Part shown: positions 1 through 64,000 of the stretch, in pieces
Position numbering within the stretch: the first letter of the stretch is position 1
Layout of the letters: every line of letters starts with the position of its first letter
From: Acidimicrobiaceae bacterium
Lineage (GTDB): Bacteria > Actinomycetota > Acidimicrobiia > Acidimicrobiales > UBA8190
Direction of reading: 5' to 3'
DNA length: 64,000 nt
Assembly: GCA_003151955.1 (NCBI GenBank)
Contig: PLZB01000037.1
Span: 1-64,000, forward strand
Notes under the pieces: model-generated
What the model saw: only the letters and a program-made list of their open reading frames with translations
Databases searched by the model: none
Told to the model about the DNA's origin: nothing
Translations under genes and position numbers: made by a program

Positions 1-622
1 ATCAAAGGGACGTGAATGGTTACCCGGTACGTTAGAGCGTCGTCGGTAACAATCTGCGTCGTGAGACCCAGTTGCGCGGCGACGGCCTTGACGGTGTCGT
101 GCAGGTCGAAGTCCGTGTCCTTGTCTTCGAAGAATGGTTGGAACCGGTGCGGCAGGTAGAAGACGACAACATCGAACCGGTCCCGAACGATGTCGAGCTT
201 GCGAAGCCCGGCGATCAACGCTCCCGCGAGGTGCTGACGCGGATTCGACGCCGAGCTGAGATCGTCGTCCAGGGTGGCTGGCAGTGGGATCTGTGCAGAG
301 TCGTCCGCCGGGGCGAGCTTGATCCGGAAGACGGACTCAAAGCCGGGCCACGTCGGAAGGTACGGCCGACGTTCCTTCGGATCGTGAGGATGTACCAACT
401 CGTTGAGCTGCTGCTTCAGCTTCTTGAGGTCATCGGCCGGAGCCAGCAGGGCGATTCGCAAGTTCTCCGCTGAGCTGGCGGCAATCTTGAACTGAACGGA
501 CCATGATCCCGAAGCCCGACGAGTGGGTTCACCGCCACCTGGTTGGTGTCGGTTGGGTCATAGGAAAGATACGGCTCGGCGAGTATCCAGTGGCCATGCA
601 GTTCCGACGTCGTGGCCGTCAC
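1..622 (-). pseudogene. Short prokaryotic Argonaute (MID-Piwi) gene, 5' part, frameshifted and cut by the window edge
   Basis: Short pAgos bind a guide nucleic acid and activate an associated effector against plasmids or phages. The GTG start at 622 opens with LAEPYLSYD, NPLVGL and RDHGPF, the usual start of short pAgo proteins. The frame then breaks near 490-496 and continues in the next frame without a stop to the edge. That second frame carries YLPTWPGFESVF, FDVVVFYLPHRF and DTDFDLHDTVKA followed by TTQIVTD, which is the conserved MID/Piwi block of short pAgos. One missing base near 493 would join the two frames. The catalytic part of the Piwi domain lies off-window. The start overlaps the stop of the upstream ORF by GTGA, matching the effector-then-pAgo layout of known short systems. 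The family call is firm. Whether the break is decay or a sequence error is open. Confidence 0.8.
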
Positions 623-867
623 GATCTCACTCCAGTCGAGCCCGCCGCAGCGTCTCGAAAGCGCCGGCTGTATGCCGTGCGGGCCGAGATCTCGAAGACC
701 GGGTCGAGACCCCCGCCCGCCCCAAGGTTCCAAGTTCGCACCTCACGGATGCCGAGACCGCCGCAGAGGACCCGAACCCAGGCGTCCAAGATGGAGTTGA
801 CGGTGCGGTTGTAGCGGATTGCTCGGCGTTCTCGGATGAAGTCCGCGATGGCGAGCCGCTCCGCCAT
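619..867 (-). CDS. Unrecognised 82-residue ORF translationally coupled to the Argonaute
   Basis: This small ORF starts at ATG 867 with MAERLAIADFIRER and ends ISARTAYSRRF...GVRS. Its TGA overlaps the GTG of the Argonaute gene by four bases, so the two are probably co-translated. In short-pAgo systems this position is held by an APAZ-containing effector (SIR2, TIR or nuclease fusion) of several hundred residues. I cannot recognise APAZ here, and the ORF is far too short to be a whole effector, so it may be the surviving C-terminus of one. The same frame stays open upstream, but there it runs antisense to the HTH gene and looks non-coding. No clear Shine-Dalgarno precedes the ATG. Confidence 0.45.
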   Translation of the reverse strand: MAERLAIADFIRERRAIRYNRTVNSILDAWVRVLCGGLGIREVRTWNLGAGGGLDPVFEISARTAYSRRFRDAAAGSTGVRS

Positions 868-1304
868 CGTCTGGGGCGCGAAGCCGTCCGCAGTCGGCGC
901 TCCACCTCGGGGTGCCCAGACTGTTGAGCGACAGGTCTGCTGCTGACGGGTGGGTGGTGGGGCGACAGGCTTGTTGAGGATGTGGTGGTGGTCATGGGGT
1001 TGTCGTTGCGGGTGGGGTGGGTCAGCCTGTTGGTGTCCTGGACGCGAAAGGACCCTCCCCATGCTCTTGGCGAGTCGGGAGGGCCCTTTCTGATGCTTGG
1101 AGGCATCAGTGGTGATGGTAAGCCCCGACGACGGTGTGGTCGAACGCGATCTGGCCGAGGGAAGGTTGTGTTGTCCGGGTTGTGAGGACGGGGCGCAGGC
1201 CCTCGGTGCGCCCCAAGACACATTCGGGCGGTGCCCGCGAATCCAGAGAACTGGACCGGCCAGGACCGCCGCTCCGGCGGGACCTAGCCACCAAGGAGGA
1301 AGCC
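868..1304. other. Gene-poor spacer between the Argonaute locus and the split HTH gene
   Basis: No convincing complete gene is seen. The stretch holds a strong hairpin at 1046-1090. On the minus strand, the tail of an open frame stopping at 1106 reads LGQIAFDHTVVGAY. It may be the last codons of a decayed gene, since it sits just before the hairpin, but I do not recognise it. A clean AAGGAGG ribosome binding site at 1293-1299 belongs to the plus-strand gene that follows. Confidence 0.4.
1046..1090. terminator. Bidirectional hairpin terminator candidate
   Basis: The arms 1046-1059 and 1077-1090 (GAAAGGACCCTCCC and GGGAGGGCCCTTTC) pair in 13 of 14 positions around a 17-nt loop. The outer AAA/TTT pairs give short U-rich exits in both directions. 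It would insulate the Argonaute locus from the plus-strand gene at 1305. Confidence 0.6.
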
Positions 1305-1900
1305 ATGAGCGAGTGGAGCGTACTGGTCGAAGCCGAAGCCTCCGAGACGGACTCTGACCTCGACACCGGAGACAAGCGGATCGACGTCCTTGCACGTCTG
1401 ATCTGATGACCGAGCACTCGGGGTCCGTGTCCGCCGGACCCCGCACCTGGTCGGCTCGGATTGCCGTGTTCAACCAAGACCCGGCCCACTCCCCGGTCTT
1501 CGCTCCAACCCAGGCCGCCACGTATGCCGCGAAGCTGGTGTGGGAAATGGCCGTCGACATGGCCGGCCTACCGCCATGGCCGATCGTCCGAGTCGAGGTC
1601 GTCCGAGAAGACGTTCTCGACCGGGAGCTCCACCAGGCCCAGATTCCTGAGCTCGTCGGGACGTCTGAGGTGATCAAGCTGTTGGGGGTGACACGCCAGC
1701 GTCTCCACGAACTCCGAACGGCAGGACGGTTCCCGCTTCCAACGCTCGAGCTGGCCGCCGGTCCGATTTGGATGCGGCCGGCGATCGAGCAGTTCGCCGC
1801 CGAGCGGAACAGGCGTCCCGGCCGGCCCAAGACGGTCCAGGACATTCTCGGCGAGGCCGACGAACTCCAGGCGCAGCTCGGCAATCTCGGCACTGGCTGA
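1305..1900 (+). pseudogene. Actinobacterial helix-turn-helix DNA-binding protein, split by a 5-bp tandem duplication
   Basis: Two reading frames together make one protein of about 200 residues. The first (1305-1406) begins MSEWSVLVEAEA after a strong AAGGAGG site. The second (1406-1900) carries a MerR/excisionase-like HTH around residues 88-130 of that part: GTSEVIKLLGVTRQRLHELR followed by a GPIWMRPAIEQF wing. The frames meet at TGATG because TCTGA is repeated at 1397-1401 and 1402-1406. Removing one copy gives a continuous ...DVLARLMTEHSGSV... . Such proteins are common in actinobacteria, mostly uncharacterised, and probably regulatory. The new TGATG could still allow coupled translation of the second half, so a working two-piece protein is possible. 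Confidence 0.65.
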
Positions 1901-2467
1901 GCGTGCCGGTGTCGGGCGTCGCCGCGCAGATCGACCGCATGGTTCGGAGTTGGGCGACCACCGCCGACATCGGAGTTACGCCAGAATTCCCGATAGACCC
2001 AAGATTCCTGACCCGTCTTCTCGTCGTGGCCGTCGTCGACGATTCTCCTCGTGGGGAGGTCGGTGGGGAGGTTGGTGAGGAGTTGCAAGGCGCATGATGC
2101 GGGGATGGCTTCGCCTGCGTTGACCCTTCTACGCCGGGAGTGGGCGGCGACCCCCGCGTCGGGGTCGTCCCGTCGGGCTCTGCTGGACGTGAGGCCGGTT
2201 GAACTGGACGGATCGGCGGAGGCCCGGGCGCCCGGTTGCGGTCGGCTGGCCCGGTTGCCAGCGACCGAGATGTTGCCGACGATGGCGCGCGGGCAAGGTT
2301 CCAGGGTGACGCAGTCGACGGCGGGTGGCAGCCGCTCCGGGGGTCATGGACGGGGAGGATCTCGGACTACTCCTGGACTACAACTCCCGGCAAAGCCCGG
2401 CAAGCGGTGGCCGACGGTGAACATGGAGGTGCAGGTCAAGGCCACTATCGGCTAATGCCGGCCAGCG
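1901..2467. other. Decayed stretch carrying the first 90-nt repeat
   Basis: No intact gene is seen. A plus-strand frame opens at ATG 2105 (MASPALTLLRREWAATP) and runs to 2455, but only its first 30 or so residues look protein-like, so it may be a remnant. Its last 30 codons coincide with the repeat at 2363-2452. The truncated CAP/GYW gene starts directly after the repeat, which makes this look like a recombination junction. Confidence 0.4.
2363..2452 (+). repeat. 90-nt direct repeat, copy 1
   Basis: From CGGACTACTCC to GCCACTATCGGC this stretch aligns without gaps to 12493-12582, with 74 of 90 identical bases by eye. Copy 1 sits just before a 5'-truncated gene. Copy 2 sits 32 nt before the tRNA-Lys fragment. 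The spacing suggests element ends or a conserved arm-type sequence rather than chance. Confidence 0.7.
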
Positions 2468-3564
2468 ATGAGAAGAAAGGGATTGGACATGCAGTCCCCC
2501 GGACACGCCGGAGCAGAACTCTCCGCGGCGCCGGACTTCGCAGGGATCGGCGTCGCATGCGACACCCAGGGAAGCGCGTGGGTTGTCGAGCTCACCGCCA
2601 ACGCCACGATCGCCGCCAGCCAGGCCGGCGATCAGCGCCACCAGGCCGAATTGGCATCGAACGGCGTCCCACAGACCGAGAACGGCCAGACTTTCACAGG
2701 ACTCCCGACTCAGCCGATCATGGCCGGCGAGAACAGCGTCTACGCGACCGGATCGGACTGGACGTGCGCCGGCCCCAGATATGCGCCGGGATCCTCGCCA
2801 ACCTCACCGTTGCCGTCGGGTTGGGTCACGGGCATCGCCTCGACACCCGACGGTGGGGGCTACTGGACGGTCGACGCGTTCGGCGAGGTCGACGTCCACG
2901 GGGACGCCGGCTTCCACGGTTCCATGGCGGGCCGGCAACTAGCCGCAGGAGTCGTACATATCGTGTCGACCCCCGACGGTGGAGGGTACTGGATGGTCGC
3001 TTCTGACGGCGGGGTGTTCGCCTTCGGAGACGCCCGCTTCCTGGGGTCCATGGGGGGTCACCGGTTGTCTGCCCCGGTGGACGCGACCTGGCCCCCACCC
3101 TGGATGGGCTTGGCTACAGGCTGGTAGCAGCAGACGGAGGAGTGTTCGCCTTCGGGGACGCCCAGTTCCTCGGATCCGTCCCAGGCGCCCTGCCGCCCGG
3201 AGTGCAGCTCAACCGGCCCGTGAACGGCGTAACCGCCGCCGTCGGCGGCTATCGGATGGTCGCTGCCGACGGCGGAATCTTCTCCTTCGGCGCCCCGTTC
3301 TACGGTTCGATGGGCGGCAAGTTCCTCGCCGGCCCCGTTGTGGGAATGGCGTCCTCTCCCGACGGACTCGGGTACTGGCTGGTCGGGTCGGATGGCGGCA
3401 TCTTCTGCTATGGCGACGCCCAGTTCCACGGATCGATGAGCGGTCTCTCGCTCGCCGCTCCGATCGTGGCCATGACCCCGGACTCAGTCACCGGCGGCTA
3501 CTGGCTTGAGGGCGCCGACGGCGGCGTCTTCGCGTTCGACGCCCCCTACTACGGCTCGAGGTAG
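2468..3564 (+). pseudogene. Truncated CAP-domain / GYW-repeat (propeller-like) secreted protein with a frameshift
   Basis: The first 45 residues contain FAGIGVACDTQGSAWVVEL, the last strand region of a CAP (SCP-like) domain whose bulk is missing. No signal peptide remains. From about residue 115 there are repeats of the type TPDGGGYWxVxxDGGVFAFGDAxFxGS, each about 43 residues. The frame breaks near 3080-3095 in a C-rich run. Reading continues one frame over as LDGLGYRLVAADGG... to the stop at 3564, so one missing base explains the split. The repeats are of the same kind as in the gene at 10911. It is probably a dead paralogue of an extracellular or wall-associated repeat protein. The substrate is unknown. 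Confidence 0.7.
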
Positions 3565-3628
3565 TTGGCGTTCTGGTTGCCGACGGACGAGTCTGCGGTC
3601 CGGACCCGCTCCCTGAAGTCCCGACTCC

Positions 3629-4315
3629 TCATCCCTCGGAGCTTGGCAGATGACGCCGCGGGTCTTGGTTGCCCGCCCACCTACCTGGCCTTGCTACGAT
3701 AAGATTCCAAAAGAACGACCGGAATAGCAACCACGGATGGCTCCTGGTCCGGATACATGTACGCGTAACTCTCGAGAATAGCTGTGATGCCACCGAGAAC
3801 TCCGTCCGCAGTTGCAGTTGACGGGCAAGGTAATACAGGTGTAGCGCTGTTGGCGGCAAGTCCGCGGATACCGGCATGTTCAAGCGATCATTCACGACGG
3901 CGGCCATCACTGCTGCTATCTCCGCCTTTCGATCCACCTTGTTCATCGAGTAAACTAACCAGGCGGTGCATCTTAGGGCAGCACCGGGTTCGCTCTTAAT
4001 GTCGAGACTAGCTAGCGCCACCCGAAGCTGGTCCGTGGCTCCCTGATAGTCGCCCAAGCCCTTCATTGCGATGCCGAGACTGTAGTAAGCCTCAAACACA
4101 TCAAACCCGCGGGCTTGCAGGCGAGAACGGACTGCGGCTACTACTCCGAACTCCTCTTTTGCGTTTAGGAGATCGCCCGACTCTTTATACGCCTGTCCGA
4201 GCGCCATTCGCGCAGACAGCGTGTCCTCGTGGTCCGGACCGAGTCCAGCGGTGATTTCACGCAATCTCGACAACGCCTCCTCGATACGGACCGGATCCGC
4301 ATTCTGCTGCGTCAT
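3629..4315 (-). CDS. TPR-repeat protein, probable partner of the RHS protein
   Basis: Residues 1-110 hold TPR-like helical pairs (LGPDHEDTLSARMALGQAY; GFDVFEAYYSLGIAMKGLGD), a fold used for protein binding. It has no signal peptide and lies 44 nt downstream of the RHS gene, the position immunity genes take in polymorphic-toxin loci. The base composition is clearly less GC-rich than its neighbours, suggesting recent transfer. After about residue 180 the frame reads poorly. The adjacent frame from about 3776 reads ESYAYMYPDQEPSVVAIP and LLESYRSKAR and stops at 3681, so one missing base probably shifts the true end to 3681. The immunity role is inference from position only. Confidence 0.65.
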   Translation of the reverse strand: MTQQNADPVRIEEALSRLREITAGLGPDHEDTLSARMALGQAYKESGDLLNAKEEFGVVAAVRSRLQARGFDVFEAYYSLGIAMKGLGDYQGATDQLRVALASLDIKSEPGAALRCTAWLVYSMNKVDRKAEIAAVMAAVVNDRLNMPVSADLPPTALHLYYLARQLQLRTEFSVASQLFSRVTRTCIRTRSHPWLLFRSFFWNLIVARPGRWAGNQDPRRHLPSSEG

Positions 4316-4359
4316 GATTGGATTGCCCTTCAGCTCACGTGCGATTCACGAAGTCTACC

Positions 4360-7300
4360 CTACGCAGCAGCCACAACAACCGCACCACACAACTCCCAGC
4401 ATGCAATCCCAGCTAGGATCACAATACCGACTTTCGTCTCGGTAGGAGTCAGATGGGGTGGTGTCCACCCTGGAGCGGGCTTGGCCACTGCAGCTGGACG
4501 GCCGGAGCCCTCAGGGCCCAACTCCCCAGGAAGTACCTCGTCACCAGGGTTCGTATCGGACCCCCCTAGCGCGCCTGCCAATCGACAGAACGCCCAGACG
4601 CAGGTTTTGATGAAACCGGGTCCATCCATTGAGGAATTGGGGCTCAGGCCCCAACTTGAGGCTAGCGGCGGGTGCAGGATTAGAAGCGGGGGGGGCATCA
4701 AGGCTGGCGGTGGGTCGACGGTCGGCCCGCCACCGCCACCGCCACCGCCACCGCCACCGCCACCGCCACCGCCACCGCCACCGCCACCGCCACCGCCACC
4801 GCCACCGCCACCAGGGGCTTCCATGATTCCGCCAAATGGACTTGTATAAGTGGTAGATCCACCTCCGCCGTTCCAAACCGGAAGTTGACATGGTGGCGCA
4901 TAGTTGCTGGCTTGACAGGCAGAGTCTGTTGGATTTGGCACGGGAGGACCGGGGACATTCGTTCCCCCAGGACAGTACCCGACGTAAGGATCCTGCACGC
5001 AATAGAGGCCCGATGGATCACTACCATTTGCGGGATTGCTACCAGTAAAGGAGTACGGCTGCCCTGTTGACCCCACCATCGGGTCGACGGAGACGAATTG
5101 GCCGGTAGTTGGATCGTAATACCGGTTGTCGAAGTATTCGAGGCCCGTGTTATCGTTGTAGCCTCCTTTGTATCCGAAATGACTTGTCGGTGGGGTGTGG
5201 GAGGTGTTCCCGACTTGGTCAGCGCCTTGTCCGTAGGGTGTGTAGGAGTTGACGCAACTGTTGTTAGCTCCGCTGTTGTTGAAGACAAGCTCAGCACCGG
5301 CGGGACTAGCGGTAAGGAAGGTGGCGGTGGTGCCGGTGATCTGTTCGATAGGTGTGGTGCCCCCGAAGAGGAGCGGGCCGTAGATATAGGCGGTGCTGCC
5401 GTCGTCGATGATGAGTGGAATGCTGCCGCCGCCGACGGTGTCCCAGGTGTCGTCTGTGACGTTGGAGCCGTTCGTGACGGTCATGCGGAGGTTGCGGCCG
5501 TTGTATGTGTAGCTGCTGGTTCCGCTGGCGGGGGCGACGGCGCAGGTGTTGGTGGTGTTCGTCGTGGTCTGGCTAGTAGCGGTGAGCTGCCCGTAGGCGT
5601 TCCAGGTGTAGGTGGATGCTCCGGAGGGCGGGGAGGTGCAGCTCCCGCCGGTGGCGGGGGCTTGGAAGCAGCGTTGACCGGCGCCGGTGTAGCCGTAGTA
5701 GGTGCTGGCAGGGGTTTGGAGTTGAGTGAGTTGGTTGGCGCCGTTGTAGGTGAGGGTGCGGGTGGTGGTGCTGGTGGTGTCCGAGGTGAGGTTGCCGTCC
5801 TGGTTGTAGGCGTAGGTGTCGGCTGGGGCGGTAGCGGCCCAAGAGGGTGTCTGGGCGGCGGAGGTGGTGAGCCAGTTCTGGGGTTGCTTAGTCGGGGGCT
5901 GGCCGGTGCTGTAGGCGTTGGGGACGCTGGCACCGCCCAGCTGGGTTGTCGATCCGGTGAGGAGGTCTGCGTTGGGTGTCGAGGTGTCCTGGGCGCCGTT
6001 GAGGCCTCCCGCACCCGGGCCGGCGCCTCCCGTGTAGCCGGCGGAGACGAGGTTGTCCGAAGGGTCGTAGTTGTAGGTGACGTTTTCGCCGTCGATCGGG
6101 TAGGTGATGGTGTTGAGGTTGGCGTGCCCGTCGTTGGTGTAGCTGTAACTGGTGGTGTCGTTCCCGTTGGCTAGCCAGTCCGAGACGGAGGCGAGCTGGC
6201 CAGCCGTGGTGTAGGTCCGGTTGACGATCGTGTTGGATGGGCTCGCCACTGGGTTGTTGCAGGTCGAGCCCGATGCCACGGGGTAGGCGACGCAGGTGAG
6301 GTCGCCCGCGTTCGGGTCGTAGCCGTATCCGACTGTCAGGCTATTGTCGTCCTGGACTGTCTGGAGCCGACCGGCAGAGCCGTAGGTGTACTGGGTGGTT
6401 TTAGGATTGCTGCCGTTGTTGTCGACCATGGTGGTCGTCTGGCCTGCGGCGTTATAGGCGTAGGTGCTGACCCCGGTGCCGGAGGGCGGAGCGTTAGTTC
6501 CGCCGTCGGCTGTGGGGCAGTAGGTGTAGGGGGTGAGCCCGCCGGGATACTGGTTAGCAGGGGCCTGCCAGCACTCCTGGCCGTTCATGTCGTAGTCCTG
6601 CGTGACGATGTTGCCGCCCGGATCGCTGGCGAAGATCTGCCGACCATCCGGATCGTAACTGACAGTTGTCGTTCCGATCGGGCTGATGGACTTGGTCACG
6701 GCAGCCGGGAAGGCCGGGTTGGTGTGCTGGTAGGTGGTGGTGTCACCCATCGGGTTCGTGACTTGGGCGACGTTGCCGAGGTTGTCGTAGACAGTAGCGG
6801 TCTCGTCGTTGCCGGTGAAGATGCAGCTCGCGGGGACGGTGGTGCCGTAGCCGGTGAGGCAGGTCCGTCCCAGTTCGTCGTAGACGGAGAACGTGGGTTG
6901 CGCCGGGGCCGGAGGCGTGACCAGGGTCGCCGCCGTCGGGAATGCCTGGTTGTTGTAGGTGTAGTTGGTGGTAGCAGTGCTGCCTGAGGTGCCGTAGGGG
7001 ACAGTGATGGTCGCTGGGGAGGAGGTGTCCTGCCAGAAGGACGTTAACGTCGCGCCAGAGCGGGCTGAGCAAGTGGCTCCTTGTCCGCCTTGGGGTGTGA
7101 GCGACCGCAGGGTCAGGCAGGGACGTCCTTCGAGGTCGTAGACGACGGTGGTGTTGGCGTTGCCGGAGGCGTTCTCCCAGACGACCTTCCCGTCGGGGTC
7201 GTAGGCGTAGGTGGTGGTCCGAGCCGGCTGCGACTGCTCCCCGGGTGCGCTCACCGAATTGAGCCAGCCGTTGCCGTAGTAGGTGTAGGAGGTGGCCGCG

Positions 7301-9288
7301 ACGCCAGGCAGGGTACTGCTCGTCATCTGCCCGTCGCTATTGTTCACGGCGATCGAGGTCGTGGCGTAGGATTCGCCATAGGCAACCGTCTTCGAGTTCA
7401 TGACTCCGTAGGTGTCGTAGGTGTAGGTCGTCGCCCCGGTCGGCACCTGGGAGCACTGGTTGGACGAGAAGTGGCTTGGATTCCCCGGATACGGGGGTGC
7501 CACCCAACACAGAAGTCCTGAGATCTGCCCGTCGGGGCCGGCATAGTAGCCGTAGGTGGTGGTCAAACCCATCGGGTCGGTGACCGACGTCTCGTTGCCA
7601 TACGTCGGGTCGTAGGCGTAGCTGGTGGCGCCAGCGAGAGGGGACGTGCAGCTGGCCCCGGTGGTCGGGTTGCCGGGTGGGGAACTCCAGCAGATCTCGT
7701 CGAGGTTGTTGGGGTTCTGGCTCTGGTCGGTCCACCAGGAGTTCGTGGTCACGTTGCCGTTCGGGTCCTGGACGGTGACGATGTTGCCGACCGGATCGGT
7801 GGTGACGGTGGTCGACAGCGTTCGGCCTTCGGCTCCGGGCTGGACGACCGTATAAATGCCGTTGGCGGAGCTGCTGGCGGGCGGCCAGCTGTAGTTGAAT
7901 GCCACAGATGAGAACGCTGATCCGGTGGTGATGCCGCCTAAGGACATGCCAGTTAGGACGCCGTCGAAGTAGTTGTCGGTGTCGGTTTCTTGGTCAGCGT
8001 AGGTAACGGTGGTGTGTTGGAGCTCCGGCAGCGGATCGTACGGGGCGACACAGGCCGTGTAGACGGTGGTCGTCGGGGTGCAGCTGGTATTGCTGGGGGC
8101 GTAACGGGTGAAATGGCCTAGGGCGTCTTCGAGGCTGGTCGCCATACCCTGGCCGTTCCAGCCGAGGGTCACGGCCTTGTTGGTGCCGCCGTTCCAGATG
8201 TTGCTGGTGGGGTCGGTGACGGTGTTGATGTCGTGGCGGAGAGCGGCGGTGCCGTTGCCGGTGTCGTAGCCGTAGCTCCACGGGTTGCTCAACGGGTCGG
8301 TGACGGTGGTGAGGTTTCCGTTGCTGTCGAACCCGAGCAGGTAGGCGCGGCCAGCCGGGTCGAAGACCTCACCGACATTTCCGAGTGAGCTGTACACCAG
8401 GGTCACATTGCGGTTGGCCTGATCGATGATGAAGGTGCACGACGAACCGCCCGTCGGACACCCGGCGCTTCCGGGGGCGGCGCCGTAGGTCCACGTGAGC
8501 GCCTGCGGAAGGTTGAGGTCACCGCTCGAATGGATCCGGCCGAACATGTCGAACGTTTCGATGTGCTGGCCACCGCGGAGATACAGCTCATAGCCACCGA
8601 AGAAGGCGCCGAATTGGGCGTCGACCCTGGACGCCGAACAGTAGTAGTAGGCGCTTCCCGAGACGGTGAACTTGCTGGTCGTCGGGTTGTCGGTCGCCGG
8701 ACACTGAGAATTTTCCTGTTGGTCGAAGTTGAACTGCGATCCGTTCTCCTCCCCGACGGTGACGAGCGGATACGTCAAGCCGGTGGACTGGACGGTGACG
8801 TTCGGGGTCAGCGACGACTGCCAGCCCCACCCCCAGCTGCCTGCGAAGGTCTGCTGGTTGACAATCTGTGCTTGGGCCGCCTGGGCGTCGTAGGTCAACG
8901 TCAGACCCAGCGATCCTTGGGTGGCAGGAACGGAGAAGAGGGTGTTGGCGGTGGTGTAGTCGCCGGTGAGCGGGTTGACGGACTGGCCGGGCTTGACGCT
9001 CTGCCCTTCGGTGGCTTTGGCGACCTGGGAGAGGTCGCAGGCGGTGCAGTGCTCCACCGGACTGCCACCGCCGAAGAATTCGCTGGGCTGGTACGGCTTC
9101 GGAGCCCCTGCCGTCCCGCCCGTCAGCGACAGCCGCGGGGTCGCCAGAGACGGGCCGGCGGTCGGCGTGGCCGCCACAACCTGGATCGACGCGGCGACGA
9201 CGATGAGAGCGGCAGGCGTGAGGAGGAGTTCTCGGACCGTGGACCGGGACATCCACGATCGGCGACGTCCACGCTGGGCGGCTGGCAA
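4360..9288 (-). CDS. Secreted RHS/YD-repeat protein with poly-glycine linker and hydrophobic C-terminus
   Basis: I place the start at TTG 9288, six bases after GGAAGGAAG. This gives a basic n-region and a hydrophobic signal sequence (RELLLTPAALIVVAAS) and about 1,642 residues; ATG 9252 is an alternative. An N-terminal domain begins after SEFFGGGSPVEHCTACDLS, followed by roughly 25 YD repeats (YAYDPDGKVVWE, YTYNNQ, YDNLGNV). The RHS core closes at about residue 1390-1425 with FDNRYYDPTTGQFVSVDP and SDPSGLY. RHS shells encase a variable C-terminal domain, often a toxin. Here that part has no recognisable toxin: a proline- and glycine-rich stretch, about 28 glycines, then a tail ending in one transmembrane-like segment (VGIVILAGIACWEL). 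The TPR gene follows. A function in contact-dependent competition or wall attachment is possible but unproven. Confidence 0.85.
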   Translation of the reverse strand: MPAAQRGRRRSWMSRSTVRELLLTPAALIVVAASIQVVAATPTAGPSLATPRLSLTGGTAGAPKPYQPSEFFGGGSPVEHCTACDLSQVAKATEGQSVKPGQSVNPLTGDYTTANTLFSVPATQGSLGLTLTYDAQAAQAQIVNQQTFAGSWGWGWQSSLTPNVTVQSTGLTYPLVTVGEENGSQFNFDQQENSQCPATDNPTTSKFTVSGSAYYYCSASRVDAQFGAFFGGYELYLRGGQHIETFDMFGRIHSSGDLNLPQALTWTYGAAPGSAGCPTGGSSCTFIIDQANRNVTLVYSSLGNVGEVFDPAGRAYLLGFDSNGNLTTVTDPLSNPWSYGYDTGNGTAALRHDINTVTDPTSNIWNGGTNKAVTLGWNGQGMATSLEDALGHFTRYAPSNTSCTPTTTVYTACVAPYDPLPELQHTTVTYADQETDTDNYFDGVLTGMSLGGITTGSAFSSVAFNYSWPPASSSANGIYTVVQPGAEGRTLSTTVTTDPVGNIVTVQDPNGNVTTNSWWTDQSQNPNNLDEICWSSPPGNPTTGASCTSPLAGATSYAYDPTYGNETSVTDPMGLTTTYGYYAGPDGQISGLLCWVAPPYPGNPSHFSSNQCSQVPTGATTYTYDTYGVMNSKTVAYGESYATTSIAVNNSDGQMTSSTLPGVAATSYTYYGNGWLNSVSAPGEQSQPARTTTYAYDPDGKVVWENASGNANTTVVYDLEGRPCLTLRSLTPQGGQGATCSARSGATLTSFWQDTSSPATITVPYGTSGSTATTNYTYNNQAFPTAATLVTPPAPAQPTFSVYDELGRTCLTGYGTTVPASCIFTGNDETATVYDNLGNVAQVTNPMGDTTTYQHTNPAFPAAVTKSISPIGTTTVSYDPDGRQIFASDPGGNIVTQDYDMNGQECWQAPANQYPGGLTPYTYCPTADGGTNAPPSGTGVSTYAYNAAGQTTTMVDNNGSNPKTTQYTYGSAGRLQTVQDDNSLTVGYGYDPNAGDLTCVAYPVASGSTCNNPVASPSNTIVNRTYTTAGQLASVSDWLANGNDTTSYSYTNDGHANLNTITYPIDGENVTYNYDPSDNLVSAGYTGGAGPGAGGLNGAQDTSTPNADLLTGSTTQLGGASVPNAYSTGQPPTKQPQNWLTTSAAQTPSWAATAPADTYAYNQDGNLTSDTTSTTTRTLTYNGANQLTQLQTPASTYYGYTGAGQRCFQAPATGGSCTSPPSGASTYTWNAYGQLTATSQTTTNTTNTCAVAPASGTSSYTYNGRNLRMTVTNGSNVTDDTWDTVGGGSIPLIIDDGSTAYIYGPLLFGGTTPIEQITGTTATFLTASPAGAELVFNNSGANNSCVNSYTPYGQGADQVGNTSHTPPTSHFGYKGGYNDNTGLEYFDNRYYDPTTGQFVSVDPMVGSTGQPYSFTGSNPANGSDPSGLYCVQDPYVGYCPGGTNVPGPPVPNPTDSACQASNYAPPCQLPVWNGGGGSTTYTSPFGGIMEAPGGGGGGGGGGGGGGGGGGGGGGGGGGGGGPTVDPPPALMPPPLLILHPPLASSWGLSPNSSMDGPGFIKTCVWAFCRLAGALGGSDTNPGDEVLPGELGPEGSGRPAAVAKPAPGWTPPHLTPTETKVGIVILAGIACWELCGAVVVAAA
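4729..4812. repeat. Hexanucleotide microsatellite (CCACCG)n inside the RHS gene
   Basis: About 14 perfect copies of a 6-nt unit encode alternating GGT/GGC glycine codons of the RHS protein. The unit is a multiple of three, so copy-number slippage changes the linker length without a frameshift. The assembled length may be unreliable. Confidence 0.95.
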
Positions 9289-9329
9289 CGAAAGCTTCCT
9301 TCCGGATTGGGGATGGGGGTGAGGCCGCG

Positions 9330-10568
9330 TCACGGTCCAACCCCGACCTGGAGCGTTTCGGGCTGGACCGCCCAGGTCGATCCGTCGGTGGTCACCGCCG
9401 TCGCTGGGCCGGTCTGCTGGGCGCCCACTGCAACGCAACGGTGGACGGCGGGGCAGGACAGGTCGGCGACGGCATTGAGCCCGGGTGGTGCCGGGGCGTT
9501 CACCCAACTCTTTCCGGCGTCAGGTGTCACCAGGAAGGTTGCCGCTCCACCTGGCTGCATGGTTGGCCCGACGGCGAAACATTCGGCGGTGGTGTCGCAG
9601 CTGATCTGGAAGGTGGCCGCCGATCCCTTGGGCGCGGATATGAGGTTCCAGGTGGCGCCGCCGTCGCCGGAAGCGACGACGTCAGCCGCCGCGGTCGGGT
9701 CGTTGTTGCCGCTGGCGTTCGGGCCGACGGCCACGCACCGGGTGGCGGTGGGACACACCACGGAACGCAGCGTTGGAATGCCACCGGGGATGGTCCGCTG
9801 CTGCCACGTCTGTCCACCATCGATAGTGACGTAGATGCCGTCGCCGACAGCGACGCACGACGTGGCGGTCGGGCAGGCCACCGAACCGAGCCCTGGTGCA
9901 CCGGCCGGGAGCACCACAGTGGTCCAGGTCGCTCCGCTGTTGGCTGTGGCCAGCACCGTCCCTTGCCCGCCTTGCGCGCCGGGCTGGGTTCCGGCCGCGA
10001 AGCACGACGATGTCGTCACGCAGGTGACGCCGAGCAGTGTCGTGGCCTTCCCCGGGAGGGGTTCGCTCGTCCACGTGGCACCGCCGGTGGTGCTGAGTAG
10101 GGCGGCGTCCTCGCCAACAGCCACACAGATCGTCGTCGACGGGCATGTGACCGCGTCGAGCTGCGGTACACCGGCCGGGGTCGGCTCGTTGGTCCACGTC
10201 TTTCCGCCGTCGGCCGTGGTCGCTACCTCCCCAGCCCCTGAGGGTCCCGCCCCGACCGCCACACAGATCGTCGTGGCCGTACAGGTCACTGCGTTGAACG
10301 CGCCGGTGCCGGGCCCAGCACCGCCGGGTGTGGCGATACCCGGAGGGCCTGCAGGTTGTTGAGGCTGGGCCGTCGACCCGGCCGATCCCGTGGTCGTTGT
10401 GGTTGTTGAACCGCCCGGAGCCGACGTGTCCGCCAACGCCCAGACTGAGATGGACACTCCGGCCAGACCGGCGACACCGGCGAGGAGGCCGATCCGACGG
10501 CGACGACTCCCCGGCGGAATTGGCGTGTCTGAGCCATCCGATTCGACCGGCTCGGCGCTACGAGCCAT
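9330..10568 (-). CDS. Membrane-anchored repeat (BNR/photosystem-assembly-like propeller) protein
   Basis: The start at ATG 10568 lies 7 nt after AAGG; ATG 10574 is also possible. A short cytoplasmic segment rich in arginine is followed by one transmembrane helix (IGLLAGVAGLAGVSISVWAL), then a Ser/Thr/Gly/Pro linker. About seven repeats follow of the form LxxVTCPSTTxCVAVG, then TTxGGxTWT. They match the sialidase/BNR-type blades of the YCF48-like propeller family and carry a conserved cysteine pair in each blade. It ends 41 nt upstream of the RHS start in the same direction, so the two may be co-transcribed. A surface or cell-wall scaffold role is inferred. The ligand is unknown. Confidence 0.75.
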   Translation of the reverse strand: MARSAEPVESDGSDTPIPPGSRRRRIGLLAGVAGLAGVSISVWALADTSAPGGSTTTTTTGSAGSTAQPQQPAGPPGIATPGGAGPGTGAFNAVTCTATTICVAVGAGPSGAGEVATTADGGKTWTNEPTPAGVPQLDAVTCPSTTICVAVGEDAALLSTTGGATWTSEPLPGKATTLLGVTCVTTSSCFAAGTQPGAQGGQGTVLATANSGATWTTVVLPAGAPGLGSVACPTATSCVAVGDGIYVTIDGGQTWQQRTIPGGIPTLRSVVCPTATRCVAVGPNASGNNDPTAAADVVASGDGGATWNLISAPKGSAATFQISCDTTAECFAVGPTMQPGGAATFLVTPDAGKSWVNAPAPPGLNAVADLSCPAVHRCVAVGAQQTGPATAVTTDGSTWAVQPETLQVGVGP

Positions 10569-10910
10569 CAACATGCCTTGCTGCACAGCCGGCCGCCGCC
10601 GTCGGCCGAGCGCAGAACCACTCCGGGAGCAGAACCCGAACGTCCGCGACGAGTCGATCAGGTGTCGGTGGACGCCCTGATCGTGAACGCGTCGAAGAGC
10701 ACCGCCGACGTATCTGGAGACCCTCTTGCATCTTCGCCTACCCCGCTGAGAAGCCGACCGGCCCACCGCTTGGGCCCGGAGGGTCGCTCCGTTGGATGCG
10801 GAGTCTGGCCGACGCCGTTCCAGCGCGTCAAGCCTTGTTCCCCGGCGAACGCATCCGCTACAGTGCCGCTCGCTCGCCTCACCCCGGGCGTGCAGAGCGG
10901 GAGTCCTCCG

Positions 10911-12434
10911 ATGAGATGGTGGTCGAACCATACGCGACGATCGGCAGTGGTCGCCGCCATATTGATGACGGCCACCATCGGAGTCTTCGGCTTGCCAGGT
11001 CCCGCCTCTGCCGGCGGAACCCCCCTTCATCGGCTTCCGCACGTCGGCTACGCCTTCCCGCAGGGATACCTGATGGTCGGCCAGGACGGCGGGATCTTCA
11101 GCTATGGCGCTGTCGGATCCGAAGGATCGTCGGCCGGGAGCGACGGGACCGTGGTCGCCACCGCCTCAACCAGCGACGGGCAGGGATACTGGGTCGTCAA
11201 CACCGCCGCCCAGATCTACGCCTTCGGAGACGCCGCCTACAAGGGCAACCCCAACACCTCCACCGCCGCCGTCGGGATCGTCGGAACGCTCGACAACCAG
11301 GGCTACTGGATCGTCGATAGCACCGGCCACGTCTACACCAAAGGCGACGCCAACTACTACGGCGGCCACCCGACCAGCAGCTACCCATTCGTGGGGATGG
11401 CCACCACCCCCGACGACAAGGGCTACTGGCTCGTCGCCTCCAACGGCGCGATCTTCGCCTACGGCGACGCCCCGTTCGAAGGGCCCACCACAGGCCTGAC
11501 GTTGAACAAGCCGATCGCCGCCATGGCATCGACTGCCTCCGGGCAGGGCTACTGGCTCGTCGGCCAGGACGGCGGAATCTTCAACTTCGGCGACGCCGGA
11601 TACTTCGGATCAACCGGCGCCTACCCGCCGCCCGCCGGCACGGCCATCGTCGGGATCGCCCCCACCGAAGACGCCCAGGGCTACTGGATCGTCGGAGCCG
11701 ACGGCACCCTCCTCGCCTTCGGCGACGCCGCCTTCCTCGGATCGATGCAAGGCCAGCCCGTGAACAAGCCGATGGTGGGGATCGCGTCGATCGCCCCCCC
11801 AGCAGTAGCCGTTGCCGTCACCACCGCCGCCACCACCCTGATCTCCGTCGGATCCGACAACTTCAACTGGAACTTCGGGATGGCCGCCGGGACCAGCCCG
11901 TCCATCACCGCGCTCACCGGCGGCGGCCACGAAATCGCCTTCCAGGCGAACACCGGCAGCCTCTGGACAACCGGCCCGACCGGAACGACCAACTGGAACC
12001 TCCCCATGAAAGCCGGAACCAGCCCCGCCATCACCGCCGTATCCGGCGGGATCGGGTATGAAGTGGCCTACCAGGCCAGTAACGGCAACCTCGGCGTCGC
12101 CGGCGCCGACTCCACCACCGTCTACAACCTCGGGATGATGGCCTCAACCAGCCCCGCCATCACAGCTATCAGCGGCGGGTTCGACGCCGCTTTCGAAGCC
12201 AACACCGGGATCCTCTACACCGCCGGAACCCCAGGCGTCTCCAACCTCGGAGACGCCATGAACACCACCACCAACCCCGCCATCACCGCCGTCACCGGCG
12301 GAGTCGAAATCGCCTTCGAAGCCAACACCGGAAACCTCTGGACCGTCGGCCAAAGCAGCAACACCACCTGGCAACAAACCCAACTCGCCCAACCAATGCT
12401 CGTCGGAACCAATCCCAGCATCGCCGCTCCATAA
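10911..12434 (+). CDS. Secreted GYW-repeat propeller-like protein with a second C-terminal repeat type
   Basis: The start ATG 10911 follows GCGGGAG and gives a typical signal peptide (RRSAVVAAILMTATIGVFGL, then cleavage near PASA-GG). Residues 50-300 hold about six repeats of the type GQGYWLVGQDGGIFNFGDAxFxGS. Residues 305-507 switch to a different unit of about 43 residues, TSPAITAVSGGxEIAFEANTG(N/S)LWTxG, repeated five times and also conserved at DNA level. It is the intact paralogue of the broken gene at 2468 and lies divergent from the membrane-anchored propeller at 9330. The whole is probably an exported beta-propeller array. Similar proteins often carry peptidase or CAP domains, but none is present here. 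Confidence 0.8.
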   Translation: MRWWSNHTRRSAVVAAILMTATIGVFGLPGPASAGGTPLHRLPHVGYAFPQGYLMVGQDGGIFSYGAVGSEGSSAGSDGTVVATASTSDGQGYWVVNTAAQIYAFGDAAYKGNPNTSTAAVGIVGTLDNQGYWIVDSTGHVYTKGDANYYGGHPTSSYPFVGMATTPDDKGYWLVASNGAIFAYGDAPFEGPTTGLTLNKPIAAMASTASGQGYWLVGQDGGIFNFGDAGYFGSTGAYPPPAGTAIVGIAPTEDAQGYWIVGADGTLLAFGDAAFLGSMQGQPVNKPMVGIASIAPPAVAVAVTTAATTLISVGSDNFNWNFGMAAGTSPSITALTGGGHEIAFQANTGSLWTTGPTGTTNWNLPMKAGTSPAITAVSGGIGYEVAYQASNGNLGVAGADSTTVYNLGMMASTSPAITAISGGFDAAFEANTGILYTAGTPGVSNLGDAMNTTTNPAITAVTGGVEIAFEANTGNLWTVGQSSNTTWQQTQLAQPMLVGTNPSIAAP

Positions 12435-12492
12435 CCCCAGACCGACCAACCGACGCAGGGCGGGCCAGAGCCCACCGTCCAGGCGAGCCCGC

Positions 12493-12582
12493 CGGACTAC
12501 TCCGCGACTACTACTCCCGGCCAACCCTGCCGAGCGGTGGCGGCCAGTGAACACAGAGCCGCAGGTCACGGCCACTATCGGC
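12493..12582 (+). repeat. 90-nt direct repeat, copy 2
   Basis: This is the partner of the copy at 2363-2452 (ungapped, 16 mismatches counted by eye). It begins 58 nt after the stop of the GYW-repeat gene and ends 32 nt before the tRNA-Lys fragment, placing it at the inferred right end of the element. Confidence 0.7.
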
Positions 12583-12614
12583 CAACGGAGGCGAACCCCG
12601 ACACGGCCGGGAAC

Positions 12615-12662
12615 GGACTTTTAATCCCAAGGTGCCGGGTTCGAGCCCCGGGCGGCCCACCA
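12615..12662 (+). repeat. tRNA-Lys(TTT) 3' fragment: attR scar
   Basis: The 48 bases contain the anticodon loop CTTTTAA, the 3' anticodon strand TCCCA, a perfect T-arm (CCGGG-TTCGAGC-CCCGG), the acceptor strand GCGGCCC with discriminator A, and an encoded CCA. The bases 5' of it do not complete the anticodon stem, and no D-arm or 5' acceptor strand is present, so this is not a working tRNA. Tyrosine integrases commonly leave such a duplicated tRNA 3' end at the far side of an insertion. The orientation places the element to the left. Confidence 0.8.
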
Positions 12663-12705
12663 CATCTCCCCAGGTCATTCGTCCAGGTGGGACCGCCATT
12701 CGACG

Positions 12706-12954
12706 ATGAGAGCATGGACTCGCAACGCCGGAAGCGGGGACCCGGCCTGGGACCTCGTGACGCTCAGCCTGTGGGACCCTGACCGGCTCCCTATCCTCCT
12801 CGACGCCTACCGGCGCCTGCCCGGCTTCGTGGCCCACGTCCTGGAGGTCAAGCAGGGCTACCGGATCCTCCGCCACCTCTCCATGGCCCGTTGGCACGCT
12901 GAGCAGGGCTCCGACCCCGGGCCCGACCTCGACGCCCTGCGCCATCTGGCGTGA
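12706..12954 (+). pseudogene. C-terminal remnant resembling an aminoglycoside/choline-kinase-like phosphotransferase
   Basis: The 82 residues contain NAGSGDPAWDLVTLSLWDP, which resembles the DxExxGxGDPxxDL segment after the metal-binding motif in APH-type kinases, followed by a helical tail (LLDAYRR). The N-terminal lobe and HxDxxxxN catalytic loop are absent. It lies 44 nt after the attR site, so a chromosomal gene was probably cut by integration or later deletion. The family assignment rests on this one segment. Confidence 0.45.
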
Positions 12955-13081
12955 CAGCCGATTCCGCTTTTCGGGCCCCGTGGGCGTCACAGCCCACCGT
13001 TACGATCCGTCCAGGCCCTGGTGACGATGCTGAAGCGCCAGCGAGGTCCGAGAAGATCCAGACGGGTGAGGGGGGTGTCAG

Positions 13082-13273
13082 GTGGGGTTGCTCTTCGGTG
13101 CTGCGCTTCTTGTCGGCTCCCTCTTCATGATCGTCATGCTGGTCGGGATGCTCATCCTCCATCCGATCGAGACCTTGATCGCCTTCGCCTACGTCGGCTG
13201 CGCCATCGGGACGTTCACCACCCGGAAGCAACGAAGGGCACGACGCCAGGCTCGCCAGGCCGCCCGGCGATGA
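13082..13273 (+). CDS. Small membrane protein, 63 residues
   Basis: The GTG start at 13082 follows GAGGGGGGTGTCAG. Two adjoining hydrophobic segments (LLFGAALLVGSLFMIVMLVG and LIAFAYVGCAIGTF) are followed by a very basic tail (RKQRRARRQARQAARR), which would sit in the cytoplasm. No family is recognised. Confidence 0.6.
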   Translation: MGLLFGAALLVGSLFMIVMLVGMLILHPIETLIAFAYVGCAIGTFTTRKQRRARRQARQAARR

Positions 13274-13330
13274 TCAATCGCATCGAGACGAGGTGACCGG
13301 CTCGTCCTTCGAGGCCCTGACCAGGGCGCC

Positions 13331-13783
13331 GTGATCTCCTACGACGGCGTCTACCGGTACCGACTGTGGAGACGGTGGGCCAGAGGACCGGCCCTGGTCT
13401 TCATGATGCTGAACCCGTCCACCGCCGACGCCGAACAGGACGACCCCACCATCCGCCGCTGCGCCGGGTTCGCCCGGCGGGAGGGCGCCGCCGCCCTCGA
13501 GGTCGTCAACCTCTATGCCCTGCGCTCCAGCGACCCCCGTGAGCTCGTCGGCCATCCTGACCCGGAGGGACCGGACAACCTCGAGACGGTCACCGCCGTC
13601 ATGTCCGAGGCACTCGATGTCGTCGTGGCCTGGGGCGGTTCTGCTCCCCGGGTGACACCGTCGGGGATCCGCTCCCTCCTGGACCACCGAGACCTGTGGT
13701 GCCTCGGGACCACGGCAGGAGGCGATCCCCGCCACCCGCTCTACGTCCGGGCCGACACCCCCCTCCGGAGATGGCCGACCTGA
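13331..13783 (+). CDS. DUF1643-family protein
   Basis: The 150 residues match the DUF1643 pattern: YRYRLWRRW at the start, MMLNPSTADAEQDDPTIRRC, VVNLYALRSSDP, VVAWGG, and a closing GDPRHPLYV. The family is widespread on phages and islands. Its function is not established, although the fold has been suggested to be nuclease- or glycosylase-like. The start is GTG 13331; the frame upstream closes with a TGA at the same place. It converges on the partner gene of the reverse transcriptase. Confidence 0.85.
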   Translation: MISYDGVYRYRLWRRWARGPALVFMMLNPSTADAEQDDPTIRRCAGFARREGAAALEVVNLYALRSSDPRELVGHPDPEGPDNLETVTAVMSEALDVVVAWGGSAPRVTPSGIRSLLDHRDLWCLGTTAGGDPRHPLYVRADTPLRRWPT

Positions 13784-13836
13784 GGGCGGCCTCGAGGCCG
13801 GCCAGGGCCCGGGAGCCGTGGTCGTAGGGACCGGCG

Positions 13837-14856
13837 TCAGCGGGCCCGTCCCGGGAGGGGGCCTCCCGGCCGTCGGGTCGGGACGGGGGCGCCGATCTCG
13901 GCGGCGAGGGCGAGGAACTCCCGGTGGCCCGGGTAGACCTTGAGGCTCTCGGCCAAGCGGGCGTGGGCGACAGCGGTGTCGCCACGGTGGTGGGCGAGGC
14001 GGGCCTGGAGGAACGTGCGCTCGGGGCCGCCGAGAGCGGGGTGAGTGGTGAGGAGGTCGAGGCGGTCCTCGGCATCGCAGTCGAGGAGGCGGTCGAAGAG
14101 CATGCTGTGCCATTCGGCCAGATCGGCGGTTCGCCGGCCGGTGTCGCCGGTCGGGCCGCGGCTGTCGAGGGCGTGGAGGTAGTGGTCGGTGAACTCGACC
14201 CACCGGTCGGGGATTGGGATCAGCCGGGCCGCGACGGCGGCCAGAGAGGTCTCATCCGTGCTGACCCGGCCGGAGCCGGTCCGGGTCCAGCCGTAGCGGG
14301 ACTCCCACCGGATGAGCTGGTGAGCGGCCCGCCGGGCGAAGGCGGTGAAGCCCTCGGCGTCGCGGTGGGCGGTCCACAGGAGGGCGACGGCGTCGGAGAC
14401 GACGAAGCGGGCCGCCTCGAGGGGATCGTCGGAGCGGAAGAGGTCGTAGTTCCGGGTCTCGCAGGCCAGGTCGATGAGCATCTCCACCGCGGCCGCTCCG
14501 GATCCGGGGTCGGCGGTGAGGGCCTGGCGGGCGGCGGCGGCGTGGTGCTGGAAGGTGAACCGCCAGCGGGTCCGTTCCTTGGGGGAGACCCTGCGGTTCC
14601 CGGCCAGGTAGGCGCCGGAGCGGGCCAGAGCTACGAAGTCGGCGACCTCCTTCACGACGGCAGCGGGATCGACCGGTGGGCGGGGGGAACCGGCGTATAC
14701 ATTCTTCCCGGGTTCGAGCTCGGCCTCGATCCGCTCCCGGGTGGCCACAGGTCCCCGCCAGTAGAGGGTCCAGAGGGCCTTCCTCAGGCCGTCCTCGTCG
14801 AAGGTGGGGAGCTTCCCGTAGAACTCGTCACGGTTCATCCGGCTCGCCGACGTCAT
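13837..14856 (-). CDS. Conserved all-helical protein encoded next to the reverse transcriptase
   Basis: 339 residues. It opens MTSASRMNRDEFYGKLPTFD, then LRKALWTLYWRGP and RERIEAEL, with later conserved-looking blocks ARFVVSDAVALLW and QLIRWESRYGWTR. It is predicted helical throughout, ending in a TPR-like pair (FLQARLAHHRGDTAVAHARL). It has no signal peptide or membrane segment. It begins 34 nt after the stop of the reverse transcriptase in the same direction, so co-expression is likely. I recall similar proteins in actinobacteria without known function and cannot say whether it always accompanies an RT. Confidence 0.7.
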   Translation of the reverse strand: MTSASRMNRDEFYGKLPTFDEDGLRKALWTLYWRGPVATRERIEAELEPGKNVYAGSPRPPVDPAAVVKEVADFVALARSGAYLAGNRRVSPKERTRWRFTFQHHAAAARQALTADPGSGAAAVEMLIDLACETRNYDLFRSDDPLEAARFVVSDAVALLWTAHRDAEGFTAFARRAAHQLIRWESRYGWTRTGSGRVSTDETSLAAVAARLIPIPDRWVEFTDHYLHALDSRGPTGDTGRRTADLAEWHSMLFDRLLDCDAEDRLDLLTTHPALGGPERTFLQARLAHHRGDTAVAHARLAESLKVYPGHREFLALAAEIGAPVPTRRPGGPLPGRAR

Positions 14857-14890
14857 CCGGAGAGCATGGCCGACCGGGGAACTGCGGCCG

Positions 14891-16942
14891 TCACGCTGCC
14901 GCCAGCAGCGCCGCCGTGGTCCGGGTCTCCCGCTTGAGCAGCTTCTCGAACAGGACCGGGTCCGAATGCCGGGCGAGGTAGAGGACGTCGTCCCCCAGGG
15001 CAGGGGGAGCGCCGTCGATGAGAAGTCCGACGTCGGGAAGTCCCGGCCGCTGGCGCTCGGCCAGGAAGGTGGCGGCCCGGAGGCGGAGGGTCCAGGTGCG
15101 GGTCTCCGCCGGCGCGTGGGCCCGGGCGAGACCGTCGAACGCCCCGTCTTCGCCCTGCCGGCCGAGGGCGGCGTACAGCCGGAGCCATTGGGCGTCGTAG
15201 GTCACGACGCCAGCGTCCTCGATGCCGTTGAGGAGGCGGGCGACGGCCTCGGGGTTCCTCGGTGCGACAGCCTGGATGTAGGTGGAGAGGCTGTCGGCGT
15301 ATTCGGGCCGGCCAACCAACCAGGGCGGGAGATGGGTGGTCCCGTCGGCACCTGACGATGCGAGGAGGCTCATGCCGGCCCGCATGAGGAACAGGTTGCG
15401 GCGCTCGTCACTCGGGGTTGTCTGGAGTCGGTGTTGATGGTCCTGTTCGGCGGCGACGGCGTCGAGGACGAGGAGGAGGGCCTGTTCGTCCCCGGGCCGG
15501 AGATGGGCACCGACGCCTCCGAGGACCTCGTCCACGCTGAGGTTGGCGTGGTACCAGCCCCACTTCATCGCCTCGTCGGCGCCGAGCGCGTCGAGGAGGG
15601 CGTAGATGCGGGAGTCCTGCTCGGTCACGTCGTGGGCGGCCAGGTAGTGGCGTACCGCCGTGGAAACCTCGTTCCGGTGTTCGAGATAAGTCTCGGTGCG
15701 CATGGTGCGGGTCTTGTCGTCGTTGATGGGCAACTCGAGCTTGCGGAGCTCGGATCGGACCATCCGCTCGACCTCTCGCGCCTCGTCGAGATCCTTGGTG
15801 GCGCACCGGAGATCGTCACCGTGACGGACGAACCGGACCCCGGCCGACCGGAGGACCCGGTCGAGCGGAGCGAGGACGACCGAGGCGAGGGGATCGGAGG
15901 GTGTCAGACCCTGGGGGAGGCCCTCTGGGCGCCCGCACACCTCCCCCAGCCAGGACACGAGGGAATCTGTGACGGCCGGGTCGCATCGGGCGGTGAGGAG
16001 GGCGTCCCGGAGGACGTCGTGACGGATCGAGTCGTAGAACGACTGGACGTCGACGGCGAAGACGTAGGGCTCGCCGGCGTGGGCGACGAAGCTCTCGAGG
16101 TCGGTCCACCGCTTCTCCGTGTCGTGGCCACGGGGCCAGAGAACGTCGTCGGCGTCGCCGAGAGTGTGCTCGATGGCGGCCCGGCATCGGGCCACCAGGG
16201 CGGCGTAGACGAGCCGGTCGGCGTAGCGGAGGGCGCCGGCGGGTCGGACGCCGCCACCGGCCTTCGGGATCTCGACGACGTGCACCGGCGTGGGGGCATA
16301 CCTGCCCTGGTCGAGGTCGTCCCGCATGGCCTCGATGACCACCGCGAACAGCTCTCCTGAGACCCGGTCGCCGGCCCGGTCGGGGAGCAGATCGCTGACG
16401 AGCTCCGACGGGCGGACCGCGGTCAGGGCGTCGGAGATGATCCCGGGCAACGAGCTCAGAGCCCGGTGGGATGCCCGAGGGGCGCGGTACAGGCGGCGGC
16501 GCTTGTCGTCGGGATCGACGTCGACCTCGAGCCGGCCGTCCTGCCTGAGCTTCCGGGCCGCCCGACTGACCTGGGTGATGTCGACCTCGAGGAGGGTGGC
16601 GAGCTCCGACGGCGACATCGGCCGGTCTGCCACAGCGTCCAACAACCGCTTCGACAGCGACCATTCGAACTCCCGGTCCTCACGGGCGGCTTCGCGGGCA
16701 ACCCGTCGGGTGAGCTCGACCGAGACACGGGCGGCGAGATCGCCGAGCAGGCCGGAGTCGGCATCGACCGCCTTCAGCCGGTGACGGGCCCGTTCCAGTT
16801 GGGCTCCGACCGCGGCGGCTCCCTCCACCGAGTCGTCGGCCAGGAGCTGGTCGACGAGGCCTGCAATGGCGTCGACATCGTCGGCGGTCTCCAGGAAGGC
16901 CCTGAGCTCGGTCAACGATCTCGACTGCCGGGAACCCGCCAT
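14891..16942 (-). CDS. Reverse transcriptase with N-terminal winged helix and C-terminal helical domain (candidate defence RT)
   Basis: 683 residues. Residues 1-90 are helical. Residues 94-155 form a MarR-like winged helix (MSPSELATLLEVDITQVSRA, then RLEVDVDPDDKRRRLY). The RT domain spans about 215-425: HVVEIPKAGGGVRP, RYADRLVYAAL, motif A FAVDVQSFYDSI (Asp298), motif B GLPQGLTPSDPLAS (Gln344), motif C FVRHGDDLRC (Asp376-Asp377) and motif D ELPINDDKT. The catalytic triad is intact, although motif C has HGDD in place of the usual YxDD. Residues 430-683 are helical with no known domain. It has no group II maturase, retron msr/msd or DGR template features. Similar lone RTs are antiphage (DRT/UG groups). 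The class is not assigned here, and the DNA-binding fusion is unusual. Confidence 0.85.
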   Translation of the reverse strand: MAGSRQSRSLTELRAFLETADDVDAIAGLVDQLLADDSVEGAAAVGAQLERARHRLKAVDADSGLLGDLAARVSVELTRRVAREAAREDREFEWSLSKRLLDAVADRPMSPSELATLLEVDITQVSRAARKLRQDGRLEVDVDPDDKRRRLYRAPRASHRALSSLPGIISDALTAVRPSELVSDLLPDRAGDRVSGELFAVVIEAMRDDLDQGRYAPTPVHVVEIPKAGGGVRPAGALRYADRLVYAALVARCRAAIEHTLGDADDVLWPRGHDTEKRWTDLESFVAHAGEPYVFAVDVQSFYDSIRHDVLRDALLTARCDPAVTDSLVSWLGEVCGRPEGLPQGLTPSDPLASVVLAPLDRVLRSAGVRFVRHGDDLRCATKDLDEAREVERMVRSELRKLELPINDDKTRTMRTETYLEHRNEVSTAVRHYLAAHDVTEQDSRIYALLDALGADEAMKWGWYHANLSVDEVLGGVGAHLRPGDEQALLLVLDAVAAEQDHQHRLQTTPSDERRNLFLMRAGMSLLASSGADGTTHLPPWLVGRPEYADSLSTYIQAVAPRNPEAVARLLNGIEDAGVVTYDAQWLRLYAALGRQGEDGAFDGLARAHAPAETRTWTLRLRAATFLAERQRPGLPDVGLLIDGAPPALGDDVLYLARHSDPVLFEKLLKRETRTTAALLAAA

Positions 16943-16943
16943 G

Positions 16944-16966
16944 ATGTCAAGTATATGTCAAATGTC
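16944..16966 (-). promoter_or_regulatory. Probable leaderless promoter with direct repeats for the reverse transcriptase
   Basis: On the minus strand TATACT (16955-16950) ends seven bases before the ATG, the spacing expected when transcription starts at the start codon. No ribosome binding site is seen. ATGTC occurs three times within 16944-16966, two copies as ATGTCAA eleven bases apart. This could be an operator, possibly for the protein's own winged helix. Confidence 0.4.
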
Positions 16967-17079
16967 CGAATTCGGTGCTCCGGCCGACGGTAGGCGCCCC
17001 ACCCCTCGCCGAGGGTGCCGAACGTGGCCCCCGGCGCAGGGCCGCCGGCGGCGACAACGGCCCGGTCGACGTCCTTCAC

Positions 17080-17318
17080 CGGCTGGCCGAGGAGGGCCTG
17101 GTCCGTCGGCCGGCCGTCCCAGAGATGGGGATTGTTGGCGACGACCATCCCCCCCTGGGAACGGCGGATGACGGCATGGGCCGCCCCGGCGAAGTCACCC
17201 AGTCCGGCGCAGCGGCATATCCCCTCCGTTCGAGGGAGACCAGCATGGCGCTGACGTCGGCCGGGGTGAGCATGGTGAGCCGGATCCGGCCGACGGTTGG
17301 GAGCACATATAGCCCCAC
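17080..17318 (-). pseudogene. Tyrosine integrase remnant (core-binding domain)
   Basis: One frame reads VLPTVGRIRLTMLTPADV then SAMLVSLERRGYAA, the SAM-like core-binding domain of actinobacterial tyrosine integrases. The adjacent frame continues with AHAVIRRSQGGMVVANN, like the next helix of the same domain, so there is also a frameshift. Neither the catalytic R-H-R-Y domain nor the N-terminal arm-binding domain is visible. It is fused directly to the ArsR remnant, which marks an old deletion or integration junction. Confidence 0.55.
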
Positions 17319-17493
17319 TCAGCGCCCGATTCCAAAAGGTGTCGAGCTGGTCGCGAAGGGCGTCCACCCCGACCTCGTTGAGGCGGTAGATCCGACGCGT
17401 GCCAACCGCTTGCTCGGCGACCACCCCGGCGTCCTTCAGTACCTTCAAATGCTGCGACACGGCGGGGCGGCTCACCGGCAAGTCGGCGGCGAG
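17316..17493 (-). pseudogene. ArsR-family regulator remnant
   Basis: About 58 codons read LAADLPVSRPAVSQHLKVLK and then DAGVVAEQAVGTRRIYRL, the recognition helix and wing of an ArsR/SmtB repressor. A TGA precedes LAAD in frame, so the N-terminus is lost. The protein breaks off after WNRAL where the integrase remnant begins. It is non-functional. Confidence 0.65.
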
Positions 17494-17540
17494 TCAAGCC
17501 CCCACGCTACGGAGTTCGTGAAGTCAGAACCGAGGGTCCC

Positions 17541-18266
17541 TCAGCGGGGGGTCGGTGGCACCTTCGCCGGTGAGGTCGACCCGACGAGTGAGGTGGCGAC
17601 GACGATATTCGAGAGGTAGTGGCCGGATCGCTGGTCGAACTGTCCCCCACAGGTCACCAGCTCGAGCGCGCTGGAGCCGTTCGATCCGTAGACCTGATCG
17701 GCCGGGAACTGGGACTTCAGGTAGGTGGCCACGCCGTCGACTGCGAAGTGGACCACAACGCCGTCGGCCAGGAGCACGTCGACCCGGTCACCGGGCCGCA
17801 GGGTTCCGAGCTTGAAGAACACGGCAGGGCCCTGGTAGGAGTCGACGTGGCCCAGGATGACCGAGGAGCCGATCTGGCCCGGAGTCGGACCTAGCCGGAA
17901 CCATCCCGGCTCCTGGTAGTCCGTCGGCACCTCCACCGTTCCGTCGGAGTTGAGCCCGAGGCTGGAAAGGGGAACGGCCACGCCGAGGGCCGGAATGCCA
18001 AGGGCCACGGGCACGGAGCGGAGGACCGCAGGAGCGGTCATTGTCGCCGGCGTCGTTGGTGCTGATGCAGGCAGTGTCGGTGCCGTGCTGGCGCTGGCGG
18101 GAGCTCGCAGCGGCACCGCCGGCCCGGGCGGCCGAGGTAGTGCTGCCTGGTCGCTACCCAGACCCACCACGAGGCAGCCGGTGCCGGTCACCAACAGTGC
18201 CGCGGCCAGGGTCAACCAGTGGATCGATCGCAGCCGCCGGAGTCCGGCGGGAGCCGATCCGGTCAT
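17541..18266 (-). CDS. Class E/F-type sortase
   Basis: 241 residues with one N-terminal membrane anchor (IHWLTLAAALLVTGTGCLVV), a Pro/Ala/Thr linker, and a sortase barrel from about residue 85. The catalytic His140 is in LGHVDSYQGPAVFFKL and Cys206 in LVTCGG, with the conserved Arg near 213 (FDQRSGHY). Sortases cut a sorting motif and transfer the protein to the cell wall. The start overlaps the stop of the DUF3494 gene by ATGA. That gene ends in a sortable C-terminus, so it is the likely substrate of this enzyme. Confidence 0.85.
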   Translation of the reverse strand: MTGSAPAGLRRLRSIHWLTLAAALLVTGTGCLVVGLGSDQAALPRPPGPAVPLRAPASASTAPTLPASAPTTPATMTAPAVLRSVPVALGIPALGVAVPLSSLGLNSDGTVEVPTDYQEPGWFRLGPTPGQIGSSVILGHVDSYQGPAVFFKLGTLRPGDRVDVLLADGVVVHFAVDGVATYLKSQFPADQVYGSNGSSALELVTCGGQFDQRSGHYLSNIVVATSLVGSTSPAKVPPTPR

Positions 18267-19279
18267 GCATCCCTACCACCCGGCAGGTGGACCACCTGGC
18301 GGCGGCGGACGGTCAGTGCCACGGCGGTGGCAGCCGCTGCGCCGAGCAGGGCAAGCCCGCCCAGGGTCACGAGCAGTTCGCCGTGACCGGCAGGCGCGGT
18401 GCCGCCCGCACCGGTTGCCGGCGCACCCCTGGGGATGACCCCCGTGACCGCCGTGGTCGGCGTGGCCCCCGACTGCGCCGTTCCCGCGGCGACCGTCGTG
18501 GTGGACGAGGTCGACGAGGTCGCGGCCGCCCTCGTGCAGGTGGGGACGGTGATCGTGTTGTTGTCCAGGCTGACCTGGCCGTTTCGGGCCAGGACCCGCC
18601 CGGAGACGGTGGTCCCGGTCTGGACCGTGGCTGAGGTCAGGGCCAGGATGCTCCCACTGAAGGAGCTGCCGGTGCCCAGGGTGGCCGAGCTTCCGACCTG
18701 CCAGAACACGTTGCAGGCCTGGGCTCCCCCGGTCAGCTGAACGGTGCTGTTGGACGCGGTGATGAGCGTCGAGCCCGCCTGGAAGATGAACACCGAGTTC
18801 GCGTCGCTCTTGGCGTCCAGGGTGACCGTGCCGGTGAGACCCAACCCGGAGGTGGCCTTGTACACCCCCGCGACCAGCGTCTGGCCGCCGAGGTCGGCGG
18901 ACACGGTGGTGACCGGGGTCCGGCCCGCGGCGTCGAGGTAGCCCGTGGTCAGGTCGGACTGGGCCTGCACTGCGACAGCATCAGCGGCGTGAATGGTCCC
19001 GTTGCCGACGGTCCCGGGTGGGAAGCCGGTGACGGCCGAACCGGGGCTGAGCCCGAGGTCCCCGGAGACGACCGAGGGTCCCGTGTTGGTGACGGTGGTC
19101 CCCGCCAGCACGGCGAACGAAGTGGCCGACCCCAACCCCACTGTTGCCTGGGATGCCGACGCCGCAGGCGTTCCGACCAGGCTGGCGAGTGCCACCAGGC
19201 CGGAGACGGTTCCTCCGGCCAGTGCGACCGAGATCCAACGGTGCGACCGATGATCGTGCTTGCCCCCCGCGCCGGTCAT
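18263..19279 (-). CDS. DUF3494 (ice-binding-like) secreted protein with C-terminal sorting signal
   Basis: 338 residues from ATG 19279. It has a signal peptide (WISVALAGGTVSGLVALASL, cleavage near ASA). Residues about 55-240 form the DUF3494 fold: SFAVLAGTTVTNTGPSVVSG, GLSPG, GGQTLVAGVYK, FIFQAGSTLIT and CNVFWQVGSSATLGTG. A Thr/Ser linker follows, then APATG, a hydrophobic stretch (LLVTLGGLALLGAAAATAVAL) and RRRQ, which is a wall-sorting signal. DUF3494 proteins include ice-binding proteins and adhesins; many in warm habitats are probably adhesive. It overlaps both the micropeptide before it and the sortase after it. Confidence 0.85.
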   Translation of the reverse strand: MTGAGGKHDHRSHRWISVALAGGTVSGLVALASLVGTPAASASQATVGLGSATSFAVLAGTTVTNTGPSVVSGDLGLSPGSAVTGFPPGTVGNGTIHAADAVAVQAQSDLTTGYLDAAGRTPVTTVSADLGGQTLVAGVYKATSGLGLTGTVTLDAKSDANSVFIFQAGSTLITASNSTVQLTGGAQACNVFWQVGSSATLGTGSSFSGSILALTSATVQTGTTVSGRVLARNGQVSLDNNTITVPTCTRAAATSSTSSTTTVAAGTAQSGATPTTAVTGVIPRGAPATGAGGTAPAGHGELLVTLGGLALLGAAAATAVALTVRRRQVVHLPGGRDA

Positions 19280-19350
19280 GCCCGACGCACCACGTAGACG
19301 ATCAAGGCGATCACCAGGACCAGCACGAGCGTTCCAAAGCCGATGTACAC
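19276..19350 (-). CDS. 24-residue transmembrane micropeptide
   Basis: GTG 19350 follows AAGGGA at six bases. The product is one hydrophobic helix (YIGFGTLVLVLVIALIVYVV) ending RRA, with its basic end in the cytoplasm. Its stop overlaps the ATG of the DUF3494 gene (ATGA), so it heads a three-gene coupled operon. The strong initiation site and clean overlap argue that it is translated. It may act as a leader for coupling or as a small membrane partner. Confidence 0.6.
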   Translation of the reverse strand: MYIGFGTLVLVLVIALIVYVVRRA

Positions 19351-19508
19351 GAGAATTCCCTTTCACGATCTTCCCGGACCCTGATCGGTCCCCGCTGTCC
19401 TCGCCGCCGACCTCACATGGCCGCCAACCGGACTTCGATACTGGCGACCCTACTCTAGTTTTTAGAAACAAGCAATCTTTTACTGGAATCCCGTGGTAGG
19501 CTTGGTTC

Positions 19509-20216
19509 ATGGCCGAGTGGACTTTCCTCACCAATCACGCCCGAGCCCTCGCCTGCATCGCCGATGATCCCGGCATGCGCCTCCGGGATATCGCCGCCAG
19601 CCTCGAGATCACCGAACGCAACGCCTTCGGCCTCGTCACCGACCTGGCCACGGAGGGCTACGTCGTCAAGGAGAAGGAGGGCCGGCGCAACCGCTACCGG
19701 ATCCAGCCCGATGTGCCCCTCCGGGAGGGAGCCGGGCGGGAACAGACCCTGGGAGAGCTGCTGTCGGTCATCGTCACGATCGGTTCCAGGCCGAGAGTGT
19801 CCCGACCAGGAACCCTGTCCGTGGCTGCTCCCGTGGCCGGGCCCGACGCTGAGGGTGCCGGCCGAGAGAAGGGCGTGGCCGAATGGCACGGAAGGATGTT
19901 GCTTGATCGCGACGGCGGGAAGATCGGCAAGCTGCAGGACGTCTATGTCGACGTCGAGACGGACGAGCCCCAGTTCGCCACCGTGAAGGGGAGCCACCTC
20001 GGCCGTCACCTCACCTTCGTCCCGCTCGGCGGCATCCGGATCGGCCCTGATGAATTGCAGGTCGAGGCGACCAAGGAGCAGATCCGGTCGGCGCCCGACC
20101 TCGAGCTGCACGACGAGGAACTGTCCCAGGGGGACGAGTCACGCCTGTACCACCACTTTCAGCTGAACTACACACCGCCCGATTCGGAGAGCGGACGACG
20201 CCTGGCCCGTCGCTGA
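19509..20216 (+). CDS. MarR-like winged helix plus PRC-barrel protein
   Basis: 235 residues. Residues 1-75 are a winged helix (MRLRDIAASLEITERNAFGL, then DLATEGYVVKEKEGRRNRYR). Residues about 120-200 form a PRC barrel (WHGRMLLDRDGGKIGKLQDV, then DEPQFATVKGS). It is divergent from the sortase operon. The AT-rich 19,450-19,508 between them may carry both promoters, and a TAGGCT ending six bases before the ATG suggests leaderless transcription. It is probably a regulator; control of the divergent operon is inferred from arrangement only. Confidence 0.7.
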   Translation: MAEWTFLTNHARALACIADDPGMRLRDIAASLEITERNAFGLVTDLATEGYVVKEKEGRRNRYRIQPDVPLREGAGREQTLGELLSVIVTIGSRPRVSRPGTLSVAAPVAGPDAEGAGREKGVAEWHGRMLLDRDGGKIGKLQDVYVDVETDEPQFATVKGSHLGRHLTFVPLGGIRIGPDELQVEATKEQIRSAPDLELHDEELSQGDESRLYHHFQLNYTPPDSESGRRLARR

Positions 20217-20238
20217 GCGGGGCACGGGACTCCGAATT

Positions 20239-21963
20239 TCACTGCGCCGGAGTCACCGCAGAGGTCCCGAGAACGTCCCCGGTGGCACCGAGGGCCTGGA
20301 CTGCGAAGTACGGCCCTGCCGCCCCCGTCGCCATCGCAGTCTCGAAGCCGGTGCGCGGGGCGCTGGCCCCCACCACTGAGAGGTGGTCCGGGCGCGGGCC
20401 CGAGAGGACCCGCCACGCCGTGGCCGACGTCGAGCCGTTCCACGACGCGAAGACGACGGTCTGCGCACCGCTCCGACGAGCGGCGACGCTGGGCGGGTCC
20501 GACGGCGTCCCCACCCAGCTGGAGCGGAACGCCCGGTACGAGATGTTCGATCCCGGCATCCGCACGTCGTAGAGCAGGTGTTCCGTGGCGTCCTCCTCCG
20601 AGTTCCCTCCCGGCCCATACTCCGAGTAGTAGGGCTCGGCGCCCCACCCCATCATCTCGTCGCCGTTGGCAAGCGCCTCGAAGCTCCCCTGGCTGTGCGT
20701 GCTCAGCGCCGGGGCGTGGAAGTAGGTGACGACAGATGCGGCGGTCTTCCTGCTGAAGTCCAGATGCAGCACCAGCCCATGGGAAGGTCCGAGGGCCTGG
20801 GCGGTCGGTGATGCGCAGCACCCGTCGTCGAACAGGGAGATGTCGTTGCCGGGCAGGAACCGGGCCATGTGCTGCCAGGAGAACGTGGCGGTTTCCTGGG
20901 GGAAGGTGAAGCTGCTCGACTTCCCACCCAGCTGCCAGAGAGTGTGGCCATCGGTCATGTCCACGTCGTCGACCGCCCACGTGTTCCTGGACGAGATCAG
21001 CACCTGGTTCTGCGGGCCCTGCTCGAGCGAGTTCATGTGGAAGGCGTCCCACACGTACCCGTCGGAGGCATCGGCGGAACTGGCAGGGACTTCCGAATCG
21101 GAGAGGCTCACGTGCTCGAGCTCGTCCCAGGTGAAGACGAGCTTGCCGGTGGCAAGGTCGACCTCTTGGACCTCCTCGTCGTTCACCGAGCCGTTCGACG
21201 GTCCGCCGTAGGCGGTCAGGTCCATGGGGACCGTCTTCGTCGAGATGTAGAGCGCATCGCCCTGCGCTGTCAACAGGAACTCATGGACGTCGGCAGCCCA
21301 TCCGTCCTTCGGTGTCAGGGTGCCCACCAGCCGGTAGTGGTTGTCGTAGATGTAGAAGCACGCGCCCGGTTCGGGGGAGCCGGGGGGAAGGTTGGTGGCG
21401 GTCGAGGGCGAGGCGATCGTCCCTTGCCAAAAGGTGAGAACTGGCCGGCCGTCGAGCATCTGAGTCCGGAAGTCGGAGTTCATGAGATCCGTGCTCCGCA
21501 GCGGGCGGAACCAGACCGGGTTGCCGGCGCTGTCGAGGATCAGCGCCCCGGACTGGCCGGTGGTTGGCCCGTTGATCGAGTACGGATCGAGGAAGACGAG
21601 GCCGTCCGATGTCCCGGACTTCTGCGTCAGGACATCGACCGCCATGGGGTGGAGATCGGGCTCCGAGACGAAGTGCCAGGTGCCCGGGGCGGGCTCCCCG
21701 CCAGCCGAGGAGCCGGCCGTCGTCGTCGAGGACGTCGTAACCGGCGACCGGTACGGTGTCGTCCCGCACCTGGTGTGGTCGAGGCCCGCGAACGAACGTG
21801 GCCAGGCCGTGGGGTTGGTCCGAGCCGCAGTCCTACCGCACCCCGTCGCTGTGAGCAGCAGGGCGGTCGAGGCGACAACGGCACAGCGGGTCAAGATCCG
21901 CTGCCGGCGCCCCGCCCGAGCGTTCGCTGCGTCAGACCCCACGGCACCGCGTTGTGTGGGCAA
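20239..21963 (-). CDS. Arylsulfotransferase-family (ASST-like) lipoprotein
   Basis: 574 residues. The start TTG 21963 follows GGAGAGGGGACAGGACC. The signal ends in a lipobox (LLLTATGC). The body fits the arylsulfotransferase propeller family: GNPVWFRPL, LTFWQGT, ADVHEFLLTAQGDALYIS, EEVQEVDLATGKLVFTWDEL, DAFHMNSLEQGPQNQVLIS, LWQLGGKSSSF and FSWQHMARFLPGNDISLFDD. Such proteins transfer sulfate between phenolic compounds outside the cell, but many actinobacterial members are untested. It converges with the HTH-PRC gene. Confidence 0.8.
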   Translation of the reverse strand: MPTQRGAVGSDAANARAGRRQRILTRCAVVASTALLLTATGCGRTAARTNPTAWPRSFAGLDHTRCGTTPYRSPVTTSSTTTAGSSAGGEPAPGTWHFVSEPDLHPMAVDVLTQKSGTSDGLVFLDPYSINGPTTGQSGALILDSAGNPVWFRPLRSTDLMNSDFRTQMLDGRPVLTFWQGTIASPSTATNLPPGSPEPGACFYIYDNHYRLVGTLTPKDGWAADVHEFLLTAQGDALYISTKTVPMDLTAYGGPSNGSVNDEEVQEVDLATGKLVFTWDELEHVSLSDSEVPASSADASDGYVWDAFHMNSLEQGPQNQVLISSRNTWAVDDVDMTDGHTLWQLGGKSSSFTFPQETATFSWQHMARFLPGNDISLFDDGCCASPTAQALGPSHGLVLHLDFSRKTAASVVTYFHAPALSTHSQGSFEALANGDEMMGWGAEPYYSEYGPGGNSEEDATEHLLYDVRMPGSNISYRAFRSSWVGTPSDPPSVAARRSGAQTVVFASWNGSTSATAWRVLSGPRPDHLSVVGASAPRTGFETAMATGAAGPYFAVQALGATGDVLGTSAVTPAQ

Positions 21964-22035
21964 GGTCCTGTCCCCTCTCCGGTAGCGAAGGCTACGTGGG
22001 TCGGGCCGCCTACGCTCCCTTCTGGAGGTGGTTCC

Positions 22036-22341
22036 ATGTTCCGTCAGGTCATCTCGTTCCGATGGGCTGAAGGTGTCTCACCCGAGGCGCGACGGGCCTA
22101 CCGTGACGCCCTCGACGGGCTTCGGGCCATCCCGGAGCTCCTGGCCCTGACCTGGGGTGACGACGCCGGCCACTTCGACGACAACTTCGACTTCGTGGCC
22201 GTGATGGACTTCGCCGACTTCGAGACCGCCCGTCGCTACGTGGCCCACCCGCTCCACCAGACCTACGTCCGGGACCACGCCAGCCGGGTCGTCGCCGAGC
22301 GGGTCGTCGTGCAGCACGACTGGGACCCTCCCGACCCGTAG
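22036..22341 (+). CDS. Stress-responsive Dabb (dimeric alpha/beta barrel) protein
   Basis: 101 residues. The start ATG follows GGAGGTG. It has the family pattern MFRQVISFRWAEG, a short helix, FDFVAVMDFADFETARRYVA and HPLHQTYV near the end. Dabb proteins form small dimeric barrels; many have no known substrate. It is a single-gene unit converging with the TetR gene. Confidence 0.8.
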   Translation: MFRQVISFRWAEGVSPEARRAYRDALDGLRAIPELLALTWGDDAGHFDDNFDFVAVMDFADFETARRYVAHPLHQTYVRDHASRVVAERVVVQHDWDPPDP

Positions 22342-22372
22342 CGTCGGAGGGAGGCCCCGGCGGGACCGACGG

Positions 22373-22981
22373 TCAGGCCGGCGACGACAGGGCGTCGACC
22401 CCGGCCATGCTCATGGCCAGCCAGGTCGACACCGTCCGCTTCCGGGTCCACCCGGTGGACTCCCGGGCCCAGACGATGCCCTGGGCGCTGCCGATGATGG
22501 CGGAGGCCACCATGAGGGCCTTGTCGGCCCGCATCCCCCGCTCGGTCACGAAGACCCCGGCGATGACGGCGGCGATCCGGACCTCGTAGCCCCGGAGGGT
22601 GCCGTCGAGGACGGGGAACCGGGGCCGGACGGTCTCGAGGCTCCGGATGACCCGCCACTGGAGGCCGAGGTCGATCCAGGACTCGAGGAGGGTCTGGAGC
22701 TTGGCCTCGAGACCGACGGCCTTCGAGGCGGCCGCCTCGAATGCCTCGAGGATCCGGGTGTACTCCCGGTCGGTCAGGGCCACGAGGACCCCGTCCCGGG
22801 TGGCGAAGTAGTGGTAGGGCAGGGCCTTGTTGACCCCGGCCTCGGCGGCCAGGCCCTCCATGGTCAGGCCCTCCAGCCCCCGGTGGAGAACGACGGCGAA
22901 GGCGCTGTCGAGCAGCTCCTCCCGTCGCTCCTCGGGTTGTAGCCGTCGCCGGGCCGGCCGGGGGAGTTCCTCTTCGACCAT
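22373..22981 (-). CDS. TetR-family repressor divergent from the cutinase gene
   Basis: 202 residues from ATG 22981. The HTH is at about 18-65 (EELLDSAFAVVLHRGLEGLT, MEGLAAEAGVNKALPYHYF). The C-terminal ligand domain is helical (LESWIDLGLQWRVIRSLETV) and unassigned. It is divergent from the secreted cutinase across a 156-nt region with palindromes, so it probably represses that gene, itself, or both. Confidence 0.85.
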   Translation of the reverse strand: MVEEELPRPARRRLQPEERREELLDSAFAVVLHRGLEGLTMEGLAAEAGVNKALPYHYFATRDGVLVALTDREYTRILEAFEAAASKAVGLEAKLQTLLESWIDLGLQWRVIRSLETVRPRFPVLDGTLRGYEVRIAAVIAGVFVTERGMRADKALMVASAIIGSAQGIVWARESTGWTRKRTVSTWLAMSMAGVDALSSPA

Positions 22982-23026
22982 GACGACCTCATGGTACACG
23001 CCCCGTTCACAAGCTATTAACACTTC

Positions 23027-23081
23027 CGTGAACACTTTATTCACGTTTCCGTTGACAACAATCAACGGAAGCGTGCATAGT
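23027..23081 (+). promoter_or_regulatory. Promoter and palindromic operator between TetR and cutinase genes
   Basis: TTCCGTTGA (23047-23055) and TCAACGGAA (23062-23070) form a perfect 9-bp inverted repeat with a 6-nt centre. A second repeat, CGTGAA/TTCACG, occupies 23027-23045. TTGACA at 23052-23057 with CATAGT at 23076-23081 (18-nt spacing) makes a plus-strand promoter whose -35 lies inside the palindrome, so repressor binding would block it. Confidence 0.6.
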
Positions 23082-23137
23082 GACCTCCGACAGCCGCCGG
23101 CACCCCCCGGCGGCGCCACCGAAAGGAACCACCCCCC

Positions 23138-24298
23138 ATGTCCTTCTCACTCCGCCGAGCCGCCCTGAGCGGTGCCGTGGCCCTCACCGGCCTCCTTCCC
23201 GCCGCCCTCGTGGCCGGTGCCCCCGTGGTCGGGCCGTCACCGGCCGCCGCCGTCGCCGCCCCCTGCCCCGCGTACTTCTTCTACGCCGTCCGGGGCTCCA
23301 ACGAGACACCCGGGACCACCTTCGGCGCTCCCAACACCCCCGGCGCCGATGCCCCCATGGGCGTCAACGGGATGGGCGACCCCATCGGCCACACCTACAG
23401 CGCCCTCCAGGCCGCCCTCCCCTCCACGAGCTTCTTCGCCGAGGCCGACGGCTACCCCGCCCTCCTCCAGGTCTCCGCCGTCTACACCCTGGGGGCCACC
23501 TACGAGGCCAGCATGAACAAGGGCGTCGTCGACGCCGTGGCCGACCTGAACGCCGAGCACGCCCTCTGCCCCTCGGCCCGGATCATCGCCGCCGGCTACT
23601 CCCAGGGCGCCGACGTGATCCGGCGGGCCATCAACCCCAACGTGGCCTATCCGGTCGGATCGACGACCCCCTACCCCCGACTCAACTTCACCCCGGCGGC
23701 CGGCCAGATCTTCCTCCTCCTCTTCGGCGACCCCAACTTCCACCCCGAGACCGGCCCCATCACCACCGGAGGCGGCTCGACGAGGTACACCGGCATCGGG
23801 ATCGCCGCCACCGCCCTGGGCATGGAGCCGGCCACCCCGGCCATCCCCGCCGCCTGGCACACCGAGAGCATCTGCCACTGGGCCGACGTCGTCTGCCAGT
23901 TCAGCCTCGGCTCCGGGACCAGCAGCCACCTCACCTACGACGACAGCGCCACCAGCGGAGCCTGGCGGATCATCCAGTTCTTCGGCCTCCAGTCGGCCAC
24001 GGTGGCCCCGGTTACGGCCCGGATGAGGGGGGTAACCTGCACCTTCCCAGGCTCCAACCAGGCCAACGTCACGCTGACCGACACCGACACGTCCACCGGC
24101 GCATCGGTCACCTTCACCTCGACCTTCATCGACGACTTCGGCTACACCCAGACCACCACCACGACCACGGTGGCGGCCGGGAAGACCGTCCAGCTGGCCC
24201 TCCACCTGCCCAACCCCCTGACGAGCACCCTCCAGGTGTCCTCCTCGAACGACTCGACCGGCCCCCTGGAGATCCAGCTCCTGACCACCGCCTGCTGA
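23138..24298 (+). CDS. Secreted cutinase-family esterase
   Basis: 386 residues. A signal peptide (ALSGAVALTGLLPAALVAGA) precedes the mature domain at about PCPAYFFYAVRGSNE. The nucleophile is Ser155 in AAGYSQGADV; the acid and base are likely the Asp in ICHWADVVC and the His in GTSSHLTYDD, with cysteines placed as in cutinases. It acts outside the cell on cutin, polyester or lipid esters. The last 100 residues (ARMRGVTCTFPGSNQANVTL and on) are an added beta-rich domain not typical of cutinases. Expression is probably controlled by the divergent TetR. Confidence 0.85.
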   Translation: MSFSLRRAALSGAVALTGLLPAALVAGAPVVGPSPAAAVAAPCPAYFFYAVRGSNETPGTTFGAPNTPGADAPMGVNGMGDPIGHTYSALQAALPSTSFFAEADGYPALLQVSAVYTLGATYEASMNKGVVDAVADLNAEHALCPSARIIAAGYSQGADVIRRAINPNVAYPVGSTTPYPRLNFTPAAGQIFLLLFGDPNFHPETGPITTGGGSTRYTGIGIAATALGMEPATPAIPAAWHTESICHWADVVCQFSLGSGTSSHLTYDDSATSGAWRIIQFFGLQSATVAPVTARMRGVTCTFPGSNQANVTLTDTDTSTGASVTFTSTFIDDFGYTQTTTTTTVAAGKTVQLALHLPNPLTSTLQVSSSNDSTGPLEIQLLTTAC

Positions 24299-24337
24299 CC
24301 GACCCATCTCCCCGGCATCCCGGGGACCGATGCGACG

Positions 24338-24371
24338 GGCCCTGCGGACGGCTGCCACCGTCCGCAGGGCC
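24338..24371. terminator. Perfect 14-bp hairpin after the cutinase gene
   Basis: GGCCCTGCGGACGG (24338-24351) pairs completely with CCGTCCGCAGGGCC (24358-24371) across a 6-nt loop, 40 nt after the cutinase stop. There is no U-tract, as is common for high-GC actinobacterial terminators. Confidence 0.65.
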
Positions 24372-24436
24372 TGACCGCGCCTTCGCGCCCCGGTACGCTG
24401 GGTCCAGGTCAGGCGGGACGGGTTGGAGGTGGACGC

Positions 24437-24796
24437 GTGGGGCTCTTCAAGACGATCAACATGATCGCCGCCAACCCTTTCCGGTCCCGCACATGGAAGA
24501 TCCTGGACATCACGGTGCTGTGCGTCCTCTGGATCGCCACCGTCGTCTCGATCCTGATCTGGCTCGACGGCCACTCGTGGTCCGGCTGGTCCGTGGCCGT
24601 CAGGATCCTGGTCCTCGTCACCCTGGCGGCCACGGCCCGGTCCTGGTACCGGAGCCCGACGGCCTCGAAGCGGGCCCGCCAACGATCGGCCGAGCTCCGA
24701 CGGACCCGGACCCCACCGGCGCCGCCAGCACCCGGTCCGACCCCGGGATGGACCGACGATCCCCCCTGGACCCTGCCGGGGCCCGACCCGTCCTGA
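24437..24796 (+). CDS. Small two-helix membrane protein
   Basis: 119 residues. GTG 24437 follows GGAGG. Transmembrane segments are ILDITVLCVLWIATVVSILI and VAVRILVLVTLAATARSW, followed by a basic stretch and a proline-rich cytoplasmic tail (TPPAPPAPGPTPGW). No family is recognised. It converges with the nucleotidyltransferase. Confidence 0.65.
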   Translation: MGLFKTINMIAANPFRSRTWKILDITVLCVLWIATVVSILIWLDGHSWSGWSVAVRILVLVTLAATARSWYRSPTASKRARQRSAELRRTRTPPAPPAPGPTPGWTDDPPWTLPGPDPS

Positions 24797-24803
24797 TCGA
24801 CGC

Positions 24804-25571
24804 TCAGCCGGCCCAGTGCCGGAGATGGGCGGCCACCGACCAGGTCTCGATGGTGGCCCGGTCGGGCCCGGCGGGAAGGTCCTCGTCGCCGACCAGCTCC
24901 TCCAGCTCGGCGTCGAGCTGGAGGGTCCGGTCCCACCACTCCCCGAAGGGGACCTCCCCCTTGCGGACGGCCAGCAGCCAGGCCCCGGGCTCGCCGGCGA
25001 TGGGGAGGGTCATCCCGCCGGTGGTGAGGAGCTCCCGGCACTGGAAGCCGAGCCGGGCGCAGTGCATGGCGTGCTTGGTGTCGAAGCCGTGGGCCGCGAC
25101 GAGCTCCTCCCGGCCCCCGCCCCCCCGCCGGCCGTGACCGCCGCCGCGCAGCCCGAGGAGCCGCTCGGCCTGGGACTGCATGTAGCCCCGGTACCTGGGG
25201 ATGACATGCCGGCCGATGAAGGCCTCCCCGAGGGCCCGGAGCTCGAGACCCTGGTCCGCGGCCTCGAGGACAGGGGCCCACAACGCCATCAGCACCGAGG
25301 GGTTCCCCGACGCCGCCAGCCGGAGGAAGCGCCGGAGCGAGTGGACGGTCCGGTCGGTGTCCCCCGGGCCCGAGCGGCTCCCCTCGGGCCGGGTCCTCCA
25401 CATCACCGTCCCCATCCCCGTCTCGCCCAACCCGAGGACCTCCCCGGGCGCTTCGATCACGACGGCCATCTCGTCGTGGTCCTCCCCACCCGGGAGCCCG
25501 GTGCCGTGGGCGGTCGAGCCCACCTCGACCAGGAGGATCGTTCCGTCGGGCAGTGGGGGGATCTCGGGCAT
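24804..25571 (-). CDS. RlaP-type predicted nucleotidyltransferase
   Basis: 255 residues. The N-terminus has the polymerase-beta-like signature GSTAHGTGLPGGEDHDEMAV, supplying the GS motif and catalytic DxD-like acids. Conserved later blocks are SLRRFLRLAASGNPSVLMAL, FIGRHVIPRYRGYMQSQ and FDTKHAMHCARLGFQCRELL. Such proteins (PF10127) are predicted to add nucleotides to RNA or protein; targets are mostly unknown. It stands alone. Confidence 0.8.
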   Translation of the reverse strand: MPEIPPLPDGTILLVEVGSTAHGTGLPGGEDHDEMAVVIEAPGEVLGLGETGMGTVMWRTRPEGSRSGPGDTDRTVHSLRRFLRLAASGNPSVLMALWAPVLEAADQGLELRALGEAFIGRHVIPRYRGYMQSQAERLLGLRGGGHGRRGGGGREELVAAHGFDTKHAMHCARLGFQCRELLTTGGMTLPIAGEPGAWLLAVRKGEVPFGEWWDRTLQLDAELEELVGDEDLPAGPDRATIETWSVAAHLRHWAG

Positions 25572-25680
25572 GCCCGAGTATCGCCCGTCCAGGCGCTGGC
25601 CGGCCCGGGTTCAAGACCGGGCGACAACCGGTCGATAGAGACAGGAGCAGCTAGAGGCCCGGGGGGGGGGACGTTCTGGC

Positions 25681-27963
25681 ATGGCCGACACCGAGATGAA
25701 GCCGACTGCAGCCCCGGTCCAGCCGGTGGGCCGATTCCACCTCAACCCCTTCGTGCTGGGCTACGCCATGGGCCCGGCCGCCCTGGTGGCCTTCCTCCTC
25801 CTCGGCCGGTTCCACCTGATCGCCCACCAGTCGGCCTGGCTCTGGGTCGGGGTCTTCGTGGCCATCCCCTCCCTGAGCGGCTGCGCCGACCTCCTCTACC
25901 GGCAGCGGCCCAGCCTGGTCAGCCTCCACATCCGGATCGCCGTCCAGGCCACGGCCGTCACCACCGTGATCTACCTGACCGGCTGGGGTCCCGTCCTGGT
26001 CGGGGCCTTCGCCTTCCTGGCCCTCGAGAACATCGCCCACGACGGGTCCCGGACCTGGCTCGTCACTGCCCTCTGGAGCCTGGTCGGGGTGGCCGTCGGC
26101 CAGGTCGCCATCGTCCAGTCCTGGGTCCCGAGCTACCTCAGCGTCTCCCACGGGCAGGCCCTCGCCCTCATGGGGGTCTTCGTCCTCTTCTTCGTGATCC
26201 GGATGGCGGCCGCCACCATGGAGCGCAAGGAGCGGGCCGAGACGGCCATGCGGCTCCGGGAGGAGCGCTTCCGGTCCCTCGTCCAGAACTCCTCCGACAC
26301 CACCCTCGTCATCGACCGGGACGTCCTCCTCAGCTACGCCAGCCCCGCCAGTGAGGCCCTCCTGGGTGTGGCCCCGGCCGAGCTCGTCGGGACCCGGGCC
26401 ACCGACCTCATCCACCCCGACGACCGGAAGTGGGTCGAGCTCCACCTGGCCGACGTGGCCCGGTCCCTGGGCGCCACCGAGCCGGTCCAGTTCCGGATGG
26501 TCCACGCCGACGGGGGCTGGCGCCACGTCGAGGCCGTGGTGACGAACCAGACCGGGAGCGCCTCGGTGGCCGGCTACGTGGCCAACGTCCGGGACATCTC
26601 CGACCGAAAGGAGGCCGAGGCCCTCCTGGCCCACCAGGCCCTCCACGACCCCCTGACCGGGCTCCCCAACCGGCAGCTCATCATGGACCGGGCCCAGCAG
26701 ATGCTGGCCCGGGCCCGCCGCCACCACGAGCCGGCCGCCGCCTTCTTCATCGACCTCGACAACTTCAAGGACGCCAACGACACCCTGGGCCACGACGCCG
26801 GTGACAAGCTCCTCCAGGCCGTGGCCCGACGGTTCGTGGGGATCCTCCGGGCCAGCGACACCGTGGGCCGGCTCGGGGGGGACGAGTTCGTCGTCCTGGC
26901 CGAGGGGGCCTCCCTCACGGCCGGCCCCGAGCTGGTGGCGGAGCGGATCCAGGCCGTCCTGAAGGAGCCCTTCCGGCTCGAGGGCTACGAGGCCACCGAG
27001 CTCCAGGTCTCGGCCAGCATCGGGATCGCCTTCGGGGACCGCCCCTCGGCCCAGGACCTCCTCCGCGACGCCGATGTCGCCCTCTACCGGGCCAAGGCCT
27101 CCGGCAAGCACTGCTTCACCCTCTTCGAGGCGACCATGCAGTCGGACATCATCGACCGCCTCAGCCTGAGGCTCGACCTCCAGTCCGCCCTGGAGCGGGA
27201 GGAGTACTTCCTCCTCTACCAGCCCGTCTTCGACCTCGACCACGTCCGGACCTGCGGGGTCGAGGCCCTCCTCCGCTGGCGGCACCCGACCCGGGGGGTG
27301 GTCGCCCCCGACCAGTTCATCCCCATCCTGGAGGAGACCGGCGCCATCGTCGAGGTGGGCCGCTGGGTCCTCGACGAGGCCTGCCGCCAGGCGGCCCAGT
27401 GGCACCGCGACGGCCACACCCTGAGCATGTCGGTGAACGTCTCCATGCGCCAGCTCGAGACCGACGCCTTCACCGGCCACGTCCGGACGGCTCTCGAGCG
27501 CACCGGCCTGGCCCCGGGATCGCTCGTCGTCGAGATCACCGAGTCCACCCTGATGCGGGACGCCGAGGCCACCGTGGGCCGGCTCCGGCAGCTGAAGGCC
27601 CTCGGTGTCCTCATCGCCATCGACGACTTCGGCACCGGCTACTCCTCGCTGGCCTACCTCCGCCGCTTCCCCGTCGACGCCCTCAAGATCGACCGCTCCT
27701 TCGTGGCCGCCATGGACGACTCGACCGAGTCGGGAGCCCTCATCCACACCCTGGTCGAGCTGGGCCGCACCCTGGGTCTCGAGACCCTGGCCGAGGGGAT
27801 CGAGGAGCAGTCCCAGCTCGACAGCCTCCGCGACGAGCACTGCGAGATGGGCCAGGGCTTCCTCTACTCCCGGCCCGTCGAGGCCTCCGCCATCGAGGAG
27901 CTCCTGACCCGGGACCAGCCCGCCGGCTTCAGCCCCCGCCTCGGCGCCGGCACGGCCGGCTGA
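25681..27963 (+). CDS. Membrane PAS-GGDEF-EAL cyclic-di-GMP enzyme
   Basis: 760 residues. Residues 20-180 hold about five membrane helices. A PAS domain follows at about 195-315 (FRSLVQNSSDTTLVIDRDVL). The GGDEF domain at about 320-485 has an intact GRLGGDEFVVL active site. The EAL domain at about 505-750 has VEALLRWRHP, the DDFGTGYSSLAYL loop and KIDRSFV. Both the cyclase and phosphodiesterase motifs look competent. It makes or breaks cyclic-di-GMP at the inner membrane, with PAS or the membrane region as the sensor. It converges with the ABC operon. Confidence 0.92.
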   Translation: MADTEMKPTAAPVQPVGRFHLNPFVLGYAMGPAALVAFLLLGRFHLIAHQSAWLWVGVFVAIPSLSGCADLLYRQRPSLVSLHIRIAVQATAVTTVIYLTGWGPVLVGAFAFLALENIAHDGSRTWLVTALWSLVGVAVGQVAIVQSWVPSYLSVSHGQALALMGVFVLFFVIRMAAATMERKERAETAMRLREERFRSLVQNSSDTTLVIDRDVLLSYASPASEALLGVAPAELVGTRATDLIHPDDRKWVELHLADVARSLGATEPVQFRMVHADGGWRHVEAVVTNQTGSASVAGYVANVRDISDRKEAEALLAHQALHDPLTGLPNRQLIMDRAQQMLARARRHHEPAAAFFIDLDNFKDANDTLGHDAGDKLLQAVARRFVGILRASDTVGRLGGDEFVVLAEGASLTAGPELVAERIQAVLKEPFRLEGYEATELQVSASIGIAFGDRPSAQDLLRDADVALYRAKASGKHCFTLFEATMQSDIIDRLSLRLDLQSALEREEYFLLYQPVFDLDHVRTCGVEALLRWRHPTRGVVAPDQFIPILEETGAIVEVGRWVLDEACRQAAQWHRDGHTLSMSVNVSMRQLETDAFTGHVRTALERTGLAPGSLVVEITESTLMRDAEATVGRLRQLKALGVLIAIDDFGTGYSSLAYLRRFPVDALKIDRSFVAAMDDSTESGALIHTLVELGRTLGLETLAEGIEEQSQLDSLRDEHCEMGQGFLYSRPVEASAIEELLTRDQPAGFSPRLGAGTAG

Positions 27964-28956
27964 TCACCGGCTCCAGCGCCGGACCAGGAGGACGGCCGCC
28001 CCCAGGCACAGAGCGGCCAGTCCCACGAAGACGAACGCCTCGATGCCCTGGAAGGCCCAGAACCGGCTGGCGGGCTGGTACGTGACGGCCCAGTGGAGCC
28101 CGTTGGTGGCGGCGCACGGCCCCGAGCCCTGCCAGCCCGTCCCGGAGCAGGACGCCGGAGGCGAGTAGTAGCCCCAGCTCCGGCCGGGGGGCAACCCCGA
28201 CCGTCCGATGGGGAGCCAACCCTCGCCCAGGTACCACCCGCCGGCGGGGACGGACCCGTCCGGGGACGCCGCAGTGGCGGCGGGGAGGAAGTGGGCCCGC
28301 AGCCCCTCGACCCCCCACCGGGTCACGGGGTAGAGGACGAGGACCCCCACCACGGCCGGGGCGCTGGAGCGGAGGAGGACACCGAGGAGGACCCCGAGGG
28401 CCAGGGCGAACAGGAGGTAGGCCAGGGCGTCGAAGCCCGAGACGTTGAACTGGCCCGGGGCCACCCCGGAGCTGAACCGGTCCGGGTAGGCCTGCTTCCA
28501 CCGGGGGAGGACGGCCACCAGGAAGGCCACGGGGATGACGGCCCCGACCACCACCACCGCCACGCTCGTGAGGAGCCAGCGGGTCCGGCTGACGCTCTGC
28601 GTCCAGACCATCCGGTGGGTCCGCCGCCGGAACTCGTCGGCCACGAGCGGAGCCCCGAGAAACGCACCGATGGCGACCGGGAGGGCCGCCACCAGGAACA
28701 CGACGAGGCTGACCGTCCCGTTCCCCCAGTCGAAGGAGTTCTGGAGCTGGGAGCAGTGGAGTTGCAAGTCGACGGCGGCGGCTCCACCGGTGGGGATCGT
28801 CCTATGGAGGATGCCGTTGCACCCGACCCGGGCCAGCTCCCGCCCCTCGGCCTCGTGCTGGAAGGCGGTGTAGAGCATCCAGAGGCCGAGCCCGACGACC
28901 AGGACGGCCCAGGAGACGAGCTGGACCCGTTGCCGCCGCCAGGCCAGCCAGATCAC
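27964..28956 (-). CDS. ABC transporter permease (ABC-2 like)
   Basis: 330 residues from GTG 28956, overlapping the ATPase stop by GTGA and preceded by GGGAGGGCG. Six membrane helices are visible, including VSWAVLVVGLGLWMLY, VSLVVFLVAALPVAIGAFLG and FQGIEAFVFVGLAALCL. EFRRRTHRMVWTQSVSR is the typical cytoplasmic signature of this group. A large extracytoplasmic segment with several cysteines lies before the last helix. It is the last gene of a GntR-ATPase-permease operon, the arrangement of YtrA-type envelope-stress exporters. Confidence 0.85.
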   Translation of the reverse strand: MIWLAWRRQRVQLVSWAVLVVGLGLWMLYTAFQHEAEGRELARVGCNGILHRTIPTGGAAAVDLQLHCSQLQNSFDWGNGTVSLVVFLVAALPVAIGAFLGAPLVADEFRRRTHRMVWTQSVSRTRWLLTSVAVVVVGAVIPVAFLVAVLPRWKQAYPDRFSSGVAPGQFNVSGFDALAYLLFALALGVLLGVLLRSSAPAVVGVLVLYPVTRWGVEGLRAHFLPAATAASPDGSVPAGGWYLGEGWLPIGRSGLPPGRSWGYYSPPASCSGTGWQGSGPCAATNGLHWAVTYQPASRFWAFQGIEAFVFVGLAALCLGAAVLLVRRWSR

Positions 28957-29852
28957 GGTGCGCCCTCCCCCAGCCCGAGGGCCGTTCCCAGCATGGCCCC
29001 CGGCTCGGCCAGGTAGGCCAGGACCACCTCCTCCAGCGAGGGCTCGACCACCCGCCACCCCTCGGGGACCTGATCGGGGACGGTCCGGACCAGGAGCATC
29101 GTCTGCCGGCCGGTGTGCCGGGCGGAGATGACCGCCTCGACCTCGGGGAAGCCGATCTCCTGGCCCCGGGGGCCGATCAGGATCAGGTGGCGGGCCAGGA
29201 GCTCCTCGATCCCCGCCGTCAGCTGGACCCGGTTCCCGGCCAGGATCACGACGTGGTCGCAGACCGCCTCGAGCTCGCTGATGACGTGGGAGGACAGGAA
29301 GACGGTGGTGCCCCGGTCGGCCACCGTCTCCATCAGGACCTGCATGAGCCGGTGGCGGGCCAGCGGGTCGAGGGCCGCCACCGGCTCGTCGAGGAGGAGG
29401 AGGTCGGGGCGCTTGGCCATGCAGAGGACCAGGGCCACCTGGGCCCGCTGGCCGATGGAGAGCTGGCCCACCCGCTTCCGGAGGGGGATCTCGAGCTCGG
29501 CCAGGGCGGCCCGGGCCCCGGCGTCGTCCCAACGGGGGTTCAGCCGTCGCCCCAGGGCCAGGATCTCCTCGATCCGGAACTGCCGGTAGAGGGGACGCTC
29601 CTGGTCGAGGTACCCCACCCGGGCCAGCGCCGCCGGGTTGGCCAGGCCGGCCGGCTCCCCGAAGACCGTCACCGTCCCCGTGCTGGGCCGGACGAAGCCG
29701 GCCGCCATCCGCAGCAGGGTCGACTTCCCCGACCCGTTCGGCCCGACCAGAGCGGCCACCCGTCCCTCGGGCAGGGCCAGCGTGCAGTCCCGGAGGCCCC
29801 AGCTGGTCCCGTACCGCTTCCCCAGTCCGACCGCCGCCAGCGCGTCGCTCAC
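28953..29852 (-). CDS. ABC transporter ATP-binding protein
   Basis: 299 residues from GTG 29852. Walker A is GPNGSGKST, the signature LSIGQRAQVAL, and Walker B LLLLDEPVAALD, followed by the switch FLSSHVISE. The C-terminal 80 residues are an accessory domain. It overlaps the GntR stop by GTGA and the permease start by GTGA, so all three proteins are made together. Confidence 0.92.
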   Translation of the reverse strand: MSDALAAVGLGKRYGTSWGLRDCTLALPEGRVAALVGPNGSGKSTLLRMAAGFVRPSTGTVTVFGEPAGLANPAALARVGYLDQERPLYRQFRIEEILALGRRLNPRWDDAGARAALAELEIPLRKRVGQLSIGQRAQVALVLCMAKRPDLLLLDEPVAALDPLARHRLMQVLMETVADRGTTVFLSSHVISELEAVCDHVVILAGNRVQLTAGIEELLARHLILIGPRGQEIGFPEVEAVISARHTGRQTMLLVRTVPDQVPEGWRVVEPSLEEVVLAYLAEPGAMLGTALGLGEGAP

Positions 29853-30241
29853 CGTTGCACCCCGCGTTCCAGGTCCTCCAGGCACGACCTGAGCAGGGCC
29901 TCCATGGCCCCGGCGTCGAGCCCCGCCTCGCCGGCCCGGCGGGTCCAGACCCCGAGCTCGGCCCGGAGCTCCTCCTGGCGGGCCGGCGCCACGCTGACCA
30001 GCGACCGCTGGACGAAGGTCCCCTGGCCCGGCCGGCCCTGGACCAGGCCCTCCTGCTCGAGCTCCCGGTAGGCCCGGTGGACGGTGTTGGGGTTGATGGC
30101 GATCTGCCCGACCACCTCCCGGACGGTGGGGAGCTGGTCCCCCGGCTGGAGGGTCCCTAGCTGGAGGGCCTGGCGGACCTGGTCGACGAGCTGCCGGTAG
30201 ACGGGCATCCCCGACCGCCGGTCCAACCGGAACTGGATCAC
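29849..30241 (-). CDS. GntR-family regulator, YtrA subfamily
   Basis: 130 residues. The winged helix spans about 12-75 (GMPVYRQLVDQVRQALQLG, LPTVREVVGQIAINPNTVHR, LEQEGLVQGRPGQGTFV). The effector domain is short, as in YtrA proteins. It heads the ABC operon and probably autoregulates it in response to an envelope-acting compound. Confidence 0.9.
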   Translation of the reverse strand: MIQFRLDRRSGMPVYRQLVDQVRQALQLGTLQPGDQLPTVREVVGQIAINPNTVHRAYRELEQEGLVQGRPGQGTFVQRSLVSVAPARQEELRAELGVWTRRAGEAGLDAGAMEALLRSCLEDLERGVQR

Positions 30242-30278
30242 CGGGCCCCTCCCCCCACAGCACCAATGTACTAGAGGA

Positions 30279-31460
30279 TTAGGACACGGCCCCGCCCGTG
30301 GCGTTCCCGGGGCTGTAGGAGTGGGCCCCCGTCCCGGCCAGCCGGCCCCCCTCGACGATGAGGTACTCGTCCCGGATGGGCCGGCCCTCGAAGAAGCACT
30401 CCAGGATCTCCCGGGTCCCCGCCGCGTAGCGGGCCTGGGCCGACAGGGACGACCCCGAGATGTGGGGGGTCATCCCCTCGTTGGGCATCGTCCGCCAGGG
30501 ATGGTCGGCCGGGGCGGGCTGGGGGAACCAGACGTCCCCGGCGTAGCCCGCCAGCCGGCCGCTCTCGAGGGCCCGGACCACGGCGTCCCGGTCGCAGATC
30601 TTCGCCCGGGCCGTGTTGACGAGGTAGGCCCCCCGCTTCATCGTCCCGATGAGGTCGTCGTCGAAGAGGTGCTCGGTCTCGGGATGGAGCGGGGCGTTGA
30701 CGGTGACGACGTCGCAGACGGGGACCATGGCGGCGGCCGACCCGTGGAACGTCAGTCCCAGCTCCCGCTCCGTCTCCTCCGGGAGCCGGTGCCGGTCGGT
30801 GTAGTGGAGATCCACGTCGAACGGGGCCAGCCGCCGGAGGACGGCCAGGCCGATCCGGCCGGCCGCCACCGTCCCCACCGTCATCCCCTCCACGTCGTAG
30901 GACCGGGCCACGCAGTCGGCGATGTTCCATCCCCCCTTCACCACCCAGTCGTGGGAGGGGAGGTAGTTCCGGACCAGGGACAGGATCATCATCACGACGT
31001 GCTCGGCCACGCTGATGCTGTTCGAGTAGGTCACCTCGGCCACGGTGATCCCCGCCCCGACGGCGGCCTCGAGGTCGACGTGGTCCGAGCCGATCCCGGC
31101 CGTGACGGCCAGCTTGAGCTTCGGGGCCCGGGCGATCCGCTCGGCCGTCAGGTAGGCCGGCCAGAAGGGCTGGGAGATGACCACCTCGGCATCGGCCAGC
31201 TCCCGGTCGAACACCGACTCGGGACCCTCCTTGTCCGAGGTCACCACCAGCTCGTGGCCGGCGGCCTCCAGGAACCGCCGGAGGCCCAGCTCCCCCGAGA
31301 CGCTCCCCAGGAGCTGGCCGGGCACGAAATCGAGGGCCCGGGGCGAGGGGACGGTCTGGCCCCCCGGATAGGAGCTGAGACCGGGGACCCCGTCGCGGGG
31401 ATAGGACTCCGGGTAGCCCCCCACCGGGTCGTCGTACAGGACACAGAGCACCTTCGCCAT
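30279..31460 (-). CDS. NAD-dependent formate dehydrogenase
   Basis: 393 residues, the length of the Pseudomonas-type enzyme. It oxidises formate to CO2 and reduces NAD. The N-terminal extension (LYDDPVGGYPESYPRDG) and the substrate region (QPFWPAYLTAERI, TAGIGSDHVDL, TYSNSISVAEHVV) are typical. The nucleotide-binding turn is GTVAAGRIGLAVLRR. Catalytic residues are the Arg in NTARAKICDRD, the Gln in WFPQPAP and His333 in GMTPHISGSSLSAQARY. It is cytosolic and a single gene. It points to use of formate or C1 compounds as an energy supplement. Confidence 0.92.
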   Translation of the reverse strand: MAKVLCVLYDDPVGGYPESYPRDGVPGLSSYPGGQTVPSPRALDFVPGQLLGSVSGELGLRRFLEAAGHELVVTSDKEGPESVFDRELADAEVVISQPFWPAYLTAERIARAPKLKLAVTAGIGSDHVDLEAAVGAGITVAEVTYSNSISVAEHVVMMILSLVRNYLPSHDWVVKGGWNIADCVARSYDVEGMTVGTVAAGRIGLAVLRRLAPFDVDLHYTDRHRLPEETERELGLTFHGSAAAMVPVCDVVTVNAPLHPETEHLFDDDLIGTMKRGAYLVNTARAKICDRDAVVRALESGRLAGYAGDVWFPQPAPADHPWRTMPNEGMTPHISGSSLSAQARYAAGTREILECFFEGRPIRDEYLIVEGGRLAGTGAHSYSPGNATGGAVS

Positions 31461-31553
31461 GGGATCTCCCTCTCGCCGTCTCCGGCCCCGAGTCGATCAC
31501 ATCCGCCGGGCCCGGGTATAGGGTCCAGCACCGATGGAGCCGGAGGGGGAACC

Positions 31554-33074
31554 GTGAGGGGGAGGAATTGGGCGGCCGCCGCCGCCCTCCTGGCCGCCAC
31601 CGCGGCGGGCTGCTCGGCGTCGTCATCCTCCACCGCCCCCAGGCCGAACCCTGCTCCCCCCGAGGTCCAGGCGGCCGGCCCCACCGACTGGCCCCTCCCC
31701 GGCCACGACTACACGAACTCCCGCCAGGCCGGGACCTCCCCCGTCAAGGCCTCCACCGTGGCCGGCCTGACCCAGGCCTGGCAGGTCGACACCCCCGGGG
31801 CCCTCACCACCGCCGCCATCGTCCTCAAGGGAACCGTCTACGCCCAGGACGACATGGGCGTGGTCGTGGCCGTCGACGCCACCACCGGGGCGGTCCGCTG
31901 GAAGAGCGCCCCCACCGGCTTCACCGTCGGCCCCGAGGGGGTGGCCGTCGGCTGGGGGAAGGTCTTCGCCGCCACCACCAACGGCGTCGAGGCCCTCGAC
32001 CTCACCACCGGCAAGGTCCTCTGGACCAAGCGGCTCACCACCACCGGCACGGCCGGGGTCGACATGCAGCCCACCGTGGCCGACGGCAAGGTCCTCATCT
32101 CCACCGTCCCCGTCACCCCCGGCCTCCAGTTCAACGGCGGCGACGACGGCGTCCTCTACGCCCTGGACGCCTCCACCGGCCGCACCGACTGGTCCTTCGA
32201 CACCGTGGACTCCACCAACGACTGGGGGAACCCCACCGTCAACTCCGGTGGCGGCGTCTGGTACCCACCCTCCGTCGACGTCGCCACCGGGACCGTCTAC
32301 ATCGGCACCGCCAACCCCGGTCCCTTCCCGGGCACGGCCCAGTACCCGAACGGCTCCAGCCGGCCCGGCGACAACCTCTACACCGACTCGACGGTGGCCC
32401 TGAGCCTCGCCACCGGCAAGCTCCTCTGGTACCACCAGGCCGTGGCCCACGACCTCTTCGACCAGGACTTCGTCCACACCCTGGTCGTCCCCCTGACGGG
32501 ACCTTCCTCCTCGGTGGTCGTCGGCGCCGGCAAGGGGGGACAGGTCATCGGGATGGACCCCGCCACCGGGAAGGTCCGCTGGAGCCTGGAGGTGGGCCAG
32601 CACCTCAACCACGACCTCACCTCCCTCCCGGCCGGAACCACCGAGGTCCTCCCCGGTACCTTCGGCGGCGTCCTCACCCCCCCGGCCTCGGCCGGCGGCA
32701 CCGTCTACCTCGCCCTCCTGAACGCCCCCACCATGCTCCACCCCGACCAGACCTCCTACTTCGGGGGCAAGCTCGGCACCGCCGACGGGGAGGTGGTGGC
32801 GATCGACGCCGCCACCGGGAAGATCGCCTGGGACACCGAAGTCACCGGTGACCCCACCGGCGGGGTGACCGTGGTGAACGACCTCGTCCTCACCGGCACC
32901 TTCCAGGGCAACGTCGTCGCCCTGGACCGGACCACCGGGGCCGTCGTCTGGACCCACGCCGCCCCGGCCGGGGTGAGCGGCTGGATGGCCGTCTCGGGAG
33001 GCTCCCTCTTCGTCCCCACCGGCATCCTCGGGTCCGGGGACCACCTGGTGGACCTCCACCTCCCTGGCAGCTGA
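31554..33074 (+). CDS. PQQ-like beta-propeller lipoprotein
   Basis: About 506 residues from GTG 31554, which follows GGAGGGGGA. The signal ends in a lipobox (LLAATAAGC). Propeller blades of the PQQ-enzyme type repeat (GVVVAVDATTGAVRWKS, GVLYALDASTGRTDWSF, GQVIGMDPATGKVRWSL, GEVVAIDAATGKIAWDT). Residues for binding calcium and PQQ as in true dehydrogenases cannot be confirmed. It is similar in design to the lipoprotein at 38513. It could be an extracellular oxidoreductase or a scaffold of BamB type. Confidence 0.8.
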   Translation: MRGRNWAAAAALLAATAAGCSASSSSTAPRPNPAPPEVQAAGPTDWPLPGHDYTNSRQAGTSPVKASTVAGLTQAWQVDTPGALTTAAIVLKGTVYAQDDMGVVVAVDATTGAVRWKSAPTGFTVGPEGVAVGWGKVFAATTNGVEALDLTTGKVLWTKRLTTTGTAGVDMQPTVADGKVLISTVPVTPGLQFNGGDDGVLYALDASTGRTDWSFDTVDSTNDWGNPTVNSGGGVWYPPSVDVATGTVYIGTANPGPFPGTAQYPNGSSRPGDNLYTDSTVALSLATGKLLWYHQAVAHDLFDQDFVHTLVVPLTGPSSSVVVGAGKGGQVIGMDPATGKVRWSLEVGQHLNHDLTSLPAGTTEVLPGTFGGVLTPPASAGGTVYLALLNAPTMLHPDQTSYFGGKLGTADGEVVAIDAATGKIAWDTEVTGDPTGGVTVVNDLVLTGTFQGNVVALDRTTGAVVWTHAAPAGVSGWMAVSGGSLFVPTGILGSGDHLVDLHLPGS

Positions 33075-33104
33075 CGGGCCACCCCGGGCGTCGGAGCCTG
33101 GGGG

Positions 33105-33533
33105 TCAGGCCGGCGGCCCGGAACCCACCTCGGGAGGGACGACCGGCATCTGGGCCGGGAAGGCCCCCTGCATGAGCGCCCCGAGGTCGAGCTGCCCCAT
33201 GTCGAGGGCGGTGACATGGTGCTCGACCGGCTCGGCCGGGATGGGATCGTGGCAGAACCCGCACCGGGGATCGGCCTCGGCGCTCTGGACGGCCTGGTCG
33301 ACCTTGGCCCCACAGTTCGGACACTCCGGGGGCAGCTTCCACCGGGGCCGACCGCTGGCCGCCATCCCGGCCATGGCCCCGGCGACGGCCTGGGAGATCA
33401 CCGAGGAGAGGTCCGCCTCGCCGTCGCCCACCACCGTCTGGGTGATCTGGACGAAGCCCTGACCGGACTGGACCGCCACGTTGGTGGGGGGATCCTCTGC
33501 CGGGGTCTCCCCCCTGTCCTTCCGACCGAACAT
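33105..33533 (-). CDS. Zinc-ribbon protein of unknown function
   Basis: 142 residues. A central pair of CxxC motifs (PECPNCGAKVDQ and DPRCGFCHDPIP) makes a zinc ribbon. Before it is a segment with SVISQAVAGAMAGMAASG. There is no signal peptide. GGGGGGTC precedes ATG 33533. No specific family is recognised. Confidence 0.65.
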   Translation of the reverse strand: MFGRKDRGETPAEDPPTNVAVQSGQGFVQITQTVVGDGEADLSSVISQAVAGAMAGMAASGRPRWKLPPECPNCGAKVDQAVQSAEADPRCGFCHDPIPAEPVEHHVTALDMGQLDLGALMQGAFPAQMPVVPPEVGSGPPA

Positions 33534-33577
33534 GACCCCCCCTGACCCCCGACGGTGCCGAGCCTCGACCCCTGATC

Positions 33578-34330
33578 TTAGGGCCGTCTGGGTCCGGGGG
33601 CGTTGCGGAAGACGAAGGGCTCGCTCTCCCGACCGGGCTGGACGAACCAGCACTGGCCGACCTCGTCGCTGTCGAGGATGGCCACGAAGGTGTCGACGAC
33701 CTGGCCCACCTCGATCAGGGGGACCTCCATCTCGGCCAGGACGTCCCGGATGTCGTCGATGATGGCCGTGTCGGCGAAGGCGGGGCAGATGGCGTTGATC
33801 CGGATCCCCTCGGCCAGCAGTCCTGGGCCGAGGGACCTGACCAGGCCGACGACGGCGTGCTTGTTGGCGGCGTAGACGGGGTCCATGGGCACGGCCACCA
33901 GGCCGGCCAGGCTGGAGGTGGCCACGATCCGGCCCCCACCCCGGGCCCGGAGGGCCGGGAGGGCGGCGTGGATCCCGAAGACGACCCCGTCGAGGTTGAC
34001 GGCCATGGCCCGCCGGTAGCGGTCGAGGTCGAAGTCGTCCCCCAGGCCGCACCCCGTGGTGATCCCGGCGTTCAGATGGACGAGGTCGAGGCCTCCGTAG
34101 GTCGAGACGGCCACCTCCACGGCGGCCAGGCTGGCCCCGGGGTCTCCGACGTCGCACCCCACGAAGGTCCCCCCCACCTCCCCGGCCACCCGCCGGCCCT
34201 GGACCTCGTCGATGTCGGCCACCACCACCGAGGCCCCCAGCCCCGCCAGCCGGGCCGCCACGGCGGCCCCGATCCCCTGGGCCCCGCCCGTGACCAGGGC
34301 CACCCGGCCCTCGAGCCCCTGCTCCTCCAT
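33578..34330 (-). CDS. Short-chain dehydrogenase/reductase
   Basis: 250 residues from ATG 34330, which follows GGGAGGG. The NAD(P) turn is TGGAQGIGAAVAARL, the structural motif LNAG, the catalytic serine in ATSSLAGLV and the pair in YAANK. A post-barrel segment begins AICPAFADTAII. An Asp at the end of strand 2 (VVVADID) favours NAD over NADP. The substrate is unknown. It is divergent from the thioesterase, with 47 nt between starts. Confidence 0.88.
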   Translation of the reverse strand: MEEQGLEGRVALVTGGAQGIGAAVAARLAGLGASVVVADIDEVQGRRVAGEVGGTFVGCDVGDPGASLAAVEVAVSTYGGLDLVHLNAGITTGCGLGDDFDLDRYRRAMAVNLDGVVFGIHAALPALRARGGGRIVATSSLAGLVAVPMDPVYAANKHAVVGLVRSLGPGLLAEGIRINAICPAFADTAIIDDIRDVLAEMEVPLIEVGQVVDTFVAILDSDEVGQCWFVQPGRESEPFVFRNAPGPRRP

Positions 34331-34377
34331 GGAACCCTCCCTTCCCCTCGACCTCCGATCGACCATCATGGTCCCCC

Positions 34378-34803
34378 GTGCGGATGAACTTCGAACCCTC
34401 CACCGACCCCGCCGACTACGGCTTCAGCCATCGCCTCCGGGTCCGCTTCGCCGAGACCGACGCCATGGGGGTCGTCCACCACGCCGCCTACCTCCCCTAC
34501 CTCGAGGAGGCCCGGGTCGAGTACCTCCGATCCCGGGGCCACCCCTACGACGCCGTCCGGGCCGAGGGCTACGACTTCTCCGTCCTCGAGGTCGCCGTCC
34601 GCTACCAGCGGCCCCTCCGCTTCGACGAGCTCGTCGACGTCCAGCTGGCGGTGACCTCGGTCGGCTACGCCAGCTTCCAGATCGACTACCTCCTCCAGGT
34701 CGACGGCGGGACCCGGGCCGACGCCGTCACCGTCCACGGCGTGGTCGGACCCGAGGGACGGGCCAAACGGGCTCCGACCTGGCTCACCGCCCTCAGCGGC
34801 TGA
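34378..34803 (+). CDS. YbgC-like acyl-CoA thioesterase (hot-dog fold)
   Basis: 141 residues. It starts at GTG 34378, or ATG 34384. The catalytic Asp is in FAETDAMGVVHHAAYLPYLE, the 4-hydroxybenzoyl-CoA thioesterase pattern, followed by the strand VAVRYQRPLRFDELVDV. It hydrolyses acyl-CoA thioesters in the cytosol; chain preference is not visible. Confidence 0.85.
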   Translation: MRMNFEPSTDPADYGFSHRLRVRFAETDAMGVVHHAAYLPYLEEARVEYLRSRGHPYDAVRAEGYDFSVLEVAVRYQRPLRFDELVDVQLAVTSVGYASFQIDYLLQVDGGTRADAVTVHGVVGPEGRAKRAPTWLTALSG

Positions 34804-34813
34804 CGCCCCGCGA

Positions 34814-35596
34814 TCAGACCTCGACCGGTCCGGCCCCACCTTCCAGATCCCATTCCCCGCAGGCCTCGAGGACGGCCGGGGCCAACTCGACCCGGCAGAC
34901 GACGAGGTCCGGGAGCCAGGCGTCGACGGCCCCGTAGCGGAGGGGGGACCCGTCGAGCCGGGAGGCATGGAGCCCGGCGGCGAGGGCCACGGCCACCGGG
35001 GCGGCCGAGTCCCACTCGTACTGCCCCCCGGCATGGACGTAGCAGTCCGCCTCCCCCCGGACCACCGCCGCGATCTTCGCCCCCGCCGACCCCATCGGGA
35101 TCGTCTCGGCCCCTAGCGCCGCCGCCACCGCCCCGGCCACGGCCGGGGGCCGGGACCGGCTCACCACCAGCCGGGGGGCTCCCCCCCTCGGGGCCCCCAC
35201 CGAGGGGGCGCTCCGCCCCGTGGCCAGGGTGAGCCCCAGGGCCGGGAGGGCCACCGCCCCCACTACCGGCTCCCCCCCGACGACCAGGGCGACGTGGACG
35301 GCCCAGTCGGTCCGGCCCGGCTCCCCGTATTCCCGGGTCCCGTCCAGGGGGTCGATGATCCAGAGCCGGCCCGACCCCGACACCGTCGTCAGCCCCTCCT
35401 CGGACCGGACCGGGTCCCCGGGAAAGAGCTCGGCGAGCTCCCCCACCAGGAGCTCGTGGGAGGCCAGGTCGCCCCGCTCCCCCAACCTCGGCTCCCCCGC
35501 CGACCGCTCCCGGAGGACCAGGAGGGCCCGGCCGGCCCGGGTGGCCAGCGCGGCCGCCTCGACCTCCTCCCGCTCCAGCCCACCTTCCGGCGCCAT
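34814..35596 (-). CDS. Inositol monophosphatase-family phosphatase (CysQ/IMPase-like)
   Basis: 260 residues from ATG 35596. Metal-binding motifs are SEEG (Glu of motif 1), LWIIDPLDGTREY and YEWDSAAPVAVALAAG. The DGTREY version is closer to CysQ/PAP phosphatases than to inositol phosphatases. The likely substrate is 3'-phosphoadenosine 5'-phosphate or inositol phosphate. It converges with the thioesterase. Confidence 0.85.
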   Translation of the reverse strand: MAPEGGLEREEVEAAALATRAGRALLVLRERSAGEPRLGERGDLASHELLVGELAELFPGDPVRSEEGLTTVSGSGRLWIIDPLDGTREYGEPGRTDWAVHVALVVGGEPVVGAVALPALGLTLATGRSAPSVGAPRGGAPRLVVSRSRPPAVAGAVAAALGAETIPMGSAGAKIAAVVRGEADCYVHAGGQYEWDSAAPVAVALAAGLHASRLDGSPLRYGAVDAWLPDLVVCRVELAPAVLEACGEWDLEGGAGPVEV

Positions 35597-35692
35597 CCCG
35601 CCAGTCTGGCCCAGCCCCGTCACCGCCGGGTCACCGACCGGCCCTCGACCGTCACGGCGGCCGGCCGCCCCTCCCGATAGCGTTTCCCCCAG

Positions 35693-38500
35693 GTGAACGA
35701 CACTGACGGGGAGGGTGGAGCGGCCGACCGCCGACTGGCGGCCTGGCGGGTCTGGGCCGGTCGCGTCCTCACCACCGACCCGGCCGGGATCGAGCAGGCG
35801 GCCCGGGCCGCCCTCGTCACCGTCGAGGCCGGGGGGAGCTCCGACGCCGCCGCCGTCGCCGCCCACACCGCCCTCGGGGTTCCCGCCCCGCCCCCGGCCC
35901 TGGCCGCCCTCGACCGCCAGCGCTGGCGGGCCGGGGAGCTCCTGACCGAGCTCGACCGGATCGAGGACCGTCTCGGGGGCGAGCCCGGGGGACCCCTCCG
36001 GGCCGAGCTGACCCGGCAGCTGGCCACCGCCGACACCGTGGCCCTCTCGGCGGCCCGCCTCGTCCCCTCCTGGCCCCCTGCCGGCCCTGGACCCGTTCCC
36101 GGCGCCGGCCCCCCGGTCCCGCCCCCGGTCTGGGCCGGACCCGCCGAAACCACGCCGGGTGAACCCCGGGACCAGGGGGTCCAGATCCTGGGGGCCACCG
36201 GCGCCTTCCTCCTCGTGGCGGCCACCATCCTCTTCGAGGCCTACGGGGTCCCCCACACCGGCGGGGTCCCCCGGTTCCTCGGGGTCCTCGCCCTCGAGAC
36301 CGTCCTGGCCCTGGCCACCGCCGTCAGCCGGCGGCTCCCCCGCCTCCGGCCCCTGGCCCAGATCTACCTGGCCGCCACCGCCCTCATCTTCCCCCTCCTC
36401 ATCGTGGCCGCCGCCGTCTTCCTCGACCTCGGCCGCCACGGCCTGACCGTCCCCGCCGGCCTCGCCGCCGGGGGCCTGGCCTGCTTCCTCCTCTACGGGG
36501 GCCTGGCCCTGGCGCTGCGGTCCCCCAGCTACGGCCTCCTCTCCTCCGCCGGCCTCGTCACCGGCTGGACCGGGGGGAGCACCGGGACAGGCGGCCACCA
36601 CTGGGCCCCGCTCGGCCTCGTCCTCCTCGTCGGTCTCCTCCTCGCCCTCGACACCCTCACCCTCGACCGCCCCACCGACGGCGACCTCCGCCGCCGGCTC
36701 GCCGCCGCCTACCGGCCCTGGGCCGCTCCCCTGGCCGGCCTCGGGGCCCTGGCCGCCGCCGTCTGGGCCCTCGCCGTCACCGTCACCGACTGCCCGGCCG
36801 GAACGGGCTGCCCGGCCGGGACCCTGGCCCATCCCGCCGTCCTCCCCGTCACCCTCGGGGCCCTGGCCCTCACCCTCGGGGTCGCCGCCCTCCCCACCCC
36901 CCGCCGCTTCTGGACCGTCCCCGCCGCCGTCTCCGGCGCCCTGGCCGCCCTCCTCGCCGGCGGGGCCCTGGGCTGGGGGTCGGCCGGGACGGCCTGGATC
37001 CTCGTCCCGCTCTCCCTCCTCACCCTCCTCCTGGCCGAGACCGCCTTCCGGACGGTGGCCGGAGCCGGGTCCGGGGAGGGACGGGGCCAGGTCGAGCTCC
37101 GGGTCACCCTCCGGGCCCTGGCCCTGGCCGAGGCCTCGGCCCTCCTGCTCGTGCCCTGGGTCCCGACCTGGTGGAAGATCGTCACCCTGGCCCTGGCCGC
37201 CACCGTTCCCCTCCTCATCGCCCGCCGGACCGGCCGGGGAGAATGGGCCCTCCCCACCGGCCTCCTCCTGGCCGCCGCCGGCTTCACCGCCATCTGGTCG
37301 GCGGCCTCGGCGGCCGGTTCGGTGACCTCGACCAGCCCCAGCCCCGAGTCGGTGGCCTGGATGCTCTCCCCCTTCCCCGTCCTCCTCGTCCTGGCCGGCC
37401 AGCTCCTCTCCCGCCGGGCCGGACCGGGTTGGGCCCTGGCCGCCTACGTCCCCGCCCTCCCCCTGGCCGCCGGGGCCGCCCTGGCCGCCGCCGCCAGCCA
37501 CCGGCCCCTCGTGGTCGGCGTCCTCCTCCTCGGGGACTGGGCCATGGCCGAGGACGTCGCCGCCATGGAGGACTGGCCCCCCCTCGCTCCCCTCGGGCTC
37601 GCCCTCGGGGCCGGCGGGGCCGCCCTGGTGGCCTGGGGCGAGGGGGCCGGGGTCCGGACCCTCCCCCTGGCCGTCCTGACCGCCGCCCTCGCCGCCTACG
37701 CCCTCGGGGTCATCCCCTTCACCGCCGCCCCCCCGGCCGGGGACGGTCCCGACGCCGGTTGGGCCCCCGCCCCGGAGCTCCCCCCCACCCACCTCTGGGG
37801 CCCCGTCCACCGGTTCGCCGCCCTGGCCCTGGCCGGCCTGGTCTCGGCCTGGGCCCTGGTCGGGCTGGCCGCCCCCGGCCCGGGCCGGGTCGAGTCGATC
37901 GTGGCCGTCACCATGGTCCTCGTCCTGGCCGGCCTCCTCCTCGTCGAGCGCCGGGTCTTCGCCGGCCCCCCGGCCCTGGCCTGGGCCGTCCCCGCCGTCG
38001 CCTCCCTGGCCGGCCTGGCCCTGGCCCGCTGGTCGGGGACCCACGACCCCCAGTGGTTCGTCCTCGCTCCCGGGGCCGTCCTGGTGGCCCTCGGCCTCAC
38101 CCTCCCCGACAGCTCCGACGAGGTCGGGGCGGTGGCGGCGGGCCGGGCCCTGGTCGCCGCCGGTCTCCTCCTCCTCCTCGGGACGAGCCTGGTCCAGCTC
38201 CTGGCCGGGCCCAGCACCGACCGGACCGTCCTCCTCATCGCCGAGGGGGTGGCCTGCGTGGCCGGCGGGGTCGCCCTCCGGCGCCAGGTCCCCGTCATCG
38301 CCGGAGCCGCCGCCGTGGCCGCCGGGGCCCTGGCCGCCCTGGCCCGGACCGGGACCTCGGTCGGCCTCTACCTCACCGTCGCCTTCCTGGCCCTCGCCCT
38401 CCTCGGGACCGCCACCGCCATCATCGCCGTCCGGGGCCGCCACCCCGGCGGGGACGGGGAGGGGGAGGGGGACCCGGGAAGCTGGTCCCGCTGGCGCTGA
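35693..38500 (+). CDS. Large polytopic membrane protein (SCO7613-like)
   Basis: 935 residues. The soluble N-terminal 150 residues end in a proline-rich linker (PAGPGPVPGAGPPVPPPVW). The rest is about 25 hydrophobic helices (LGATGAFLLVAATILFEAYG; VLLVGLLLALDTL), with a short cytoplasmic end rich in Gly. It resembles the actinobacterial family with an SCO7613 C-terminal domain, which has no assigned function. Base composition is extreme (very high GC) and long antisense frames result from that. Confidence 0.75.
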   Translation: MNDTDGEGGAADRRLAAWRVWAGRVLTTDPAGIEQAARAALVTVEAGGSSDAAAVAAHTALGVPAPPPALAALDRQRWRAGELLTELDRIEDRLGGEPGGPLRAELTRQLATADTVALSAARLVPSWPPAGPGPVPGAGPPVPPPVWAGPAETTPGEPRDQGVQILGATGAFLLVAATILFEAYGVPHTGGVPRFLGVLALETVLALATAVSRRLPRLRPLAQIYLAATALIFPLLIVAAAVFLDLGRHGLTVPAGLAAGGLACFLLYGGLALALRSPSYGLLSSAGLVTGWTGGSTGTGGHHWAPLGLVLLVGLLLALDTLTLDRPTDGDLRRRLAAAYRPWAAPLAGLGALAAAVWALAVTVTDCPAGTGCPAGTLAHPAVLPVTLGALALTLGVAALPTPRRFWTVPAAVSGALAALLAGGALGWGSAGTAWILVPLSLLTLLLAETAFRTVAGAGSGEGRGQVELRVTLRALALAEASALLLVPWVPTWWKIVTLALAATVPLLIARRTGRGEWALPTGLLLAAAGFTAIWSAASAAGSVTSTSPSPESVAWMLSPFPVLLVLAGQLLSRRAGPGWALAAYVPALPLAAGAALAAAASHRPLVVGVLLLGDWAMAEDVAAMEDWPPLAPLGLALGAGGAALVAWGEGAGVRTLPLAVLTAALAAYALGVIPFTAAPPAGDGPDAGWAPAPELPPTHLWGPVHRFAALALAGLVSAWALVGLAAPGPGRVESIVAVTMVLVLAGLLLVERRVFAGPPALAWAVPAVASLAGLALARWSGTHDPQWFVLAPGAVLVALGLTLPDSSDEVGAVAAGRALVAAGLLLLLGTSLVQLLAGPSTDRTVLLIAEGVACVAGGVALRRQVPVIAGAAAVAAGALAALARTGTSVGLYLTVAFLALALLGTATAIIAVRGRHPGGDGEGEGDPGSWSRWR

Positions 38501-38512
38501 CCGGGACCCGGA

Positions 38513-40072
38513 TCAGGGAACGGTCGGGGTGACCGGGTCCTTCCCCCCCGGGGTGAGGGCGACGATCCCGTCGGGGGCCCCCTGGGCCGAGGATCCCGTC
38601 CCGAGGACGAGGGCGTCGCCGACGGTGGCGATCCCCGACCAGCAGGTGGCCGGGAGGGCGGCCTGGTCCAGGAGGGCCCCGGTCGAGGCGGCCCGGACCT
38701 GGACGACGGCGCCGAAGGCGGGGCAGTTGAAGGTCATCGCCCCGGCCACGGTGGTGGAGGCGAAGGAGGCGGCCCCCTTCTCCTCCCAGGCCACCGCCCC
38801 GCTGCCGGCGCTGAAGGCGTGGACGCTGGGCTCCTGGGTCGGCGTGTCCCGGGGGTTGGAGGGGTCGCAGAACACCTCCCCGGCCCCCTCGAACCGGCCG
38901 TAGTCGCCCAGGGCCGTGGCGCCGTAGACCCGGTGGCCGTCGTAGGCGGCCGAGGCGATGAAACCCCCGGCGAAGCCCCCGAAGACCACGTTCGTCGACC
39001 ACCGGAGCCGGCCCGTGGCCGGGTCGAGGGAGTAGTAGGTCCCGTCCTTCCCCCCCACCCCGAGGAAGGCGGCCCGGCCGGCCGGGTCGATCCCGGCGTT
39101 GGCGGTGGCCCCGAAGTCCTGGTCGCAGTGGTCGTCGGCCCGGGGGGGTCGGAAGTCCCAGGCCAGGGTGCCGGTGGCGAGGTGGAGGGCGAAGACCGTC
39201 TCGGCCAGGGGCGGGGGGTTCGAGAACTTGCAGTCGGCGGTGTTGAAGACGACGAGGTGGGCCGAGGGCAGGACCGTCCCCGACGACCAGACCCCCCCGC
39301 AGCCGTCGTTCGCCACCTGGCCCTGGGCGTTCACGTCGGTCTGGTAGGTCCAGACCGGGTTCCCGTTGTCGAGGGAGGCGGCCACCACGTAGCCCCGGGT
39401 GTCGGCGCCCCCGTCGGTGTCGACCCCGAAGACGACCTTCCCCTCGGCCACCACCGGGGAGGAGAAGATCCGGGTCCCGTCGTGGGCCGGATCGGGAGGT
39501 CGGCCCGGGGTGCCGGTGTAGTCGTGCTTCCAGTCGAGCCGTCCCGTCCGGGCGTCGAGGGCGTAGAGGGTGTAGCCCCCACCGAAGATCACCAGGTCGG
39601 GCCGGCTCCCCGATCCCGGTTCGTACCAGGCCGAGGAGGTCACGAGGCCCCCGTCGGAGGAGATGTCCCGGGTGGCCCGCCGGGCGTTCGGGGTGACGGC
39701 GTCCTGGCGCTGGAGCTCGAATTTCCAGCGGAGCTTCCCGGTGGCGAGGGAGACGGCGTAGAACCAGCCGTCCCAGGACCCGGCGTAGACCGTCCCGGCC
39801 ACCACCGTGGGGGTGGCGGTGACGGCATCCCCGGTGGGGAAGGTCCAGGCCGGGGCCAGCGTCTTCACGGTGACGCTGGTCAGGGTGGTGACCCCGGCCC
39901 CGGTCCGCTGGGCGTCGTGGGCGTAGGTCGGCCACTCCCAGGAGGCCACCGACGCGTCGGGGAGGCCCGATCCCGCCGCCGGGGCGCCCGGGCCGCAGCC
40001 GGCCAGGACGCCGCCGGCCAGGAGCAGGAGCAGGACCGGGGAGGCCGGGATCCGCCGGGGACGGATCCTCAA
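38513..40072 (-). CDS. PQQ-like beta-propeller lipoprotein
   Basis: 519 residues. I place the start at TTG 40072, which overlaps the stop of the upstream lipoprotein (TTGA). This gives a compact signal with lipobox (LLLLLAGGVLAGC). Blades are of PQQ type (GWFYAVSLATGKLRWKFEL, YTLYALDARTGRLDWKHDY, TVFALHLATGTLAWDF, TYYSLDPATGRLRWST). A Cys-Gly pair in NDGCGGVWSSG and ADDHCDQDFGATAN are features of PQQ dehydrogenase-like proteins. It forms an operon with the gene at 40069. Confidence 0.8.
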   Translation of the reverse strand: MRIRPRRIPASPVLLLLLAGGVLAGCGPGAPAAGSGLPDASVASWEWPTYAHDAQRTGAGVTTLTSVTVKTLAPAWTFPTGDAVTATPTVVAGTVYAGSWDGWFYAVSLATGKLRWKFELQRQDAVTPNARRATRDISSDGGLVTSSAWYEPGSGSRPDLVIFGGGYTLYALDARTGRLDWKHDYTGTPGRPPDPAHDGTRIFSSPVVAEGKVVFGVDTDGGADTRGYVVAASLDNGNPVWTYQTDVNAQGQVANDGCGGVWSSGTVLPSAHLVVFNTADCKFSNPPPLAETVFALHLATGTLAWDFRPPRADDHCDQDFGATANAGIDPAGRAAFLGVGGKDGTYYSLDPATGRLRWSTNVVFGGFAGGFIASAAYDGHRVYGATALGDYGRFEGAGEVFCDPSNPRDTPTQEPSVHAFSAGSGAVAWEEKGAASFASTTVAGAMTFNCPAFGAVVQVRAASTGALLDQAALPATCWSGIATVGDALVLGTGSSAQGAPDGIVALTPGGKDPVTPTVP

Positions 40073-41457
40073 CGACCGAAGCCGGCCGCGGCGGGGGTCC
40101 CGTTGGGGGGGCCCTGGCCGTGGAGGGGGTTCTCGGCCGGGCCCGAGTTCACCGGGGCGATCGGCCCGGTGGGGTAGGGGCAGTTCTGCCGGGCCGGGAC
40201 GCAGACGGTGACGCTGGTAGGGAAGTCGAAACCGCCGTGGACGACCGTGGGGAGGTTGGCCTTCCCCCCGGTAAAGGTGACCTCCATGGTCCGGCCCTGG
40301 TAGTCCCCCGGGCCGCAGTTGGTCAGGACGTTGTTCTGGCAGGTGATGTGGATGTCGATGAAGAAGAGGGTCCCGTCGGGAGCGAAGGCCAGGCCGAAGG
40401 GGTTGAACCCGTTGGGGTCCTGGCCCAGCTGGTCCAGGGTCTCCCCGGGGACGCTGGTGTGGCCGGGGACGGGCCGGCCCGTGGCGTCGACCCATTCGAT
40501 GGAGGGGTCACCGAAGAAGCTGGAGATGGCGAAGCAGCCGCAGGTGGGGTCCTTGGCGATCCCGGCCGGGAAGGGGAGGGTGCTGGCGCTGCCCTGGAAG
40601 AACACCGAGCTCTTCACGGAGCCGGCCGGGGCGGCCCCCCCGGGGCAGGCCGCCGGGCCGGAGGGGAAGCTGCCGTGGTCGAACCGGAGCACGCTCTGGG
40701 AACCGGCCTGGGGGAGGAGGACGTCACCGTTGTCGTCGAGGGTCAGCATCCCGGGCTGGGCCAGGCCCCCGGTTCCGTCGACGTGGTTGGCCCCCGTCCC
40801 CCCCGCCGTCGGCCCCGTCAGGATGCAGGACTTCGTGTAGTTCGGGGCGAACCACTCGACGAGGCGGCCGTCGGTGGGGACCGGGAACGATCCCTGGGCC
40901 GTCCCGAGGTCGTCGGCGAGGAGGTTCCCCTGGTGGTCGAAGACGCAGCCGGTGTAGGTGCTGTTCGAGTTGAAGGACCCGTCGGCGGCCTGGGGGGAGT
41001 CCCCCCCGACGGTCTCCCCCGGGAACTTGTAGGGCCCGGGGACGGAGAGGGTCTGGCCCGAGAAGGACCCGTCGGCCCGGTTCAGCTCCTCCCCGACGGG
41101 GGGCTGCTTGTAGGGGAGGATGCTCCCCGGGTTGTCCTGGCTCGGGACGGTGGGGTCATAGCCCCCGACGAACCGGCCCGTCCGGTCGGGGACCAGGCAC
41201 ATCTGGCCGTTCAGGTCCCAGGGGGGCATGAGGATCCCCTGGGTCCCCGAGGGCATGGAGAGGAAGTCGACCTCCTCGTTCTGGTCCCAATAGACGAGGT
41301 AGGCGGGCCGCTTCGAGGCGGCCAGGGCGTCGGTCCCCCCCACGACGGCGGTGGTCGTAGTCGAGCTGGACGGGTTGCTGGACCCCGAGGAGCAGGCCCC
41401 CAGGGCCGGCCCCCCGAGGAGGGACAGGCACAGCAGTACCCCGGCTCGTCGTCTCAT
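40069..41457 (-). CDS. Secreted lipoprotein of unknown function (six-bladed/NHL-like)
   Basis: 462 residues from ATG 41457, which follows GAGGGGGAGCG. It has a signal with lipobox (LLGGPALGAC) and a Ser/Thr linker. Weak repeats (GMLTLDDNGDVLLPQAGSQ; NPFGLAFAPDGTLFFIDIHI) suggest an NHL/SMP-30-like propeller, with several cysteines that would be oxidised outside the cell. It is co-translated with the PQQ-like lipoprotein downstream, so the two may work as an extracellular pair. Confidence 0.7.
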   Translation of the reverse strand: MRRRAGVLLCLSLLGGPALGACSSGSSNPSSSTTTTAVVGGTDALAASKRPAYLVYWDQNEEVDFLSMPSGTQGILMPPWDLNGQMCLVPDRTGRFVGGYDPTVPSQDNPGSILPYKQPPVGEELNRADGSFSGQTLSVPGPYKFPGETVGGDSPQAADGSFNSNSTYTGCVFDHQGNLLADDLGTAQGSFPVPTDGRLVEWFAPNYTKSCILTGPTAGGTGANHVDGTGGLAQPGMLTLDDNGDVLLPQAGSQSVLRFDHGSFPSGPAACPGGAAPAGSVKSSVFFQGSASTLPFPAGIAKDPTCGCFAISSFFGDPSIEWVDATGRPVPGHTSVPGETLDQLGQDPNGFNPFGLAFAPDGTLFFIDIHITCQNNVLTNCGPGDYQGRTMEVTFTGGKANLPTVVHGGFDFPTSVTVCVPARQNCPYPTGPIAPVNSGPAENPLHGQGPPNGTPAAAGFGR

Positions 41458-41548
41458 CGCTCCCCCTCGCCCCAATAGCTGACCCAAGTGTCATGGTCAG
41501 CCCGGCAGGTGTCAACGACCGTCCTGGGGAGGCACGGCGGGCGGCGGG

Positions 41549-42529
41549 TCAGTTCCCGATGTGGTCGGCGGGGACGGTCCCGAGGCGGCCGGCCTCGTAG
41601 TCCTCGAAGGCCGTGACGATCTCCTCCCGGGTGTTCATGACGAAGGGCCCGTAGGCGACGACGGGCTCCCCGATGGGGCGGCCTCCGAGGACGAGGAGCT
41701 CAAGGGTCGGGCTCCGGCTGTCCCCCGGTTCGGCGGCGGTGGCCACCACCAGGTCCCCGGCGGCGAGGACGGCGAGCTGGCCGGTCCGGACGGGTCGGGC
41801 CCCGTTGTCGGGGGTGCCCGGGCCGACGGTCCCCGAGCCGGCCAGGACGTAGACGAGGGCGTTGAAGTCGGCCCGCCAGGGGAGCTCGAGCCGGGCCCCC
41901 GGGCTGAGGGTGGCGTGGACCAGGGCGATCGGGGTGTGGGTCACCCCGGGACCAGCCGCCCCGGCCACCTCCCCGGCGATGATCCGGACCAGGGCCCCGC
42001 CGTCGTCGGAGGAGAGGAGGGCGATCTGCCCCGAGCCGATGTCCTGGTAGCGGGGGGTGACGAGCTTCTCGGCGGCGGGGAGGTTGACCCAGAGCTGGAT
42101 CCCGTGGAAGAGGCCCCCGGAGGCGACGAGGGATTCGGGGGGCTTCTCGATGTGGAGGATCCCGGCCCCGGCCGTCATCCACTGGGTGTCCCCGTCCGTG
42201 ATGGTCCCGCCCCCGCCGATGGAGTCCTGGTGCTGGAAGATCCCGTCGATCATGTAGGTGACCGTCTCGAAGCCCCGGTGGGGGTGCCAGGCCGTCCCCT
42301 TGGGCTCCCCGGGGGCGTACTCGACCTCACCCATCTGGTCCATGTGGATGAAGGGGTCGAGATGACGACGATCGACCCCGGCGAAGGCCCGGCGGACAGG
42401 GAAGCCCTCCCCCTCGAACCCGGCCGGGGCGGTGGTGACGGTCAGCACCGCCCGGGGCCGGGCCCCGGTGGGATCGGCCCGGGGGATCCGGGGAAGGTCG
42501 AGGGGGTTGGCGACAGTGACAGCAGGCAT
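41549..42529 (-). CDS. Pirin-family protein
   Basis: 326 residues. The N-terminal cupin holds the metal ligands in HMDQMGEVEY, WHPHRGFETVTYMI and the later His of HQDS; the C-terminal cupin starts near LVHATLSPGARLELPW, with a closing YGPFVMNTREEI. Bacterial pirins are iron-binding and include quercetin dioxygenases and redox regulators. It is cytosolic, and the partner is unknown. Confidence 0.88.
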   Translation of the reverse strand: MPAVTVANPLDLPRIPRADPTGARPRAVLTVTTAPAGFEGEGFPVRRAFAGVDRRHLDPFIHMDQMGEVEYAPGEPKGTAWHPHRGFETVTYMIDGIFQHQDSIGGGGTITDGDTQWMTAGAGILHIEKPPESLVASGGLFHGIQLWVNLPAAEKLVTPRYQDIGSGQIALLSSDDGGALVRIIAGEVAGAAGPGVTHTPIALVHATLSPGARLELPWRADFNALVYVLAGSGTVGPGTPDNGARPVRTGQLAVLAAGDLVVATAAEPGDSRSPTLELLVLGGRPIGEPVVAYGPFVMNTREEIVTAFEDYEAGRLGTVPADHIGN

Positions 42530-42587
42530 GTGGGGTACAACCGGTCGGAAGGCCTCGGCATTCCGGCCCGAGCGGCCCCGGCGGCGC

Positions 42588-43238
42588 TCAGTGGGCGACG
42601 GCGGTCCAGCCCGTGGCCGGGTCGTAGCGCTTGACCACCCGGGCCGGGGATCCGACGGCCACGGTGTGGTCGGGGATCGGTCCGGTGACGACGGAGCCGG
42701 CCCCGATGACGACGTTCCGGCCGATGGCGGAGCCGGGCAGGACGATGACCCCCGTCCCGAGCCAGCTCCCCGAGCCGATGCTCACGGGGGCCTCGGTGGG
42801 CCACTGCCGGCCGATGGGGACGTCGGGGTCCTGGTAGGAGTGGTTCTGGTCGGTGATGTAGACGTCGGGGCCGGTCTGGATGTCGTCCCCGATGTCGATG
42901 GAGAAGTGGCCGATGATCTGGCTCCCCCGGCCGATGAGGGTCCGGTCCCCGATGGCCACGACGGGGTTGGTGACCATCTCCTGGCCGGGGGCCATCCCGG
43001 CGGTGAGGACGACCTGGGGGCCGATCAGGGTGTGGGACCCGATCCGGATGAGGTGCTCGTTGTAGACGACCCCGGGGGGGAAGGCCAGCATGCTCCCCTC
43101 CCCGAAGGCCCCGAAGCGCTGGGCCCGGGGGTGGTGGGGGCCGATGGCCCCCAGCTCGGTGGCCCACTCCCAGCCCCCCTGGAGGAGGGAGGTGGCGAGG
43201 CGACGGGCCCAGGGGGGGAGCCTTCGAGGGGCTGGCAC
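42588..43238 (-). CDS. Left-handed beta-helix acyltransferase
   Basis: 216 residues. Hexapeptide repeats run from about residue 60 to 195 (IRIGSHTLIGPQVVL, VVAIGDRTLIGRGSQIIGH, APVSIGSGSWLGTGVIVLPG, IGRNVVIGAGSVVTG), ending VAVGSPARVVKRYD. The loop with ITDQNHSYQDP is typical of the maltose/galactoside O-acetyltransferase group. The acceptor is probably a sugar. Confidence 0.88.
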   Translation of the reverse strand: MPAPRRLPPWARRLATSLLQGGWEWATELGAIGPHHPRAQRFGAFGEGSMLAFPPGVVYNEHLIRIGSHTLIGPQVVLTAGMAPGQEMVTNPVVAIGDRTLIGRGSQIIGHFSIDIGDDIQTGPDVYITDQNHSYQDPDVPIGRQWPTEAPVSIGSGSWLGTGVIVLPGSAIGRNVVIGAGSVVTGPIPDHTVAVGSPARVVKRYDPATGWTAVAH

Positions 43239-43328
43239 AGGACGACGCTAGTGGCCGGGGTGGTCGGGAGTCCCGATCGGGGTCCAGTAGCCTTTCCGGG
43301 CGTTCCTTGGGGGCCCCAGGAGGATCCG

Positions 43329-44534
43329 ATGCCCGACGACACCACCGCTCTTCCCGGCGATCTGGCGCGCCCCGACGCGGCCGGTGGCGACCTGACCCCG
43401 AACAGCCCCCTCGGGGCCGACGGCGGAGTGGGCAACGGTGGGGGGAGCCGGGGCCGGCACGTGGGCCGGGCCTGGTGGAAGAGCCCCTGGGCCATCGCCG
43501 GGGCCGCGGCCCTGGTCGTCCTCGGCGGTGTCGGGATCGCCCTGGCCGTGACCTCGGGCGGGACGAAGGCCAAGGTGGCCGCCCCCACGACGACCGTGGC
43601 CCCCACGACGACGAAGGCCCCGGCGCCGGCCTGTCCCCTGAACGGGGGCCCCTCCCCCTCGGGATCGGTCCCCCAGCGGCCGGCCCTGGCCGTCAAGGTC
43701 GACAACTACCCCGACGCCCGGCCCCAGTCCGGCCTCGACGAGGCCGACATCATCTTCGAGGAGCCCGTCGAGGGGGGGATCACCCGCTACGTAGCCGTCT
43801 TCCAGTGCCGGGACGCCGCCCAGGTCGGTCCGATCCGGTCCACCCGCTACCCGGACTCCGGGATCCTCGAGCAGTTGAGCAAGCCGATCTTCATCCACGT
43901 GGGGGGGATCGACCCGATCGTGGGGATGCTGACCCAGGCCCAGAGCCAGGGGCTCCTCTTCGACTTCAACTTCTTCTACGACGCCTCGATCATCCAGCAT
44001 GTCCCGGGCCGGAACGCTCCCTTCAACATCTACGTCTCGACGGCCGACGCCTGGAAGTCCCAACCCAAGGACACCAATCCCCCGGCCCCCGTCTTCACCT
44101 ACTCCGCCACCGCCCCGGCCGGGACCACCACCGCCTCTGTCCACATCCCCTTCTCCCCGACGAGCGACGAGAACTGGACCTGGAACCCGACCGGGGGGGT
44201 CTGGATGCTCGCCTACAGCGGCATCCAGGCCACCCTCCTCGGCGGGGGCCCGGTCGGGATGACGAACGTCGTGATTCAGAGCGTCCAGACCTCCTACGGC
44301 CCCTGGCTCGAGAACAGCGCTTACAACAGCAACGAGATCGAGGTCAACGCCCTGAGCGGGGGGACGGTGACCGTGCTCCGCAACGGGGTGGCCGTCACCG
44401 GCAAATGGACCCGGGCCTCCCTCACCGCTCCCATCGTGCTGGTGGCGGCCGACGGCTCCCCCATCCCCCTGGCGCCGGGCCCGACCTGGGTGGCCATGGT
44501 GCCCTCCCAGATCCCGGTGACTCCGACCCCCTGA
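43329..44534 (+). CDS. DUF3048 (YerB-like) membrane-anchored protein
   Basis: 401 residues. ATG 43329 follows AGGAGG. A disordered N-terminus precedes one membrane helix (WAIAGAAALVVLGGVGIALAV) and a Thr/Pro linker. The DUF3048 domain starts near PALAVKVDNYPDARPQSGLDEADIIFE and includes FQCRDAAQVGPIRSTRYPD, with a C-terminal domain ending VTVLRNGVAVTGKWTR. The role is unknown; the family is exported and common in Gram-positive bacteria. Confidence 0.85.
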   Translation: MPDDTTALPGDLARPDAAGGDLTPNSPLGADGGVGNGGGSRGRHVGRAWWKSPWAIAGAAALVVLGGVGIALAVTSGGTKAKVAAPTTTVAPTTTKAPAPACPLNGGPSPSGSVPQRPALAVKVDNYPDARPQSGLDEADIIFEEPVEGGITRYVAVFQCRDAAQVGPIRSTRYPDSGILEQLSKPIFIHVGGIDPIVGMLTQAQSQGLLFDFNFFYDASIIQHVPGRNAPFNIYVSTADAWKSQPKDTNPPAPVFTYSATAPAGTTTASVHIPFSPTSDENWTWNPTGGVWMLAYSGIQATLLGGGPVGMTNVVIQSVQTSYGPWLENSAYNSNEIEVNALSGGTVTVLRNGVAVTGKWTRASLTAPIVLVAADGSPIPLAPGPTWVAMVPSQIPVTPTP

Positions 44535-44634
44535 CCACCGGACTCACCGGGGCCCCGGCGCGACACGGACCGGACCGCCCGGTTGGGGCGATCCGGCCCG
44601 GATGACGCAGATTCGGCTGTGAGAGGCCGGTGAT

Positions 44635-46779
44635 TCAGTCCAGGGAGATGGGGACGTCGTCGTCGTCGTACTCGTCGGTCGAGCCGCCGACGGTGGTCGT
44701 GGCCGAGAGGACGGCGGTGGGGAGCTGGTTCCGGATCTTGTCGTTCAGCTCGATCAGGATCTCCGGGGTGCTCCGGAGGAACTCCTTGGCCTTCTCCCGG
44801 CCCTGGCCGAGCTGCTCACCCTCGTAGGTGAACCAGGCCCCCGACTTCTTGATGAGGCCGAGCTCGACCCCGACGTCGAGGAGGGAGCCCTCCCGGCTGA
44901 TCCCGGTGCCGTACATGATGTCGAACTCGGCCTGCTTGAAGGGCGGGGCCGTCTTGTTCTTCACCACCTTGACCCGGGTCCGGCTCCCGACCGTCTCCGA
45001 CCCGCTCTTGATCGACTCGATCCGGCGGATGTCGAGGCGGACCGAGGCATAGAACTTGAGGGCCTTCCCGCCTGTGGTCACCTCTGGTGAGTTGTGGACC
45101 ACCACCCCGTCGACGAGGTAGTTGTGGGTCCCCTCGACCTCGATGTCGAACCGGTGGGTGCTCCGGTCCTTCGGCTTCACCGAGATGGCCACGACGGGCA
45201 TGGCCATCAGCTCGATGCGGGGCTCCGAGAAGACCGGGTCCACCCCGAACCGCCCCCGGTACCGGGGCAGGAGCTTGTACTCCATGCTCGGGTGAACGAA
45301 GGGGGCGACGAGGGCGTGGAACTTGGCCGTCTCCGCCGTGGGCAGCTGGAGGAATGTCAGCTGCTTGGCTCCCCGGACGACGAGCTTGGCCTGGATCCCC
45401 CAGGTGTCGGCCAGGTGCCGGACCAGTCGCTCCCGGGAGGTCGGCTCCAGGGCTTCGACGCAGAACTCGGACCGGCCGCTCCCACCCCGGGTCCGCTCCT
45501 GGACGCCCTTGGACCGGAGGGTGAAGCCCCCGTCGTCCATGTACCAGACGGCCAGGGACAGCGGGGTGAGCCGCTTGAGGTAGTCCTCGCTCAGGACCTT
45601 CCGGCCCTCGAGGTAGACGGCCTGGCGCAGCTCGGCCAGCTCGGGGAGGGGCGGGAGGTCGTGGTAGACGGCCCCGGTGGGGGTCACCGACCGGCTGGTG
45701 CCGATGTTGGCGAAGAGGGACGCCTTCCAGTCGGAGTACGCCGCCTGCTTGGCCCCGTGACCGAACCGGAACCGGCCGCCGAGGCCGCTCTTGGTGGGCG
45801 AGACGGCCCCGTCCCCCATGAGCCCGCCCAGGAGGACCTCCCACTGGAAGTCCGAGAGCCGGACCGGGAGGGCTTCGAGGACGTGGTCCCCGACCTTCAG
45901 CTCGCCCGCCTCGCGCCAGCCGCCCGGGGTCCGGATCAGGTGGTTCGGGGTGCAGCCGAGCTGGGCCCGGCCGTTCTTGGCCGGCTTGGCCACGGTCAGC
46001 TGGAGGAACTCCTCGGTCGGGCCGTTGTCGAACCAGTCGACGACCTTCCTGGGGACGACGGCTCCCACCTCGGGGTCGTAGGAGAGGACCTCGACGGGAA
46101 GCCGCTGGTTGACGATCTTCCCGATCTTCTCGGTGGTCCCGTCGGCCAGGACGACCCGGCTGTCGTAGTGGAAGCAGCCGTAGACGATGCCGATCTTCTC
46201 CCGGAGCTGGTTGATGAAGATGGCGATGGTGTCGGTCTTCGACAGGGTCCCGGTCAGCTTCCGGAGGGCCTGGGACATGAGCCGGGCCTGGAGGCCGACG
46301 TGGGAGTCGCCCATCTCCCCCTCGATCTCGGCCCGGGGGGTGAGGGCGGCCACGGAGTCGATGACGAGGACGTCGAGGGCGCCGGAGCGGATCAGCATGT
46401 CGGCGATCTCGAGGGCCTGCTCCCCGGTATCGGGCTGGGAGATGAGGAGGTCGTCGATGTTCACCCCGATGGCGCTGGCGTAGACGGGGTCCATGGCGTG
46501 CTCAGCGTCGATGTAGGCGGCGATGCCGCCGTTGCGCTGGGCCTCGGCCACGACGTGCATGGCCAGGGTGGACTTGCCGGAGGACTCGGGGCCGTAGATC
46601 TCCACGATCCGGCCCCGGGGGAGCCCGCCGATGCCGAGGGCCAGGTCGAGGGCCATGGCCCCGGTCGGGATGGACCCGATCGCCATGTTGGGGTTCTCGC
46701 TCATCCGCATCACGGACCCCTTGCCGAAGTGCTTCTCGATCTGCCCGAGGGCCATGTCGAGGGCCTTGTCACGTTCCAT
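44635..46779 (-). CDS. recA: RecA recombinase containing an intein
   Basis: 714 residues as translated, 352 after splicing. RecA forms filaments on single-stranded DNA, promotes strand exchange and triggers LexA cleavage. Walker A is GPESSGKST (63-71); the fold runs through [15 protein letters not shown] and [21 protein letters not shown]. The N-extein ends at Gly201 ([13 protein letters not shown]) and the C-extein resumes with [20 protein letters not shown]. The C-terminus is acidic ([13 protein letters not shown]). Regulation by LexA is likely through the box at 46887. The gene stands alone, without an adjoining recX in the expected place. Confidence 0.97.
45091..46176 (-). mobile_element. 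RecA intein (362 residues) with LAGLIDADG homing endonuclease
   Basis: It begins at Cys202 ([14 protein letters not shown]) and ends [13 protein letters not shown], followed by Ser, so all splicing residues are present: Cys1, the TPNHLI histidine of block B, the penultimate His, the final Asn and Ser+1. The endonuclease has both dodecapeptide-like motifs ([11 protein letters not shown] and [11 protein letters not shown]) with their acidic residues, so it may still be mobile. The insertion point, between Gly and SPE in the loop after REKIGxxxG, matches as I recall it the M. leprae RecA site rather than that of M. tuberculosis. Confidence 0.92.
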
Positions 46780-46886
46780 TTCCGCAGTTCTCCTCGCTTG
46801 CTGTACCGGTGTGCTCCGAACCGGGGGTGACCTTACGGGGGGGGTGTGACGGTCCCCTTCCGGGGGAAGTCACAGCAGTGTAGTTG

Positions 46887-46900
46887 CGAACGCGTGTTCG
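46887..46900. promoter_or_regulatory. LexA-binding SOS box
   Basis: CGAACGCGTGTTCG is a perfect palindrome with the GAAC-N4-GTTC core of the actinobacterial/Bacillus SOS box. It lies 108 bp upstream of the recA start and 34 bp before the plus-strand gene at 46934, so it may control either. Confidence 0.8.
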
Positions 46901-46933
46901 ATGTTGGATCCCGGTCGGGACCGGTAGGGTTTC

Positions 46934-47196
46934 GTGGTGTTCATCCACTGGGAGGTCCCCCAGGACCGGCAGCGGTTCGTGGCCGAATACGTCCTTCCCG
47001 ACGGGGTCGGCCGGGACCTGATCCGGCGGTACCCGTCCCTCGGGCACTCGGACCGGCCAAGCGGGGCCTCCGGCAGTGGTTGCGGCTCCCCCACCTCCCG
47101 GAGGACCTCCCGAGACAGGTCCGCTTCGACCTCCCGCCACCCAAGCCCGAGATCGAGCCCCCCCCCAGCTGCGGACCGGGCCGTACGGCCGGCTGA
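46934..47196 (+). pseudogene. Small protein with a frameshift next to the SOS box
   Basis: The start frame reads VFIHWEVPQDRQRFVAEYVL then PDGVGRDLIRRYPSL. It then turns to low-complexity Ser/Arg text near 47055. The next frame from 47056 reads AKRGLRQWLRLPHLPEDLPR and stops at 47196. One missing base in the GG run would make a single protein of about 88 residues. No family name is assigned. Its closeness to the LexA box suggests possible damage-induced expression. Confidence 0.45.
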
Positions 47197-47265
47197 CTCA
47201 ACCGCCGTTCAGGTCCTTGCGGCCTCTTGACAGCCGACAGCTTGAGGCTGCAACGTGCCGGAGTG

Positions 47266-47427
47266 TCAGTCCGTATCCGGGATATCGTCGGCGACCGAGG
47301 ATTCCCTGGGCAGATCCAGGATGACCAGTTCGGCGCCGCCACTCGTATACACGTCACCGTTGGCGAGCTTTTCACGAGCCTCCGGCGGAATCATGGCCGT
47401 AGCCTCAGCGAGCGTGAGCGTCCTCAT
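47266..47427 (-). CDS. Small acidic ORF, 53 residues
   Basis: It starts 4 nt after the stop of the membrane protein at 47432 and reads MRTLTLAEATAMIPPEAREK through GGAELVILDLPRES to an acidic end. Codon use fits the genome, and the spacing suggests coupling to the gene before it. It is unrecognised; the size and charge would suit an antitoxin or adaptor, but there is no evidence for that. Confidence 0.45.
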   Translation of the reverse strand: MRTLTLAEATAMIPPEAREKLANGDVYTSGGAELVILDLPRESSVADDIPDTD

Positions 47428-47431
47428 GGCT

Positions 47432-48196
47432 TCATTGTACCGGTCCGAGTTTGGACAGACTCACCACCGGAAGCACGATCTCCCATTCGTCGACCTTGTG
47501 GCTCCTGAGGACCCGTCGACGACGACGCAGCAGGACGAACACCCGGTACCCGACCGGCTCGGGTGAGGCTCCGGACGCTGGGAGCCGGACCAGGACCGTG
47601 TCGGACCGACGTTTCCCGGGATCGACTTTGAGGGCTCCGCCGTCAGGCTGAAGAGATCGGAACGGCGAGTAGGCCACGAGAGGTCGCTCACCTTGCCCTC
47701 CGTCGCTGCCGATGGGAAAGAGCATCGTGGTGAGCCCGAGCCGCTGATCCGCGGAAGGGTCCCCTCGGGTGACGGGCGCACCGGCTGCGGGCCAGAGTCG
47801 GATCGGCATGCGCCCCCGGGAGACGACCACAGTCGTCACCCGGAGGAGTCGACGTCCGTTGCCTCCGGGCCCCGCCCAGAGCTCGGCGCCAAGTTCGACA
47901 TCCACACGGCGCCACCAGAAGCGCAGGATAAGGGCGGCGGTGAGGAAGATGGCCCCGATCTGGGCGGTCGAGGCTGCATCCGTCGCATTGCGCCATATCC
48001 ATGGTCCGGCGACTCGGGCGGCAGCGACGATCCGGATGGTCCGGCTCGGATCGCCCAGGGAGGGCTCCGAGAGGAGCCAACCGAGCGAGATGCCGACAGC
48101 CGCGCCGCCTGCGACCATCAAGATGCCCACCATCGGGTCGAGCCAGGCCGACAATCCTGTCCATGCCGAGGAGCGCTTCGGAGGGTCGGCGATCAC
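47432..48196 (-). CDS. Two-helix membrane protein of unknown function
   Basis: 254 residues. Hydrophobic helices are MVGILMVAGGAAVGISLGWL and AQIGAIFLTAALILRFWW. A soluble C-terminal domain follows with MPIRLWPAAGAP and GYRVFVLLRRRRRVLRSHKV. No family is recognised. It is followed after 4 nt by the 53-residue ORF. Confidence 0.55.
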   Translation of the reverse strand: MIADPPKRSSAWTGLSAWLDPMVGILMVAGGAAVGISLGWLLSEPSLGDPSRTIRIVAAARVAGPWIWRNATDAASTAQIGAIFLTAALILRFWWRRVDVELGAELWAGPGGNGRRLLRVTTVVVSRGRMPIRLWPAAGAPVTRGDPSADQRLGLTTMLFPIGSDGGQGERPLVAYSPFRSLQPDGGALKVDPGKRRSDTVLVRLPASGASPEPVGYRVFVLLRRRRRVLRSHKVDEWEIVLPVVSLSKLGPVQ

Positions 48197-48586
48197 GAGA
48201 TGAGAATAGGCCGAGGGTGTCTCACCGGAGTGATCGGAATTCGGACCCGGTCGCCAGCGTCGCCACCGGAATTGAACCCCCGGTCACCTCCCCGTCGCGA
48301 TCTGGACACCCGACGTTTGTAGGGTGCAAGGTGCGGAAGTGGACCTCCTGGCACGACACACGAACGGTGGACGATTCGGATGCAGGGCTCTCTGGACCGG
48401 CGGGAGGCACTCCGGGGACTGACACGTTCGAGGGGTGCTCGGGGCGGGTGCTCCGGGGCCTGGCCGGGGTCGGGGTGCCGCTGACGGTCCCGGCCGGGGG
48501 GGACCTCCTCGAGATCGGGGCCGAGGGAGGGGAGGTCCTCCTGGTGCTGGGCGGCCCCGCTCATCGCCTGAGGCCGGCCCCCGGGG
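48197..48586. other. Spacer with no assignable gene
   Basis: A plus-strand frame through here contains VLRGLAGVGVPLTVPAGGDL and EIGAEGGEVLLVLGG, which is protein-like for about 45 residues. It has no clear start and runs on antisense to cinA, so I leave it unassigned. No hairpin or repeat stands out. Confidence 0.3.
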
Positions 48587-49834
48587 TCAGGGGGTGGGGA
48601 GCCGGCGGCGGAGGAGATCGAGGGCGGAGATCGCCGCGTACTGGCGGACCCGGTCCCGGTCGCCGGGGAGGGTCAGCCGGATGGCCTCGGGGTCACGGCC
48701 GGGGAGGTCGAGGCCGACGAGGACGGTCCCGGGGGGCTCGCCATCCTGGTCGTCGGGGCCGGCCACCCCGGTCAGGGCCAGGCCGACATCCGATCCGAGG
48801 AGGCGACGGGCGGCGGCGGCCATGGCCAGGGCGGCGGCCTCGGAGACGACGGGACCGGGGGGGAGGCCGAGGAGGTCCTGCTTGACGGCGGTGGCATAGG
48901 TGACGAGGGACCCCCGGAACCAGGTCGAGGCCCCGGGGACGGCGACGAGCCGGGAGGCGACCAGGCCTCCGGTGAGGGACTCGGCCAGGCCCAGGGTGAG
49001 GTCCCCGGCCAGGAGCCGGGCGGCGACGGCGGTTTCCATGGTCTCGTCGTCGAGGCCGAAGAGGATGTCGGCGACGAGGCTCCGGACCTCGGCCTCCTCG
49101 GCGGCGAGGAGGGCCCCGGCCTCCTCGGCGTCGGCCCCCTTGGCGGTGATCCGGACCTTGATCCCCTCGATCCCTGAGGCGAGGAGGGCGATGGTGGGGT
49201 TCCCCCGGCCCTGGAGGGCCTCGATCCGGGGGGCGAGGAGCTCGCCGAGGCCGGACTCGCTCGTCCCCCAGGTCTTGAGGACCCGGCTGACGATGATCCC
49301 CCCATCGCCGGCGGCGAGCTGGCGGCGGCGGAGGTCGGGGAGGACGGCCCGGGTGAACATCTCCTCGAGCTCGTAGGGGACGCCGGGGAGGGCGTAGACG
49401 ACCTTGTTCCCGACGGGGCAGATGAGGCCGGGGGCGGTCCCGAGGGCCTGGTCGATCGGGGACGATCCCTCGGGTCGGTCGGCCTGGCGGGCGTTCGACT
49501 CGGGCATCTCCCGGTTCCGGCTGGAGAAGAAGCCCCGGATCCGCTCCACGATGACCTCGTCCCGGATGAGGGGGACCCCGGTGATCGCCGCCATGGCCTC
49601 CCGGGTGATGTCGTCGTGGGTCGGTCCGAGGCCGCCGCAGACGATGATCCCCTCGGAGCGGGCCAGGGCGGTCCGGAAGGCGAGGACGATCCGGTCGAGG
49701 TTGTCCCCGACGGACTGCTGGTAGTGGCAGTCGACCCCGGCCAGGGCGAGCTGGCCACCGAGCCAGGCCGAGTTGGTGTCGACGATCTGGCCCAGGAGGA
49801 GCTCGGTCCCGACGGCGACGACCTCGATCCTCAT
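48587..49834 (-). CDS. cinA: CinA-family protein
   Basis: 415 residues. The N-terminal molybdopterin-binding-like domain (VVAVGTELLLGQIVDTNSAW, VCGGLGPTHDD) is followed by the C-terminal NMN deamidase-type domain (LAESLTGGLVASRLVAVPGA, ALTGVAGPD). CinA hydrolyses ADP-ribose and deamidates pyridine nucleotides, salvaging NAD breakdown products. The start overlaps the pgsA stop by ATGA. In many bacteria cinA sits next to recA; here the two are separated by small accessory genes. Confidence 0.95.
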   Translation of the reverse strand: MRIEVVAVGTELLLGQIVDTNSAWLGGQLALAGVDCHYQQSVGDNLDRIVLAFRTALARSEGIIVCGGLGPTHDDITREAMAAITGVPLIRDEVIVERIRGFFSSRNREMPESNARQADRPEGSSPIDQALGTAPGLICPVGNKVVYALPGVPYELEEMFTRAVLPDLRRRQLAAGDGGIIVSRVLKTWGTSESGLGELLAPRIEALQGRGNPTIALLASGIEGIKVRITAKGADAEEAGALLAAEEAEVRSLVADILFGLDDETMETAVAARLLAGDLTLGLAESLTGGLVASRLVAVPGASTWFRGSLVTYATAVKQDLLGLPPGPVVSEAAALAMAAAARRLLGSDVGLALTGVAGPDDQDGEPPGTVLVGLDLPGRDPEAIRLTLPGDRDRVRQYAAISALDLLRRRLPTP

Positions 49835-50499
49835 CCGGGGCTGTCCTCCGGTGCCGGGGCGGGGCCGGCGGCCGGGCCGGCCGGGTGGGCGGCCTTCCGG
49901 CCGTCGAGGACGTACTGGACACCGGAGACGAGGGTGAGGGCGACGGCGGCCCAGAGGAAGAGCTCGAGGACGAGGTGGTGGGGGGCGACGGGGGGGAGGA
50001 GGCAGAGACCGACGGCGAGGTCCTGGAGGAAGGTCTTGGCCTTGGCCGAGGTCCGGGCCGGGATGGAGACGCCCCTGCGACCGAGGACGGTCCGGTAGAC
50101 CTGCATGGAGACCTCACGGGCCGTGATGAGGGAGACCGGGATCCAGGAGATCTCGTTGCGGGCGGCCAGGGTGAAGAGGATGGCGATGATGACGGCCTTG
50201 TCGGCCAGGGGGTCGAGGAAGGCTCCGGACCGGGTCGTCCCCTGCTTCCGGGCCAGCCAGCCGTCGATGCCGTCGGTGAGGGCGATGAGGAACCCGATGG
50301 TGAAGGCGGCGTAGCTGGGTCCCCAGGCCAGGAACATGGCGACGAGGACGGGGGCGGCCAGGATCCGGGCCACCGTGATGGCGTTGGCCGGGGTGGCCAG
50401 GGCCGAAGGGCCGAAGGTGAAGATCTTGGCCGGGGGGCCGGGCTCGGCCGGCTCGGCCGGGGTCGGCTCGGGCTGGGGGTCGGGGAGGGCGGTGGCCAT
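49831..50499 (-). CDS. pgsA: CDP-diacylglycerol-glycerol-3-phosphate 3-phosphatidyltransferase
   Basis: 222 residues. It makes phosphatidylglycerol phosphate from CDP-diacylglycerol. The CDP-alcohol phosphotransferase motif is complete: DGIDGWLARKQG through GAFLDPLADK. Four or five membrane helices are seen (ITVARILAAPVLVAMFLAW; LELFLWAAVALTLVSG). It begins 11 nt after the rimO stop with no Shine-Dalgarno, so translation is probably coupled. Confidence 0.93.
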   Translation of the reverse strand: MATALPDPQPEPTPAEPAEPGPPAKIFTFGPSALATPANAITVARILAAPVLVAMFLAWGPSYAAFTIGFLIALTDGIDGWLARKQGTTRSGAFLDPLADKAVIIAILFTLAARNEISWIPVSLITAREVSMQVYRTVLGRRGVSIPARTSAKAKTFLQDLAVGLCLLPPVAPHHLVLELFLWAAVALTLVSGVQYVLDGRKAAHPAGPAAGPAPAPEDSPG

Positions 50500-50510
50500 G
50501 GGAGGAGGGG

Positions 50511-51863
50511 TCAGCCTGCGGCCCGGGCCGACCCGGCGGGGCGGGCCCGGAGGTCGGGGCCCTCGGCGGCGGTGACGAGGACCTCCTGGAAGGTCCCGGT
50601 GGGGAGGGTCGGGGGGAGGAGGACGAGGCCGTCGATCTCGGGGGCCTCCCGGTGGGAGCGGCCCACCCCGGGGCTGTCGACGAGGACCTCGAGGGTGGTC
50701 CCGACGAGGTCCTCCCGGCGGGAGGCGGTGATGGCGTCCTGGAGCTCGGAGCACTCCCGGAGCCGGGCGAGGGCCAGCTCGGCCGGGACCTGGTCGGGCC
50801 GTCCCGCCGCGTAGGTGCCGGGCTCCTCGGAGAAGGTGAAGAAGCCGGCCCAGTCGAGCTGGGCCTCCTCGAGGAAGGCGAGGAGCTCGTCGTGGTCCTC
50901 CTCGGTCTCCCCGGGGTAGCCGAGGATGAAGGAGGAGCGGAGGGTGGCCTCGGGGGCGGCGGACCGGATGGAGGCGATCCGCTCCAGGAAGCGGTCCCCG
51001 TCCCCCCAGCGGCGCATCTTCTCGACGAGGGGACGGGAGACGTGCTGGAGGGAGAGGTCGAAGTAGGGGAGGCCGCTCTCGATCATGGCGGCGATGAGAT
51101 CGTCGTCGAGGGAGGAGGGGTAGAGGTAGAGGAGGCGGACCCGGGCCAGCCGGGCCGAGAGGGTCCGGACCAGCTCGACGATGGGCCGGGAGACCCCCGG
51201 CACTGGGGGGACCCGGTCGGGGGCGGTCCGGTCGAGCCCCCAGGAGGCGAGGTCCTGGGCCACGATGACGAGCTCCCGGAGGTCGGGACCGAGGGCCTCG
51301 ACCTCGTCGAGGAGGACCTCGAGGGGCCGGGAGCGCTGCTTCCCCCGGAAGGAGGAGATGGCGCAGAAGCCGCAGCGGCGGTCGCAGCCCTCGGCCACCT
51401 TCAGGTAGGCCCAGGGGGCGGTGGCGGCCGGCCGGGGGAGGTTGAGGAGGTCGAAGGAGGGGAGGGGGGCCGAGGGGGTCGGGCCCGCTCCGGCCCGGGT
51501 CGTGCCCAGGGCCACGGGGACGCCCCGGTCGGCCCGGGGCGGGGTGAGGGCCACCCCGAATCCGGCCACGAGGTCGAGCTCGGGGATGGCGGCGGCGAGC
51601 TCGGGGCCGTGGCGCTCGGCCAGGCAGCCGGTGGCCACCAGCCGGGCCCCGTCCCGTCGGGAGGAGGCCAGCTCGAGGATGGTGTCGACCGATTCCTGGC
51701 GGGCCGCCTCGATGAAGGCGCAGGTGTTGACGACGACGAGGTCGGCCTCCTCGGGCGAGGAGGCGGCTTCGTAGCCCTCGGCCAGGAGCCCCCCGACGAG
51801 CTTCTCGGAGTCGACCTGGTTCTTGGGGCAGCCCAGGGTCTCCAACCAGTACCGCTCAGCCAC
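50511..51863 (-). CDS. rimO: Ribosomal protein S12 methylthiotransferase RimO
   Basis: 450 residues. It adds a methylthio group to the conserved Asp of S12. The N-terminal domain has Cys12, Cys48 and Cys80 for the auxiliary cluster; the radical-SAM motif is EGCDRRCGFCAI (Cys160, 164, 167). A C-terminal TRAM-like segment follows (LEVLVDSPGVGRSHREAPE). It is the first gene of the rimO-pgsA-cinA operon. Confidence 0.95.
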   Translation of the reverse strand: MAERYWLETLGCPKNQVDSEKLVGGLLAEGYEAASSPEEADLVVVNTCAFIEAARQESVDTILELASSRRDGARLVATGCLAERHGPELAAAIPELDLVAGFGVALTPPRADRGVPVALGTTRAGAGPTPSAPLPSFDLLNLPRPAATAPWAYLKVAEGCDRRCGFCAISSFRGKQRSRPLEVLLDEVEALGPDLRELVIVAQDLASWGLDRTAPDRVPPVPGVSRPIVELVRTLSARLARVRLLYLYPSSLDDDLIAAMIESGLPYFDLSLQHVSRPLVEKMRRWGDGDRFLERIASIRSAAPEATLRSSFILGYPGETEEDHDELLAFLEEAQLDWAGFFTFSEEPGTYAAGRPDQVPAELALARLRECSELQDAITASRREDLVGTTLEVLVDSPGVGRSHREAPEIDGLVLLPPTLPTGTFQEVLVTAAEGPDLRARPAGSARAAG

Positions 51864-51958
51864 CGAACAATGCTACTTGGGCCGCCCGACCTGGTCCGAC
51901 GGGGGGCGGGTCCGGACCCCGGCACGCGCCACGACCGGCCCCGAGGGCCGGTCGCGAG

Positions 51959-52047
51959 CGGAGAGGGAGGGATTTGAACCCTCGGACCCAGTTTCCCAGG
52001 TCAACTCATTAGCAGTGAGTCCGATTCGGCCGCTCTCGCACCTCTCC
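51959..52047 (-). tRNA. tRNA-Ser(GCT)
   Basis: An 89-nt gene. The acceptor GGAGAGG (52047-52041) pairs with CCTCTCC (51966-51960), with discriminator G. The anticodon loop contains GCT flanked by ACTCA/TGAGT stems. A long variable arm and T-loop GTTCAAATC are present, as in serine tRNAs. CCA is not encoded. Confidence 0.95.
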
Positions 52048-52148
52048 TGGACACTTGTGACCCGGTGCTGCCTGGGTCATGAAGCGACCCGATCAAGGGT
52101 AGCGGATCCATTCAGGCCCTCGGGCCTGGGAAGTTCCGCAAAGGAGAG

Positions 52149-52483
52149 TCAGTCGGCCGGGTCGTTCTCGACCATGTCCCAGTAGTCCTCGTCCTCGATC
52201 ACGCTCACGATCTGAACATCGCCGTCGGTCAGGAGGCAGGCCGAGATCACCCGCGGTCCGAAGAGGAGGTAGGGATGGTCATCACGTACCGGATACCACC
52301 GACGCCTTCGACCGACTCCCGCTGAGCCTCGAAGTTCAGGGAGAACGCCATCTCGGCGCCTCGGAGAGGACCATCTTCGAACAGCTCGAACGACGGCCTC
52401 CCTTCGGCGGATCCGCCCTTCGGGAAGAGCTCCTGGGCCTGTTCGAGGAAGTCCGCCGATCGCCGCACCCGCCGGCCGGGCAT
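52149..52483 (-). pseudogene. Toxin-like partner of the Panacea protein, frameshifted
   Basis: ATG 52483 overlaps the stop of the Panacea gene (TGATG). The first frame reads RRVRRSADFLEQAQELFPKG to GGIRYVMTIP. The frame then breaks near 52275 in a C run and continues as YLLFGPRVISACLLTDGDVQ and DEDYWDMVENDPAD to 52149. Adding one C gives a single 111-residue protein with a natural junction (MTIPYLLFGPRV). It has the size and place of a toxin next to its antitoxin. The mechanism is unknown. Confidence 0.5.
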
Positions 52484-53034
52484 CAGGCCAGTTCGCTGGC
52501 GTAGAGCGCGAGAAGCCGCTCACCCTCCGTCCGAATGGACGGAGTCGGATCCGCCTCGGTCGGAGCGAGGACGAACGCCAACTCGTATGGGATCGTCTCC
52601 CCCTCCTCGACCAATTGCCATCCGGCCTCGATGTGGGACCGGACGCTCACCTGGGTGACGCTCAGGTCGCGGAGGGCTTCGATCACTCCGTCGACCAGAT
52701 CGATCTCCTCCGGAGTGAACAGTTCGACCCTGGGCTCGCGGAGAGGAACCAGAACGTGATGGACGTAGCCGAAGGCGTCGGCCCGCTCCTCGATGCGGAC
52801 TTCTCCGTTGGCCACCAGCTTCTTCCGGATGGGCGGGAGCCGTCGAGGCGCCGGGCCGTGGGGGAGCTTCTGGTACTCGGCCCCCGTGATCGGACGACCG
52901 ATGGTCCGGACGGCGGCGAAGTCGGCGAAGTACAGGTACTTGTTGAGCTTGGTCGCTCCGGACGAGCGGTCCCCGCTGGTCCGCTTCGCCACGTACAGGA
53001 TCAGCTCGGTCAGCTTGTCCTCGTCATACGTCAT
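52483..53034 (-). CDS. Panacea (SocA-like) domain antitoxin candidate
   Basis: 183 residues from ATG 53034, which follows GGAGATG. GTG 53067 is an in-frame alternative. The Panacea signature is present: DEDKLTELILYVAKRT, TKLNKYLYFADFAAVRTIG, PITGAEYQKLPHGPAPRRL. Panacea domains neutralise many unrelated toxins or act as proteolytic adaptors. Upstream in the same frame, back to 53202, the DNA still encodes an excisionase-like HTH wing (AGKLPGVKVGGRWLV) closed off by TAG, so the gene may once have been longer. Confidence 0.75.
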   Translation of the reverse strand: MTYDEDKLTELILYVAKRTSGDRSSGATKLNKYLYFADFAAVRTIGRPITGAEYQKLPHGPAPRRLPPIRKKLVANGEVRIEERADAFGYVHHVLVPLREPRVELFTPEEIDLVDGVIEALRDLSVTQVSVRSHIEAGWQLVEEGETIPYELAFVLAPTEADPTPSIRTEGERLLALYASELA

Positions 53035-53214
53035 CGTGACCACATCTCCCAGCATCCCAGAATCCACCTCCGGGTTGTCGTCGCGGGCGGCGAGGACCGA
53101 GGCCGCGTCGGCCCGGTGTCGGCGTCGCTGGTCGGCCAGCTTCCTGACGTGGACGAGCCAGCGGCCGCCGACCTTGACACCGGGGAGCTTCCCGGCCCGC
53201 TAGGGGTCCCGGCC

Positions 53215-54573
53215 TCAGCGCTGCGCCGTCGGTCGGGGAAGCTCGGGAGGCCTCGCAAAGGCGGGCGGGGCGCTGAAGTCGACCATGTCGAGCAGGTCAT
53301 CGGCGGCTGCGTCTCGGGCGGTCATCGGCGGTAGGTTCCACTTTCGCTCGATCAGTTTCAACACCGACGTGTGGTCCCGCTCGACGTGGGACACGTAGTC
53401 GGGGCGGGCGTAGGGAGAGACGACGACGGCCGGGACGCGGAAGCCGTAGCGGTCGAAACGCCAGGGTCCTCCGACGTCGGGTTCCTTTCCGTCGGGCTCG
53501 GGCGCCGCCGGCGGCGGGACGTGGTCGTAGTAGCCGCCGTGCTCGTCGTAGCACCAGACCAGCAGCGTCCCCATCCAATCGGCGCCGTGCATGGCGGCGT
53601 TGATGACCCGCGCTGCGAAGTCCTGCCCGGCGCGGATGTCCTGAGGGTTCTCCTCGGAATTGGCCCGGAAGTCCGGGTCGACGATGCTGACCGCCGGCAG
53701 CGCGCCCTGCGCGGCGTCGGCGCAGAACCGGTCGACCGAGCGCAGGTGGGCGAGGTAGCGGAGCAGGCCGAGCGGGTAGGCGTCGCCGCTGAACTGCAGG
53801 AATGACTTGGCCTCGCCGGGATCGGCTCGGATCCGGCCGGGCAGGCCCCGCAGGTACCTTCCCGCCCGGTGGCCGTGCACCCCGGCGAGTCGGCCCATGA
53901 TCGGGCCGGCGTGGGATACCGAGTGGTAGTTGGTCCAGGGGATGCGATGGCTGGTGAGGAGGTCGAAGATCGTCCCGTTGGCCGGGTAGTCGATGATCTT
54001 GGAGAGCGTGTCGCTCGTCAGGCCGTTGGCCGTCCCGGACAACAGGAAGCGGCGGTTGGGGAACGTAGGCCCCAGACAGGACGAGAACCAGCGATCAGCC
54101 ACCGGGAACGTCCGGGCCAGCCCGTAATAGAAGGGCAGGTCGGCCTCGGTCCAATACCCCATGGCCGTCGCCGGCTCGCCGCCTCGGGTGCATACCTCCA
54201 CAGCCCGGGCGAACCCGGTGTTGGTCCCGCCGTCCCACTGAAGGTGGGTCGCCTCCCACGACTGGGTCGGCGAGCCGACCGGCTGGACAGTGGACGGGAG
54301 ATGGGCCGCGGGCACAGCCACGCCGCCCGATGTCGGGTTCGACACCCGAACGGCGCCGCTCTCGTCGGTCGGGAACCCATCACCGCGCCCGAGCACCCCG
54401 AAGTAGTTGTCGAACGAGTGATTCTCCATCATGAGGACCACGATGTGGCGAACCTCGGGCAAGCAGTCCGTCCCCGCCGGCCGACCGGGGAACGGCCGGC
54501 TCGATGGGTCGTCATCCGGTGCACGCCGCGCCGCGAGCGCCGCCTCGATTCGCGCCACCATCCCCATGCTCAT
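53215..54573 (-). CDS. Phosphoesterase family protein (phospholipase C / acid phosphatase type)
   Basis: 452 residues. The active-site entry VRHIVVLMMENHSFDNYFG is the hallmark of the PLC/AcpA family. Later motifs are DRWFSSCLGPTFPNRRFLLSG, SIVDPDF and WCYDEHGGYYDHVPPP. It hydrolyses phospholipid headgroups or phosphomonoesters. Unusually, no Tat or Sec signal precedes the domain; only about 40 residues come before it. ATG 54573 is the chosen start. Confidence 0.85.
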   Translation of the reverse strand: MSMGMVARIEAALAARRAPDDDPSSRPFPGRPAGTDCLPEVRHIVVLMMENHSFDNYFGVLGRGDGFPTDESGAVRVSNPTSGGVAVPAAHLPSTVQPVGSPTQSWEATHLQWDGGTNTGFARAVEVCTRGGEPATAMGYWTEADLPFYYGLARTFPVADRWFSSCLGPTFPNRRFLLSGTANGLTSDTLSKIIDYPANGTIFDLLTSHRIPWTNYHSVSHAGPIMGRLAGVHGHRAGRYLRGLPGRIRADPGEAKSFLQFSGDAYPLGLLRYLAHLRSVDRFCADAAQGALPAVSIVDPDFRANSEENPQDIRAGQDFAARVINAAMHGADWMGTLLVWCYDEHGGYYDHVPPPAAPEPDGKEPDVGGPWRFDRYGFRVPAVVVSPYARPDYVSHVERDHTSVLKLIERKWNLPPMTARDAAADDLLDMVDFSAPPAFARPPELPRPTAQR

Positions 54574-54735
54574 GACCAGCAGCCTACGTACGCCGGGAGC
54601 CTCCGGCGGAGCCACCCTCGCCCCACGGGGGAAGTGCCAGGGCCCATTGGTGACAGGGCGGGGTTTCGAAATGGTCGGGTCGTGGATCGACGGCGATGGA
54701 ACCTGCCCGGAGCCTGGAACGGGTAGACCGACCTG

Positions 54736-55356
54736 TCAGCCGTTCCCCTGCCGCAACCCGTCGAGGAGGAGGTCCACGGTCCGTCCCGCCTCGGTCCGGG
54801 CCGCGGCGGGATCAGCAGCGGTGGCGACGAACTGGGCCGCAGCCATGACCCCGGCCAGGAGCATCCGGGTCAGGGGCTCGATGGGGGTCTCTGCGACGGC
54901 GCCGGAGGCCACCGCCACCTGGAGGGCCTCCCGGACGAGCCCGAGGGCATAGCGGTCGGTGATCTCCTGCCTGACGTCGGCCGGGAGAACGGCGGGCCCG
55001 TCGATGGCGCAGATCCGCTGGACGGCGGGGTCCAGGACGGCGTCGAGATAGGCCTGGCAGCCGGCCCGGAGCTGTTCCACCGGATCAGCTCCCGCCGCCA
55101 TGGCGGCGGTGGCGATGGCGGCGACCACCTCCTGCTCGGTGACCTCGTAGACGGCCAGGAAGAGGGCCTGCTTGTCCCCGAAGTGGTGCTGGAGGGCCCC
55201 CCTCGTCACCCCCGCCGAGGCGACGATCTCCTCCCGGCCCGAAGCGGCGTAGCCCCGAGTCGAGAAGAGGTCCCGGGCCGCGCCGAGGAGGGCGGCCCTC
55301 GTGGCCTCCGACCGTTCTGCCTGTGTCCGTCCGGATCCGGATTTCTGCTTGACCAT
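54736..55356 (-). CDS. TetR-family repressor divergent from a DinB-type gene
   Basis: 206 residues from ATG 55356. The HTH covers about 18-65 (ALLGAARDLFSTRGYAASGR, EEIVASAGVTRGALQHHFGD). The C-terminal ligand domain (LRAGCQAYLDAVLDPAVQRI) is of the TetR_C type seen in many actinobacterial drug or lipid regulators. It is divergent from the gene at 55424 across a palindrome. Confidence 0.88.
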   Translation of the reverse strand: MVKQKSGSGRTQAERSEATRAALLGAARDLFSTRGYAASGREEIVASAGVTRGALQHHFGDKQALFLAVYEVTEQEVVAAIATAAMAAGADPVEQLRAGCQAYLDAVLDPAVQRICAIDGPAVLPADVRQEITDRYALGLVREALQVAVASGAVAETPIEPLTRMLLAGVMAAAQFVATAADPAAARTEAGRTVDLLLDGLRQGNG

Positions 55357-55357
55357 A

Positions 55358-55372
55358 CATGCAACCTGCATG
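55358..55372. promoter_or_regulatory. Palindromic operator candidate for the TetR
   Basis: CATGCA-ACC-TGCATG is a 15-nt dyad with six-base arms, placed directly before the TetR ATG and 52 bp before the divergent start. It fits an autoregulatory TetR site. Confidence 0.55.
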
Positions 55373-55423
55373 CATTATACCTTCAACGTGCGCGTCGGCG
55401 TGCATGGCGAGGAGGAGAACAGG

Positions 55424-56089
55424 ATGACGCTGTCCCGTGAGGTCGTGATCCCGGGGATGCTGGCCGAGTACCAGGCCTTCGGCCAGCTCGTCCGGGGGCT
55501 CTCGGACGAGGACTGGGACACCCCCAGCCGCTGCGAGGGCTGGCGGGTGGCCGACGTGGCCGCCCACGTGATCGGCCAGCTGACCGACGTGGCCGCCCTC
55601 CGTCTCGACGGCCTGGGCACGCCCGAGGTGACGGCCCGGCAGGTCGAGGAGCACCGGGGCCGGACGCCGGGCGAACTGGCCGACGAGCTCGACTCGAGCG
55701 TCAAGCAGGCCGCTGACCTGGCCGCCGCCTTCGACGACGCCGCCTGGGAATCGGCTGCCCCGGCCGGGGTGACGGGAACCCTCGGCTTCGGGATCGAGGC
55801 CCTCTGGTTCGACACCTCCCTCCACGCCGACGACATCCGCAGCGCCCTGGGTCGGCTCCCCTCGGTGGGCGACGCCCTGGCGCCGTCGCTCTCCCACATC
55901 TCCCAGGTCCTCACCGATCAGGGCTGGGGACCGGCCGACCTCGCCCTCGACGGCTTCGAGGCCTTCCCCGTCTCGGGGGGAGGCGGCCGGACGGTCTCGG
56001 GCGACGCCTACGGGTTCGTCCTGGCCTCGACCGGACGGGGCGACACCGCCGCCTTCGGCCTCGACGAGTCGGTGAACATCTACCGGTAG
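55424..56089 (+). CDS. DinB-fold, mycothiol-dependent maleylpyruvate isomerase-like protein
   Basis: 221 residues. ATG 55424 follows GGAGGAG. The metal-binding histidine region is LSDEDWDTPSRCEGWRVADV followed by AAHVIGQL. A second ligand lies in DTSLHADDIRSALG. This four-helix family uses mycothiol as cofactor in actinobacteria. The substrate is unknown. It is probably controlled by the divergent TetR. Confidence 0.8.
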   Translation: MTLSREVVIPGMLAEYQAFGQLVRGLSDEDWDTPSRCEGWRVADVAAHVIGQLTDVAALRLDGLGTPEVTARQVEEHRGRTPGELADELDSSVKQAADLAAAFDDAAWESAAPAGVTGTLGFGIEALWFDTSLHADDIRSALGRLPSVGDALAPSLSHISQVLTDQGWGPADLALDGFEAFPVSGGGGRTVSGDAYGFVLASTGRGDTAAFGLDESVNIYR

Positions 56090-56107
56090 GGCGACAACTG
56101 GAACGAG

Positions 56108-56575
56108 GTGGTGGCGGACGAGGACGAGGTCTGGGTGGTCGGGGATGTGGCCATGGGAACCCTGGCGGACAACCTCCCCCTGGTCGGGCTCCTCCGGGGT
56201 CGGAAGCGTCTCATGGCCGGCAACCACGACCGGTGCTGGGCCGGGAAGAAGGGTTGGGAGAAGTGGGTGGACCGCTACCTGGAGGCCGGGTTCGAGGAGA
56301 TCGTCCAGGGCCCGGTCGAGACCCGGATCGGTTCCCGCCAGGTCATCGTCTCCCACTTCCCCTACGCCGGGGACTCCCAGGACCGGGACCGCTTAACCGA
56401 GCAGCGCCCGGTCGACCGGGGGTCCTGGCTCCTCCACGGCCACGTCCACGAGAAGTGGAGGACCCGGGACAGGATGATCAACGTCGGGGTCGACGTCTGG
56501 GACTTCCGGCCGGTCCGGTCCGATGTCCTCGCCGACCTGATGGAGAACGGCCGGCGGTCGGGTCGGGAGCGGTGA
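56108..56575 (+). pseudogene. Calcineurin-like metallophosphoesterase lacking its N-terminus
   Basis: 155 residues. GNHDRC, VSHFPYAG and LLHGHVHEKWR supply four of the metal-binding motifs, and VWVVGDVAMG the second. The first motif (DxH), normally in a strand about 35 residues further upstream, is missing: the frame is closed by the TAG of the previous gene. The homology starts abruptly just after that stop (NWNEVVADEDEVWVV), pointing to a deletion. It is probably inactive, or active only with altered metal binding. Confidence 0.65.
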
Positions 56576-56587
56576 CCCGGCCCGTTC

Positions 56588-57142
56588 CTACCCGGGGACG
56601 ACCCGGACGGGGTCGGCCCGGCGGATGGTGCCCGGCGTCACCACCCGGGCATTGCGGCCCCGGAGGTTGAGGGCCAGCCCCGGACCGGTGTTCACGAACC
56701 GGAGGGCGTCCGTCCCGAATCGGGCCGCGAACTTGGCGCAGCCCCGGTGGGGCTTGGCCGTGATCTCGATGACGGCGCTCCCGATGGCCAACCTGGTGCC
56801 GGCGGGGAGCTGCTCCTGGCCCAGGCAGAGGTCGACGTAGAGCTGGTCGCCGGCGAGGGGCCACCGGTCGACGGCGCCGGCCACCAGGGCGGCGGCCCGG
56901 GAGCTCATCACGGTCAGCTGGGCGTCGGGATGGGCCGACCCGTCGGGGGTGCCCGAGCTCCCCCGGAGCCGCCAGCTGTCCCCGACCAGACCGACCTCCA
57001 GATCGAGGTGACCCTCCTCGAGGATCTCCCGCTCGTCGACGTCGGGCCGGCTCACGATCAGCTCGAGGGTCCCGAACTCGAGGGGGGCGTCCCGGACCCG
57101 GTCGAGGCCCGCTTCCAATTCCTCCACGGTCCGGTACGGCAC
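56588..57142 (-). CDS. MOSC-domain protein
   Basis: 184 residues, GTG start. The MOSC core includes DSWRLRGSSGTPD, AQLTVMSSRAAALVAG, GDQLYVDLCLG and ITAKPHRGCAKFAARFG, where the cysteine would receive sulfur or bind the molybdenum cofactor. It is a stand-alone small MOSC protein, likely in molybdenum-cofactor-dependent reduction or detoxification. Confidence 0.82.
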   Translation of the reverse strand: MPYRTVEELEAGLDRVRDAPLEFGTLELIVSRPDVDEREILEEGHLDLEVGLVGDSWRLRGSSGTPDGSAHPDAQLTVMSSRAAALVAGAVDRWPLAGDQLYVDLCLGQEQLPAGTRLAIGSAVIEITAKPHRGCAKFAARFGTDALRFVNTGPGLALNLRGRNARVVTPGTIRRADPVRVVPG

Positions 57143-57228
57143 GGGACCAATTCTCGCGGACCCGATCCGGCCCGTCCACCCCCCCCAGCGCCGGGAGCTG
57201 AGCGGACCCCTCCCAGCCGGCCGGTAGC

Positions 57229-60078
57229 TTGACGGGCGTGTCCACGGCCACGCTCCCAGCCCCGACCCTCGGGCCGGGGACCCTGGGCGATCTCGAGGTC
57301 ACCTTCGTCCCGGGGGATCCGGCCCGGACCGGTTGGTTCGCCTGCTACCGGGGGCCGATGTCGGGCCCGGCGCCGGAGGGGATCCTCCTCGACCGGGAGA
57401 TCGAGGTCGTCCTCCCGGCCGGATCGACCGTGCGACGCCGGCGGGTCCCGGCCGCCCGGCTGGACATCGCCGACGCCATCGGGGTCCTGGACCCGCCCGG
57501 CCACGGTGAGGCCGGCCCCGGGGCCAGCTCCAGCGCGGCGGCCTGGGCCCGGGCCCTGACCGTCGGCCTGGTGCTCATCGCCCGGGGCCGGCTCTCGCCC
57601 ACCGTCAGCCCCGGTGGGAGCGACGCCTGGGCGGTGGGACCCCTCGACCCGACCGACCGGCGGCTCCTCGAGGCGCTCGGTGACGCCTTCCCGGGCGCCG
57701 CCCACGCCCTCCCCGTCCCCGGCCGGGTCCCCGTCTCGGTGACGTCCCCCGTCCAGCTCATCCGAGCCATGTGGGACGGCCTCGCCGACAGCCTCGTCCG
57801 GACCGCGGCGGCTCCGGCCGCGGCCGGAGGGGACCTCTTCGCCGCCGCCGGGACCCGGGACGCCTCCCATCTCCGGGCCTGGCTCGAGGACGTCTCCTCG
57901 GCCACCGACGGCGAGGCCGACGTGGCCCTCCGGGTCGAGCTGGACGCCGACCCGGCCGCCGCGATCGGCCCCGTCTCGGCCCGGGCCGTGCTCCAGGTCT
58001 CCAGCCGGCTCGACCCCTCCCTGGTCGTCGACGCCGGCACCGTCCTCGGACAGCCGACGGCCCTCTCGGCCCGCTTCGGCGGCGACGTCGAGGCGGATCT
58101 CCTCCGGACCCTCCGCCGGGGGGCCCGGACCTGGGAGCCGCTCGGGGGACTCCTCCGCCAGCGGGTCCCCGACAGCCTGGAGCTCGACGACGACGAGCTG
58201 GCCGAGCTCCTGGGGGAGACAGCCACCGAGCTGGCCGGGGTGGGGATCCCCGTCCTCTGGCCCGCCGAGCTCCTCAGGGACCGGGTCCGGCTCCACGCCT
58301 CGGTCGGATCACCCGGGAAGATCACCGACTCGGGCTTCTCCCTGGCCGAGCTGGTCGAGTTCCACTGGCAGGCCACCCTGGGCGGGGAGGCCCTCTCGGC
58401 CGAGGAGATCGACCTCCTGGCCGAGGCCAAGCGGGGCCTGGTCCGGATCCGGGGCCGATTCGTGGTGGCCGACCCCGATCTCGTCGAACGGCTCCGATCC
58501 CGGCGCCGACACCAGCTCTCCGCCGTCGAGGCCCTCGCCGCCGCCCTCTCGGGGACCATCGACGTCGACGGCGAGCCGGTCGAGGTCGTCGGCACCGGCA
58601 CCCTCGAGGCGCTCGTGGCCCGGATCTCGGCGGTGGGGTCGACCCCCGAGGCGGCCTGGGTCCAGCCCCCGGGGCTGGAGGCCGAGCTCCGCCCCTACCA
58701 GCGCCGGGGGGTGGCCTGGCTGGCCGAGATGACCGGGAGCGGCCTGGGGGGATGCCTGGCCGACGACATGGGCCTGGGGAAGACCGTCCAGGTCATCGCC
58801 CTCCACCTCGACCGGGTGGCCCGGGGCCTGGGTCCCACCCTCGTGATCTGCCCCACCTCCCTCCTCGGGAACTGGGAGCGGGAGGTCCGCCGCTTCGCCC
58901 CGGCGGTCCCCGTCCGGCGCCACCACGGCCCGGCCCGGAGCCTCGACGACGTGGCCCCCGACGAGCTGGTCGTCACCAGCTACGGCGTGGCCCGGCTCGA
59001 CACCGCCCCCCTCACCGCGGTCGGATTCACTCTGGTGGTGGCCGACGAGGCCCAGCACGCCAAGAACCCCCACACCGCCACGGCCCGGGCCCTCCGGGCC
59101 ATCCCGGCGCCGGCCCGGCTGGCCCTCACCGGAACCCCGGTGGAGAACCGACTGTCCGATCTCTGGTCCATCCTCGACTGGACCACCCCCGGGCTCCTCG
59201 GTCCCCTGGAGCAGTTCTCCCGGACGGTGGCCACCCCCGTCGAGCACTACCGGGACCCCGCCGCCACCGAGCGGCTGGCCCGGACGGTCCGCCCCTTCCT
59301 CCTCCGCCGGCGCAAGACCGACCCGGAGATCGCCCCCGACCTCCCGGCCCGGACCGTCAGCGACATCCCGGTGGCCCTCACCGCCGAGCAGGTCCAGCTC
59401 TACGAGGCCGAGGTCCGCGAGGCCATGGCCGCCATCGAGAGCCAGGACGGCATCACCCGGCAGGCCCTGGTCCTCCGGATGCTGACCGTCCTCAAGCAGA
59501 TCTGCAACCACCCGGCCCAGTACCTCCACCAGGACGGCCCCCTGGCCGGGCGGTCGGGGAAGCTGGCCACCCTGGAGGAGCTCCTCCCGGTCATCGTCGA
59601 CGAGGGGGAGTCCGTCCTCGTCTTCAGCCAGTTCGTCGAGTGCCTCACCCTCATCGAGGCCCGCCTGGCCCAGCTCCGGATTCCCACCCTCTTCCTCCAC
59701 GGCGGGGTCCCGGCCAGGCGCCGGGGCGAGCTCGTCGACGCCTTCCAGGCCGGGGAGGCCCCGGTGTTCCTCCTCTCCCTGAAAGCCGGTGGGGTCGGCC
59801 TCAACCTGACCCGGGCCACCCACGTCGTCCACTACGACCGCTGGTGGAACCCGGCCACCGAGGACCAGGCCACCGACCGGGCCCACCGGATCGGCCAGGA
59901 CCGCCCCGTCCAGGTCCACCGGCTCATCGCCGAGGGAACCCTCGAGGACCGGATCGCCGTCCTCATCGAGGGGAAGCGGGCCCTGGCCGAATCGGTCGTC
60001 TCCAGCGGGGAGTCCTGGATCGGCCGGCTCTCCGACGCCGAGCTGACCGACCTGGTCCGGCTCGGAGCTGACCGGTGA
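57229..60078 (+). CDS. SNF2-family ATP-dependent DNA translocase
   Basis: 949 residues from TTG 57229 (GTG 57238 is possible). Residues 1-480 are the bacterial SNF2-associated N-terminal region. Motor lobe 1 has ADDMGLGKTVQVIAL (motif I), VVADEAQHAKNP (DEAQ box) and LTGTPVENRLSDLWS. Lobe 2 has VLVFSQFVECL, FLLSLKAGGVGLNL and ATDRAHRIGQ. Such enzymes translocate on or remodel protein-DNA complexes. The stop overlaps the SWIM gene by GTGA, the usual bacterial pairing. Confidence 0.93.
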   Translation: MTGVSTATLPAPTLGPGTLGDLEVTFVPGDPARTGWFACYRGPMSGPAPEGILLDREIEVVLPAGSTVRRRRVPAARLDIADAIGVLDPPGHGEAGPGASSSAAAWARALTVGLVLIARGRLSPTVSPGGSDAWAVGPLDPTDRRLLEALGDAFPGAAHALPVPGRVPVSVTSPVQLIRAMWDGLADSLVRTAAAPAAAGGDLFAAAGTRDASHLRAWLEDVSSATDGEADVALRVELDADPAAAIGPVSARAVLQVSSRLDPSLVVDAGTVLGQPTALSARFGGDVEADLLRTLRRGARTWEPLGGLLRQRVPDSLELDDDELAELLGETATELAGVGIPVLWPAELLRDRVRLHASVGSPGKITDSGFSLAELVEFHWQATLGGEALSAEEIDLLAEAKRGLVRIRGRFVVADPDLVERLRSRRRHQLSAVEALAAALSGTIDVDGEPVEVVGTGTLEALVARISAVGSTPEAAWVQPPGLEAELRPYQRRGVAWLAEMTGSGLGGCLADDMGLGKTVQVIALHLDRVARGLGPTLVICPTSLLGNWEREVRRFAPAVPVRRHHGPARSLDDVAPDELVVTSYGVARLDTAPLTAVGFTLVVADEAQHAKNPHTATARALRAIPAPARLALTGTPVENRLSDLWSILDWTTPGLLGPLEQFSRTVATPVEHYRDPAATERLARTVRPFLLRRRKTDPEIAPDLPARTVSDIPVALTAEQVQLYEAEVREAMAAIESQDGITRQALVLRMLTVLKQICNHPAQYLHQDGPLAGRSGKLATLEELLPVIVDEGESVLVFSQFVECLTLIEARLAQLRIPTLFLHGGVPARRRGELVDAFQAGEAPVFLLSLKAGGVGLNLTRATHVVHYDRWWNPATEDQATDRAHRIGQDRPVQVHRLIAEGTLEDRIAVLIEGKRALAESVVSSGESWIGRLSDAELTDLVRLGADR

Positions 60079-61352
60079 GCCCGCCCCGGCGGCGGGACGG
60101 GACGGGGTGGTCCTGGCCGGTGTCCCGACCCCGGCTCCCCGGACCGAGCGCCCCCCGGGCCGCGGGCCGGGCTCCCTTCGGGTCGACCTGGTGGGGGCGG
60201 GCCTGGGTCGACGCCCTCGAGGGCCGGGCCAGCCTGGACCCCAACCGGCTTCCCCGGGGCCGGACCTACGCCCGGAGCGGAGCCGTCGGCGAGCTCACCA
60301 TCGGGGCCGGCCAGGTCACGGCCCGGGTCCAGGGGTCCCGACCTTCCCCCTACCGGGTGACGGTCGGGGTCAGGACCTTCACCGGGGAGGAGTGGGACCG
60401 GGTCCTCGACGCCCTGGCCGCCCAGATCGGCCACACCGCCGCCCTCCTCGACGGGGAGCTCCCCCCCGAGGTCGCCGCCGAGGCCTCCTCGGTGGGAGCC
60501 GACCTCCTCCCCGGGCCGGGGGACATCCGGCCCAGCTGCTCCTGCCCCGACAGCGCCAACCCCTGCAAGCACGCCGCCGCCGTCTGCTACCTGGTGGCCG
60601 ACGCCCTCGACCGGGACCCCTTCGACCTCCTCCTCCTCCGGGGCCGGAAGCGGTCCGAGCTCCTGGCCGCCCTCCGGGCCCGACGGGCAGTGACCTCGAC
60701 GCCGGAGACTCCGACGGCCCCCGAGACCGCCGACATCGACCGGGGCGTGCCGGCCCGGGAGGCCTGGACCGGGCCCCGGGCCGACCTGCCCATCCCTCCC
60801 CTGCCGCCCCGGCACCCCGGCCGCCCTCCGACCCTCCCCGGTGATCCCCCCCCTGGGCCGACCCTCGACGTGGTCCGGATCCAGCGTCTGGCCGCCGACG
60901 CCGCGACCCGGGCCCTCGAGCTGGCCCTCGGCTCCGGGGCCCACGGCCTCGACCTCTCCCTCGACGAGGACCTGGCCCGGCGGGCCGCCGGCCTCCTCGG
61001 CCCCCGGCCGACCCCCGACGGCCTCGTCCTGGTGGCCCTGGCCGCCGCGGCCGGGATCACCCCGGCCGCCCTCCTCCGCCGGGGCCAGGCCTGGCAGGCC
61101 GGCGGGTCCGGAGCCCTCGCCACCCTCGACGACCTCTGGGATCCGGGCCGGGAGCCCCTGGCCGAGGGGAAGCGGCTGCTCGGTCGGGGCGCCTGGGCCC
61201 GCCGGAACCGGGTCACCCTCGACGACCGCCAGCTCCGCCTGGGCCGGGACGGCTCCTGGTACCCCTACCGCAAGACCGGCGGGGGCCAGTGGGAGCCCGA
61301 CGGTCCCGGCTTCCCGGCCGCCACCCGGGACGCCGGCCCCGACCTCGACTGA
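60075..61352 (+). CDS. SWIM zinc-finger protein paired with the SNF2 translocase
   Basis: 425 residues. The SWIM motif CSCPDSANPCKHAAAVCY gives the CxCx(n)CxH zinc ligands near residue 155-170, preceded by PSPYRVTVGVRTFTGEEW. The N-terminal STWWGRAWVDALEG is typical of this family. SWIM fingers bind DNA or protein. The four-base overlap with the SNF2 gene implies a complex or tight co-expression. The C-terminal 200 residues are Pro/Arg-rich and then helical. Confidence 0.88.
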   Translation: MSPPRRRDGTGWSWPVSRPRLPGPSAPRAAGRAPFGSTWWGRAWVDALEGRASLDPNRLPRGRTYARSGAVGELTIGAGQVTARVQGSRPSPYRVTVGVRTFTGEEWDRVLDALAAQIGHTAALLDGELPPEVAAEASSVGADLLPGPGDIRPSCSCPDSANPCKHAAAVCYLVADALDRDPFDLLLLRGRKRSELLAALRARRAVTSTPETPTAPETADIDRGVPAREAWTGPRADLPIPPLPPRHPGRPPTLPGDPPPGPTLDVVRIQRLAADAATRALELALGSGAHGLDLSLDEDLARRAAGLLGPRPTPDGLVLVALAAAAGITPAALLRRGQAWQAGGSGALATLDDLWDPGREPLAEGKRLLGRGAWARRNRVTLDDRQLRLGRDGSWYPYRKTGGGQWEPDGPGFPAATRDAGPDLD

Positions 61353-61379
61353 GGCTCGGGCCGGTCCGGGACGACGAGG

Positions 61380-62888
61380 TCAGTAGGAGCGGCCCCAGAC
61401 GGCCGACTCCCCCGCCACCCCGCAGATCACGCAGGGGCCCGCCTCGCCGGCCCGGTCGAAGGGGATGCAGCGGATGCTGACCGACCAGCGGTCGGCGGCG
61501 ACGGTCTCGCACTCGGGGGAGCTGCACCAGGGGGCGACGACGAAGGCGGCGTCGGGCTCCTCGAAATGGGCCTCGAAGCCGGCCAGGTCGACCACGTCGT
61601 AGCGGATCCGCCGCTCGAGGTCGGTCGTGGCCTGGGCCAGGAGCGACGCCTGGATGTCCTCGAGGAGGGCGGGGAGGGCGGCCGAGAGATCGCCGATGGA
61701 GATCTCGACCCGGTTCTCGAGGTCGTCCCGGCGGATGGCGGAAACGGTCCCCTGGTCGAGGTCCCGGGCCCCGACCTCGATGACGACGGGGGCACCCTTG
61801 CGGACCCACTCCCACCGGCGGTCGACGCTCCGGCGGTCCCGGGCGTCGACCCGGACCCGGAGGGTGACCCCTGGCTTCATCGACCGGGTCTCGAGCTCCC
61901 GCTTCATCTCCCGGCAGGCCTCGAGGACCCGGGCGTCGTCCTCCCCGCCCCGGGCGATTGGGACCAGGACCACCTGGCTGGGGGCGACGAGAGGCGGGAC
62001 CCGGAGCCCGTCGTCGTCGCCGTGGACCATGACGACAGCCCCGACCAGCCGGGTCGAGATCCCCCAGGACGTGGTCCAGACGAGGGACCGGCCCCCGTCA
62101 CGGTCCGAGAAGGCGATGTCCGCCGACTTGGCGAAGTTCTGGCCCAGGAAGTGGGAGGTCCCGGCCTGGACGGCCTTCCCGTCCTGCATCATGGCCTCGA
62201 TGGTGAAGGACCGCTCCGCCCCCGGGAACCGCTCGCTGGCCGGCTTCTCCCCCGGGATGACCGGGATGGCCAGCCAGGTGGCGGCCAGCTCCCGGTAGAC
62301 CTCGTGCATCTGGAGGCTCTCGGCCAGAGCCCCGGCCTCGGTCTCGTGGGCGGTGTGCCCCTCCTGCCAGAGGAACTCCGTGGTCCGGAGGAAGACCCGG
62401 GGCCGCATCTCCCAGCGGACGACGTTCGCCCACTGGTTGAGAAGCATGGGGAGGTCCCGGTAGGAGTCGATCCAGCCCTTCATCGACTCTCCGATGATGG
62501 TCTCCGAGGTGGGCCGGACCACCACCGGCTCGTTCAGGGGGGCGGCCGGGACGAGCTGGCCGGCCTCGTCGAGCTCGAGCCGGTGATGGGTGACGACGGC
62601 CATCTCCTTGGCAAAGCCGGCCACGTGGTCGGCCTCCTTCTGGATGTAGCTCAGGGGGATGAAGAGGGGGAAGTAGACGTTCTCGACCCCGAGCTCCCCG
62701 ATCACCTCGTCGAACCGCCGCCGGATCTGCTCCCACATCCCGAGACCCCAGGGTCGGATGACCATGCAGCCCCGGACGTGCTTCATCTCGGCCAGGTCGG
62801 CGGCCTTCACCACGGCCTGGTACCACTCGGGGAAGTTCTCGGCCCGGGTCGGCGTCAGCTTGCTGCTCTTCTTCGCTTTCTCGGCCAT
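61380..62888 (-). CDS. proS: Prolyl-tRNA synthetase, archaeal/eukaryotic type
   Basis: 502 residues. It charges tRNA-Pro. Class II motifs are RPTSETIIG, RWEMRPRVFLRTTEFLWQEG (motif 2) and GTSHFLGQNFAKS with TTSWGISTRLVG (motif 3). The anticodon domain starts near QVVLVPIARGG. The C-terminal zinc domain has cysteines in APWCSSPEC and GPCVICG and ends in Tyr, as in the ProS type 3 group. No bacterial-type insertion (YbaK-like) is present. Confidence 0.95.
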   Translation of the reverse strand: MAEKAKKSSKLTPTRAENFPEWYQAVVKAADLAEMKHVRGCMVIRPWGLGMWEQIRRRFDEVIGELGVENVYFPLFIPLSYIQKEADHVAGFAKEMAVVTHHRLELDEAGQLVPAAPLNEPVVVRPTSETIIGESMKGWIDSYRDLPMLLNQWANVVRWEMRPRVFLRTTEFLWQEGHTAHETEAGALAESLQMHEVYRELAATWLAIPVIPGEKPASERFPGAERSFTIEAMMQDGKAVQAGTSHFLGQNFAKSADIAFSDRDGGRSLVWTTSWGISTRLVGAVVMVHGDDDGLRVPPLVAPSQVVLVPIARGGEDDARVLEACREMKRELETRSMKPGVTLRVRVDARDRRSVDRRWEWVRKGAPVVIEVGARDLDQGTVSAIRRDDLENRVEISIGDLSAALPALLEDIQASLLAQATTDLERRIRYDVVDLAGFEAHFEEPDAAFVVAPWCSSPECETVAADRWSVSIRCIPFDRAGEAGPCVICGVAGESAVWGRSY

Positions 62889-62938
62889 CCCGGGACTCTA
62901 CCGCCGGCCCGTTCCGGCCCCGATTGCTACCGTCGGAC

Positions 62939-63748
62939 ATGCTCATCGACGTCAACGGCACCAGGATCGCCTTCGAGGAGACGGGCCAGGGCGATCCCGT
63001 CGTCCTCCTCCACGGCTTCCCCGACAGCGGCCGGCTCTGGCGCCACCAGGTCCCGGCTCTGGTGGCGGCCGGGAAGCGGGTGATCGTCCCCGACCTCCGG
63101 GGCTACGGCGCCTCCGACAAGCCGGCCGGGGTCGAGGCCTACGGCCTCCTCTCCCTGGCCGGGGACGTCCTCGGCGTCCTCGACCATCTCGGGATCGAGA
63201 AGGCCTCCGTCGTCGGCCACGACTGGGGGGCCGCCCTGGCCTGGGTCATCGCCTCCTTCGTCCCCGACCGGGTCGACCGGCTGGTGGCCCTCTCCGTCGG
63301 CCACCCTGCCGCCTTCGCCGGCGCCGGCTTCGAGCAGCGGGAGAAGTCCTGGTACATGCTCCTCTTCCAGTTCGAGGGCATTGCCGAGCGGTGGTGCTCC
63401 GACGACGACTGGGCCAACCTCCGGGCCTGGGGCCATCATCCCGACGGGGAGGCCGTCCTGGCCGACCTGGAGCGCAACCGGTCCCTCACCCCCGGGCTCA
63501 ACTGGTACCGGGCCAACATCCCCCCCGAGTCCTGGGTCGGCCCGCCCCCTGCCTTCCCCGCCGTCGCCGCTCCCACCATGGGGATCTGGAGCACCGGTGA
63601 CTTCGCCCTGACCGAGGCCCAGATGACCGCCTCGGCCGCCCACGTGACCGGGCCCTGGCGCTACGAGCGCCTCGAGGGGCCCGGCCACTGGATGCAGCTC
63701 GAGGCCCCCGACGAGGTCAACACCCTCCTGGTCGACTTCCTGGGCTGA
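62939..63748 (+). CDS. Alpha/beta hydrolase (epoxide hydrolase-like)
   Basis: 269 residues from ATG 62939. The oxyanion motif is VVLLHGFPDSGRLWRHQ, the nucleophile elbow VVGHDWGAALAW with Asp as nucleophile (epoxide hydrolase or haloalkane dehalogenase type), and the general base is the His in EGPGHWMQLEAPD. It is cytosolic. The substrate is unknown. Confidence 0.88.
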   Translation: MLIDVNGTRIAFEETGQGDPVVLLHGFPDSGRLWRHQVPALVAAGKRVIVPDLRGYGASDKPAGVEAYGLLSLAGDVLGVLDHLGIEKASVVGHDWGAALAWVIASFVPDRVDRLVALSVGHPAAFAGAGFEQREKSWYMLLFQFEGIAERWCSDDDWANLRAWGHHPDGEAVLADLERNRSLTPGLNWYRANIPPESWVGPPPAFPAVAAPTMGIWSTGDFALTEAQMTASAAHVTGPWRYERLEGPGHWMQLEAPDEVNTLLVDFLG

Positions 63749-63750
63749 CC

Positions 63751-63781
63751 GGAAGCCGTCCCGCTGGGCATCACGGCTTCC
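63751..63781. terminator. Convergent hairpin terminator
   Basis: GGAAGCCGT (63751-63759) and ACGGCTTCC (63773-63781) form a perfect 9-bp stem with a 13-nt loop between the convergent hydrolase and methyltransferase genes. It overlaps the last codons of the latter. Confidence 0.6.
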
Positions 63782-64000
63782 AGGCCGAGATCTCGCACTG
63801 GAAGTCGATGCCCCGGTCCCCCGGGACACCGTGGAACGGTCGCCTGGCCCGAACCGGCGTCTCCACGGTGTAGCGAAACCCACTCCGCTCCAGCAGGGAG
63901 ACGAGCCGGCCCAGCTCCTGCTCCCGCTCGAAGAAGGAGTGGTACTCGACGAAGACCCGCTCGACCTTGTCGAGCGACTCCTCGGACTCCTCCAGCACCG
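63771..64000 (-). CDS. FkbM-family methyltransferase, C-terminal end
   Basis: About 76 residues remain; the gene continues past the right edge. EESLDKVERVFVEYHSFF, then ELGRLVSLLERSGFRYTVE and the closing DFQCEISAWKP, match the last strands of FkbM-type O-methyltransferases. The SAM-binding part is off-window. The Met at 63998 is internal, not the start. Confidence 0.6.
   Translation of the reverse strand, partial: VLEESEESLDKVERVFVEYHSFFEREQELGRLVSLLERSGFRYTVETPVRARRPFHGVPGDRGIDFQCEISAWKP

Follow-up and report, generated by a model that had tools for sequence, protein, structure and literature searches.

The window, i.e., the whole stretch of 64,000 nucleotides that was analysed, carries an intact gene for a 683-amino-acid protein in which N-terminal helices are followed by a predicted winged helix, a reverse transcriptase (RT) domain and a helical C-terminal domain, in this order (Table 1). 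The start codon of this gene is preceded by a 17-bp direct repeat and by the remnant of a nitrilase-superfamily gene, and a gene for a helical protein of 339 amino acids lies downstream. Fragments of a tyrosine integrase gene and of an ArsR-family regulator gene, as well as the 3' half of a tRNA-Lys-like sequence, are found at the borders of the locus.

Table 1. Features of the winged-helix RT locus, with positions in the window.
Feature	Position	Strand	Evidence
tRNA-Lys(TTT)-like 3' half with CCA end	12614..12662	+	read by eye
Lineage-specific helical protein of 339 aa with a weakly TPR-like C-terminal part	13837..14856	-	coding statistics
683-aa winged-helix RT ORF	14891..16942	-	RVT_1, PADLOC RT_UG22, AlphaFold2, two full-length relatives
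Helical C-terminal domain, UG/Abi type, residues 426-683	14894..15667	-	AlphaFold2, structure alignment
RT fingers/palm, residues 178-425; catalytic D298, D376, D377 (motif C HGDD)	15668..16411	-	
Winged-helix DNA-binding domain (predicted), residues 104-154	16481..16633	-	MarR_2 8.4e-6, AlphaFold2
N-terminal helical region, residues 1-103, including long helix 62-103	16634..16942	-	AlphaFold2; stand-alone relative on contig C38
17-bp direct repeat TTGACATATACTTGACA (TTGAC-N6-TTGAC), candidate operator	16945..16961	-	conserved at three loci
Nitrilase-superfamily remnant, last 69 codons, without the catalytic E/K/C region	16999..17205	-	match to L016 nitrilase
Part of a tyrosine integrase (core-binding domain), directly adjoining the nitrilase remnant	17208..17318	-	match to L075 integrase
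ArsR-family regulator fragment	17326..17484	-	HTH_5 24.4 bits (Pfam); 34% over 53 aa to L030 regulator

The RT domain was recognized in the 683-amino-acid protein by a significant match to the Pfam family RVT_1 (1.9e-18), and the aspartates D298, D376 and D377 are invariant in an alignment of 34 RTs. The match to MarR_2, with 26.3 bits, lies slightly below the curated Pfam cut-off of 27. The AlphaFold2 model of the protein, which was built from seven relatives and reached a mean pLDDT of 76, contains a winged helix made up of the helices 111-118 and 122-134 and the strands 139-142 and 150-153, and its last ~250 residues are entirely helical. The Pfam scan revealed no nitrilase domain within the protein. 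A sequence-only reading of this DNA had described a MarR-like domain, the three RT aspartates and a helical C-domain in one protein, and this description was confirmed by the open reading frame, Pfam, the alignment and the predicted fold that the same reading had proposed as a check, in which the winged helix is joined to an RT and C-domain of the UG/Abi type.

Only two full-length relatives with a winged helix were found, one on contig JAPOQZ010000241 (L016, 51% identity) and one in Acidimicrobiaceae UBA9382 (L022, 49% identity). Among 396 genomes belonging to the phylum, no winged-helix RT turned up besides that of the window, and among 395 belonging to the class, that of L016 alone. Phages and plasmids scanned with the window RT contained distant RTs only, and viral contigs scanned with the RT, the nitrilase and the 339-amino-acid protein gave nothing. 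The winged-helix RT loci found number three, all of them from MAGs, and only one is fully intact. A NACHT-like ATPase is encoded upstream at the UBA9382 locus.

The relationship of the RT to known groups was addressed by profiles, phylogeny and predicted structure. The best PADLOC profile for the window RT was RT_UG22 (3.7e-70, 235 bits), followed by UG21 with 130 bits, and the three winged-helix RTs scored 235, 225 and 222 bits against RT_UG22, with the next model at 130 bits or less. In a maximum likelihood tree of RT cores, the three proteins form one clade (support 99/98) that is nested in a UG22-like clade (94/92) and stands beside, not among, the HEPN-paired UG22 RTs, which make up a separate clade (100/99); the other RTs in the tree split off at 99/99, and most of those checked were best matched by group II or CRISPR-type models. 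The predicted fold of residues 174-683 aligned with DRT6 (Z 19.9, 429 residues), and alignments reaching to the C-terminus were also obtained with DRT4 (Z 19.1), AbiK (Z 17.3), UG15 and Abi-P2, whereas the good alignment with group II intron RTs was limited to the RT part. DRT1 is absent from the structure match lists, which is uninformative, since its entry 9YFD may postdate the structure library. Because profile scores, tree and fold all agree, the RT core and C-domain are, as judged from sequence and structure model, of the UG/Abi type and UG22-like. We use the label "UG22-like" rather than UG22, since an RTasHEPN neighbour is absent and the defining role of HEPN for UG22 is uncertain: no RTasHEPN gene was detected in the window (PADLOC) or at the UBA9382 locus, and L016 offers just ~560 nt of downstream sequence. 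The phylogenetic check proposed earlier thus places the RT in the UG22-like branch of UG/Abi. Of the claim that the locus represents a candidate new defence system, the UG/Abi RT with a built-in winged helix stands, but its status as an orphan does not, the core belonging to the UG22-like branch.

The nitrilase gene is shared by all three loci. In L016, a nitrilase-superfamily open reading frame of 469 amino acids ends 57 nt upstream of the RT, and the remnant in the window shows 54% identity over 69 amino acids to the C-terminus of its product (E 6e-17). The RT contig of UBA9382 starts precisely at an IS3-family terminal repeat; past the IS3 element, a nitrilase C-terminus (AAGGPAPGLTVGQLGTGWSIYEPVQP*) is encoded 23 nt before the RT, and the remaining part of the nitrilase ends at the same IS3 repeat on another contig of that genome. 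A nitrilase gene thus lies upstream of the RT in 3/3 loci, intact in L016, interrupted by IS3 in UBA9382 and reduced to a stub in the window. Judged from this gene order, the conserved partner of the winged-helix RT is the upstream nitrilase-superfamily gene and not the downstream gene for the 339-amino-acid protein. The L016 nitrilase gave no match in its own Pfam scan; homologues on Rhodococcus plasmids exceed the CN_hydrolase cut-off (6e-6 in L023), the match in L039 is sub-threshold (3e-4), and the residues E244, K300 and C337 of the E-K-C triad are invariant in L016, L030 and L039. The L016-type nitrilase is only remotely related to the RT-associated nitrilase of PADLOC (E 0.05).

The direct repeat lies two bases upstream of the RT start codon in the window and is kept as TTGACWTAYACTTGACA in L016 and UBA9382, likewise two bases from the start of the RT. 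A -10-like box, TATACT, which is placed 7 nt upstream of the ATG and in our view also fits a leaderless actinobacterial promoter, overlaps with the repeat. With a chance expectation of 0.04 per window, the pattern TTGACNNNNNCTTGAC was found twice in the whole 4.57-Mb genome of the window (at the RT locus and on contig C38), and once in the UBA9382 genome (at the RT). G727, the genome of L016, contained two matches, one at the RT and one inside priA, the latter being dismissed as chance. The match on C38 precedes a stand-alone gene for a helical/winged-helix protein that is related to the RT N-terminus (pairwise E 9e-6) and was the sole match among 2503 ORFs when a profile of the three RT N-termini was used (E 2.3e-5); this gene follows a nitrilase paralogue (33%; L039:5757-7958). 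The order nitrilase, repeat, winged helix thus occurs both with the RT and, on C38, without it. We take the repeat to be a probable operator of the winged helix, by which the RT may be autoregulated. Both the winged-helix fold and the conserved direct repeat expected of a MarR-like regulator are present, and DNA binding itself is predicted.

The sequence-only reading had placed the RT between an attR scar and an integrase remnant, and had overlooked the nitrilase remnant and the direct repeat. The integrase remnant is real, though tiny (41% identity over 39 amino acids to the integrase in L075), and the attR scar fits the tRNA-Lys-like 3' half, which is likely an attachment-site scar, as seen by eye; neither ARAGORN nor Rfam called it. 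Three gene fragments (ArsR, integrase and nitrilase) abut within 500 bp, and an assembly artefact of the draft genome at 17205-17500 may conceivably lie behind the truncation of the nitrilase. The locus in the window is probably an incomplete, decayed copy, since its nitrilase is reduced to a stub without catalytic residues; the frame and the catalytic residues of the RT are intact despite this loss. This state would reflect either a recent loss or the action in trans of the C38 nitrilase or the 339-amino-acid protein.

Taken as a whole, the reading that we favour, and to which we give about an even chance, is that of a two-gene, DRT-like abortive-infection module consisting of a nitrilase effector, an operator and a winged-helix RT, the local copy of which has decayed. 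The polymerase activity of the RT, the binding of the operator, the switching of the effector and the role in defence are proposed by analogy with better studied relatives. In DRT1, a fused RT-nitrilase, protein-primed, template-free DNA drives both assembly and restraint of the nitrilase, and the system kills infected cells (PMC13275509), and AbiK and Abi-P2, which combine an RT with a helical domain, carry out protein-primed untemplated synthesis (PMC9508834). In the module that we propose, the winged helix would bind the TTGAC-N6-TTGAC repeat and limit the transcription of its own RT, and the RT would make protein-primed, untemplated DNA, as is the case for UG/Abi RTs of Classes 1 and 3. 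DNA synthesis or a DNA adduct, altered by phage infection, would turn on the nitrilase, and the active enzyme would destroy an essential metabolite, either an amide or a nitrile, or make a toxin, so that the infected cell halts the spread of the phage. The copy in the window probably fails at the effector step if neither the paralogous nitrilase of C38 nor the 339-amino-acid neighbour substitutes. Points that weigh against this reading are the small number of loci, of which one is fully intact, the fused, C-terminal position of the nitrilase in DRT1, the remote relationship to the PADLOC nitrilase and the truncation of the effector in the window; the literature read contained no phage-defence experiments on UG22-like RTs. 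A further version, to which we attach a minor but serious probability, is that of a DRT type not described before, in which the polymerase is fused to a sequence-specific repressor and the RT is a sensor and transcription factor at once, its untemplated DNA product or oligomeric state directly gating both the transcription of its operon and the activity of the separate nitrilase as a death effector.

The nitrilase and the winged helix might, on the other hand, constitute a metabolic regulatory module without a role in defence, in which the RT, as a domesticated fusion, would either tune the transcription of the module or be on its way to being lost. The same nitrilase family is also found without any RT, which speaks against the two-gene defence model and makes a metabolic role possible: an RT-less pair of nitrilase and winged-helix genes with the same operator is present in the genome of the window, and homologues of the nitrilase are fused to NUDIX on Rhodococcus plasmids with no adjoining RT. 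However, the studied members of the RT's group act against phages, the loci are rare, patchy and associated with integrases or IS elements, and the NACHT-like ATPase stands upstream in UBA9382. We therefore consider a purely metabolic function rather doubtful.

The gene for the 339-amino-acid protein, which starts on the same strand 34 nt past the RT open reading frame, had been regarded as the partner of the RT. It is a real gene according to its coding statistics (GC3 0.91; codon score 0.48 vs 0.00 for the antisense ORF). Its product contains an Rx4H string. The model of the protein, obtained by single-sequence AlphaFold2 (pLDDT 59), is helical, and its Foldseek matches were non-significant and comprised helical or TPR repeats only; identity as a HEPN protein was rejected, as the RT-associated HEPN of PADLOC does not match. 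An effector or accessory function, perhaps newly recruited after the loss of the nitrilase, would be in line with the short distance, the genuine coding statistics, the all-helical, weakly TPR-like fold and the fact that the frame and catalytic residues of the RT are intact though the nitrilase is gone. Against such a function stands the distribution of the gene: no relative was found beside the RT of UBA9382 or in the ~560 nt of downstream sequence available at L016, nor in 247 genomes of the class, plasmids, phages and viral contigs, and 17 genomes of the family gave one chance-level match of 27 amino acids (G762), with no partner-like ORF and no adjoining RT. The gene pair therefore does not co-occur elsewhere in the collections searched, an outcome which the earlier reading had itself named as evidence against its proposal, and the partnership is left unsupported. 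The 339-amino-acid protein is best seen as the product of a lineage-specific neighbour gene; that it acts together with the RT is distinctly unlikely, even if some recruited function is conceivable.

A toxin-antitoxin arrangement, in which the nitrilase would be the toxin, the winged-helix RT with its DNA product would be the antitoxin and autorepressor, and interference of a phage with the RT would free the nitrilase, seems quite improbable. Retrons offer a precedent and the DRT1 paper speaks of "non-genomic antitoxin DNA" (PMC13275509), the autoregulation by winged helix and operator resembles antitoxin circuits, and the window has lost the toxin and kept the regulator, as expected of a costly toxin; yet activation of the nitrilase in DRT1 depends on the RT, and DRT1 with a dead RT is non-toxic (PMC13275509). 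It is extremely improbable that the locus is a retron, or resembles a Class 2 DRT, with a templating ncRNA close by, as adjoins the RT genes of DRT2, DRT9 and DRT10, because the RT of UBA9382 is flanked by only 23 nt of free space upstream and 79 nt downstream to the next ORF, and Rfam gave no match between positions 12000 and 18500 of the window; a novel short templating RNA near the RT is nevertheless conceivable. Group II introns, DGRs and retrons were rejected as readings of the locus, given the profiles, the tree and the lack of RNA. In line with the statement that no maturase, retron RNA or DGR parts are seen, the window RT has no Pfam match to a maturase domain and no Rfam match nearby; TIGR04416 reached 95.8 bits on this RT against a cut-off of 300.

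Returning to the two-gene module, its components can be compared with several known systems. Among the closest are the UG22 RTs with RTasHEPN (e.g., those of the Rhodococcus plasmids NZ_CP023721 and NZ_CP092100 and of L017), which share the best profile and the composition of RT and helical C-domain and belong to the neighbouring clade. They differ in lacking the winged helix and the upstream nitrilase, in having a HEPN gene downstream (an adjacent RTasHEPN gene occurs at L006, L007 and L017) and in sequence, at ~22-24% identity. AbiK, Abi-P2, DRT4 (UG15) and DRT6 (UG12) have an RT and a helical C-domain that superpose end to end with those described here; however, they are 9-14% identical in sequence and are described as an RT with a helical domain, to which the present locus adds the winged helix and the nitrilase. 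The pair on C38 shares a nitrilase (33%), a helical/winged-helix protein and identical operator spacing with the locus, but has no RT. With regard to its components, DRT1 (UG1, Class 3) is alike in possessing an RT, an alpha-helical domain and a nitrilase, for which control by the RT has been proposed (PMC13275509). In DRT1, however, the nitrilase is fused to the C-terminus, whereas here a separate nitrilase gene precedes that of the RT, the RT is UG22-like and bears a winged helix, and the nitrilases are only distantly related.

In line with the view that no characterised antiphage RT possesses an N-terminal winged helix, no described system with such a domain set was found in PADLOC, Pfam, NCBIfam and the open literature searched. 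Nor do the literature and libraries searched, which leave the Mestre UG/Abi neighbourhood tables aside, describe any UG22-like RT that bears a winged helix and has its nitrilase encoded by another gene. The winged-helix RT locus would thus present the DRT1-like logic of RT and nitrilase in separable pieces, with a polymerase that has a built-in, predicted DNA-binding domain and a conserved 17-bp target. With such separable pieces, one can test by what means a nitrilase effector is coupled to DNA synthesis, and whether DRTs are able to regulate their own expression. Moreover, UG22-like RTs are joined here to a different effector than the HEPN of their relatives, and a single RT scaffold thus seems to accept different effectors.

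The window genome carries a second nitrilase-superfamily gene on contig C38. The next gene encodes a stand-alone helical/winged-helix protein and, like the window RT, is preceded by the TTGAC-N6-TTGAC repeat. The RT is absent from this locus, which is a version of the module without it. Upstream of the window RT itself, three gene fragments (nitrilase C-terminus, integrase and ArsR) adjoin within 500 bp, representing either a zone of decay or an assembly join.

Nitrilase-NUDIX fusions related to this nitrilase were found on Rhodococcus, Streptomyces and Mycolicibacterium plasmids (L023-L027), in most of which an AarF/UbiB-type kinase gene adjoins the fusion; no RT was found near the fusion genes of these plasmids. 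A divergent homologue of the nitrilase begins a series of small genes at locus L074, among which a peptidase-like (ImmA/IrrE-type) protein is encoded, and this row is possibly another defence-like operon. The ATPase and nitrilase neighbourhood of UBA9382 (L030) might be a defence island.

On a Rhodococcus plasmid (L007), two genes precede those for the UG22 RT and HEPN, one encoding a GntR-kinase fusion and the other a small kinase, and a similar GntR-kinase pair is placed further upstream in L006. A CRISPR adaptation gene cluster (L078), with repeats on either side, comprises one Cas6-like gene, one RT-Cas4 fusion, two Cas1-like and two Cas2-like genes.

Coordinates of these loci
Feature	Position	Remarks
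Nitrilase, then helical/winged-helix gene	L039:5757-7958 (C38:17756-19957)	minus strand; window genome
Fragment cluster	window 16999-17484	
Small-gene series	L074:4797-9299	
GntR-kinase, small kinase, UG22 RT, HEPN	L007:5410-9129	
NACHT/AAA-like ATPase	L030:6449-10906	1485 aa; directly upstream of UBA9382 nitrilase
CRISPR adaptation cluster	L078:1-6302	
RT-Cas4 fusion	within L078:1-6302	570 aa; RT 16-288, Cas4 370-558
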